Shown here: positions 1 through 35,693 of the stretch, in pieces
How the letters are laid out: every line of letters begins with the position of its first letter
How positions within the stretch are numbered: the stretch's first letter is position 1
Assembly (NCBI GenBank): GCA_934636905.1
Contig: CAKUBJ010000020.1
Location: 1 to 35,693 of the forward strand
DNA length: 35,693 nucleotides
Direction of reading: 5' to 3'
From: an uncultured Dysosmobacter sp.
GTDB lineage: Bacteria > Bacillota > Clostridia > Oscillospirales > Oscillospiraceae
Notes under the pieces: generated by a model
The model's database searches: none
Seen by the model: only the letters and a program-made list of their open reading frames with translations
What the model was told of the DNA's origin: nothing
Made by a program: the position numbers and the translations under genes

Positions 1-41
1 TGCCGCCGCTTTGCGGCGGTTGCGCTCCGAAACGCGCCTGC

Positions 42-106
42 GGGCGCAGTCCCGCGCACACCCTTCCTTACCGCCGCAGAAAACTCACCACTTTATCGAC
101 AGTCTC
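42..106 (-). repeat. Interspersed intergenic repeat, copy A (partial)
   Basis: This is a partial copy of the roughly 160-bp repeat found eight times in the window, in inverted orientation. It keeps the end that reads GACTGTCGATAAAGTGG on the minus strand and the adjoining conserved block. The internal hairpin loop appears deleted, and the terminal hairpin is absent or lies outside the window. A 7-bp perfect hairpin at 3-19 precedes it and a stronger hairpin at 107-132 follows it. Confidence 0.75.
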
Positions 107-132
107 AGCGCCGGAGCAGTGGCTCCGGCGCT
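107..132. terminator. GC-rich hairpin abutting repeat A
   Basis: This is a perfect 11-bp inverted repeat (arm AGCGCCGGAGC) with a 4-nt loop, followed by a moderately T-rich stretch (CTGTTTGT). It touches the end of repeat A and resembles the locus-specific hairpins next to other copies. It is probably an intrinsic terminator for a gene upstream of the window, but that gene is not visible. Confidence 0.5.
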
Positions 133-224
133 CTGTTTGTCAATATGGCGGCAAATTTTTTTCCGGCCATGGGGAAGCGCGTAGGCGGAACCCCTGAAAA
201 GAATAGCCTGCGCTGATTTCCCAC

Positions 225-253
225 TTGGCAGCAGACGAAAAATGTGATATGCT
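225..253 (+). promoter_or_regulatory. Sigma-A-type promoter of the TSCPD gene
   Basis: TTGGCA (225-230) and TATGCT (248-253) are separated by 17 nt. The predicted transcription start near 260 lies downstream of an in-frame ATG at 244, so that ATG cannot be the start and the downstream start is favoured. Confidence 0.6.
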
Positions 254-291
254 GTCTTTCAGGAAAGAACAAAGGAAAGAAGGACTGTATG

Positions 292-555
292 ATGACGTAT
301 ACATTTCAGCCCCGGGGAGTCTGCTCCCGCGCCATGTCCGTAGAAGTGGACGATGAGGGGATCATCCGGAAGCTTCAGGTTCTGGGCGGCTGCAACGGGA
401 ACCTTCAGGGCATTTCCCGGCTGGTGGAGGGCATGAAGGCGGAGGACGCCATTGCCCGGCTGAAGGGAATTGACTGCGGCGGCAAGGGCACCTCCTGCCC
501 GGATCAGTTTGCCAGAGGCCTGGAAAAAGCCATGGCCGAAAAGACGAAACAGTAA
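292..555 (+). CDS. TSCPD domain protein (TIGR03905 family)
   Basis: This is a small 87-residue protein of the TIGR03905/TSCPD family, which is widespread in Clostridia and has no established function. The family-defining TSCPD motif is at residues 67-71, and Cys11, Cys34, Cys62 and Cys69 could bind a metal or form a redox pair. TSCPD domains also occur at the C-terminus of some ribonucleotide reductases, but here the domain stands alone. The start is chosen because AAGGA at 280-284 is 7 nt upstream. The adjacent ATG at 289 is the alternative and adds one residue. The gene is monocistronic, with its own promoter at 225-253 and a terminator directly downstream. Confidence 0.85.
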   Translation: MTYTFQPRGVCSRAMSVEVDDEGIIRKLQVLGGCNGNLQGISRLVEGMKAEDAIARLKGIDCGGKGTSCPDQFARGLEKAMAEKTKQ

Positions 556-578
556 ACGGAATTTTGTCCGGATACAGG

Positions 579-613
579 ATTCCCGGGGCGGTACACCGCC
601 CCGGGAATTTTTA
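579..613 (+). terminator. Intrinsic terminator of the TSCPD gene (left copy of duplicated hairpin)
   Basis: This is a perfect 14-bp GC-rich stem (ATTCCCGGGGCGGT arm) with a very small loop, followed by TTTTT. The hairpin and about 25 nt downstream of it recur in direct orientation at 774-832 with a few mismatches, so repeat B is bracketed by two copies. Confidence 0.85.
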
Positions 614-644
614 AGATTTTCATCGACCGGAAATCCTGCACAAC

Positions 645-770
645 GGGAAGGAAGATAGTTACGAAAGAAACCCAGGAAGGGTGTCTTTCGTTTTGAATCA
701 TAAGTTTTCTGCACTTGGAAAGTGCAGAAAACTTGCCTCAGCGGGGCGAAAAGAATTTTTCGGCACGCTG
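645..770 (+). repeat. Interspersed intergenic repeat, copy B (subfamily 2)
   Basis: This copy belongs to a sequence subfamily shared with copy D. It contains three stem-loops: ACGAAAGA...TCTTTCGT enclosing ACCC...GGGT; a perfect 15-bp stem (AAGTTTTCTGCACTT arm); and the terminal CAGCG...CGCTG hairpin. The left end lacks the GACTGTCGATAAA block seen in other copies. No ORF is supported inside. It is flanked by directly repeated terminator hairpins. Confidence 0.85.
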
Positions 771-773
771 AGG

Positions 774-807
774 ATTCCCGGGGCGGTACACCGCCCCGGG
801 AATTTTT
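774..807 (+). terminator. Right copy of duplicated terminator hairpin
   Basis: The stem and loop are identical to the hairpin at 579-608, again followed by a T tract. The similarity continues about 25 nt past the T tract (CGACCGGAAAT is shared), so this is a true sequence duplication and not two independent terminators. It lies just beyond the 3' end of the convergent membrane-protein gene. Confidence 0.75.
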
Positions 808-845
808 AGGCCTCCACCGACCGGAAATTCGTATCTTCCGCCGCC

Positions 846-1769
846 TCACTGCGGGAAAGCATCGCCGTCCTGCGGAGGGGTGCCGGGGGCAGGATCGCCC
901 TGCGGCGGGCTACCGGCGGCGTCCTCCCGGGCCTGACGGAGGTAGTCATGATCCGCTGTCTTCCGGCTGGGGACAAAACTCTGGGCAGGGGTGCGCTTCC
1001 GGCCCTTGCTGCGGGCGTAGAAAAAGCCGCTGACGGAGAATACCACCGCCCCCACGAAGTTCACCAGAAGATCCTTCATGGTGTCGATGAGGCCGATGTC
1101 CAGATACCCGCCCATGCCGAGGCTTTCTCCGTTGATGACCACGTCATGAATGCCCTTGATCGCCACGACCTTGTTGCTGTGGGTGGGATCCAGACTGGCG
1201 GAGTAGATGGCGTTGATTACGGTGTCCCGCTGCATATCCGAGTGGAAGAACCAGTCCATGCCGAACTCGAAGAACTCCCACAGCACGCCGATGGTCATGG
1301 AAAAGCAGAAGGCCACCAGCGCCAGAAAGAAGGGGGAGAGGTCGAAGGTGAGGTTTTCGTTGTCATTCAGCAGCAGCACCATGGAAAAGCCCACGGCGGC
1401 GGCAAGGAAGCCGTTGATGGTGTGGAGCATGGTGTCCCAGTTGGGGACGTTGACATAGAACGCGTTGACCTCTCCCAGAATCTCCGCCGCGAAAATAAAG
1501 CAGAGAATGGTGATTTCCAGCGGCGGCGGCAGTTCAATGCGCAGCCGCACCTGCACCCAGCTGGGGAGATACAGCAGGGCAATGGTCAGCACGCAGAAGA
1601 ACGCACCCTCATAGTTGTGCAGGAAAATCTGCCGCACCAGCGCCACCACCACCAGCGCCCGCAGGATATAGAAGACGATAAAGGAACTTTTATGCTCCCG
1701 CAGTTCTTTATCCATGGCCTGCCGGATGGTTTTCTTCCGCCAGCCTCGCTCCCGTTTTTCCTTTTTCAC
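846..1769 (-). CDS. DUF2238/YjdF-like integral membrane protein
   Basis: This is a 307-residue polytopic membrane protein of unknown function. Hydrophobic segments lie at about residues 30-50, 53-72, 84-104, 115-135, 144-168 and 240-262. Conserved-looking polar motifs inside or beside them are LHTINGF (about 115-121), WEFFEFGMD (about 164-172) and DTMKDLLVNFVGA near the last helix. These match my recollection of the DUF2238 (YjdF) family. The C-terminal 40 residues are charged and proline-rich and probably cytoplasmic. A GTG start at 1769 is chosen because AAAGAGGTG lies 5 nt upstream; an upstream ATG at 1850 precedes the predicted promoter. It appears monocistronic. Confidence 0.7.
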   Translation of the reverse strand: MKKEKRERGWRKKTIRQAMDKELREHKSSFIVFYILRALVVVALVRQIFLHNYEGAFFCVLTIALLYLPSWVQVRLRIELPPPLEITILCFIFAAEILGEVNAFYVNVPNWDTMLHTINGFLAAAVGFSMVLLLNDNENLTFDLSPFFLALVAFCFSMTIGVLWEFFEFGMDWFFHSDMQRDTVINAIYSASLDPTHSNKVVAIKGIHDVVINGESLGMGGYLDIGLIDTMKDLLVNFVGAVVFSVSGFFYARSKGRKRTPAQSFVPSRKTADHDYLRQAREDAAGSPPQGDPAPGTPPQDGDAFPQ

Positions 1770-1817
1770 AAATGCACCTCTTTCTTTCCGGAGGATTTCC
1801 CCGGAAGTTTCCTGTCC

Positions 1818-1846
1818 AGCATACCATAAATGCACCGGAGTGGCAA
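1818..1846 (-). promoter_or_regulatory. Promoter of the DUF2238-like gene
   Basis: On the minus strand, TTGCCA (1846-1841) and TATGCT (1823-1818) are separated by 17 nt. The predicted start is about 40 nt upstream of the GTG start codon, which supports that codon over the ATG at 1850. Confidence 0.6.
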
Positions 1847-2004
1847 GCAAATCGGCCGGAAACCGTTATGGCGACCTTTGATGTCACCGGATTTGCGGAT
1901 TTTTCGACAACAGGGAAGCGGTGCGGCGAGAAGCCGGGGAGACAGCAGCGGGATCTGCGGCGCCCAATGCCCGGCAGCGCACGGAGATCCGCAGGAAATA
2001 AAGA

Positions 2005-2044
2005 GCACAGGCATTTCCCGGTCAAAACCGGGAAATGCCTGTGC
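2005..2044. terminator. Left locus-specific hairpin flanking repeat C
   Basis: This is a perfect 18-bp stem (GCACAGGCATTTCCCGGT arm) with loop CAAA. There is no strong T tract. An almost identical hairpin in the same orientation, judged by the loop, occurs at 2208-2246 on the other side of repeat C. Confidence 0.6.
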
Positions 2045-2045
2045 G

Positions 2046-2206
2046 GAGACTGTCGATAAAGTGGTGAGTTTTCCGCGGCGGTAAGGAAGGGTGTGCGCGG
2101 GAAACCCAAGAAGGGTGTCCTGCGCCATTAAAATCTATAGTTTTCAGAACTTTATAAAGTTCTGAAAACTGACTCAGCGGGGCGAAAAGACTTTTTCGAC
2201 ACGCTG
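2046..2206 (+). repeat. Interspersed intergenic repeat, copy C (full length)
   Basis: This is a full-length 161-bp copy, identical by eye to copy G at 15428-15588. In order it holds: GAGACTGTCGATAAAGTGG; a conserved GGTAAGGAAGGGTGTG block; a stem-loop GCGCGGGA...TCCTGCGC enclosing ACCC...GGGT; a perfect 15-bp stem (AGTTTTCAGAACTTT arm); and a terminal hairpin TCAGCGGGG...CACGCTGA. It has no start codon with a ribosome-binding site. It lies between the 5' end of the DUF2238 gene and the 3' end of asparagine synthase. Confidence 0.9.
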
Positions 2207-2207
2207 A

Positions 2208-2246
2208 GCACAGGCATTTCCCGACCAAAACCGGGAAATGCCTGCG
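2208..2246. terminator. Right locus-specific hairpin flanking repeat C
   Basis: This is a near-perfect copy of the hairpin at 2005-2044 with a few substitutions (GACC for GGTC beside the loop, GCGC for GTGC at the end). It sits downstream of asparagine synthase on the minus strand and could act as its transcription terminator together with the smaller perfect hairpin at 2267-2286. Confidence 0.55.
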
Positions 2247-2299
2247 CGTGGATTCACTTTACCGGAGAAGCGGGGAAAGCCGCTTCAAAGAGGCGACTC

Positions 2300-3883
2300 T
2301 TATTTCCCACTGGCGCCGTAGTTGCTCAGCACCCGGGCGGAGGGGTCGTTGACGTCGCAGCCCTTCCAGCTTCTGTTGGGCATCCAGAAATCCTTCACCA
2401 TGGGCGCCTGACCGGGGTAGTACTTCTCAAAAATCTCCCGGTACAGCAGGGATTCCTTGGTAAACGGACGGGCGAAGTCGTATGTTTTCCGCTTTTCCTC
2501 AAATTCCGCGTCGGTGTACTTCGTTTCGGCGTATTCCTTGAGATCGTCCACCATGGAGTGCCCCACGGCGTCGGAGAAGGCCGCCTTCTGCCGCCACAGA
2601 ATGTCCTCCGGCAGCAGGTGATCCTTTTCAAAGGCATGGCGCAGGAGATACTTGCCCATGCCGTAGGTGTTGACCTTCATGGCCGGGTCGATACTCATGA
2701 CGTACTTCACAAAGTCCAGATCCCCGAAGGGCACCCGGGCTTCCAGAGAGTTGGAGGAGATGCACCGGTCGGCACGGAGCACGTCGTACATATAAAGTTC
2801 ATCCACCCGCTTTTTGGCCTCCTGCTGGAAGGCTTCCGGGGAGGGGGCGAAGTCAGTGTACTTGTAGCCGAACAGTTCATCGCTGATTTCGCCGGTGAGC
2901 AGCACCCGGATGTCCGTCTGCTCGTGGATGGCCTTGCAGCAGAGGTACATCCCCATGCTGGCCCGGATGGTGGTGATGTCGTAGGTGCCCAGCAGGGAGA
3001 TGACCTCCTCCAGCGTGTCCAGCACCTGCTGACGGGTCATATATACCTCGGTGTGGTCGGCACCGATGTAGTCCGCCACCTCCCGGGCGTACTTCAGGTC
3101 GATGGCGTCCTTGTCCATGCCGATGGCGAAGGTACGGATTTTCTTCCCCAGCACCAGTGCGCTGATGGCGCACACCAGAGAGGAATCCAGCCCACCGGAG
3201 AGCAGGAAGCCCAGAGGGGCGTCGGCGTCCAGCCGCTTGTCCACGCCGGCAATCAGCTTGTTGCGGATGGTGTGGCAGACGGTTTCCAGATCGTCATGGC
3301 GATACTCCGTGACGGTAGTGAGATCTGCGTAGCGGACGAACTTGCCGCCGGCATAGTAGTGCCCCGGCGGGAAGGGGCAGACCTCATGACACAGGCCGAT
3401 GAGGTTCTTGGCCTCGCTGGCAAACACAATGCTGCCGTCCTCCAGATACCCGTAGAACAGGGGGCGGATGCCGATGGGATCCCGGGCGGCGATGAGGGAA
3501 TCCGTCTTGTGGTCGTAAATAATCATGGCGAACTCGGCATCCAGCCTGGCAAACATCCCCAGACCGTACTCCCGGTACAGGGGCAGGATGATCTCGCAGT
3601 CGCTGCCGCTCTTGAAGGAATAGCCCTTTTCCGTCAGCTGCCGCTTCAGGGGGCGGAAGCCGTACAGCTCGCCGTTGCATACCACCATGTCGCCGTCCAG
3701 CTCGAAGGGCTGCATCCCCTCCTCCGTCAGTCCCATGATGGCCAGCCGGTGGAAGCACAGCCAGCCGGAACCGGTGTCCATGATCCGGGACATGTCGGGG
3801 CCGCGGGAAATGGTGCGGTCGAAGTATTCCCGAATCTCACTCCTGTCCAGCTTCTTGGTGGAAAATCCCATGATTGCGCACAT
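2300..3883 (-). CDS. asnB: Asparagine synthase (glutamine-hydrolysing), class B
   Basis: This enzyme converts aspartate, glutamine and ATP to asparagine and glutamate. The 527-residue protein begins Met-Cys, so Cys2 is the N-terminal nucleophile of the class II glutaminase domain (about residues 2-190), supported by RLAIMG (46-51), CNGELYG (69-75) and SDCE (94-97). The synthetase domain has the PP-loop SGGLDSS at 229-235 and LLTGEISDELFGYKY further on. Length and domain order match bacterial AsnB. The start is fixed by Cys2 and by GGAGG upstream. A T-box leader with an asparagine specifier precedes the gene, so expression should rise when uncharged tRNA-Asn accumulates. It is monocistronic. 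Confidence 0.95.
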   Translation of the reverse strand: MCAIMGFSTKKLDRSEIREYFDRTISRGPDMSRIMDTGSGWLCFHRLAIMGLTEEGMQPFELDGDMVVCNGELYGFRPLKRQLTEKGYSFKSGSDCEIILPLYREYGLGMFARLDAEFAMIIYDHKTDSLIAARDPIGIRPLFYGYLEDGSIVFASEAKNLIGLCHEVCPFPPGHYYAGGKFVRYADLTTVTEYRHDDLETVCHTIRNKLIAGVDKRLDADAPLGFLLSGGLDSSLVCAISALVLGKKIRTFAIGMDKDAIDLKYAREVADYIGADHTEVYMTRQQVLDTLEEVISLLGTYDITTIRASMGMYLCCKAIHEQTDIRVLLTGEISDELFGYKYTDFAPSPEAFQQEAKKRVDELYMYDVLRADRCISSNSLEARVPFGDLDFVKYVMSIDPAMKVNTYGMGKYLLRHAFEKDHLLPEDILWRQKAAFSDAVGHSMVDDLKEYAETKYTDAEFEEKRKTYDFARPFTKESLLYREIFEKYYPGQAPMVKDFWMPNRSWKGCDVNDPSARVLSNYGASGK

Positions 3884-3900
3884 AAAAAAGCACCTCCGGA

Positions 3901-4213
3901 TAAAATAAAAGCAGCGAACGATCCTAAAATTTTAGGACGAATCGCTGCTGCATCCGTGGTGCCACCTAACTTGCTGATTGAAAAACCAGCCCCTTTGCGG
4001 GGTTCCAACAAACCCCTGTGCGCTAACGCCGCACGCCGCGTCTTTCCTACTGGGCTTCCGCCGTTCAGATTGCTGCTCCCGAGTGTTATTCCCGCCGCCC
4101 CGTTGTACCGGGCTTCCACTGTCCCCGGCTCGCTGTGACCGTGTGGCCACGGTACTTGTCTCGATCCACGCATTTTCCCTATGACCGGAGCATTGGCGCG
4201 CTCCGGAATGAAT
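3901..4213 (-). promoter_or_regulatory. T-box riboswitch leader of asnB, predicted specifier AAC (Asn)
   Basis: On the minus strand the leader carries the T-box motif AGGTGGCACCACGG (3967-3954). A strong terminator follows (3948-3911, perfect GCAGCGA/TCGCTGC ends) with a T-rich tract at 3910-3901. The T-box sequence can form a competing antiterminator. In the presumed specifier loop, AGTA (4156-4153) faces GAAT-AAC-A, with AAC at 4087-4085. This is the arrangement expected of the loop-E motif and the specifier, and AAC is an asparagine codon. Uncharged tRNA-Asn should prevent termination. The stem I assignment is by eye. Confidence 0.88.
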
Positions 4214-4219
4214 GAAGTG

Positions 4220-4248
4220 ATTATAGTTCCAATTTTTCCGGCCGTCAA
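4220..4248 (-). promoter_or_regulatory. Promoter of the T-box-asnB transcript
   Basis: On the minus strand, TTGACG (4248-4243) and a consensus TATAAT (4225-4220) are separated by 17 nt, placing the transcript start near 4213 and giving a leader of about 330 nt. Confidence 0.8.
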
Positions 4249-4412
4249 GGGTGCAAATACAAAAAAGAACAGGCGGAATTTTCAAAAAGATTCGTGGGTT
4301 TTGACGGATACATTCCGGATGTGACCGGAGAAAGGCGGCAGGGGGACCTCCTGCTTGACAATCCCCGGAAAGTGTGTCATCCTGTAGAAAAACGAAACAG
4401 GGAGGTCTTTTT

Positions 4413-5276
4413 ATGAAAAAAATCGGCTGGATCGGCGTGGGCATCATGGGAAAGGGCATGGTGCGCAACCTGATGAAGCACGGCTTTGAGGTTCACATTT
4501 ATGCCCGGCACCCGGAGAAGGTGGCGGATGTGGTGTCGGAGGGCGCCGTAAGCCATGGGAGCATTGCGGACTGCGTAAAGGCTGTTGACACGGTCATCAC
4601 CATGGTGGGCTTCCCGCAGGATGTGGAGGAAGTCTATTTTACCCCCGGCAATATTCTGGACAGCGCCGCCCCGGGCACGGTGCTCATTGACATGACCACC
4701 ACCAGCCCCACGCTGGCAAAGCGGATTGCCCAGGAGGGCGCCGCCCGGGGACTGCGGGTGCTGGATGCCCCCGTCACCGGCGGCGACAGCGGCGCCAGAG
4801 CCGGCACCCTGTCCATTCTGGTGGGCGGAGACAAGGCGGTTTTTGACGACTGCCTGCCCGTTTTTCAGGCCATGGGCACCAACATCACCTGGTTCGGCCC
4901 TGCCGGCTGCGGCCAGCACGCCAAGATGGCCAACCAGATCATGATTGCCGGCACCCTCTCCGGCGTCTGCGAGGCGCTGGCCTATGCCCGGGCGGAGGGG
5001 CTGGACGAGAACACCCTGCTGGGTGCCGTGGCCACCGGCGCCGCCGGCAGCCGTCAGCTGGACTTTCAGGGAAAGAAGATTCTGGAGGGCGACTTCGCCC
5101 CCGGCTTCTTCATGAAGCATTTCGTCAAGGACATGAAGCTGGCGGCGGAGGAAGCGGAGGCTGCCGGACTGGAACTGAACGTGCTGCATCAGGCACTGGC
5201 CAACTGTCAGGAACTGGTGCAGGAGGGCTGCGGCGATCTGGGTACCCAGGCGCTGATCAAATTCTACGAAAAGTAA
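4413..5276 (+). CDS. NAD(P)-dependent 3-hydroxyacid dehydrogenase (3-hydroxyisobutyrate / tartronate-semialdehyde reductase family)
   Basis: This is a 287-residue beta-hydroxyacid dehydrogenase. The Rossmann motif GVGIMG is at 8-13, the substrate-binding motif DAPVTGGDSGA at 118-128, and the catalytic lysine at Lys171 in GQHAKMANQ. The family reduces or oxidises 3-hydroxy acids such as 3-hydroxyisobutyrate, tartronate semialdehyde or succinic semialdehyde. The exact substrate cannot be read from the sequence, and no pathway gene is adjacent. Arg31 after the second beta strand (IYARHP) suggests NADP preference. The start is chosen from AGGGAGG 7 nt upstream. A TTGACA at 4355-4360 may be its -35, but no convincing -10 follows. 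Confidence 0.9.
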   Translation: MKKIGWIGVGIMGKGMVRNLMKHGFEVHIYARHPEKVADVVSEGAVSHGSIADCVKAVDTVITMVGFPQDVEEVYFTPGNILDSAAPGTVLIDMTTTSPTLAKRIAQEGAARGLRVLDAPVTGGDSGARAGTLSILVGGDKAVFDDCLPVFQAMGTNITWFGPAGCGQHAKMANQIMIAGTLSGVCEALAYARAEGLDENTLLGAVATGAAGSRQLDFQGKKILEGDFAPGFFMKHFVKDMKLAAEEAEAAGLELNVLHQALANCQELVQEGCGDLGTQALIKFYEK

Positions 5277-5301
5277 GTTTGGGCAGAAGAAATAACCGCA
5301 G

Positions 5302-5338
5302 AAAACCGGCCGATGATTTCATCGGCCGGTTTTTATCA
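5302..5338 (+). terminator. Intrinsic terminator of the 3-hydroxyacid dehydrogenase gene
   Basis: AACCGGCCGATGA and TCATCGGCCGGTT form a perfect stem closed by a small T-rich loop, followed by a run of five T. It starts about 25 nt after the stop codon. Confidence 0.9.
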
Positions 5339-5375
5339 TAAATCAGAGCGGGCATCAGAATGACCGGAGAACATG

Positions 5376-5398
5376 AAGGCGGTGCTTTGCACCGCCTT
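5376..5398. terminator. Left locus-specific hairpin flanking repeat D
   Basis: This is a perfect 10-bp stem (AAGGCGGTGC) with a TTT loop. The same 23 nt recur exactly at 5561-5583 on the other side of repeat D. Confidence 0.6.
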
Positions 5399-5560
5399 GA
5401 GACTGTCGATAAACTCGAAAAATGTGAGCGATGGGAAGGAAGATAGTTACGAAAGAAACCCAGGAAGGGTGTCTTTCGTTTTGAATCATAAGTTTTTTTG
5501 CACTTTTCAAGTGCGGAAAAACTTGCCTCAGCGTGTTGAAAAGACTTTTTCAACACGCTG
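5399..5560 (+). repeat. Interspersed intergenic repeat, copy D (subfamily 2)
   Basis: This full-length copy joins the GAGACTGTCGATAAA left end of the main subfamily to a body like copy B. Stems are ACGAAAGA/TCTTTCGT, AAGTTTTT..GCACTT/AAGTGC..AAAAACTT with G-T wobbles, and a perfectly complementary terminal hairpin TCAGCGTGTTGAAAA/TTTTCAACACGCTGA. The terminal hairpin is perfectly paired here but imperfect in copy C. It lies between two convergent genes. Confidence 0.88.
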
Positions 5561-5583
5561 AAGGCGGTGCTTTGCACCGCCTT
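5561..5583. terminator. Right locus-specific hairpin flanking repeat D
   Basis: This is an exact copy of the hairpin at 5376-5398. On the minus strand it lies about 30 nt past the stop of the HTH/desulfoferrodoxin gene and may help terminate that operon. Confidence 0.55.
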
Positions 5584-5614
5584 CTCCTGCTTTACGGACA
5601 TACGGCTCCGCCGC

Positions 5615-6199
5615 TTATATCTGCCGGCGGAACAGGCCATGCCGGGTGCAGTACCACAGCAGGGTGCCGTGGGACAGGCAGGGCAGGCGGAACTCCGGCC
5701 CCCACTCCGGATACAGCTTTTTGACCGTCAGCGTGTCGTCTGCCAGCAGCGCCGCAAAGGAGACATAGTGCTCCCGGTGCATTTCGTGGGTTCCGGTGAT
5801 ATACCATGAGCCGTCGCTGAGAACCGCCTCCAGCCGCTCCTTCTCCGGCGCTTCCCGGGCTTCCAGCGGCGGGAGGGGTTTCCCACAGCAGCTTACGGTG
5901 CCGCCGTCCATGGAAAACAGCAGGGTGCCGCAGTCCGGACAGACATAGAAGCGCATTCGTTTCAGGTTTCCGTTGGTCATTTCCTTTTCCTCCAGATCTC
6001 CCCGGAGAAGGGCGCCGGTATCCGCGCCCAGTGCCTCCGAAAGTGCGGGGAGGAGAGAAATATCCGGCGCACCCCGGCCCCGTTCCCATTTGGAAACCGC
6101 TTTGTCGCTGATGCCTACGGCCTCCGCCAGCTGAAGCTGGGTCATGTGATGCCGCTGCCGCAGGGCGCGAATCAGCGCCCCTGTTTTTTCCTGATTCAT
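5615..6199 (-). CDS. XRE-family HTH regulator fused to a desulfoferrodoxin-like (superoxide reductase) domain
   Basis: This 194-residue protein has an N-terminal helix-turn-helix of the XRE/Cro type (about residues 8-65; GISDKAVSKWERGRG at 29-43). A desulforedoxin-type zinc/iron site follows, CPDC (87-90) and CC (104-105). The last part resembles the superoxide reductase fold: HEMHREHY (138-145) matches the family H-x-M-x-x-E-H-Y iron-ligand motif, and CTRH (184-187) matches the C-x-x-H ligand pair. The first family ligand histidine, normally in EKH, appears replaced (EKE at 119-121). It may therefore be a redox or metal sensor and not an enzyme; this is an inference. The start is chosen because GGGAGG is 8 nt upstream; an ATG two codons earlier overlaps the ribosome-binding site. 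Confidence 0.8.
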   Translation of the reverse strand: MNQEKTGALIRALRQRHHMTQLQLAEAVGISDKAVSKWERGRGAPDISLLPALSEALGADTGALLRGDLEEKEMTNGNLKRMRFYVCPDCGTLLFSMDGGTVSCCGKPLPPLEAREAPEKERLEAVLSDGSWYITGTHEMHREHYVSFAALLADDTLTVKKLYPEWGPEFRLPCLSHGTLLWYCTRHGLFRRQI

Positions 6200-6223
6200 G
6201 CTCATACCTCCCTTCTGCGTCTG

Positions 6224-6253
6224 ATTCTACGCCGGTTCCGCCGGAAAACACAA
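6224..6253 (-). promoter_or_regulatory. Candidate promoter of the HTH/desulfoferrodoxin gene
   Basis: On the minus strand, TTGTGT (6253-6248) and TAGAAT (6229-6224) are separated by 18 nt, directly upstream of the gene and downstream of the acetyltransferase stop codon. The regulator may therefore be transcribed separately from the upstream genes. Confidence 0.45.
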
Positions 6254-6269
6254 GGAACGCTCCGCAGAG

Positions 6270-6866
6270 TCAGAGGGAGGGGAGCAGATGCTGCACCTCC
6301 TCCCGGATTTCCGGGAAGGGGCGGACAGGGGCAGGGGGGACGGAATGCGTTCCCAGCAGCTTCTCCAGCCAGACCATATGGTACCAGCGGTCAAATTTGC
6401 AGCCGCACTGGGTGAACTGCCCCACCGTCCGGAAGCCCAGATGGGTGTGGAAGTCCAGACTGTTGTGGGTCAGATAGTCGTCGTCCTCTTCGGGGACGGC
6501 GACACAGGCGTTCAGGTTCAGGATGCCCTGCTGCCGCAGAATGGTTTCCAGCGCGTGGTACAGCCGTCTGCCCAGCCCCTGATGGCGGCAGTCACGGGCA
6601 AGGTAGATGGAGGCCTCCGCCGTCCAGCCGTAGGCGGGGCGGGAATGGAACGGCCCCGCATAGGCATAGCCCACCATGACGCCGTCCTCCACGGCAACCA
6701 GATAGGGGTACTTTTTCAGGGTGTTCCGGATGCGCGCCGCAAATTCCTCCGGTGTGGGCACCTCGTACTCAAAGGTGATGGCGGTGTGCCGGACATAGTA
6801 AGCGTAAATATCCAGCAGCGCCGGAGCATCCTCCGGCGCTGCGATGCGAATGGAAATTTCAGACAT
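6270..6866 (-). CDS. GNAT N-acetyltransferase (phosphinothricin acetyltransferase-like)
   Basis: This is a 198-residue acetyl-CoA-dependent N-acetyltransferase. The pattern IRIAAPEDAPALLDIYAYYV at the N-terminus, FEYEVPT, and the acetyl-CoA pyrophosphate loop CRHQGLGRRLY in motif A are typical of the Pat/YncA-like branch, which acetylates small amines such as phosphinothricin or methionine derivatives. A conserved GFRTVGQF segment follows. The substrate is unknown. It lies 24 nt downstream of the mscS stop codon and is probably co-transcribed with it. The C-terminal 30 residues after the core fold are proline-rich. Confidence 0.85.
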   Translation of the reverse strand: MSEISIRIAAPEDAPALLDIYAYYVRHTAITFEYEVPTPEEFAARIRNTLKKYPYLVAVEDGVMVGYAYAGPFHSRPAYGWTAEASIYLARDCRHQGLGRRLYHALETILRQQGILNLNACVAVPEEDDDYLTHNSLDFHTHLGFRTVGQFTQCGCKFDRWYHMVWLEKLLGTHSVPPAPVRPFPEIREEVQHLLPSL

Positions 6867-6890
6867 GGCGGTACTTCCAGACAGCGTGGA

Positions 6891-7703
6891 TTATTTTTCC
6901 AGAATGTGGACGTTGAGATGGTCATAAGTCATTTCAACGCCGTGCTTTGCAAAAGTGTCCCGCAGGTTTTCGTTGACTGCGTGATAGAGCGGCCAGTAAT
7001 CCTCCGCGGCGCACCAGCAGTAGATGGTGTACTCAATGGCGCTGGCGCCGTAATTGGTGAGGTGCACCGTCGGCGCCGGCTCCGTCAGAACCCCCGGCGC
7101 GGCATCCACCGCTTCCATGCAGGCGGCCATAACCGCATCAGTGGGGGCGTCATAAGACGCGGTGACGGTGCGAACCACCCGGCGGCGTCCCAGCGTCGAG
7201 TAGTTGATGATTTTGGAGGAGGAAAGTTCCCGGTTGGGCATGAGAACCGTCTGCCCGTCAGGGGTTTCCAGCTTCGTGTGATTCAGGCCAATCTCCCGGA
7301 CGGCGCCGGAGATGCCGTTGGATTCCACAAAATCCCCCGGGGCAAAGGGATGGGAGGAGAGAATCACCAGCCCTCCCGCCACGTTGCCCAGAATGTCCTC
7401 CGCCGCCAGCGTAACACCCAGGGTGAGGACGGACAGCAGCGCCGTCAGGGAGGAGGTATTCAGCCCCAATGCCTCGGCGGTGATGATGACGGTGAGAATA
7501 TACAGCAGAGCCTTGATGCCGGTCAGCAGGAACTTCTGCAGCTTTGCGCTTACCTTCTGCATCCGGTTTACCAGACGGGTGACCGCTTTCATAATGAGCC
7601 GCACCGCAATCAGGCAGACCAGCAGGGTCATCAGGGCGGAGAGAACCTTCCCGAGGCTGTACCCGGCAACGGAGGCGCCCATCAGGCTGGAAACATCAGG
7701 CAT
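6891..7703 (-). CDS. mscS: Small-conductance mechanosensitive channel MscS
   Basis: This 270-residue protein opens under membrane tension to release solutes during hypo-osmotic shock. It has hydrophobic helices at about residues 15-40, 60-82 and 86-113. The third, pore-lining helix is Gly/Ala-rich (TLGVTLAAEDILGNVAGGL). The beta domain follows with PFAPGDFVE and the family signature TLLMPN-like QTVLMPNREL, then a cytoplasmic alpha/beta domain to the C-terminus. Size and order match the short MscS type. It sits between uridine phosphorylase and the acetyltransferase with short gaps, which suggests one transcription unit. Confidence 0.92.
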   Translation of the reverse strand: MPDVSSLMGASVAGYSLGKVLSALMTLLVCLIAVRLIMKAVTRLVNRMQKVSAKLQKFLLTGIKALLYILTVIITAEALGLNTSSLTALLSVLTLGVTLAAEDILGNVAGGLVILSSHPFAPGDFVESNGISGAVREIGLNHTKLETPDGQTVLMPNRELSSSKIINYSTLGRRRVVRTVTASYDAPTDAVMAACMEAVDAAPGVLTEPAPTVHLTNYGASAIEYTIYCWCAAEDYWPLYHAVNENLRDTFAKHGVEMTYDHLNVHILEK

Positions 7704-7724
7704 AATGAAAACAACCCCTTTCCC

Positions 7725-8498
7725 TTACCGGCCGGCTTTGCGGTCGGCCTCGATGAGCCGCTTCAGTCCTTCCACCGCCACTTTCACGGAGGTGGTGGTG
7801 TCCTCGCTCATCTTCTGATCCAGACCGGCGGCCTCTCGTTCCTGATTCCACACCACATGGAAGCAGCTGCCGCAGCGGCAGCCCAGAGCGGCGGCCACCA
7901 CAAACAGCGCGGCGGACTCCATCTCGCTGGCCTTGACACCCAGCCGCTTCCAGCTTTCCCATTTGGCCTTCAGTTCATAGCTGACGGGGGAGGCATCGGG
8001 GCTGTGCTGGCCGTAGAAGCTGTCCTTGCACTGCACCACGCCGGTGTGGAGGGGATAGCCCAGAGCCTTGGTAGCGTCTACCAGCGCGTTGGTGATCTCC
8101 CAGTCCGCCACGGCGGGGAACTCGATGGGGGCGTATTCCAGACTGGTGTGTTCAAACCGGATGGCGCCGGTGGCCACCACAATGTCCCCGGACTGGACAT
8201 TCAGGTCGATGCCGCCGCAGGTACCGGTGCGGATGAAGGTATCCGCGCCGCACTTGTGCAGCTCCTCCATGGCAATGGAGGCGGAGGGGCCGCCGATGCC
8301 GGTGGAGCAGGCCGTGACCTTTTCCCCCAGCAGCGTACCGGTCCAGACGTTGAACTCCCGATTATACGCCACCTGATGGGCGTCGTCAAACAGCGCAGCG
8401 ATGGCAGGCACCCGGCCGGGATCTCCGGGGAGGATGCAGTAACGTCCCACGTCGCCGTCGGTGCAGTGAATATGAAATTGCTTTTCCAGCTTTTGCAT
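7725..8498 (-). CDS. udp: Uridine phosphorylase
   Basis: This enzyme cleaves uridine with phosphate to uracil and ribose-1-phosphate (nucleoside salvage, cytoplasmic). Signature segments of the NP-I nucleoside phosphorylase family are present in order: [42 protein letters not shown] and the ribose-binding EMESAALF. Length, about 257 residues, is usual for Udp. The start at 8498 is preferred because the promoter at 8524-8552 places the transcript start only a few bases upstream of an in-frame ATG at 8510; GGTGAT lies just before 8498. The ATG at 8510 remains possible. It is the first gene of a probable udp-mscS-acetyltransferase unit. Confidence 0.92.
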
Positions 8499-8523
8499 GG
8501 CAATCACCATTCCTTTCCCCTGT

Positions 8524-8552
8524 AGTATAGCAACGGAGCGCCTGTTTGTAAA
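8524..8552 (-). promoter_or_regulatory. Promoter of the udp-mscS-acetyltransferase unit
   Basis: On the minus strand, TTTACA (8552-8547) and TATACT (8529-8524) are separated by 17 nt. The predicted transcript start near 8517 implies a very short leader. Confidence 0.65.
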
Positions 8553-8667
8553 GGCTGGCGGGGATCTTCCCGGCTGGTGGAAGTGACGGAAAAACGGCAG
8601 TTATCTGCCGGCACGTTAAGGAGTTGTTGGGAAATACGACAAAAGTTTACGCAAAAATGAACAAAGC

Positions 8668-8696
8668 TTGCGCCTTGTTAAATGATAGATTATAAT
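8668..8696 (+). promoter_or_regulatory. Promoter of the hydrogenase operon with a possible Rex half-site
   Basis: TTGCGC (8668-8673) and TATAAT (8691-8696) are separated by 17 nt. Within the spacer TTGTTAA (8676-8682) matches one arm of the Rex operator known from Gram-positive bacteria, but the second arm is not recognisable. NADH-responsive control would suit the operon, yet this is a weak suggestion. Confidence 0.6.
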
Positions 8697-8757
8697 GAAA
8701 GCTGCTGTGTGAAAAATATGGCAAAGACGGAAGAAACAGAAGGAGAGGATAAGATCC

Positions 8758-9258
8758 ATGCTGGACAAGCGCTATTTTCAGACTACCAACGAGATCATCA
8801 GCCGGTATCCGCTGGAAGAAAAGTCCCTGATCCCCATTATTCAGGACATTCAGGCGGCCTACCGCTATCTTCCGCCGGATCTGCTGGACTATGTGGCCAA
8901 AAAGATCGGCATCACGGAAACCAAAGCCTTCAGCGTTGCGAGCTTCTATGAGAATTTTTCCTTTGAGCAGAAGGGCAGGTACGTCCTGAAGGTCTGTGAC
9001 GGGACGGCGTGCCATGTCCGCAAATCCACGCCGGTGCTGGAATACCTGCGTCAGGAACTGGGACTCAGCGAAACGAAGCAGACCACCGACGACCTCCTCT
9101 TTACGGTGGAGGTGGTGTCCTGTCTGGGAGCCTGCGGACTGGCTCCGGCCATGATGGTCAACGAGCAGGTGCACCCCAAAATGACGCCGGAAAAGGCGGA
9201 GGAGCTGCTGAAGACCCTCCGGAAAGAGGCAGAGGAGGAACAGCATGACGAGAATTGA
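8758..9258 (+). CDS. hydC: NADH-dependent [FeFe]-hydrogenase, NuoE-like [2Fe-2S] subunit (HydC/HndA)
   Basis: This 166-residue subunit has a thioredoxin-like [2Fe-2S] domain. Its four cluster cysteines are Cys80 and Cys85 in VCDGTACH and Cys122 and Cys126 in SCLGACG, the pattern of the 24-kDa subunit of NADH dehydrogenase. It relays electrons between the flavin subunit and HydA. A leading helical segment (residues 1-60) is also usual for the family. AAGGAGAGG precedes the start. The stop overlaps the next gene by 14 nt, implying translational coupling. Gene order NuoE-like, NuoF-like, HydA is that of trimeric NAD(P)-linked or electron-bifurcating hydrogenases. Confidence 0.93.
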   Translation: MLDKRYFQTTNEIISRYPLEEKSLIPIIQDIQAAYRYLPPDLLDYVAKKIGITETKAFSVASFYENFSFEQKGRYVLKVCDGTACHVRKSTPVLEYLRQELGLSETKQTTDDLLFTVEVVSCLGACGLAPAMMVNEQVHPKMTPEKAEELLKTLRKEAEEEQHDEN

Positions 9259-11137
9259 AAACCGTTTTCAGCTTAAGCAGGTGCGGGCGGAGTGTCAGGA
9301 GGCTCTGAAGCAGGAGCAGTGCCGCATTCTCATCTGCGGCGGCACCGGCTGCCTTGCCGGCGGCTCCGCCAGACTGTATGAGCGCATGAAGGAACTGGCG
9401 GCCGGGCAGGCGGACGTAAAGGTGGAAATCGGCCCTGAAATCGCCCATCCCGAAACCCCGGGGCAGATCGGCGTCCACAAAAGCGGCTGCCACGGCTTCT
9501 GCGAAATGGGCCCCCTGATGCGGATTGAGCCTTACGGCTACCTCTACCTGAAGGTGCAGGAGAGCGACTGTGAGGAGATTTTTGAAAAGACCGTCCTGAA
9601 GGGGCACCGGGTGGAGCGGCTCATGTATCATCAGGGGGAGAAGGTCTATCCCTCTGAGGAGGAGATCCCCTTCTATGCCAAACAGACCCGTCTGGTGCTG
9701 AAGAACTGCGGCCATATCGACGCCGAGTGCATTGAGGCCGCGCTGGCGGCCGGTGCCTACGAGGGCTTTGAAAAGGCGTTGTTTGAAATGACGCCCAAGG
9801 CGGTGATCCAGACCGTGACGGATTCCCGGCTCCGGGGCCGGGGCGGCGCAGGCTTCCCGGCGGGGAAGAAGTGGAGCCAGGTGGCTGCCCAGAAGGAGCC
9901 GGTGCGCTATGTGGTCTGCAACGGCGACGAGGGCGACCCCGGTGCGTTTATGGATCGCAGCGTCATGGAAGGCGACCCCCACCGGATGATCGAGGGCATG
10001 ATGATCGCGGCCTACGCCGTGGACGCCCGGGAGGGCTACATCTATGTCCGCGCCGAGTATCCCCTTGCCATTGAGCGGCTGAAGCTGGCCATTGCCCAGG
10101 CGGAGGAGGCCGGACTGCTGGGTGACCATATTCTGGGAACGGAGTTCAGCTTCCATCTGCATATCAACCGGGGCGCCGGCGCCTTCGTCTGCGGCGAGGG
10201 CAGCGCCCTGACCGCCTCCATCGAGGGCAAGCGGGGAATGCCCCGGGTCAAGCCCCCCCGCACCGTGGAGCACGGCCTGTGGGAAAAGCCCACGGTGCTC
10301 AACAACGTGGAAACCTACGCCAATGTGCCCATGATTATCCTGCGGGGGGCGGAGTGGTACCGCGGCATCGGCACACCGGAAAGCCCCGGCACCAAGGCCT
10401 TCGCCCTGACCGGCAACGTGTGCAACACCGGCCTGATTGAGGTGCCCATGGGCACGCCCCTGCGGGATATCGTGTTTGACGTGGGCGGCGGCATTCCCAA
10501 CGGCAAGAAATTCAAGGCCGTGCAGATCGGCGGCCCCTCCGGCGGCTGCCTGTCGGAAAAGGATCTGGATCGCCACATGGACTTTGACTCCCTCACCAGA
10601 ATCGGTGCCATGATCGGCTCCGGCGGCATGGTGGTCATGGACGAGGATACCTGCATGGTTGAGGTGGCGCGCTTCTTCATGAGTTTCACCCAGCGGGAGA
10701 GCTGCGGCAAGTGCGTCCCCTGCCGGGAGGGCACCCAGCGGATGCTGGAGATTCTGGAGCGCATCGTAGCGGGGCAGGGCACCATGGAGGATCTGGACAC
10801 CCTGCGGGATCTGGCGGACATGATTGAAAATACCGCCCTCTGCGGTCTGGGCAAGAGCGCCCCAAAGCCGGTGATCAGCACCCTCAACGCCTTCCGGGAC
10901 GAGTACATTGCCCATATCCGCGACCGCCGCTGCCCTGCGGGGGTCTGCTCCAAACTGCGGGTTTACAAAATCGACCCCGCCAAATGCAAGGGGTGCTCCA
11001 AGTGCGCCCGGAACTGCCCGGTGTCGGCCATCCACGGCGTTGTGAAGTCGCCCTATACCATTGACCAGGACGTCTGCATCCGCTGCGGCGGCTGCGTGGA
11101 GCAGTGTGCCTTCGGCGCGGTCACTGTTGAGAAGTAA
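9245..11137 (+). CDS. hydB: NADH-dependent [FeFe]-hydrogenase, NuoF-like flavoprotein subunit (HydB/HndC)
   Basis: This 630-residue flavoprotein oxidises or reduces NAD(P)H and feeds electrons to HydA. Domains in order are: an N-terminal thioredoxin-like [2Fe-2S] domain (Cys31, Cys36, Cys82, Cys86); the NuoF core with RGRGGAGFPAGKKW at 197-210 for NADH and CNGDEGDPGAF at 225-235 for FMN; an SLBB segment; a [4Fe-4S] site at Cys487, Cys490, Cys493 and Cys533; and a C-terminal two-[4Fe-4S] ferredoxin domain (Cys581/584/587/591 and Cys611/614/617/621). This layout equals bifurcating HydB. Whether ferredoxin is a true partner here cannot be proved from sequence. The ATG lies inside the 3' end of the preceding gene. 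Confidence 0.94.
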   Translation: MTRIENRFQLKQVRAECQEALKQEQCRILICGGTGCLAGGSARLYERMKELAAGQADVKVEIGPEIAHPETPGQIGVHKSGCHGFCEMGPLMRIEPYGYLYLKVQESDCEEIFEKTVLKGHRVERLMYHQGEKVYPSEEEIPFYAKQTRLVLKNCGHIDAECIEAALAAGAYEGFEKALFEMTPKAVIQTVTDSRLRGRGGAGFPAGKKWSQVAAQKEPVRYVVCNGDEGDPGAFMDRSVMEGDPHRMIEGMMIAAYAVDAREGYIYVRAEYPLAIERLKLAIAQAEEAGLLGDHILGTEFSFHLHINRGAGAFVCGEGSALTASIEGKRGMPRVKPPRTVEHGLWEKPTVLNNVETYANVPMIILRGAEWYRGIGTPESPGTKAFALTGNVCNTGLIEVPMGTPLRDIVFDVGGGIPNGKKFKAVQIGGPSGGCLSEKDLDRHMDFDSLTRIGAMIGSGGMVVMDEDTCMVEVARFFMSFTQRESCGKCVPCREGTQRMLEILERIVAGQGTMEDLDTLRDLADMIENTALCGLGKSAPKPVISTLNAFRDEYIAHIRDRRCPAGVCSKLRVYKIDPAKCKGCSKCARNCPVSAIHGVVKSPYTIDQDVCIRCGGCVEQCAFGAVTVEK

Positions 11138-11150
11138 GGAGGATGCCGCC

Positions 11151-12851
11151 ATGGGATTTATGACCATTGACGGTCAGCGGGTGGAGTTTACCAACGAACC
11201 CAACGTCCTGACCGTGATCCGCAATGCGGAGATTGATATTCCGACCCTGTGCTACCATTCCGAACTGTCCATCTACGGCGCCTGCCGGCTGTGCACCGTG
11301 GAGGACGACCGGGGCAAGACCTTTGCCTCCTGTGCGGAGCCGCCCCGGGACGGCATGGTGATCTACACCAACACCCCCCGGCTCATGCGCTACCGCCGCA
11401 CCATTCTGGAACTGCTGCTGGCCGCCCACGACCGTGACTGCACCACCTGCGTCAAAAGCGGCGAGTGCCATCTGCTGGAACTGGCCCACCGCATGGGCGT
11501 GGATCGGATCCGGTTCAAGAACCGGGAAGCCAGATACCCCATTGACGACAGTTCCCCCTCCATTGTCCGCAACCCCAACAAGTGCATCCTCTGCGGCGAC
11601 TGCGTCCGGATGTGCGACAATGTGCAGGCGGTGAACGTCATCGACTTTGCCTACCGGGGCACCAGCACACTGGTGACGCCTGCCTTCAACAAGACCCTCG
11701 CCCAGACCAACTGCGTCAACTGCGGCCAGTGCCGCACGGTCTGCCCCACCGGCGCCATCAGCATCCGCACCAACATCGACGAGGTGTGGGACGCTCTGGC
11801 GGATCCGGACACCATCGTGGTGGCACAGGTGGCACCGGCAGTCCGGGTGGCGCTGGGGGATCGCTTCGGAATGCCCAAGGGCGAAAACGTCATGGGCAAG
11901 CTGGTCAACGCCCTGCACCGGCTGGGCTTTGCGGAGGTGTACGACACCACCTACGGCGCGGATCTCACCGTCATTGAAGAGGCGGAGGAACTGCTGGCTC
12001 ATATTTCCGGCGGGAAGAAGGGGCCGCTGTTCACCTCCTGCTGCCCGGCGTGGGTGAAGTTCTGCGAAACCCGGTATCCGGAACTGGCAGGCAATATCTC
12101 CACCTGCCGATCCCCCCAGCAGATGTTCGGCGCGGTAATCCGGGAGTATTACCGCAGCCCGGAAATCAACCGGGGCAAGAAGCTGCTGTCGGTTTCCATC
12201 ATGCCCTGCACCGCCAAGAAGGAGGAGATCCTCCGGCCGGAGTCCAGAACCAACGGCCGGCAGGACGTGGACTACGTCCTGACCACCACCGAGGTGGCCG
12301 CCATGATCCGCAAATCCGGCATCCGCTTTGAGAATATCGAAGGGGAGTCCACCGATATGCCCTTTGGCATCGGTTCCGGCGGCGGCGTGATTTTCGGGGT
12401 CACCGGCGGCGTGACGGAGGCGGTGCTGCGCCGGATTCAGAAGGGGCACAGCCGCACCGACATGGACAGAATCCGCACCAGCGGCGTCCGGGGAGACGAG
12501 GGCATCAAGGAACTGGTGTTTGACTACATGGGCCGGGAGATCCGGGCCGCCGTGGTCAACGGCCTTGGCAATGCCGACAAACTCATCAAACGCATCCGCA
12601 GCGGCGAGGTGGAATATGACTTTGTGGAAGTCATGGCCTGCCGCAGAGGCTGCATCATGGGCGGCGGTCAGCCGGTGGGCGCCGGCCCCCGGACCCGGAA
12701 GGCCCGGGCCAAGGGGCTGTATGATACCGACGTGGCAACCCAGATCAAGAAGTCCAACGAGAACCCCATGGTTCTCTCCCTGTATGAGGGGCTGCTGAAG
12801 GGCAAGACCCATCAGCTGCTGCACCGCAATTTTGACGGCGCAGACGACTGA
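11151..12851 (+). CDS. hydA: [FeFe]-hydrogenase catalytic subunit HydA (group A)
   Basis: This 566-residue enzyme makes or oxidises H2. It has an N-terminal [2Fe-2S] domain (Cys34/45/48/61), a His-Cys3 [4Fe-4S] site (His93, Cys97, Cys100, Cys106), and two further [4Fe-4S] sites (Cys145/148/151/155 and Cys188/191/194/198). The H-cluster domain has the three family motifs: TSCCPAW (296-301), SIMPCTAKK (349-357) and MACRRGCIMGGGQP (495-508). Cys297 fits the proton-transfer cysteine and Cys298, Cys353, Cys497 and Cys501 the H-cluster ligands of clostridial CpI. In the third motif RR replaces the usual PG. The start follows AAGGAGG by 7-8 nt. Maturases HydE, HydF and HydG are not in the window. 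Confidence 0.95.
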   Translation: MGFMTIDGQRVEFTNEPNVLTVIRNAEIDIPTLCYHSELSIYGACRLCTVEDDRGKTFASCAEPPRDGMVIYTNTPRLMRYRRTILELLLAAHDRDCTTCVKSGECHLLELAHRMGVDRIRFKNREARYPIDDSSPSIVRNPNKCILCGDCVRMCDNVQAVNVIDFAYRGTSTLVTPAFNKTLAQTNCVNCGQCRTVCPTGAISIRTNIDEVWDALADPDTIVVAQVAPAVRVALGDRFGMPKGENVMGKLVNALHRLGFAEVYDTTYGADLTVIEEAEELLAHISGGKKGPLFTSCCPAWVKFCETRYPELAGNISTCRSPQQMFGAVIREYYRSPEINRGKKLLSVSIMPCTAKKEEILRPESRTNGRQDVDYVLTTTEVAAMIRKSGIRFENIEGESTDMPFGIGSGGGVIFGVTGGVTEAVLRRIQKGHSRTDMDRIRTSGVRGDEGIKELVFDYMGREIRAAVVNGLGNADKLIKRIRSGEVEYDFVEVMACRRGCIMGGGQPVGAGPRTRKARAKGLYDTDVATQIKKSNENPMVLSLYEGLLKGKTHQLLHRNFDGADD

Positions 12852-12903
12852 GGGCGGGGGTTCCCGGCAGCGGCGTTTTGGTGTAATACAATGTCGTAAT
12901 GCA

Positions 12904-12945
12904 ACGAGGGCGATGCACATTCTGTGCATCGCCCTCGTACTTTTT
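12904..12945 (+). terminator. Terminator of the hydrogenase operon (left hairpin flanking repeat E)
   Basis: This is a perfect 16-bp stem (ACGAGGGCGATGCACA arm) with loop TTC and a following CTTTTT. A closely similar hairpin in inverted orientation (loop GAA) lies at 13095-13131. Confidence 0.9.
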
Positions 12946-13094
12946 CAGTAAAACGGAGGATCTTACGCGGCAGTAAGGAAGGGTGTGTGCGGGAAACCCA
13001 AGAGGGGTTTCCTGCACGGTTGAAATCAGCGGTATTCAGAACTTTTTGAAGTTCTGAATACAAACTCGGCGGGGAGAAAAGACTTTTTCGACAC
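12946..13094 (+). repeat. Interspersed intergenic repeat, copy E (diverged)
   Basis: This diverged copy has a poorly conserved left end. The GTAAGGAAGGGTGTGTG block is present. The first stem is GTGCGGGA/TCCTGCAC and the second GTATTCAGAACTT/AAGTTCTGAATAC. Relative to copy C both stems differ at paired positions on both arms, so pairing is kept. The terminal hairpin is present but imperfect. It lies between the convergent hydA and DUF3842 genes. Confidence 0.8.
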
Positions 13095-13131
13095 GCAGAG
13101 AGCGATGCACAGAATGTGCATCGCCCTCTGC
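13095..13131. terminator. Right locus-specific hairpin flanking repeat E
   Basis: The stem of GCAGAGAGCGATGCACA with its complement contains one mismatch, and the loop is GAA. It corresponds to the inverted form of the hydrogenase terminator at 12904-12938. Confidence 0.6.
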
Positions 13132-13274
13132 ATAAGTCCGCCCGTTTAACGGCATCACTTTTTACGCACCTGTTCCGGCACCGGCAATGTGCCTTGCAAT
13201 GCCCGGCTTCCTGCGGCGTTGCTCCATTCGAAAACGGCGTACCTTTAGGACTTCGGGGCAAGGCGCCCCGGGAC

Positions 13275-13715
13275 TCAGGCATTTCCGCAAAGCAGTTCCA
13301 GTTCCTCCGCCAGAAGCCGCATGGCTTCGTTCAGGCAGCTCTGCATGGACTGGGGCGGGCCGGCTGCAATCCGGATGCTGCACCGCTGCGCCGGCAGCAG
13401 AATTTTTACGGCGTCGCTGGCGCCGATGGCCGATGCCATGGCAGGCGTGACCTCCCCCAGAAGGCCGTTTGCCATGAGGATTCCCACCGGCCCCAGAATG
13501 GCCTGCACCCGAGGCGCATTGTAAATCACGGCATTTTCCCCGGTGGCACCGTCATCGGCATCCCCCTTGAGCATGGCGGCAGTGGCCATTGCGTTGGTGC
13601 CCAGCGCCCGAATTGCAACCTGGGGAAATTCGGCTTTGATCCGCTGGGTAATGGCGCGGCCCATGCCGCCGCCCTGCCCGTCGATGACCGCCACACGGAT
13701 TTTTTTCTCCCGCAT
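13275..13715 (-). CDS. DUF3842 family protein
   Basis: This 146-residue protein matches the DUF3842 family by its opening RVAVIDGQGGGMG, the ALGTNAMATAAMLKG segment, GATGENAVIYNA and GPVGILMANGLLGEVTP. The Gly-rich start suggests a Rossmann-like nucleotide-binding fold, but no activity is established for the family. The start is taken at 13715 because GGGAGG lies about 10 nt upstream; an in-frame ATG 23 codons earlier lacks a comparable site. It is transcribed divergently from the TetR gene, with about 180 bp between the starts. Confidence 0.8.
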   Translation of the reverse strand: MREKKIRVAVIDGQGGGMGRAITQRIKAEFPQVAIRALGTNAMATAAMLKGDADDGATGENAVIYNAPRVQAILGPVGILMANGLLGEVTPAMASAIGASDAVKILLPAQRCSIRIAAGPPQSMQSCLNEAMRLLAEELELLCGNA

Positions 13716-13834
13716 TTTCTGTATGCCTCCCATATGATGCTGCTTTTCAAATCTCATTTTATCCTGCCTCCGGGTTTCCGTCAATGCCTTTTCCTGCTTC
13801 CGATGCAGCCGGCCTGCCCAGCGGGAGATTCCTC

Positions 13835-13862
13835 TTGACTTTTCCGGACAGACTGCTATAAT
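13835..13862 (+). promoter_or_regulatory. Promoter of the TetR-family regulator
   Basis: TTGACT (13835-13840) and consensus TATAAT (13857-13862) are separated by 16 nt. The predicted transcript start falls inside the palindrome at 13867-13884. Confidence 0.75.
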
Positions 13863-13866
13863 GAAA

Positions 13867-13884
13867 CTAACTAATATTAGTTAG
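13867..13884. promoter_or_regulatory. Perfect 18-bp palindromic operator, probably for TetR autoregulation
   Basis: CTAACTAATATTAGTTAG is a perfect palindrome immediately after the -10 box and 12 bp before the regulator's start codon. Size, symmetry and position fit a TetR-dimer operator that blocks initiation. Binding is inferred. Confidence 0.7.
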
Positions 13885-13896
13885 CTGGCGGTGGAG

Positions 13897-14526
13897 ATGA
13901 AACAGGAAGACACAAAGCAGAGGATTCTCAACAAGGCGCTGGAACTGTTTGCCGCAAAGGGCTATGATTCCGTCAGCGTCGGGGAAATTGCCGGGGCGGT
14001 GGGCATCAAGGCCCCCTCCCTCTACAATCACTTTTCCGGAAAGCAGGCCATTTTTGACGCCATTGTGGAGTCCACGGCGGCGCAGTATGAGGCGGACACC
14101 GGGAAGATCGACATCCATGTGGAGAATGCCGCCCGGGATGTCCCGGTTTTCGCGGAGATTACGGCGGAGGGGCTGTTTGAAAAGGTGCGGCAGATTTTTG
14201 AATACTCCCTCCACAACCAATGCATCCGCCGCTTCCGGCGGATGATGACCATGGAGCAGTTCCGCTCACCGGAACTGGCCGCCCTGTATTCCGAACGCTA
14301 TGTGGATCGGGTGCTGGCCTACCATGCCGGCGTTTTCCGCGCCCTGATGGCATCCGGGGAGATCCGGCCGCAGGATCCCGATACGCTGGCCATGATGTAT
14401 ACGGCGCCGGTACTGACGCTTATTGCAGTGTGCGACCGCCAGCCGGAGCGGGAAGGGGAGTGCCTGGAAAAACTCAGAAAGCATGTGACCCTGTTCTTTC
14501 AGATGGTGCACGGCGGCGGAGCCTGA
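13897..14526 (+). CDS. TetR/AcrR-family transcriptional regulator
   Basis: This roughly 209-residue repressor-type protein has the TetR DNA-binding domain at about residues 5-50: RILNKALELFAAKGYDSVSV, then IAGAVGIKAPSLYNHFSGK as the helix-turn-helix. The C-terminal part is the variable ligand and dimer domain and gives no clue to the ligand. No transporter or enzyme is co-oriented immediately downstream, so the regulated target is unknown beyond likely autoregulation. The start codon is uncertain: an in-frame GTG at 13891 and the ATG at 13897 are both possible, and the ribosome-binding site is weak and close (GGCGGTGGAG). Confidence 0.9.
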   Translation: MKQEDTKQRILNKALELFAAKGYDSVSVGEIAGAVGIKAPSLYNHFSGKQAIFDAIVESTAAQYEADTGKIDIHVENAARDVPVFAEITAEGLFEKVRQIFEYSLHNQCIRRFRRMMTMEQFRSPELAALYSERYVDRVLAYHAGVFRALMASGEIRPQDPDTLAMMYTAPVLTLIAVCDRQPEREGECLEKLRKHVTLFFQMVHGGGA

Positions 14527-14620
14527 CGGATGCCCAGGCGTTTCGGACTGCATGGGCAAAGCGCCCGGAAACGGCTGCATCCTCCTGCACCGGCGCGAAA
14601 ACAGACAATCGCATATATTT

Positions 14621-14784
14621 TCAGCGTGTCGAAAAAGCCTTTTCGCCCCGCTGAGCAAGTTTTCAGAACTTTACAAAAGTTCTGAAAACTGCAAATTTTA
14701 ATGGCGCAGGACACCCTTTTTGGGTTTTCCGCGCACACCCTTCCTTACCGTTGCAGAAAACTTACCACTTTATCGACAGTCTCA
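14621..14784 (-). repeat. Interspersed intergenic repeat, copy F (inverted)
   Basis: This full-length copy is in inverted orientation: the terminal hairpin (TCAGCGTGTCG...) is at the left and GACTGTCGATAAAGTGG (minus strand) at the right. The AGTTTTCAGAACTTT/AAAGTTCTGAAAACT-type stem is intact with a variant loop. Unlike copies B-E, no matching hairpins flank it. It lies between the TetR gene and the RNHCP gene. Confidence 0.88.
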
Positions 14785-14802
14785 TTTTTTAAGGAGTATT
14801 GT

Positions 14803-14841
14803 TTGAAGCTGAATCGTTTATTACCGGAGCGTGTGGCCTGA
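14803..14841 (+). CDS. Possible 12-residue leader peptide upstream of the RNHCP gene
   Basis: A TTG codon preceded by AAGGAG with 6-nt spacing opens a 12-codon frame (MKLNRLLPERVA) ending in TGA at 14839-14841. The stop abuts a strong hairpin at 14842-14883. The good ribosome-binding site is the only support; no promoter is obvious and the peptide is not recognised. Confidence 0.25.
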   Translation: MKLNRLLPERVA

Positions 14842-14883
14842 CCGGGAGGTCTGGCAAATGTAACTGCACGCCATGCCTCCCGG
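14842..14883 (+). promoter_or_regulatory. Hairpin in the 5' region of the RNHCP gene
   Basis: CCGGGAGG (14842-14849) pairs with CCTCCCGG (14876-14883) and TGGC with GCCA inside, separated by a symmetric TC/TG internal loop. There is no T tract, so it is unlikely to be a terminator. It lies about 35 nt upstream of the start codon and its ribosome-binding site. Confidence 0.4.
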
Positions 14884-14917
14884 CGGATATGGAATCATAT
14901 CTTCAGGAGGTAACACC

Positions 14918-15343
14918 ATGAATCGGGAAAACAAACGGAAAACCTTTGAAAAAGGATACTATAAGACCCACGCCTGCCATGACAGCTTTACCTGCAAGGT
15001 CTGCGGCAGGCTGGTAACGCCCCAGGGAGCAGGCAGCGACCACCGCAATCACTGCCCCAACTGCCTTTCCAGTCTCCATGTGGACATCGAGCCAGGCGAC
15101 CGGGAAAGCGGCTGCGGCGGCATTATGGAGCCAGTGGCGGTCTGGGTGCGCAAAGGCGGCGAGTGGGCCATTATCCACCGCTGCAGGCGCTGCGGCGCCC
15201 TCAGTTCCAACCGGGTGGCGGCGGACGACAATCCCATGAAACTCATGAGCATTGCCATGAAGCCCCTGTGCCAGCCGCCCTTCCCGCTGGAGAGGATTGA
15301 GGAAATGACCGCCCTGATGGGCGGCAGCGGAAGGATGCAATAG
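14918..15343 (+). CDS. RNHCP domain-containing protein
   Basis: This is a 141-residue zinc-ribbon-like protein. The name-giving motif RNHCPNC is at 43-49. Together with Cys26/Cys29 (TCKVCG) it forms a likely four-cysteine metal site, and a second set is Cys66, Cys89 and Cys92 (HRCRRCG). The family is common in Firmicutes and its role is unknown; the metal sites suggest nucleic acid or protein binding, but this is only a family-level guess. The start is chosen from CAGGAGGTAACACC before ATG. An intrinsic terminator begins 10 nt after the stop. Confidence 0.85.
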   Translation: MNRENKRKTFEKGYYKTHACHDSFTCKVCGRLVTPQGAGSDHRNHCPNCLSSLHVDIEPGDRESGCGGIMEPVAVWVRKGGEWAIIHRCRRCGALSSNRVAADDNPMKLMSIAMKPLCQPPFPLERIEEMTALMGGSGRMQ

Positions 15344-15352
15344 CGGATAAAT

Positions 15353-15389
15353 ACGCAGCCGCAGAGCCTTACAGGGTCTGCGGCTGCGT
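15353..15389 (+). terminator. Terminator hairpin after the RNHCP gene
   Basis: ACGCAGCCGCAGA (15353-15365) pairs perfectly with TCTGCGGCTGCGT (15377-15389), with an inner CC/GG pair. The downstream tract is only weakly T-rich (CTGTC). It is not related to the hairpin on the far side of repeat G. Confidence 0.7.
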
Positions 15390-15427
15390 CTGTCAAAGGT
15401 TGGAAAAGTCCCCACAGCGGAAAAGCA

Positions 15428-15588
15428 GAGACTGTCGATAAAGTGGTGAGTTTTCCGCGGCGGTAAGGAAGGGTGTGCGCGGGAAACCCAAGAAGGGTGT
15501 CCTGCGCCATTAAAATCTATAGTTTTCAGAACTTTATAAAGTTCTGAAAACTGACTCAGCGGGGCGAAAAGACTTTTTCGACACGCTG
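15428..15588 (+). repeat. Interspersed intergenic repeat, copy G (identical to copy C)
   Basis: This 161-bp copy is identical by eye at all positions to copy C (2046-2206), 13 kb away. It lies between the convergent RNHCP and lspA-like genes. A hairpin abuts its right end at 15590-15617, but the left flank carries a different hairpin. Confidence 0.92.
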
Positions 15589-15589
15589 G

Positions 15590-15617
15590 CAGCCCGAAGG
15601 CTTATGCCTTCGGGCTG
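15590..15617. terminator. Hairpin abutting the right end of repeat G
   Basis: This is a perfect 12-bp stem (CAGCCCGAAGGC arm) with loop TTAT. On the minus strand it lies about 30 nt beyond the lspA-like stop codon and probably terminates that operon. Confidence 0.65.
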
Positions 15618-15648
15618 TGTGATTTGATGGAGTGACCGGCGCCTCCGT

Positions 15649-16062
15649 TTACCGTTCCCGCCGGGACAGAGCCATCAGCAGGCCTCCCAGCAGGATGGCG
15701 AAGTCCGCCAGATTCCAGACGTAGCGCCCCAGCTTCGGCACCTTGGGGAACTGCACATAGTCATAGACCCGCTTGTGGCGCAGCCGCTCCCACAGGTTGC
15801 TGAGGCCGCCGCCCAGCGCCAGCCCCGCGCCGACGGGGCTGCGGTGCCGGAAAATCCACACCAGCGGCAGTATGAGAATGGACAATGCCGCAACCAGTCT
15901 CCGCTTCAGCGGCAGGCTGAAGGCCGCACCGTCGTTCCACAGGGCCGTCAGGCGGATGCGCTCCTTCCAGACGGAAGCGTCTCTCCGACCGGCGCGGTTC
16001 AGGAACCACCGCAGGGCGGTGCAGGCGGCCAGTACAACTGCCGCAATGAACAGGGTCAGCAT
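15649..16062 (-). CDS. Divergent signal peptidase II (LspA-like)
   Basis: This 137-residue protein has four hydrophobic stretches (about 1-20, 56-72, 76-90, 116-133). LspA motifs are recognisable: NDGAAFSL (43-50, family NxGxAF), LGGGLSNLWERL (83-94, family GGAxGNxxDR), and the two catalytic aspartates as Asp101 (VYDYVQF) and Asp120 (WNLADFAI). Differences from canonical lipoprotein signal peptidase are Glu for Asp in the GN-x-x-DR motif and loss of the usual N-terminal DQxTK motif. It is therefore an unusual LspA and perhaps a paralogue. Its start overlaps the stop of the GTPase-NYN gene by 7 nt, with AAAGGAGG inside that gene, so translation is coupled. Confidence 0.75.
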   Translation of the reverse strand: MLTLFIAAVVLAACTALRWFLNRAGRRDASVWKERIRLTALWNDGAAFSLPLKRRLVAALSILILPLVWIFRHRSPVGAGLALGGGLSNLWERLRHKRVYDYVQFPKVPKLGRYVWNLADFAILLGGLLMALSRRER

Positions 16063-18701
16063 GAACCGCCCTCCTTTGCTTTCTTCATGGCGGCCCGCAC
16101 CGCGCCGTTTTTCCCGTTTTTCTGATTGTTCTGCCGCACCGCGTCCCCAATCTGCTTCCGTACCTCCGCCATTTCCTCATGAAAGGCGGAAGCCGACAGC
16201 CGCAGGGCGCCGTGGCCTAAGATAATCACCTGCTCCGGCCCGTCGGAGGTGGCCACCCGCACCCGGTGCTGCCGCCCGATTTCGTAGGTAGCCCGTTCGA
16301 TGTAGGCGTCCGCCGTCTCCGCTTCCTTGGTGTAGACGATGGTGATGTTGTGGTATTTTTCCACGCTGCCAAGGCCGCCTTTGACCTTGTAGGCGTCAAA
16401 AACCAGAATCACCCGGCACTTCCGGTACCCCTGATAGTCGCACAGCAGGTCGCACAGCTTTTTCCGGGCGGCGTCCAGATGCTCCGCCGCCAGCTTTTTC
16501 AGTTCGTCCCACGCGAAGATGATGTTGTAGCCGTCCACCAGCAGATAATCCTCGCCGGAGAAGGCCTTTTTCAGTTCCCGGCGGGCTTCCGGGGTATCGT
16601 CTGCCGCCGGACGGCGGGGGGCTTTCGGCGGGGTGAAGGCCTGCCGCTTCACGGCACCGTAGGTGCGCTCAAAAATGGCCTGCAATTCCTTGTCCTCTGC
16701 GGCGGTTCCGGCGTAGGTGCTGCTTTCCCGACGGCGGGGGAGGGGGGATTCCGGCTCGGCTGCCGTCCCCTCCGGCCGCCAGCCGCTGTCTACCTGCGCG
16801 TGCTGCGGCACTTCGTTCCACGGCACAACCACACCGGCGCCGTGGGAGCAGAACACGGAATCCGCCGTGTTTTCCACGTCCCGCTCCGGGTCGTAGCCCA
16901 TGGCTTCCACGACTTTTTCCGGCTCCGTGCAGGGAAAATACCCCGCCGGGACGCAGGACAGCCGCCCCCGTCCCCGGGTGTAAACCGCCACGTCCCGGGC
17001 GTAGTCCCGAAGCCCCGCCACCGGCGCCGTGCCGGTAAGGAGGGTTCCTTCCCCGGCGGTTTCCGGCGGCTCCACTTTGCCGCCCATCTGCTGCAAATCC
17101 GTCATGGCCCGGCCTACCTGTTCGGCGGGCACCTCCAGCCGGAAGCGGTACCACGGCTCCAGCAGCACGCTCTCCGCCTGCATCAGCCCCTGCCGCACCG
17201 CCCGGTAGACGGCCTGACGGAAGTCGCCGCCCTCCGTGTGCTTTTCATGGGCGCGGCCGGCCAGCAGCGTGATTTTGATGTCGGTGATGGGGGAGCCTGT
17301 CAACACCCCCAGATGGGGCTTTTCCAGCAGATGGGTGAAAATCAGCCGCTGCCAGTTGAGATCCAGCTGGTCTGTAGAGCAGGCGGAGGCAAGGGTGATG
17401 CCGCTGCCTGGCTCCCCGGGTTCCAGCAGGAGATGCACCTCCGCGTAGTGCCGCAGAGGCTCAAAATGGCCGATGCCCTCCACGGTATTGGCGATGGTTT
17501 CCCGATAGCAGACGGCGCCGGTGCCGAACTGCACCTCCATTCCCAGCCGCTCCCGGATGAGCCGCTGCAAAATCTCCATCTGCACCTCGCCCATCAGCTG
17601 GGCGTGGATTTCGCCGTTGTTCCAGACGATGTGCAGCTGAGGGTCTTCCTCCTCCAGCTGCCGCAGCTTCTGCAGCGCCGTGTGGGGATCCGTGCCGTCC
17701 GTCAGCTCCACCCGATAGGTCAGCACCGGCTGCAGAATTGCCCCGGCCCAGTCCGGCTCCGCCCCCAGACCCTGCCCCGGGAAGGTGCGGCTCAGCCCGG
17801 TGACCGCCACCACGGCGCCGGCCTCCGCCGCCTCCGTCTGGCGGAATTTTGCCCCGGAGTAAAGCCGCAGCTGATCCGCCTTTTCCTGCCAGACGGTGCC
17901 GCCGTCCCGGCCGGAGATCAGATCCTTTGTGTGCAGGGTGCCGCCGGTGATTTTCATATGGGTCAGCCGGGCGCCCTGGGGATCCCGGGTGATTTTGAAA
18001 ACCCGGGCGCCGAACTCCGCCGGGTACACCGGCTGAGGGGCATACCGCTCTACGCCGTCCAGCAGGGCGTCCACCCCCTCCAGCTTCAGGGCGGAGCCGA
18101 AAAAGCAGGGAAACAGCTTCCGCTCCGCAATCAGGCGGGAGAGCACCGCCTCCGGCAGCGCCCCCGTTTCCAGATACTGTTCCAGCGCCGCCTCATCGCA
18201 GACGGCAGCTTCCTCCGCCAGCGTCTCCGGATTGCCGAAGTCCACGCAGCCGCCGCTGAGTTTTTCCTTCAGATGCGCCAGCAGGGAAGCCCGGTTGGCT
18301 CCCGCCAGATCCATTTTGTTGATAAAGAGAAAGGTGGGCACCTGATACCGTTCCAGCAGATCCCACAGCGTCCGGGTGTGCCCCTGTACGCCGTCGGTGC
18401 CGGAGATCACCAGAATGGCACAGTCCAGCACCTGCAACGTCCGCTCCATCTCTGCGGAAAAGTCCACATGACCCGGCGTGTCCAGCAGGGTGATGCAGGC
18501 ATCTCCCAGTTCCAGCACGGCCTGCTTGGAGAAGATGGTAATGCCCCGCTGGCGCTCCATGGCGTCCGTGTCCAGAAACGCGTCCTGATGATCTACCCGC
18601 CCCAGCCGCCGGATGGCGCCGGCACGGTACAGCAGCGCCTCCGAAAGGGTGGTTTTCCCGGCGTCCACATGGGCCAATATCCCTATACTGCAGTACTTCA
18701 T
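16056..18701 (-). CDS. Tet(M)/EF-G-like translational GTPase fused to a C-terminal YacP/Rae1-like NYN nuclease domain
   Basis: This is an 881-residue protein. Residues 1 to about 640 follow the ribosomal-protection (Tet) and EF-G layout: G1 AHVDAGKT (10-17), G2 RGITI (52-56), G3 DTPGH (74-78), G4 NKMD (128-131), then beta-barrel and EF-G-like domains. The domain IV segment AGRAHEKHTEGGDF replaces the tyrosine-containing YSPVS loop that Tet(M) uses to dislodge tetracycline. After a charged, proline-rich linker (about 640-715) an NYN domain begins at about 718, with candidate catalytic acids Asp723 (VDGYN), Asp769 (VFDAY), Asp798 (ETADAYIE) and Asp820. YacP/Rae1 of Bacillus subtilis cleaves mRNA in the ribosomal A site, so a ribosome-linked nuclease is a reasonable inference. 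A start without a clear ribosome-binding site overlaps a short upstream frame. Confidence 0.88.
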   Translation of the reverse strand: MKYCSIGILAHVDAGKTTLSEALLYRAGAIRRLGRVDHQDAFLDTDAMERQRGITIFSKQAVLELGDACITLLDTPGHVDFSAEMERTLQVLDCAILVISGTDGVQGHTRTLWDLLERYQVPTFLFINKMDLAGANRASLLAHLKEKLSGGCVDFGNPETLAEEAAVCDEAALEQYLETGALPEAVLSRLIAERKLFPCFFGSALKLEGVDALLDGVERYAPQPVYPAEFGARVFKITRDPQGARLTHMKITGGTLHTKDLISGRDGGTVWQEKADQLRLYSGAKFRQTEAAEAGAVVAVTGLSRTFPGQGLGAEPDWAGAILQPVLTYRVELTDGTDPHTALQKLRQLEEEDPQLHIVWNNGEIHAQLMGEVQMEILQRLIRERLGMEVQFGTGAVCYRETIANTVEGIGHFEPLRHYAEVHLLLEPGEPGSGITLASACSTDQLDLNWQRLIFTHLLEKPHLGVLTGSPITDIKITLLAGRAHEKHTEGGDFRQAVYRAVRQGLMQAESVLLEPWYRFRLEVPAEQVGRAMTDLQQMGGKVEPPETAGEGTLLTGTAPVAGLRDYARDVAVYTRGRGRLSCVPAGYFPCTEPEKVVEAMGYDPERDVENTADSVFCSHGAGVVVPWNEVPQHAQVDSGWRPEGTAAEPESPLPRRRESSTYAGTAAEDKELQAIFERTYGAVKRQAFTPPKAPRRPAADDTPEARRELKKAFSGEDYLLVDGYNIIFAWDELKKLAAEHLDAARKKLCDLLCDYQGYRKCRVILVFDAYKVKGGLGSVEKYHNITIVYTKEAETADAYIERATYEIGRQHRVRVATSDGPEQVIILGHGALRLSASAFHEEMAEVRKQIGDAVRQNNQKNGKNGAVRAAMKKAKEGGSC

Positions 18702-18721
18702 ACGATGAAATGCGCTTTCAT
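18698..18721 (-). CDS. Possible 7-codon upstream frame coupled to the GTPase-NYN gene
   Basis: On the minus strand an ATG at 18721 opens the frame MKAHFIV, whose TGA overlaps the main ATG (ATGA at 18701-18698). The main gene has no good Shine-Dalgarno site, so re-initiation after this frame is a possible entry route. The frame itself has only a distant AAAGGG upstream. It is very short and could be chance. Confidence 0.25.
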   Translation of the reverse strand: MKAHFIV

Positions 18722-18854
18722 AATAAACTGATAACCCTTTCTCTGCCGCTTAGCTGTTTGCAATTACAACCGGTCTTCCACCGTTTCCATAGCAGTGAGT
18801 GCCGGAGAACACCTCTTGAACAGCCACGCTGCCCTTGCTAATTGCCGGAAGCAT

Positions 18855-19820
18855 TTATCTTGAAAAAGAACTTTTTTTCAGGTAATACCGAATGGCGGAA
18901 TCCAGAATCGCGTTTTCCTCCGGGGTCAGTGACCAGTCAAAGCTGTCGCAGTTCTGCAGAACCCGTTCCCGGTGCTGAACCCCCACAATGGAGGAGGTCA
19001 CAAACTCCTTCTGCACTGCCCAGTTGATGGCAATCTGCGCCAGCGGGACGCCGCCATGGGCATCGGAGATAATGTCCATCAGATCCACCAGCTTCATAAT
19101 GCGGGAAAAGGCCGGCTCCCGGAAATGCTTGTAAAACCGGCTCCGGTTATCAGTGGGAGGGAACTTGGGACGCTTTCTGTAGGCGCCTGTGAGTATTCCG
19201 GCCCCCAGAGAGCCGTAGGTCATAACGCCCATCCCCTGCTCTGCGGCCCTGCGCATCTGGGGTTCGTTCCCCTGAAACACCATGGAGTACTGGGGCTGAT
19301 ATGCCTCAATGGGGCAGAAGCGGTTGGCCTCCTCAATCTGCTGGCGGTTGAAATTGGATACGCCTACATGGAGAATTTTCCCCTGCTGCTTCAGGGTTTT
19401 CAGGGCATCCATGGTTTCCTCCACCGGAACGGAGGCATCCGGCCAGTGAATCATGTACAGGTCGATATAGTCCGTCTGGAGATTCTGAAGAGAACGGTCA
19501 CATTCCCGCAGAATGGTATCCGCCGCGCAGCTGCGGACATATTTCCCATCCACAAATTCCGTGCCGCATTTTGTGACAAGATACACGTCCTTCCGGATGC
19601 CCATGGCGCTGATTACCTTGCCTACATAGGCTTCCGCCATGCCGCCGTTGTAGGCAGGGGCGGTGTCAATGAAATTGATGCCGCTTTCCACCGCAGAGCG
19701 GATGGCGTCCAGCCGGGTTTCCTCCGAATTGTCATCCCAGCCGGCGCCCCCGATTCCCCAGGTGCCCAGAGCGATTTCCGAAACCATCATGTCCGTATTT
19801 CCAAATTTTGCGTAGCGCAT
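18855..19820 (-). CDS. Aldo/keto reductase (paralogue 1)
   Basis: This 321-residue NAD(P)H-dependent oxidoreductase has an (alpha/beta)8 barrel. The catalytic tetrad is visible as Asp and Tyr in IDTAPAYNGG, Lys in VTKCGTE and His in MIHWPDA. The cofactor end of the barrel has GVSNF, QPQYSMVF and YGSLGAGILTGAY. It is closely similar over its whole length to the reductase at 21789-22742, with most residues identical by eye. It lies downstream of codA in the same direction with a 119-nt gap and has its own AAGGAGG site. The substrate is unknown. Confidence 0.9.
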   Translation of the reverse strand: MRYAKFGNTDMMVSEIALGTWGIGGAGWDDNSEETRLDAIRSAVESGINFIDTAPAYNGGMAEAYVGKVISAMGIRKDVYLVTKCGTEFVDGKYVRSCAADTILRECDRSLQNLQTDYIDLYMIHWPDASVPVEETMDALKTLKQQGKILHVGVSNFNRQQIEEANRFCPIEAYQPQYSMVFQGNEPQMRRAAEQGMGVMTYGSLGAGILTGAYRKRPKFPPTDNRSRFYKHFREPAFSRIMKLVDLMDIISDAHGGVPLAQIAINWAVQKEFVTSSIVGVQHRERVLQNCDSFDWSLTPEENAILDSAIRYYLKKSSFSR

Positions 19821-19939
19821 GGCAGCCTCCTTGTGTTGCAGAGTTGTCGGTTTTTCGCGGGACTCGGCACAGGCATCAGAGTCTCCGGCAGTTTCGTCCG
19901 CGGAAATCCCGGGGCGGCGTTTTGCAAGCCGGTGCGGAC

Positions 19940-21175
19940 TCAGAAGGATACTTCCGTTTTCCCGGCAGGCGTCCTTGCAAGCAGACGGCCTTCCCGATAG
20001 GAGTACAGGACGGGGGCGTTATTTTTCAGCGCTTCATAGTAATTGGGGGCATCCATCACCACGAAGCTGGCCGGATTTCCCTGCCGGATTCCGTACCGTT
20101 CTCCCAGATGCAATGTTCTGGCCGCGTTGGTGGTAACAAAGCGATAGCTGTTCATAAGGTCGTCATATCCCATCATCTGGCACACATGCAGCCCCAGGAA
20201 AACGGCGTCCCGCATCCCGCCGGTACCCATGGGATACCAGGGGTCGAACAGGTCATCATTTCCGAAGGAAACGTTCAGCCCGGCATCGGTCAGTTCCCTG
20301 ACCCGCGTCACGCCGCGGCGTCTGGGATAGGTGTCCGCCCGGCCCTGAAGATGGGTATTTACCAGCGGATTGGCCACAAAGTTGATGCGGGAAAGCTTCA
20401 GCAGCCGCATCAGCCGCAGCATATAGGCGTTGTTGTAGGAGTGCATGGCAGTCGTATGGCTGGCCGTTACCCGGTCAAAAAGCTGCCGCTCATAAGCCCG
20501 CGCAGCCACGGTTTCCAGCCCGCGGGAGGCTTCATCGTCGATTTCGTCGCAGTGGATATCCACCAGCCGGTCATATTTTTCCGCCAGTTCCATGGCAAAG
20601 TTCACGGATTCCACGCTGTATTCCCGGGTAAATTCATAGTGCGGAATGGCGCCCACCGCGTCCGCCCCCATGCGGACGGCCTGTTCCAGCAGTTCTTTTC
20701 CATGGGGATAGCTGAGAATGCCCTCCTGAGGGAAGGCCACCACCTGAATCTCCATCACATCCCGCAGTTCTTCCCGCAGTTCCAGAATGGCTTCCAGGGC
20801 CGTCAGCTTCGGGTCGGTGACATCCACATGGGTCCGGACAAACTGAACGCCGTGGGCCGCCTGCATCCGTACGGCCTGCATCACCCGGCGGCGCACATCC
20901 TCCCGGGAGAGCATCTTTTTCCGCTTGCTCCAGCACTCAATTCCCTCAAACAGCGTTCCGGAACGGTTCCATTCCGGCTCACCTGCCGTCAGGCAGGTGT
21001 CCAGATGCACATGGGATTCGATGAAAGGAGGAAGGAGCAGCCTGCCCCCCATATCCGTGACCTCTTCCCCGGGCAGGGGCTGCAGTCCTGGTGCAGTCTC
21101 ACTGATGATTCCGTTCTGAATCCGGAGACTGGATGCTTGCCGGCTGTTTTCAATGAAAACATTCTGAATCAGCAT
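19940..21175 (-). CDS. codA: Cytosine deaminase (CodA-type amidohydrolase)
   Basis: This 411-residue metal-dependent hydrolase deaminates cytosine to uracil or a related base. It closely resembles Escherichia coli CodA: metal ligands in ESHVHLD, FPQEGIL, HCDEIDDEASRGLETVAA with the conserved His and Glu, TASHTTAMHSY, FVANPLVNTHLQGR, and the metal Asp in FGNDDLFDPWYPMG. In the last motif Asn replaces the His that precedes the Asp pair in E. coli CodA. Related enzymes act on isoguanine or creatinine, so specificity is not certain. A strong AGGAGG lies upstream. It is transcribed divergently from the transport operon and is probably functionally linked to it. Confidence 0.88.
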   Translation of the reverse strand: MLIQNVFIENSRQASSLRIQNGIISETAPGLQPLPGEEVTDMGGRLLLPPFIESHVHLDTCLTAGEPEWNRSGTLFEGIECWSKRKKMLSREDVRRRVMQAVRMQAAHGVQFVRTHVDVTDPKLTALEAILELREELRDVMEIQVVAFPQEGILSYPHGKELLEQAVRMGADAVGAIPHYEFTREYSVESVNFAMELAEKYDRLVDIHCDEIDDEASRGLETVAARAYERQLFDRVTASHTTAMHSYNNAYMLRLMRLLKLSRINFVANPLVNTHLQGRADTYPRRRGVTRVRELTDAGLNVSFGNDDLFDPWYPMGTGGMRDAVFLGLHVCQMMGYDDLMNSYRFVTTNAARTLHLGERYGIRQGNPASFVVMDAPNYYEALKNNAPVLYSYREGRLLARTPAGKTEVSF

Positions 21176-21242
21176 GGGAAATTCCTCCTGAGCATATTCC
21201 GCCGCTGCGGCGTACCGTCCGCAGGGATGCGTTGATTTGCTA

Positions 21243-21271
21243 ATGGTAGCAGTTCTTCGGCGGTTTGTAAA
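21243..21271 (-). promoter_or_regulatory. Promoter of codA and aldo/keto reductase 1
   Basis: On the minus strand, TTTACA (21271-21266) and TACCAT (21248-21243) are separated by 17 nt, about 65 nt upstream of the codA start. Confidence 0.5.
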
Positions 21272-21408
21272 GCTTTTTTACGGATGCCGCCAGACTCCCC
21301 GGGGAGGTTCCACCGGACTCGGTGCTTCCATAAAATATCCAAATCAGCCAAACGGCGACGGGAAAAATACACGAAAACGTAGAAATTCAGAAAACTCCTG
21401 TCAAAATA

Positions 21409-21438
21409 TTGACAAAGAAGACGCCCTCATGGTATAGT
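21409..21438 (+). promoter_or_regulatory. Promoter of the reductase-transporter operon
   Basis: Consensus TTGACA (21409-21414) and TATAGT (21433-21438) are separated by 18 nt. The predicted transcript starts about 345 nt before the first start codon, giving a long untranslated leader. Confidence 0.75.
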
Positions 21439-21444
21439 GTTCCA

Positions 21445-21710
21445 GACAAGAGAGACAGCCGGTGCGTGAGCATCCGGCCGCACATGCAATAGAGACATCT
21501 GCAAAAGCGTTTGCCGTAAGTCCGATGCAGCAGGCAATGCCAGGAGCACTGACGCTCTGATTGTTTTTTCGCTTTTGCGTCTTTAATATTCCTGCGTGTG
21601 TGCCGCTCTTTACATAGAAACCATTAAGAGTGAGCCGAAGGCAGACAGCCAATCGGCTTTGTAGTGGGTGCTTTGAATCGGGTTGCTCGATTTCAGGCAC
21701 CCATTTTTTG
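21445..21710 (+). promoter_or_regulatory. Long structured 5' leader, candidate riboswitch of unrecognised class
   Basis: Between the promoter and the first gene lies a leader with several predicted helices: GCCGG..GC/GC..CCGGC near 21458-21479; a long-range perfect match of GCAAAAGCG (21501-21509) with CGCTTTTGC (21570-21578); TTGCC/GGCAA; a hairpin at 21541-21560 followed by TTGTTTTTT; AGCCGA/TCGGCT enclosing GGC/GCC (about 21638-21662); and a final strong terminator. No open frame with a ribosome-binding site is evident. I did not recognise a known riboswitch consensus. Confidence 0.5.
21665..21710 (+). terminator. Leader terminator upstream of the reductase-transporter operon
   Basis: TGGGTGC pairs with GCACCCA and an inner GAATCG pairs with CGATTTC imperfectly. 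The stem is followed by TTTTTT. It lies 80 nt upstream of the first gene but downstream of its promoter, so it can work only as an attenuator or read-through terminator for the operon. Confidence 0.85.
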
Positions 21711-21788
21711 CGGGATTCTGCACTGCTGCCGTTCATTTGCCGGTGACATTCTCATCGGCGGGAAATATTCAGAACATGGAGGACTACT

Positions 21789-22742
21789 ATGCGCTACAAA
21801 CTCTTGGGCAAGACCGGAATGAACGTTTCCGAGATGGCTCTGGGCACCTGGGGAATCGGGGGAGCCGGCTGGGACGACAACCCCGAGGAAACCCGTCTGG
21901 ACGCCATCCGGGCCGCCGTGGAATGCGGCATCAACATGATTGACACTGCCCCTGCCTATAACGGCGGCGTGGCCGAGCGCTATATCGGCAAGGTGCTGAA
22001 GGATATGGGTGTCCGCAAGGACATGATGATCACCACCAAGTGCGGCACGGAGTTTATCAACGGGACTTATGTCCGCAGCTGTGCACGGGACACCATCCTG
22101 CGGGAGTGCGAGGAATCTCTCCGGAATCTGCAGACAGATTACATCGACCTCTACCTTATCCACTGGCCGGACGCCAAGGTGCCCATGGAAGAAACCATGG
22201 ATGCGCTGAACACCCTGAAGCAGCAGGGCAAGGTTCTGCACGTCGGCGTGTCCAACTTCACGAAGGAGCAGACCGAGGAAGCCAACCGCTACTGCCCGGT
22301 GGAGGTGTACCAGCCCCAGTACTCCATGGTGTTCCGCACCAATGAGCCGCAGATCAAATGGGCGGCGGAGCAGGGCATCGGCGTCATGACCTATGGCTCT
22401 CTGGGTGCCGGAATCCTGACGGGCGCGTACCGCAGCCTGAGAACCTTTGCGGACAGCGACAACCGCAACCGTTTCTATAAGTTCTTCCAGGAGCCCATGT
22501 TCTCCAAAGTGCAGGAACTGCTGAAGGTTATGGACCAGATGGCGGCGGAGCGGCAGGTGCCCCTCTCCCAGATCGCGCTGAACTGGGCATCCCAGAAGCC
22601 GTTTGTCTCCTGCTGCATCGTGGGTGCGCAGAGCCGGAAGAAGATTGAAGAAAACTGCGCCTGCTTCAGCTGGGAACTTTCGGACGCCGAAATGCGACAG
22701 CTGGATGAAGCCATTCACCGCTATCTGGACGAAGAGGGCTGA
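21789..22742 (+). CDS. Aldo/keto reductase (paralogue 2)
   Basis: This 317-residue enzyme is the first gene of the six-gene operon. It has the same tetrad as paralogue 1 (IDTAPAYNGG, TTKCGTE, IHWPDA) and the same GVSNF, QPQYSMVF and YGSLGAGILTGAY segments. The two proteins are nearly collinear; the main differences lie in the C-terminal third, where substrate loops usually are. GGAGG is 6 nt upstream. Only 3 nt separate it from the FAD oxidoreductase, suggesting consecutive or coupled reactions on the imported compound. Confidence 0.9.
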   Translation: MRYKLLGKTGMNVSEMALGTWGIGGAGWDDNPEETRLDAIRAAVECGINMIDTAPAYNGGVAERYIGKVLKDMGVRKDMMITTKCGTEFINGTYVRSCARDTILRECEESLRNLQTDYIDLYLIHWPDAKVPMEETMDALNTLKQQGKVLHVGVSNFTKEQTEEANRYCPVEVYQPQYSMVFRTNEPQIKWAAEQGIGVMTYGSLGAGILTGAYRSLRTFADSDNRNRFYKFFQEPMFSKVQELLKVMDQMAAERQVPLSQIALNWASQKPFVSCCIVGAQSRKKIEENCACFSWELSDAEMRQLDEAIHRYLDEEG

Positions 22743-22745
22743 ACC

Positions 22746-23954
22746 ATGGCACAGGAAATGCAGCAGGAGCTGGTAGCCCTTCAGACCGGCAAAAGCTACG
22801 ACGTGGTGGTGGTAGGCGGCGGCATCGCCGGCGTCAGCGCTGCCGTGGCAGCCAGCCGGCAGGGCAAACGGGTGCTCCTCCTTGAAAAGGCCAGCTATCT
22901 GGGGGGCCTTGCTACGCTGGGGCTGGTGGTACTGTATCACCCTCCGCTGGACGACGGGAAGGGACGCAAACTGGTGGGCGGCCTTGCCGAGGAACTGCTC
23001 CACCTCTCCATCCGCTATTCTTACGACGATCTGCCTGCCGGCTGGACTTACGGCGCAGAGGAAAACCACGAGGGCGGCCGGTATCAGACCGTTTTCAACG
23101 CCCCGGCCTTTGCTCTGGCGCTGAATGAACTGCTGCAGGCGGAAAAGGTGGACATCCTCTATGACGCACTTTTCTGCATTCCCCGGATGGAGGGCTCCCA
23201 CTGTCTGGGAGTCAGCGTCGAAACAAAGGCCGGCCGTTACTACTACGCCGCCAAGGCCTTTGTGGATGCCAGCGGCGACGGGGATCTGCTGGCCCGTGCC
23301 GGCGCGGAAATGGTGGAGCGTCCGGAAAACGCACTGACCTTCTGGATGCTCTCCACGGATCTGGAACGGATGCAGAACGCCATTGACGCCGGCGACGTGG
23401 GAAAGGCCATCCGGATTGAAGCCATCGGCGCAAATCCCCATGAGGATTGCATGGATCCCGATACCACGCAGTACGGAATCCGGACACCGGAGGAGGTTTC
23501 CGAGTTTATTACCAAGGGAATGAACATGGGGCTTCAGCGGCTGAAGACCTTCGACAAGGCAAAGCGCTGCCTGGTCAGCATCCCCGGCATGGCGGAGTAT
23601 CGCAAAACCCGCGCGCTGGCCGGAGAATACACCATCAGCGAAAAGGATCGGGAGGCTCACTTCGAGGACTCCATCGGCTGCACCAAGGAGGAGTTTGAGC
23701 CTCACTGCATCGAGATTCCCTACCGCTGCCTGATGAGCCGCAAAATCGACAACATCTATGCCGCCGGGCGGATCATCTCCAGTGACGGCCGTCCCCGGGA
23801 TACCATCCGCCTGATTGCCATCTGCGCACAGACCGGCGAAGCCGCCGGACTTGCCGCGTCCATGGTGGCGGATACCGGCTGCACGGCAGCCCAACTGGAC
23901 GTGCCCCGGCTTCAGGAAAAGCTGGTAGAGGCGCACAATCATCTCCATTTTTAA
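22746..23954 (+). CDS. FAD-dependent oxidoreductase (FAD_oxidored family)
   Basis: This is a 402-residue flavoprotein. The N-terminal Rossmann motif YDVVVVGGGIAGVSAAVAAS and the following LLLEKASYLGG bind FAD. A second FAD contact, IDNIYAAGRIISSDGRPRDTIRL, near the C-terminus is typical of the PF12831-like family that includes fumarate-reductase-like and other oxidoreductases. VDASGDGDLLARAGAE in the middle is also characteristic. The substrate is unknown. Cysteines are scattered without an obvious Fe-S motif. It sits between the reductase and the transporter genes in a tight operon, so it probably acts on the transported substrate. Confidence 0.85.
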   Translation: MAQEMQQELVALQTGKSYDVVVVGGGIAGVSAAVAASRQGKRVLLLEKASYLGGLATLGLVVLYHPPLDDGKGRKLVGGLAEELLHLSIRYSYDDLPAGWTYGAEENHEGGRYQTVFNAPAFALALNELLQAEKVDILYDALFCIPRMEGSHCLGVSVETKAGRYYYAAKAFVDASGDGDLLARAGAEMVERPENALTFWMLSTDLERMQNAIDAGDVGKAIRIEAIGANPHEDCMDPDTTQYGIRTPEEVSEFITKGMNMGLQRLKTFDKAKRCLVSIPGMAEYRKTRALAGEYTISEKDREAHFEDSIGCTKEEFEPHCIEIPYRCLMSRKIDNIYAAGRIISSDGRPRDTIRLIAICAQTGEAAGLAASMVADTGCTAAQLDVPRLQEKLVEAHNHLHF

Positions 23955-24007
23955 TCAGTATCCCCGCACCATTTCAATAACCCAAATTTCAGAAAGAGGT
24001 ACAGGAC

Positions 24008-25108
24008 ATGAAAAAAAGAATTTTTGCCACCCTTGCAGCCCTTCTCACCCTCGCGATGGCGCTGACCGCCTGCGGTGCCCCCGCCGCAGACACCAAGACG
24101 GACGACGCAGCCAACACCTCCGGTGAGACTGGCTCCAGCGAACCCACCGCCAATATCGCCGTGGTGTTCAGCACACTGGGCGATCTGAACTTCAACGACT
24201 GGTGCTGGGAAGGGATCTGCCAGGCCCGTGACGAACTGGGCATTGCTTTCAATTATGTGGAAGCCGCTACCGTCAGCGAGGCCGCCACGCAGATTGACGC
24301 ATTTGCCAGCGACGAAATGTATGACCTGATTGTGGTCATCGGCTCCGACCGCGGTGACGCCATGGAAGAGTGCGCTGCCGCGTATCCCGACCAGAAATTT
24401 GCCCTGATTGACGCCGGCGTCAAGACGGATCTGGACAACGTGGTGGGCATCCGTGCCGACTATCCCCAGTGGCAGTTCCTGTCCGGCTGCCTGGCCGGCA
24501 TCGCCACTCTGCGTCCCGATGACTTCGCTCTGGCCAATGCGGAAAACAAGGTGGGCTTCGTAGGCGGCGCTGACACCTACACCTCCCGCGCCGGTGCTGC
24601 CGGCTTCCTGGCAGGCGCCAAGTATGTCAACCCCGATGTGGAGCTCTCCTATTCCATCGTCGGCAGCTACACGGATCCCACCACGGCCAAGGAAATGGCT
24701 CTGACCATGTACGGTGCCGGCGTGGACGTGGTTTCCGTCAACTGCGGCTCTTCCGCCAACGGCGTTCTGGCTGCCGCCGAGGAGTCCAACCGCTACTTCT
24801 GCAGCACCAGCCCCGCTCTGGTTTCCGAAACCAACCAGCTGTGCATCTCCATCACCCGGTTTGACACCTTCGTTTACAAGGCGGTTGAGATGGTACTCAA
24901 CGACACCTGGGAGTCCGGCACGCACATCTACGGCATCTCCGACGGCGCCTGCGAGATTAGCTTTGACGGCGTCAACATCACCATCCCCGACGATGTGAAG
25001 GCCACTCTGGAAAACATCCAGAACAAGATTGTCAACGGCGAAATCGAGTTTGTGGACGAGCCCAACGACATTGACGCCTGGTCTGCCAAGTATCAGTACA
25101 ACGCCTGA
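24008..25108 (+). CDS. BMP-family substrate-binding lipoprotein of an ABC transporter
   Basis: This 366-residue lipoprotein has a signal peptide (KKR start, hydrophobic core 5-20) and the lipobox LTAC with Cys22 as the lipidation site. A low-complexity Asp/Thr/Ser linker (25-46) follows, then a periplasmic-binding-protein fold: VVFSTLGDLNFNDWCWEG near the start and VGFVGGADTYTSRAGAAGF in the middle are typical BMP/Med motifs. Proteins of this family bind purine or pyrimidine nucleosides, and in some cases riboflavin or simple sugars. It should deliver ligand to the permeases encoded downstream. A strong hairpin follows the stop codon. Confidence 0.93.
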   Translation: MKKRIFATLAALLTLAMALTACGAPAADTKTDDAANTSGETGSSEPTANIAVVFSTLGDLNFNDWCWEGICQARDELGIAFNYVEAATVSEAATQIDAFASDEMYDLIVVIGSDRGDAMEECAAAYPDQKFALIDAGVKTDLDNVVGIRADYPQWQFLSGCLAGIATLRPDDFALANAENKVGFVGGADTYTSRAGAAGFLAGAKYVNPDVELSYSIVGSYTDPTTAKEMALTMYGAGVDVVSVNCGSSANGVLAAAEESNRYFCSTSPALVSETNQLCISITRFDTFVYKAVEMVLNDTWESGTHIYGISDGACEISFDGVNITIPDDVKATLENIQNKIVNGEIEFVDEPNDIDAWSAKYQYNA

Positions 25109-25151
25109 TCCCGCAGCCTCTTCTGCCCGAATCACAGGGAAATACTGCAAA

Positions 25152-25177
25152 GCGCCCCGGCTTTTCAGCCGGGGCGC
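25152..25177 (+). promoter_or_regulatory. Hairpin between the binding-protein and ATPase genes
   Basis: This is a perfect 10-bp GC stem (GCGCCCCGGC arm) with loop TTTTCA, directly followed by the AGGAGG of the ATPase gene and without a T tract. Position and strength suit a 3'-end stabiliser that lets the binding protein be made in excess over the membrane components. Confidence 0.65.
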
Positions 25178-25192
25178 AGGAGGAATTACCAT

Positions 25193-26728
25193 ATGAACGT
25201 AGTGGAAATGAAGCAAGTGTCCAAGTCGTTCCCGGGGACAAAAGCGGTTGACGCAGTGGACTTTTACCTCAAAAAGGGAGAAATCCTTTCCCTCCTTGGC
25301 GAAAACGGTGCGGGAAAAACCACGCTGATGAAAATCCTTTACGGAATGCACAGCATGGACAGCGGTGAAATCCTTTTTGAGGGGAAGCCGGTTGAAATCC
25401 ACCGTCCGCTGGATGCCATCAATCTGGGCATCTGCATGGTGCACCAGCACTTCATGCTGGTATCGGCATTCACTGTGGCGGACAATATCATTGCCGGCAG
25501 CGAACCCTGCAGCGGTATTTTCGTTGACCGCCGCAAGGAATATGAAACCATCGAAAATCTGATTAAGACCTTCAACTTCAATCTGGATCCCTATGCAAAG
25601 GTAGGCTCCCTTTCCGTAGGGGAGCAGCAGCGGGTGGAAATCCTCAAGACCCTTTACCGGGAAGCGGAAGTGATTATTCTCGATGAGCCAACCGCCGTTC
25701 TGACGCCTCATGAGGTGGATGACCTCTTTGTCGTGCTCAACCGTCTGCGCGCCAGCGGAAAGAGCATCGTCATCATTACTCATAAACTGAAGGAAACCAA
25801 GGCGATTGCCGATCGCGTCATGGTTCTGCGGGACGGAAAGCTGATCCGGGACGATGTGGATCCCCGGACGACCTCCTACAACGAACTTTCCGACATGATG
25901 GTGGGGCGCCATATTGAACTGGGCGTTGTGGAACGGACAAAGCATACCGGCCCCGTGACGTTTTCCGTCCATGACCTGAATCTTCAGGAAAACGGCCACA
26001 CGGTACTGGAGAATATCAATCTGGATATCCGCAGCGGTGAGATTCTGGGCATTGCCGGCATTGAAGGCAACGGACAGACACAGCTGCTCAATTGTATTAC
26101 CGGCCTTCAGGCCCCCCAGAGTATGCATCTGGAGATCAGCGGCGAAGCCGTCAGCGGCAATCCCGATGTCTTTCTCCGCCATGGGCTTGCCCATATTCCC
26201 GAAGACCGGAATGCCATGGGGCTGGTGGCCACCATGTCCATCAGCGACAATCTGATTCTGGGCTATCAGGATACGCCTGAATACGCTTCTCACGGGTTCC
26301 TGCGCCGCCAGGTCATCAACCAGCAGGCTGACACCCTCCGGAAGGAGTTTCTGGTGAAGGCGCCGGATTCCCAGACCCATGTAGGTGCCCTTTCCGGCGG
26401 CAACGCGCAGAAGGTAATCATTGCCCGCGCCATTTCCAAGCAGCCGAAGGTGCTCATCGTTGCCCAGCCGACCCGCGGCGTAGACGTGGGCGCCAGCGAG
26501 TACATTCGCCGGCGCATCCGGGAACTGCGGGATACGGGTGCGGCAATCCTGCTGGTTTCTGCCGATCTGGATGAGGTGATGCAGCTGAGTGACCGGATTG
26601 CGGTCATTTATGAGGGCAGAATCGTGTACGAAACACCTGCCGACGTTCTCTCGGATGTGGAGCTGGGCATGCTGATGACCGGTACCTCTCCGGAGGAACT
26701 GAAAGGAGTTGGAAATGGAAGCGTCTAA
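25193..26728 (+). CDS. ABC transporter ATP-binding protein, tandem-ATPase nucleoside type (NupO/YufO-like)
   Basis: This 511-residue protein has two ATPase modules. Module 1 has Walker A GENGAGKTTL at about 37-46, Q-loop region MVHQHFMLV, signature LSVGEQQRVEIL and Walker B VIILDEPTAVLTP. Module 2 has a non-canonical Walker A (GIEGNGQTQLL), signature LSGGNAQKVIIARA and a Walker B-like VLIVAQPTRGVDVGA. This asymmetric pattern is normal for the Rbs/Nup class. It energises uptake with the two permeases downstream. The last 14 nt overlap the next gene. Confidence 0.93.
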   Translation: MNVVEMKQVSKSFPGTKAVDAVDFYLKKGEILSLLGENGAGKTTLMKILYGMHSMDSGEILFEGKPVEIHRPLDAINLGICMVHQHFMLVSAFTVADNIIAGSEPCSGIFVDRRKEYETIENLIKTFNFNLDPYAKVGSLSVGEQQRVEILKTLYREAEVIILDEPTAVLTPHEVDDLFVVLNRLRASGKSIVIITHKLKETKAIADRVMVLRDGKLIRDDVDPRTTSYNELSDMMVGRHIELGVVERTKHTGPVTFSVHDLNLQENGHTVLENINLDIRSGEILGIAGIEGNGQTQLLNCITGLQAPQSMHLEISGEAVSGNPDVFLRHGLAHIPEDRNAMGLVATMSISDNLILGYQDTPEYASHGFLRRQVINQQADTLRKEFLVKAPDSQTHVGALSGGNAQKVIIARAISKQPKVLIVAQPTRGVDVGASEYIRRRIRELRDTGAAILLVSADLDEVMQLSDRIAVIYEGRIVYETPADVLSDVELGMLMTGTSPEELKGVGNGSV

Positions 26729-27821
26729 AGGAAACAACATTGCCCGGAAAATCTGGGGAAGTGCCAAACGCCCGGTTCTGGCATTTCTGCTGGCACTGGT
26801 TGTGGGCGGCATCATGATTGCCATCAGCGGCTACAATCCCTTCTGGGTCTATTATCAGGTTTTCGCGCTGGCTTTCAGCAGCACCAAGAATATCGCTTCC
26901 GTTTTTGCGCAGGCGACCCCCCTGATGTTCAGCGGAATTGCTTACGCCATTGCTGCCAAATGCGGACTGGTCAATCTGGGGCTGGAAGGCCAGATGCTGA
27001 GCGGCGCCATGGTATCCGCGCTGCTGGGTGCCTATCTGAAAGGGCTGCCGCTGGTCATCCATCTGCCCATCGCCGTTCTGGGCGGCGCTCTGGCAGGTGC
27101 CTTTATCGGCGGACTTACCGCTTACCTGAAAAACCGGTTCGGTGCCCGTGAAATCATCACCACCGTGATGCTCAACGAAATCGTGGCGCTGCTGGTGTCC
27201 TATCTCTGCAACGGCCCGTTCCGCGCAGAGGGCAGCATCTGGGGCATGACGGAGAAAATTCAGGATTCCGCCGTCATTGCCAAGATCATCAAAAACACCC
27301 AGCTGACCTACGCAATTTTCCTGGCGGTCATTCTGGGAATCCTGCTGGAGGTGCTTCTGAAAAAGAGCACCCTGGGCTATAAAATGCAGGTAATCGGCCA
27401 GAATCTGCGGGCCGCAAAGACGGCCGGCATCCATGTTGACCGCGTCTTTCTCATCAGCTTTGCCCTCAGCGGCGCGCTGGCGGGGCTGTGCGGCACCGCC
27501 ATGATTCTGGGTGTGAACTACAAGTTTATCGACGGCTTTTCTGACAGCTATGGCTGGTCCGGCATCTCCGTGGCGGCGCTGGCGGCATATGATCCGCTTT
27601 TCTCGGTGGTTTCGGCCATCCTCTTCGGCGTCCTGAAGGCAGGTGCCATGATCCTCAACCGCACGTCCAATGTTCCCAAGGAGTTTGTCAGCGTCATTCA
27701 GGCGTTTGTGGTGGTGTTCGTTGCCGCTCCCCGCATGATTGACGCCATGCTGTCTCCCCGGTGGCTCAGGCGGTCAGGTGCCGGCAAACACGGTTCCCCG
27801 AAGGAAGGCGGTGCGAAATGA
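26715..27821 (+). CDS. ABC transporter permease, BMP/nucleoside type (NupP/YufP-like)
   Basis: This is a 368-residue integral membrane permease of the branched-chain/sugar superfamily. A cytoplasmic N-terminus is followed by about eight to ten hydrophobic segments. LVNLGLEGQMLSGAM and the loop TAYLKNRFGAREIITTVMLNEIV are family hallmarks for BMP-linked permeases (EGQM; coupling-loop NE motif). The start at 26715 follows AAAGGAG and overlaps the ATPase gene. Its stop overlaps the second permease by 4 nt (ATGA). Confidence 0.93.
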   Translation: MEASKGNNIARKIWGSAKRPVLAFLLALVVGGIMIAISGYNPFWVYYQVFALAFSSTKNIASVFAQATPLMFSGIAYAIAAKCGLVNLGLEGQMLSGAMVSALLGAYLKGLPLVIHLPIAVLGGALAGAFIGGLTAYLKNRFGAREIITTVMLNEIVALLVSYLCNGPFRAEGSIWGMTEKIQDSAVIAKIIKNTQLTYAIFLAVILGILLEVLLKKSTLGYKMQVIGQNLRAAKTAGIHVDRVFLISFALSGALAGLCGTAMILGVNYKFIDGFSDSYGWSGISVAALAAYDPLFSVVSAILFGVLKAGAMILNRTSNVPKEFVSVIQAFVVVFVAAPRMIDAMLSPRWLRRSGAGKHGSPKEGGAK

Positions 27822-28720
27822 TTACACTTCTGATTGCAGCCACACTGCGGATGGCAATTCCCTACATTCTGGCCACCACCGGCGGCACCTATTCCGTGCG
27901 GGTCGGCATTACGGATCTGGGCTGCGAGGGCATGATGATCGGCGGCGCTTTCTTCGGCGTCATCGGTTCCTATTATTCCGGCAGCCCGTGGGTGGGACTC
28001 CTCTGCGGCGTTCTGGCGGGCATCTGCTTTGCCCTGATGAACGGCGTGCTGCATATTACATTCAAGGTCAATCCCGCCATCAGCGGCGTGTGCGTCAACC
28101 TGCTGTCAACCGCTCTGGCGCCCCTGCTGCTGAAACTCATCTGGGACAACGAAAGCATGTCGCCCATCGTCAATAATTTCAGCAACTTCAGCAATACCTG
28201 GCTTGCTGAAATCCCGGTGCTGGGGGAGCTGCTGAAAACCCAGAACATTCTGTTTTTCATTACGCTGGGCGTGGTTCTCATTGCATGGGTATTCATGTTC
28301 AAAACCAAATACGGCCTGCGGATGCGGATGGTAGGCGAAAATCCGGCAGCCGCCTCCACAGTGGGACTGAACACCGTGGCTTACAAATACTTCGGCGAGG
28401 TGGTCTGCGGTGCCCTCTCCGGCCTTGCAGGCGTGTACCTCTCCCTCGGCCAGCTGAATATGTTTACCGAGGGAATGACCGCCGGGCGCGGCTACATCTG
28501 CATGGTGATCAATGTCATCAGCGGCTACAACCCGCTGCGGACCATCCTGGGCGGAACTTTCTTCGCCTTCTTTGAGGCGCTGCGGACCGTGGTTCAGAGC
28601 ACGGCAGTCAACGCCAACTTCCTGATGATGATCCCGTATATCATGACGCTGGTGGTCATCATCCTCTCTGCGCGGCGCTCCCTTCCCCCCGCCGGCATGG
28701 GAAAGCATTACGACGACTGA
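27818..28720 (+). CDS. ABC transporter permease, BMP/nucleoside type (NupQ/YufQ-like)
   Basis: This 300-residue second permease pairs with the previous one. Family marks are TGGTYSVRVGITDLGCEGMMIGGAFFGV near the N-terminus and GLRMRMVGENPAAASTVGLN before the last helices. It has about eight hydrophobic segments. The start codon overlaps the preceding stop (ATGA), so translation is coupled and stoichiometry probably equal. It is the last gene of the operon, followed 57 nt later by a bidirectional terminator. Confidence 0.93.
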   Translation: MITLLIAATLRMAIPYILATTGGTYSVRVGITDLGCEGMMIGGAFFGVIGSYYSGSPWVGLLCGVLAGICFALMNGVLHITFKVNPAISGVCVNLLSTALAPLLLKLIWDNESMSPIVNNFSNFSNTWLAEIPVLGELLKTQNILFFITLGVVLIAWVFMFKTKYGLRMRMVGENPAAASTVGLNTVAYKYFGEVVCGALSGLAGVYLSLGQLNMFTEGMTAGRGYICMVINVISGYNPLRTILGGTFFAFFEALRTVVQSTAVNANFLMMIPYIMTLVVIILSARRSLPPAGMGKHYDD

Positions 28721-28777
28721 CCCGGCAGCACCTTGCGCATTGACGGAACTTTTCCGACGGACAGAGAATCAAACCCA

Positions 28778-28809
28778 AAAGAACCGCCCTTCCGGGCGGT
28801 TCTTTGTGT
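28778..28809. terminator. Bidirectional intrinsic terminator
   Basis: This is a perfect 12-bp stem (AAAGAACCGCCC arm) with loop TTCC, ending in T-rich sequence on both strands. It separates the convergent transporter operon and the PRTase-like gene. Confidence 0.88.
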
Positions 28810-28825
28810 TCTGTATCTTATGAAA

Positions 28826-29923
28826 TTACAGGATATACTTTTTCAGGGTTTCGCTGAATTCGCTGATGCGCTGCCGGGCGATTTCCTTCAGAGAGACGTC
28901 CTGCATACTCTCCACAAAGCCCCGCTCCTGCCGGTAGAGCCAGCGGGTCAGCTTTTCGTCCAGCTTCTCATAGTGGCAGTCCCGCAGCCAGTCCTCGTAG
29001 GAGATGGGCAGGGGATGCCCCAGCTTTTCCTCCAGCAGGGCCTGCTTGTCAATCCGGTCTGCCCGTTCCAGAATCCCGTTCCAGAATTCCAGAACCTCCT
29101 CCACATGCTCCCGGATTTCGTAGCGGCGGGCGCCGCCGTCGTAAATCGTGCATTTTTCAAAGAGGGGATTCTGCATGGACAGGGTTTCCCGGCGGAAGGC
29201 AGGGGCGATGATGCCGCCCTTCCAGTAGAAGTCAATCAGCGCCCGGTTGATTCCGGAGACGCCCTTGTCGCCCTCTTCGTAGCAGCTGAATACGCCCTCA
29301 TAATACACGGTGATAAAGCCCTCGAACTTCGGCCAGAAGGTGCGGATTTCCCGGGTCAGCCCCTCGAGGATTTCAATGCCCTGCCGGCCGCCGATGGTGA
29401 AGAACACGATGTTCCGCAGCTGGGCGCCGTGCTTCCGGTAGTAATCCGTCACATAGCGGAGGCAGTTCACCAGCGTTTCGCCGGAGGCGATGATGTCCCC
29501 GATCATCAGTGTGCTGTCAGGCACCATGGACAGCTTGCAGTATTTCAGTTCCAGCCCGGTCATTTCCCCGTCCCTGAAAACCCGCTCACTGGACATGAAG
29601 CTGATGTCGTGGACGCGGATGTGCTCCTTGTAGCAACTTTCCTCCAGCGGGTAGTTCAGCGCCCCCCGCAGGATGGAGAGGATGTTGGCGGAGGTGATTT
29701 TCTTATGCTCCTTCAGATAGTACATCATCTGAGAGGTGGCCGTCAGCAGAGAGGCGTACACTTCATAGCCCACCACCTCCGGGTGGTTCATCAGCTTTCG
29801 GGTTTCCGCCTCCGACACAATATAGTATTCGTTGAGGAAGCTGCCGCCGGTCAGACGGTAGCAGTCCACACCCTGATCACAGAATTCCGGCACAATCTGG
29901 ACGTCATCCCACTGTTCAATCAT
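28826..29923 (-). CDS. Phosphoribosyltransferase-fold protein of unknown function
   Basis: This 365-residue soluble protein is not one I can name. The only clear motif is LMIGDIIASGETLVNCL in the middle, which matches the PRPP-binding loop of type I phosphoribosyltransferases (acidic pair replaced by GD, then I-A-S-G-E-T-L). A hood-like region with many aromatic and charged residues and a long C-terminal helical part surround it. It may be a PRTase acting on an unusual acceptor. The ATG at 29923 is chosen because GGAGG lies 8 nt upstream; a GTG at 29986, overlapping the stop of a leader frame, is an alternative. It has its own strong promoter and leader. Confidence 0.7.
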   Translation of the reverse strand: MIEQWDDVQIVPEFCDQGVDCYRLTGGSFLNEYYIVSEAETRKLMNHPEVVGYEVYASLLTATSQMMYYLKEHKKITSANILSILRGALNYPLEESCYKEHIRVHDISFMSSERVFRDGEMTGLELKYCKLSMVPDSTLMIGDIIASGETLVNCLRYVTDYYRKHGAQLRNIVFFTIGGRQGIEILEGLTREIRTFWPKFEGFITVYYEGVFSCYEEGDKGVSGINRALIDFYWKGGIIAPAFRRETLSMQNPLFEKCTIYDGGARRYEIREHVEEVLEFWNGILERADRIDKQALLEEKLGHPLPISYEDWLRDCHYEKLDEKLTRWLYRQERGFVESMQDVSLKEIARQRISEFSETLKKYIL

Positions 29924-29982
29924 TGCTCTTTCCTCCAAAAAAAGAACCAACTGCCAATTTTGTCGGCAGAAGGTCCTTGTGT

Positions 29983-30042
29983 TCACACATCCTTGAGTAA
30001 AGAGACGGCGCGGCTCCGCGTATTCCGTTTTTCCAGCAGCAT
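29983..30042 (-). CDS. Possible 19-residue leader peptide upstream of the PRTase-like gene
   Basis: On the minus strand ATG at 30042 opens MLLEKRNTRSRAVSLLKDV, preceded by AGGGAGG about 10 nt upstream and located just downstream of a consensus promoter. After its stop a short stem (CTGCC/GGCAG with extra G-T and A-T pairs) followed by a run of seven T at about 29939-29945 could be an attenuator. Confidence 0.45.
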   Translation of the reverse strand: MLLEKRNTRSRAVSLLKDV

Positions 30043-30075
30043 ATCCGGCGCGCCTCCCTTTTTTCGACTGGGTCT

Positions 30076-30104
30076 ATTATACGGAGAAGCCCCGGGCTTG
30101 TCAA
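30076..30104 (-). promoter_or_regulatory. Promoter of the PRTase-like gene
   Basis: On the minus strand, consensus TTGACA (30104-30099) and consensus TATAAT (30081-30076) are separated by 17 nt. This is the best match to the sigma-A consensus in the window. The leader to the start codon is about 145 nt. Confidence 0.9.
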
Positions 30105-30216
30105 TAACGGGATTGGGAAAGCCGCGGACAAATTTTGCGGATACCGGCGCACCCCGGACGCCGGGAGAATCTTTCCCGGGAAGCACCGGCGGGATTCTCC
30201 GGAAAATGAAAAAAGC

Positions 30217-30378
30217 GAGGCTGTCGATAAAGTGGTGGGTTTTCCGCAACGGTAAGGAAGGGTGTGCGCGGGAAACCCAAGAGGGGTGTCCTGCGCCATT
30301 CAAATCTACAGTTTTCAGAACTTTTGTAAAGTTCTGAAAACTGGTTCAGCGGGGCGAAAAGACTTTTTCGACACGCTG
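30217..30378 (+). repeat. Interspersed intergenic repeat, copy H (full length)
   Basis: This full-length copy is close to copies C and G, with about a dozen substitutions and a 1-nt longer loop in the AGTTTTCAGAACTTT stem. It is the only copy between two divergently transcribed genes (PRTase-like and rpoB), about 60 nt upstream of the rpoB promoter. A short 6-bp GCCGCC hairpin at 30383-30397 follows; no matching hairpin is present on the left. Confidence 0.9.
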
Positions 30379-30439
30379 AAAAGCCGCCTGCGGCGGCGGG
30401 GAAGAAAACGATTTCCTCCATAAAAAACCAAAAACCCGC

Positions 30440-30468
30440 TTGACAAGCGGTGGAAACCATGATAAAAT
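30440..30468 (+). promoter_or_regulatory. Promoter of the rpoB-rpoC operon
   Basis: TTGACA (30440-30445) and TAAAAT (30463-30468) are separated by 17 nt. rplJ/rplL are not directly upstream, so rpoB has a separate promoter here. Confidence 0.8.
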
Positions 30469-30475
30469 AAGCCGC

Positions 30476-30652
30476 TTATATAAACGGGCGGCGGAAATGC
30501 TCCTATCCTGATTCCACGGACAGGATAGCACATCCGCCAACAAAAGGCAATAGGCAATCACAGTAAATTTAACAACTCACCCGAGCGTATCGGATTCAAT
30601 ACCCGCCCGGCCGCATCTCGGGATGGCCGGACAAAGAAAGGTGAATGTGAAG
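30476..30652 (+). promoter_or_regulatory. Structured rpoB leader
   Basis: An extended hairpin spans 30490-30538: GGCGGA with TCCGCC at the base and CTATCCTG with CAGGATAG at the top, separated by small internal loops. The remaining leader to the start codon shows nothing definite. It could take part in rpoBC control, but I do not recognise a known leader class. Confidence 0.45.
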
Positions 30653-33600
30653 ATGGCTAAGGACAAGTACTACGGCAAAACCCTCCGCAAGAATTTTGCC
30701 CGCCATGAGGAAGTCATGCCCATGCCCAACCTTCTGGAGATTCAGAAAACCTCCTATCAGGAGTTTCTGAATACCGGACTCCGGGAGGTATTCGCGGATG
30801 TGGGCGCGATTACGGACTATCAGGGCAATCTGGAACTGACCTTCATCGATTTCCGCATGGATGAGCCTCCCAAGTACGATGTGGAAGAGTGCAAGGCGCG
30901 GGACGCCACCTACGCCGCCCCCCTGAAGGTCACGGTGCGCCTGCGGAACAAGGAGACGGAGGAAATCAAGGAGCAGGAGATCTTCATGGGAGATTTCCCC
31001 CTGATGACCCATTCCGGCACCTTCGTCATCAACGGCGCGGAGCGGGTGGTGGTTTCCCAGATCGTCCGTTCCCCCGGCGTATATTACGGCAAGGAGATCG
31101 ATATCAAGACCGACCTGCCCATCCTCACCTCCACGGTGATCCCCTACCGGGGCGCATGGCTGGAATATGAAACCGACGCCAACGAGGTGTTCTGGGTGCG
31201 GATCGACAAGAACCGCAAGCTGCCCATCACCTGCCTGATCCGGGCGCTGGGTCTGAAGACCGACGCGGAGATTCTGGAGCGCTTCAGCGACGATCCCCGC
31301 ATTGCCGCCACGCTGGAGAAGGATCCCTGCAAGACGTATGAGGACGCCATGCTGGAGATCTACCGCAAACTCCGTCCCGGTGAGCCCCCTACGGTGGAGG
31401 CTTCCGAAACCCTGATGAACAACCTGTTCTTCGATCCCCGGCGGTATGACCTGTCCGTGGTGGGACGGTACAAGTTCAACAGGAAGCTGTCCCTGTGGCA
31501 GCGGGTCACCGGCTACAAGCTGGCGCAGCCCGTGGCGGATCCTGCCACCGGCGAACTGCTGTTTGAGGAGGGGCACCTGCTGAGCAAGGAGGATGCCCGC
31601 CTGCTGGACGCCGTGGGCGTGGCCGAGGTGGTCATCGATGTGGACGGCCAGAGCCTGCGGGTGCAGTCCAACAAAATGTGCGACCTTGCCCATTATGTGG
31701 ACTTTGACCCTGCCGAGTGCGGCATCAAGGAGCGGGTTCGCTTTGACGTGCTGCAGGAACTGCTGGGGCAGTATTCCGGCGAGGAACTGAAGGAGCAGAT
31801 CAAGCTCCATAAGGACGCCCTGGTGCCCAAGCACATCATCATCGACGATATTCTCTGCTCCATCAACTACATGAACGGCCTGGCCCGGGGCATCTCCGTG
31901 AAGGACGACATCGACCATCTGGGCAACCGCCGCCTGCGCTGCGTGGGCGAGCTGCTGCAGAACCAGTTCCGCATCGGCTTCAGCCGCATGGAGCGCGTGA
32001 TCCGCGAGCGCATGACCATTCAGGATCTGGACATCGTCACGCCCCAGAGCCTGATCAACATCCGCCCCGTCACCGCCGCCATCAAGGAGTTCTTCGGCTC
32101 CAGCCCCCTGAGCCAGTTCATGGATCAGACCAACCCGCTGGCCGAGCTGACCCACAAGCGCCGTCTGTCCGCACTGGGCCCCGGCGGTCTGAGCCGCGAG
32201 CGCGCCAACATGGAGGTCCGAGACGTGCATTACAGCCACTATGGCCGTATGTGCCCCATTGAGACCCCTGAAGGCCCCAACATCGGCCTGATCTCCTATC
32301 TGGCTACCTATGCCCGCATCAACGAGTACGGCTTCATCGAGGCACCCTACCGCGCTGTGGACAAGGAGACCGGCAAGGTGGCTATGGAAGCCACTTATAT
32401 GACCGCCGACGAGGAGGACAACTTCATCGTCGCCCAGGCTACCGAGCCCATCGGTGAGGATGGCTGCCTGGTGAATACCCGTGTTACCGCCCGGTACCGG
32501 GACGAGATCGTGGAAGTGGAGCGGGAGCGCATCGACTACGTGGACGTGTCTCCCCGCATGATGGTCTCCATCGCTACCGCCATGATCCCCTTCCTGCCCA
32601 ACGACGACGCAAACCGTGCTCTGATGGGCGCAAACATGCAGCGTCAGGCCGTGCCTCTGCTGAAGCCTCACGCACCCATCGTGGGCACCGGTATGGAGCA
32701 CAAGATCTGCATCGACTCTGAGATCGTGGTCCTGGCCGAGGGCGACGGCGTGGTCACCTCTGTGGACGCCCGCCATGTTACCGTCAAGTATGACAGCGGC
32801 GAGACCAAGGATTATAAGCTGACCAAGTTCCTGCGCTCCAACCACACCACCTGCATCAACCAGCATCCCATCGTGGATGTGGGCGAGCGGGTCCACGGCA
32901 AGCGCCTGAACGAAAAGGGCGAGTGGGAGGATCCCACGGTCCTGGCGGACGGTCCCGCCACCGATCAGGGCGAGATCGCTCTGGGCCAGAACATTCTGGT
33001 GGGCTTCATGACCTGGGAAGGCTACAACTACGAGGACGCCGTTCTGCTGAACGAGCGCCTGGTCCGCGAGGATCTGTATACCTCCATTCATATTGAGGAA
33101 TTCGAGATCGACTCCCGGGATACCAAGCTGGGACCCGAGGAGATCACCCGTGATATCCCCAACGTGGGCGAGGATGCGCTGAAGGATCTGGACGAGCGCG
33201 GTATCGTTCGCGTGGGCGCCGAGGTCAAGTCCGGCGACATTCTGGTGGGCAAGGTCACGCCCAAGGGCGAGACCGACCTCACCGCTGAGGAGCGCCTGCT
33301 GCGGGCAATCTTCGGTGAAAAGGCCCGCGAGGTCCGCGACACCTCTTTGAAGGTGCCCCACGGCGAGAGCGGCATCGTGCTGGATACCAAGGTCTTTACC
33401 CGTGAAAACGGCGATGAGCTTGGCCCCGGCGTCAATCAGGTGGTCCGCGTGTATATCGCTCAGCGCCGTAAGATCCAGGTGGGCGATAAAATGGCAGGCC
33501 GTCACGGCAACAAGGGTGTTGTGTCCCGCGTGCTGCCTACCGAGGATATGCCCTTCCTGCCCGACGGCACCCCGCTGGACATCGTGCTGAACCCCCTGGG

Positions 33601-34351
33601 CGTGCCTTCCCGTATGAACATCGGTCAGGTGCTGGAAGTCCATCTGGGCTACGCCGCCCACGCACTGGGCTATAAGGTGGCCACGCCTATCTTCGACGGC
33701 GCCACCTACGAGGACATTCAGGCCGAACTGGTGAAGGCCGGGCTGGATCCCGAGGGCAAGAGCGTGCTGTATGACGGCCGCACCGGCGAACCCTTCGACA
33801 ACAAGGTCACCGTGGGCTATGTGTACTTCCTGAAGCTGCATCATCTGGTGGATGATAAGATCCACGCCCGTTCCACCGGCCCCTACTCTCTGGTGACCCA
33901 GCAGCCTCTGGGCGGCAAGGCTCAGTTCGGCGGCCAGCGCTTCGGCGAAATGGAAGTCTGGGCGCTGGAAGCCTACGGCGCCGCCTATACCCTGCAGGAA
34001 ATCCTGACGGTGAAGTCCGACGACGTCACCGGCCGTGTCCGCACTTACGAATCCATCGTCAAGGGTCACAACGTCCCCACCCCCGGTGTGCCGGAGTCCT
34101 TCCGGGTGCTGGTGAAGGAACTGCAGTCCCTGTGTCTGGACATTCAGGTGCTGGACAAGGACGGCAACGCCGTGGATCTCAAGGAGGACGAGGATGCTCT
34201 CGACACCTTCAACCTCTCCCGCATGGACGCCGACGACGACCGGCACCGCAGCTTCGCGGAGGATGCCGAGCTGGAGGAGTCCGGCTTCGAATTTGAGGAC
34301 GCGCCGGAGGACGCCGGCGCCGATGTGGATGTTGACTTCGACGACGAATGA
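30653..34351 (+). CDS. rpoB: DNA-directed RNA polymerase subunit beta
   Basis: This is the beta subunit of RNA polymerase, 1232 residues, full length. The start at 30653 ([11 protein letters not shown]) follows AAAGGTG; an upstream ATG at 30623 has no ribosome-binding site. Recognisable regions include the rifampicin pocket [13 protein letters not shown] and [15 protein letters not shown], where the residues most often changed in resistance (E. coli Gln513, Asp516, His526, Ser531) are wild type. Others are [19 protein letters not shown] [15 protein letters not shown], the [14 protein letters not shown] region, [13 protein letters not shown] and the C-terminal [20 protein letters not shown]. 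The acidic C-terminal tail (about 30 residues rich in Asp/Glu) is longer than in enterobacteria. Confidence 0.99.

Positions 34352-35693
<1,342 letters not shown>

Follow-up and report, generated by a model that had tools for sequence, protein, structure and literature searches.

Architecture of the fusion gene

What does a translational GTPase do with an RNase at its C-terminus? The question is raised by one gene of the window, by which we mean the whole stretch of 35,693 nucleotides that was analysed. An earlier note on this DNA had placed at 16056..18701 a GTPase and a YacP/Rae1-type NYN domain on one chain of 881 residues. Both the coordinates and the architecture proved correct: the gene lies on the minus strand, which the note leaves unsaid, from an ATG at 18701 to a stop codon at 16058-16056 (881 codons plus the stop), and Pfam matches both halves. 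An open frame of 821 aa lies opposite on the plus strand (16266-18731) and was taken as antisense; long minus-strand frames in other parts of the window gave no family matches, several of them lying opposite plus-strand genes with clear families.

All the parts of the chain are given here on the minus strand. The G domain (residues 3-222, 18036..18695), which contains motifs G1-G4, matches Pfam PF00009 GTP_EFTU at 3e-51. It is followed by EF-G domains II and III (residues 230-393, 17523..18014), recognised from the structure model and from PF22042 and PF14492, just under their curated cut-offs, then by domain IV (residues 396-509, 17175..17516; PF03764 EFG_IV, 1e-16) and domain V (residues 512-593, 16923..17168; PF00679 EFG_C, 1e-16). 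Within domain IV there are two family-specific stretches: the segment GIGHFEPLRHYAEVHL (residues 409-424, 17430..17477), found by the pattern GHxEPLRHYxE, and the tip loop GRAHEKHTEGGDFR (residues 482-495, 17217..17258), which occupies the position of the Tet drug-displacing loop. Members of the GTPase subfamily have a C-terminal extension (residues 591-636, 16794..16931), which was delimited in the alignment and is folded in the model, with a block pLDDT of about 80-90. The linker (residues 637-717, 16551..16793) has variable alignment columns, and the model is of low confidence at 646-663 and 685-713. A helix is nevertheless modelled within it (residues 667-681, 16659..16703), in a conserved stretch of the DKEL..IFERTYG type; the conserved columns are 670-682, and the strict pattern is found in 74 of 120 fused sequences. 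In the alignment this helix resembles the C-terminal helix of Tet proteins, over a very short stretch. The chain ends with the NYN_YacP (Rae1-type) nuclease domain (residues 720-865, 16107..16544; PF05991, 3e-50).

The fusion is found well beyond this contig. The NYN region was matched at E <= 0.001 by all 7997 of the 7997 scored candidates of comparable length and, among the 120 matches listed, the precomputed domains were GTP_EFTU plus NYN in 112, other EF-G domains in 6 and neither in 2. The set of 120 fused sequences used below is made of the window protein and of 119 of the 123 fetched fusion loci (79 from L001-L080 and 40 from L081 on), the loci L023, L120, L176 and L177 being excluded as broken, cut or short; the sequences are all distinct but are not independent species samples. 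Relatives that are 47-74% identical to the window protein keep the fusion, and broken copies are few (L023, L120).

This architecture has been seen before. The passages of Atkinson 2015 (BMC Genomics 16:78, PMC4342817) that deal with it describe, in ten Clostridiales, a "Tet" protein carrying a YacP-like NYN domain, very probably the same family, and propose a new resistance mechanism. The earlier note knew of no functional description: we indeed found no functional study of the fusion in the full-text literature, where most subscription papers are outside coverage and where, among the matches listed, Atkinson 2015 alone deals with it, but those passages had already described the fusion together with a hypothesis. 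What is new with respect to them is the status of the GTPase as a subfamily, the mutual exclusion of fused and stand-alone nucleases, the empty slot between RlmB and SigH and the fit of the trees to one fusion.

The GTPase half

Motifs G1-G4, described as intact in the earlier note, are indeed present, and their key positions are conserved at 95-100% in the 120 fused sequences, except A14 (78%). With its GTP-binding motifs and its EF-G domains IV and V, the protein belongs to the EF-G superfamily (EF2-type translational GTPases). However, while the fold and motifs of a Tet/EF-G-type GTPase were rightly recognised, membership of Tet or of EF-G does not stand. The window protein scores 404 bits against the NCBI cut-off of 775 for Tet (NF012153); five further members, two of them fused and three unfused, score 384-468, while the comparison Tet proteins score 819-1001 (L129, L130, L134, L140), apart from L139 at 561. 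It scores 278 bits against the NCBIfam cut-off of 659 for EF-G, and its clade is separate from EF-G.

The tip of domain IV is equally distinctive. The replacement of the Tet(M) drug-displacing loop, already noticed from the letters, was borne out: Tet proteins have GLYYSPVSTPADFR where the window protein has its own tip loop, and the Tet-type loop around Pro-509 is absent. The tip pattern GxAHxKHTxGGDF is present in 113/120 fused and 6/7 unfused sequences, and the domain IV pattern GHxEPLRHYxE in 117/120 and 7/7; both are found in 0/18 reference GTPases and in 0/13 sequences of a "tet" set, of which L136-L138 group with EF-G-like references in the tree (this set is distinct from the 13 Tet rows of the conservation alignment, which were picked separately by hand). 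One can notice that the tip is as conserved in the unfused members, a comparison set of 7 genes, as in the fused ones. The extension 591-636 is likewise shared by fused and unfused members and is absent from the aligned Tet and EF-G sequences.

In the GTPase tree, the fused members form one clade (99/99), sister to the unfused ones, and the whole subfamily joins Tet before EF-G (100/98). Proteins of the Tet(M)/Tet(O) type share with the window protein the EF-G-like fold, the G motifs and about 30% identity over residues 1-590, but differ from it by the domain IV tip, by lacking the C-terminal extension, by their separate clade and by its sub-cut-off score. EF-G shares the fold, EF-G structures being the best Foldseek matches of the model, and two aligned EF-G sequences also have a His at position 485; yet EF-G has other tip loops and a separate clade. 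Membership of Tet was rejected, as the score is under the cut-off, the tip loop is replaced and the clade is a distinct one. Hence, as judged from sequence, we concluded that the GTPase half is a separate subfamily, neither Tet nor EF-G, which also exists unfused.

The nuclease half

The NYN part scores 170.8 bits against a cut-off of 24.6 (PF05991) and matches the solved chains of YacP from B. subtilis, 5mq8 and 5mq9, at 4e-27. In the alignment with these chains, D723 and D798 of the window protein face D7 and D81 of B. subtilis Rae1/YacP. The four candidate catalytic acids to which attention had been drawn (D723, D769, D798 and D820) are present in 120/120 fused and 35/35 stand-alone sequences, so that a loss among orthologues, which would have counted against a nuclease, is not observed. 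At positions 729, 771 and 839 the fused NYN differs from the residues typical of stand-alone NYN domains, and its contacts with the ribosome may therefore have changed.

In the passages concerned of PMC12320835 and PMC6613710, Rae1 is described as an endonuclease that cuts mRNA in the A site. In B. subtilis it is a single domain encoded beside rlmB, whereas the Rae1 of the window is tethered to a GTPase and encoded elsewhere in the genome. In the NYN tree the fused domains form one clade (81/98), recovered in 83% of bootstrap trees, and are thus only moderately supported. Taken together, the GTPase and NYN trees appear to fit one fusion event.

Distribution of fused, stand-alone and unfused genes

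We counted NYN_YacP domains in genome draws requested at a completeness of at least 90 or 95%. In the class draw of 118 Clostridia genomes, 79 have the domain, exactly one each: it is fused in 44, stand-alone in 35, and no genome has both (Fisher 2e-9, the genomes being treated as unrelated). In the phylum draw of 299 genomes, 167 are matched at E <= 0.001, 164 of them above the cut-off, and 165 have a single match. The fusion is present in 20, each with one NYN match, and the exclusion is again visible (Fisher 1e-6) when the other 147 matches are all taken as stand-alone. Two genomes have two matches: G267, where both are stand-alone, and G355, where neither is among the matches listed. The match of G289, at 349 aa, is an exception to the stand-alone size. 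The idea that the NYN domain is an added second nuclease was rejected, since no genome has both forms in the 118-genome draw or, among the matches listed, in the 299-genome draw.

The fusion thus looks like the single Rae1 of the genome, replacing the stand-alone gene, and this replacement strengthens the link to Rae1. The passages of Atkinson 2015 file the fusion under Tet, with a domain gained for resistance; here, its GTPase falls in a separate subfamily and its NYN is the only NYN_YacP of the genome, a count which covers the drawn genomes, the window's own genome being outside the sample.

The unfused GTPase was found in 16 genomes, pooled from three draws. Ten of the 16 have no NYN_YacP over the cut-off (8/14 if the distant or partial matches G396 and G414 are left out), which suggests that the GTPase is also useful on its own and speaks against a tight coupling of the two. 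The other 6 genomes have the unfused GTPase and a separate NYN gene together, as expected of the state before fusion. The description of the protein as a "self-contained" factor therefore holds for the fused form, which is only one of the states of the subfamily.

The position between rlmB and sigH

The stand-alone NYN genes follow the RlmB cluster in 28/35 cases and precede the SigH cluster in 29/35, these two names having been checked by NCBIfam on ten sampled proteins. We take the other neighbour clusters to be MrnC, CysS, ThyX, EF-Tu and NusG. RlmB is kept in all 30 fusion genomes tested. In 8 of them SigH adjoins RlmB with no Rae1/NYN gene between; in the other 22, the roughly 1.5 kb of flank that was fetched contains no SigH, the slot being beyond its reach. 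This means that the ancestral slot of Rae1 between rlmB and sigH is empty in some fusion genomes. One of the eight gaps (L199) measures 583 bases, long enough for a Rae1 gene, but only one NYN match was found in the genome concerned.

What the fusion may do

As the fusion looks like the place where these Clostridia keep their Rae1, we predict that it probably cuts mRNA on ribosomes. On balance, we favour the reading in which a large group of Clostridia has its Rae1 in this form, attached to a translational GTPase that would deliver it to ribosomes for mRNA cleavage. The Rae1 gene would have left its position between rlmB and sigH and been fused to the gene of a distinct EF-G/Tet-like GTPase, at whose C-terminus the nuclease now follows a linker of about 80 residues. 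With GTP, the GTPase half would bind the factor site of the ribosome and place its own domain IV tip in the A site; once GTP has been hydrolysed or domain IV has moved out, the nuclease on its tether would enter the A site, on this ribosome (or on one next to it), and cut the mRNA there like Rae1 of B. subtilis. That the protein binds ribosomes, hydrolyses GTP and cleaves mRNA is inferred here, and so are the trigger and the sequence of the steps. Against this reading, domain IV and the nuclease cannot share one A site simultaneously. More tentatively, and with rather more doubt than belief, we propose a no-go factor on one chain: the GTPase would use its conserved loops, GHFEPLRHYAEVH and GRAHxKHTEGGDFR, to inspect an A site that is empty or blocked, and hand this site over to the tethered Rae1, so that a GTP-driven inspection would be coupled to cleavage.

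The two halves may instead be independent factors united on one chain by chance, the GTPase with a role of its own and the NYN working as free Rae1. The persistence of the unfused GTPase without NYN, the equal conservation of its tip and the variable length of the linker (between the extension motif and the first Asp of the nuclease there are 89-141 residues, as measured in the 118 fused sequences, out of 120, in which the motif was found) are in keeping with such loose coupling; we nonetheless hold it to be quite unlikely, given the maintenance of the fusion over a wide range of identity with few broken copies, the conserved helix within the linker and the fused-specific positions acquired by the NYN. 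It also seems unlikely that the protein is a ribosome-maturation factor, whose GTPase would recognise pre-ribosomes or free subunits while the NYN trims rRNA or tRNA. The stand-alone genes do adjoin that of the rRNA methyltransferase RlmB, and a passage of Atkinson 2015 (PMC4342817) cites an earlier proposal of YacP-like NYN domains in rRNA and tRNA maturation; but the activity named for the nearest tested relative, in the passages of PMC12320835 and PMC6613710, is mRNA cleavage on ribosomes, the fusion has gone from the neighbourhood of RlmB and, unlike a core maturation enzyme, it is missing from about half of the order draw (matches in 53/118 genomes).

Protection of the ribosome against tetracycline (or another A-site drug) with an RNase as add-on, as suggested in Atkinson 2015, we regard as very improbable, and the doubt of the earlier note about drug resistance was justified. 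Tet is the nearest well-known family by sequence (NF012153), it joins the subfamily before EF-G in the tree, and such fusions were classed as Tet in the passages of PMC4342817. Against this stand the score, far under the Tet cut-off in the window protein and in the five other members scored, and the replaced tip loop, which lies where Pro-509 of Tet(M) contacts the drug site according to the relevant passage of PMC8161019. Moreover, a separate Tet-like protein of about 640 aa accompanies the fusion in 4 of the 44 class-draw genomes that have it, and the tree places those fetched from G005, G033 and G051 within the Tet clade; the fusion itself has no mobile or conserved neighbourhood. What was published as a "Tet plus RNase" class probably has a housekeeping role, a point that bears on the counts of resistance genes in gut bacteria.

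In its relevant passages, a 2025 review (PMC12320835) considers the list of on-ribosome mRNA endonucleases incomplete, Rae1 being among the few named. With a widespread Rae1-GTPase family, one can address directly whether the place and time of Rae1 cleavage are under GTP control. The unfused GTPase, which has these tip loops too, is itself a translation factor yet to be studied.

Neighbourhood of the fusion gene

Within four genes of the fusion, no conserved neighbours were found among the fused loci, and an operon or mobile-element setting was rejected on this ground. In the window, the fusion gene is followed by a signal-peptidase-II-like (LspA-like) gene (15649..16062, minus strand; PF01252, 4.9e-19), which lies outside the factor and overlaps its 3' end by 7 bases. 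An LspA-like gene after the fusion recurs in 7 fetched loci only, where it is 46-57% identical.

The fused gene

The earlier note placed a GTPase fused to an NYN nuclease at 16056-18701; the frame and the Pfam domains confirm it, and the gene can now be assigned to the minus strand, where a single unbroken frame gives a protein of 881 residues. Pfam recognises an EF-Tu/EF-G GTP-binding domain, EF-G domains IV and V, and a C-terminal YacP-like NYN domain; EF-G domains II and III score slightly under the cut-off. In the AlphaFold2 model (built on 48 sequences; mean pLDDT 79.6, pTM 0.57), whose top Foldseek matches are EF-G structures, the body resembles EF-G and is followed by a short extension that folds (about 591-636), by a linker and by a folded nuclease. 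Within the linker, a predicted helix (667-681, window 16659-16703) is flanked by low-confidence stretches (646-663 and 685-713). This helix is conserved and in the alignment lies next to the helix at the C-terminus of Tet proteins; such a very short stretch is possibly a docking element. In the extension (591-636, window 16794-16931) C591 and C618 are nearly invariant, and residue 636, Q in the window protein, is His in 95% of fused relatives, so that a metal site is conceivable.

The nuclease is probably a relocated Rae1

In the class draw, NYN_YacP was found in 79 of 118 genomes, with exactly one match per genome: 44 are fused (including G054, with two broken frames, and G081, cut by a contig end) and 35 are stand-alone genes of 168-213 codons. 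None of the 118 genomes carries both forms (Fisher 2e-9 for mutual exclusion, kinship ignored). The phylum draw gave a match in 167 of 299 genomes, 164 of them above the cut-off; 165 have a single match, among them the 20 fused genomes, and two have two matches (G267, where both are stand-alone, and G355). Of the 35 stand-alone genes, 28 come after the RlmB cluster and 29 come before the SigH cluster (clusters whose sampled members are named by NCBIfam). RlmB is kept in all 30 fusion genomes examined, and in eight of these SigH adjoins it with no NYN gene between. In six of the eight, SigH is 84-96% identical to the SigH of stand-alone loci (gaps of 86, 114, 215, 239, 332 and 583 bases); in the other two the identity is 45-49%, still above a SigH cut-off, one pair of genes being 37 bases apart and the other overlapping. 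SigH was not found within the fetched flank of RlmB in the remaining 22, and the fused loci themselves have no conserved neighbours. The resemblance to Rae1 noticed earlier is thus strengthened by the single NYN_YacP of fused genomes, by the lack, in the class draw, of any genome with both forms and by the empty RlmB-SigH slot in eight fusion genomes: the nuclease of the fusion is probably a Rae1 that has changed its place.

The NYN part is homologous to B. subtilis YacP, whose structure is solved (chains 5mq8 and 5mq9), and D723 and D798 align with D7 and D81 of that protein. Conservation of the NYN acids had been proposed as a check, and the four acids (D723, D769, D798, D820), together with N726 and E802, are present in 120/120 fused and 35/35 stand-alone sequences. 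Three positions set the fused nuclease apart. Position 729 is N in 33 of 35 stand-alone sequences, whereas each of the 120 fused ones has F, H or Y there; position 771 is Y in every fused sequence and H, Y or Q in stand-alone ones; position 839 is E in 35/35 stand-alone and 54/120 fused sequences. From these residues we infer that the fused NYN is probably an active nuclease with a changed seat on the ribosome. The NYN tree groups the 27 fused rows in a single, moderately supported clade (81/98; present in 83% of bootstrap trees).

The GTPase half and its own task

A fusion of this architecture is not new, since Atkinson 2015 (PMC4342817) already reports an added YacP-like NYN RNase domain on Tet proteins from ten Clostridiales species, and proposes a new resistance mechanism for them; what can be refined is the family to which it is assigned and how it is interpreted. 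With the NCBI Tet model the window protein scores 404 bits against a cut-off of 775, and the values for two further fused members and three unfused ones are 384-468, while four Tet proteins of the class draw reach 819-1001. A tree of 58 GTPases joins the 27 fused and the 7 unfused members in a single clade (100/100); the Tet clade (99/94) and EF-G lie outside it, and the Tet side also holds two long branches, L128 and L139 (561 bits with the Tet model). The domain IV loop, whose conservation the earlier note wished to see checked, reads GxAHxKHTxGGDF in 113/120 fused and 6/7 unfused members, and a second domain IV pattern, GHxEPLRHYxE, occurs in 117/120 and 7/7; both are absent from 13 'tet' sequences and 18 reference GTPases. 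At the site of the former, Tet proteins have GLYYSPVSTPADFR, the place where, according to PMC8161019, Pro-509 of Tet(M) reaches the drug site. The extension 591-636 is common to fused and unfused members and missing in the aligned Tet and EF-G sequences. We therefore rejected the GTPase half as a Tet protein on score, clade and domain IV tip; a Tet function for the fusion is unlikely, in agreement with the earlier view that it is not a drug resistance factor. Among the 44 fusion genomes of the class draw, 4 (G005, G033, G039, G051) also encode a Tet-like protein of about 640 residues in a gene of its own. The three that were fetched, from G005, G033 and G051, belong to the Tet clade, and the G033 protein has the same sequence as L130, a protein above the Tet cut-off.

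Unfused GTPases match the window protein at 42-53% identity up to about residue 636, and the seven fetched genes (647-655 residues) terminate after the extension. The class draw has them in 6/118 genomes, with 7 genes, the order draw in 4/118 and the phylum draw in 4/299, with 2 further, distant or partial ones in the last. Of these 16 genomes, six have a separate NYN_YacP gene, which looks like the pre-fusion state; the other ten have no NYN_YacP above the cut-off and are the main evidence for work of the GTPase's own. The six (G070, G116 with two GTPase copies, G287, G306, G342, G391) are natural hosts for asking whether GTPase and NYN meet on the ribosome.

Domain IV of EF-G-type factors enters the A site. 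Because domain IV and the nuclease cannot share it, they likely act in order: the GTPase half would first bind and inspect the ribosome, domain IV would then be withdrawn from the A site, and the nuclease would enter on its long linker. Alternatively, the GTPase end and the nuclease end would serve neighbouring ribosomes. The earlier interpretation is borne out in part, with mRNA cleavage on stalled ribosomes as a putative activity. PMC12320835 counts Rae1, together with RelE-type enzymes, among the endonucleases attacking mRNA in the A site. The tip loops are conserved even where no nuclease is attached, which suggests that the GTPase's own task may lie in the decoding region.

Distribution and surroundings

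When database proteins of a length comparable to that of the whole protein were scored against the NYN region, 7997 of 7997 matched (E <= 0.001). Among the 120 matches listed, 112 combine GTP_EFTU with NYN, 6 combine other EF-G domains with NYN and 2 have neither combination; two of those listed are named 'translation factor GTPase family protein'. The database proteins P0014 and P0028 (737 aa each), with an NYN 92-93% identical to that of the window, have PF07244 listed and no EF-G domain, which may reflect an assembly chimaera or another partner of the NYN. Scanning a single genome for each species gave at least 577 relatives of the fusion, the best 80 of which are, going by titles, all clostridial or unnamed bacterial records. 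The full-length fusion is present in 47/118 genomes of the order draw and is therefore common, not universal. Two fetched copies are split into two frames (L023:1871-4531 and L120:4130-6759), which could be assembly errors or genuine decay.

An LspA-like protein of 137 aa (15649-16062, minus strand; 47 bits with NCBIfam lspA, cut-off 74) overlaps the fusion gene by 7 bases, and homologues with 46-57% identity lie downstream of the fusion in 7 fetched loci. Also on the minus strand, 13275-13784 encodes a DUF3842 protein of unknown function (PF12953, 6.7e-47). On the plus strand, a NuoF-like subunit gene adjoins that of an iron-only hydrogenase large subunit (9245-12851), and the RNA polymerase beta subunit gene (30623-34351) lies 12 kb from the start of the fusion gene, on the opposite strand.
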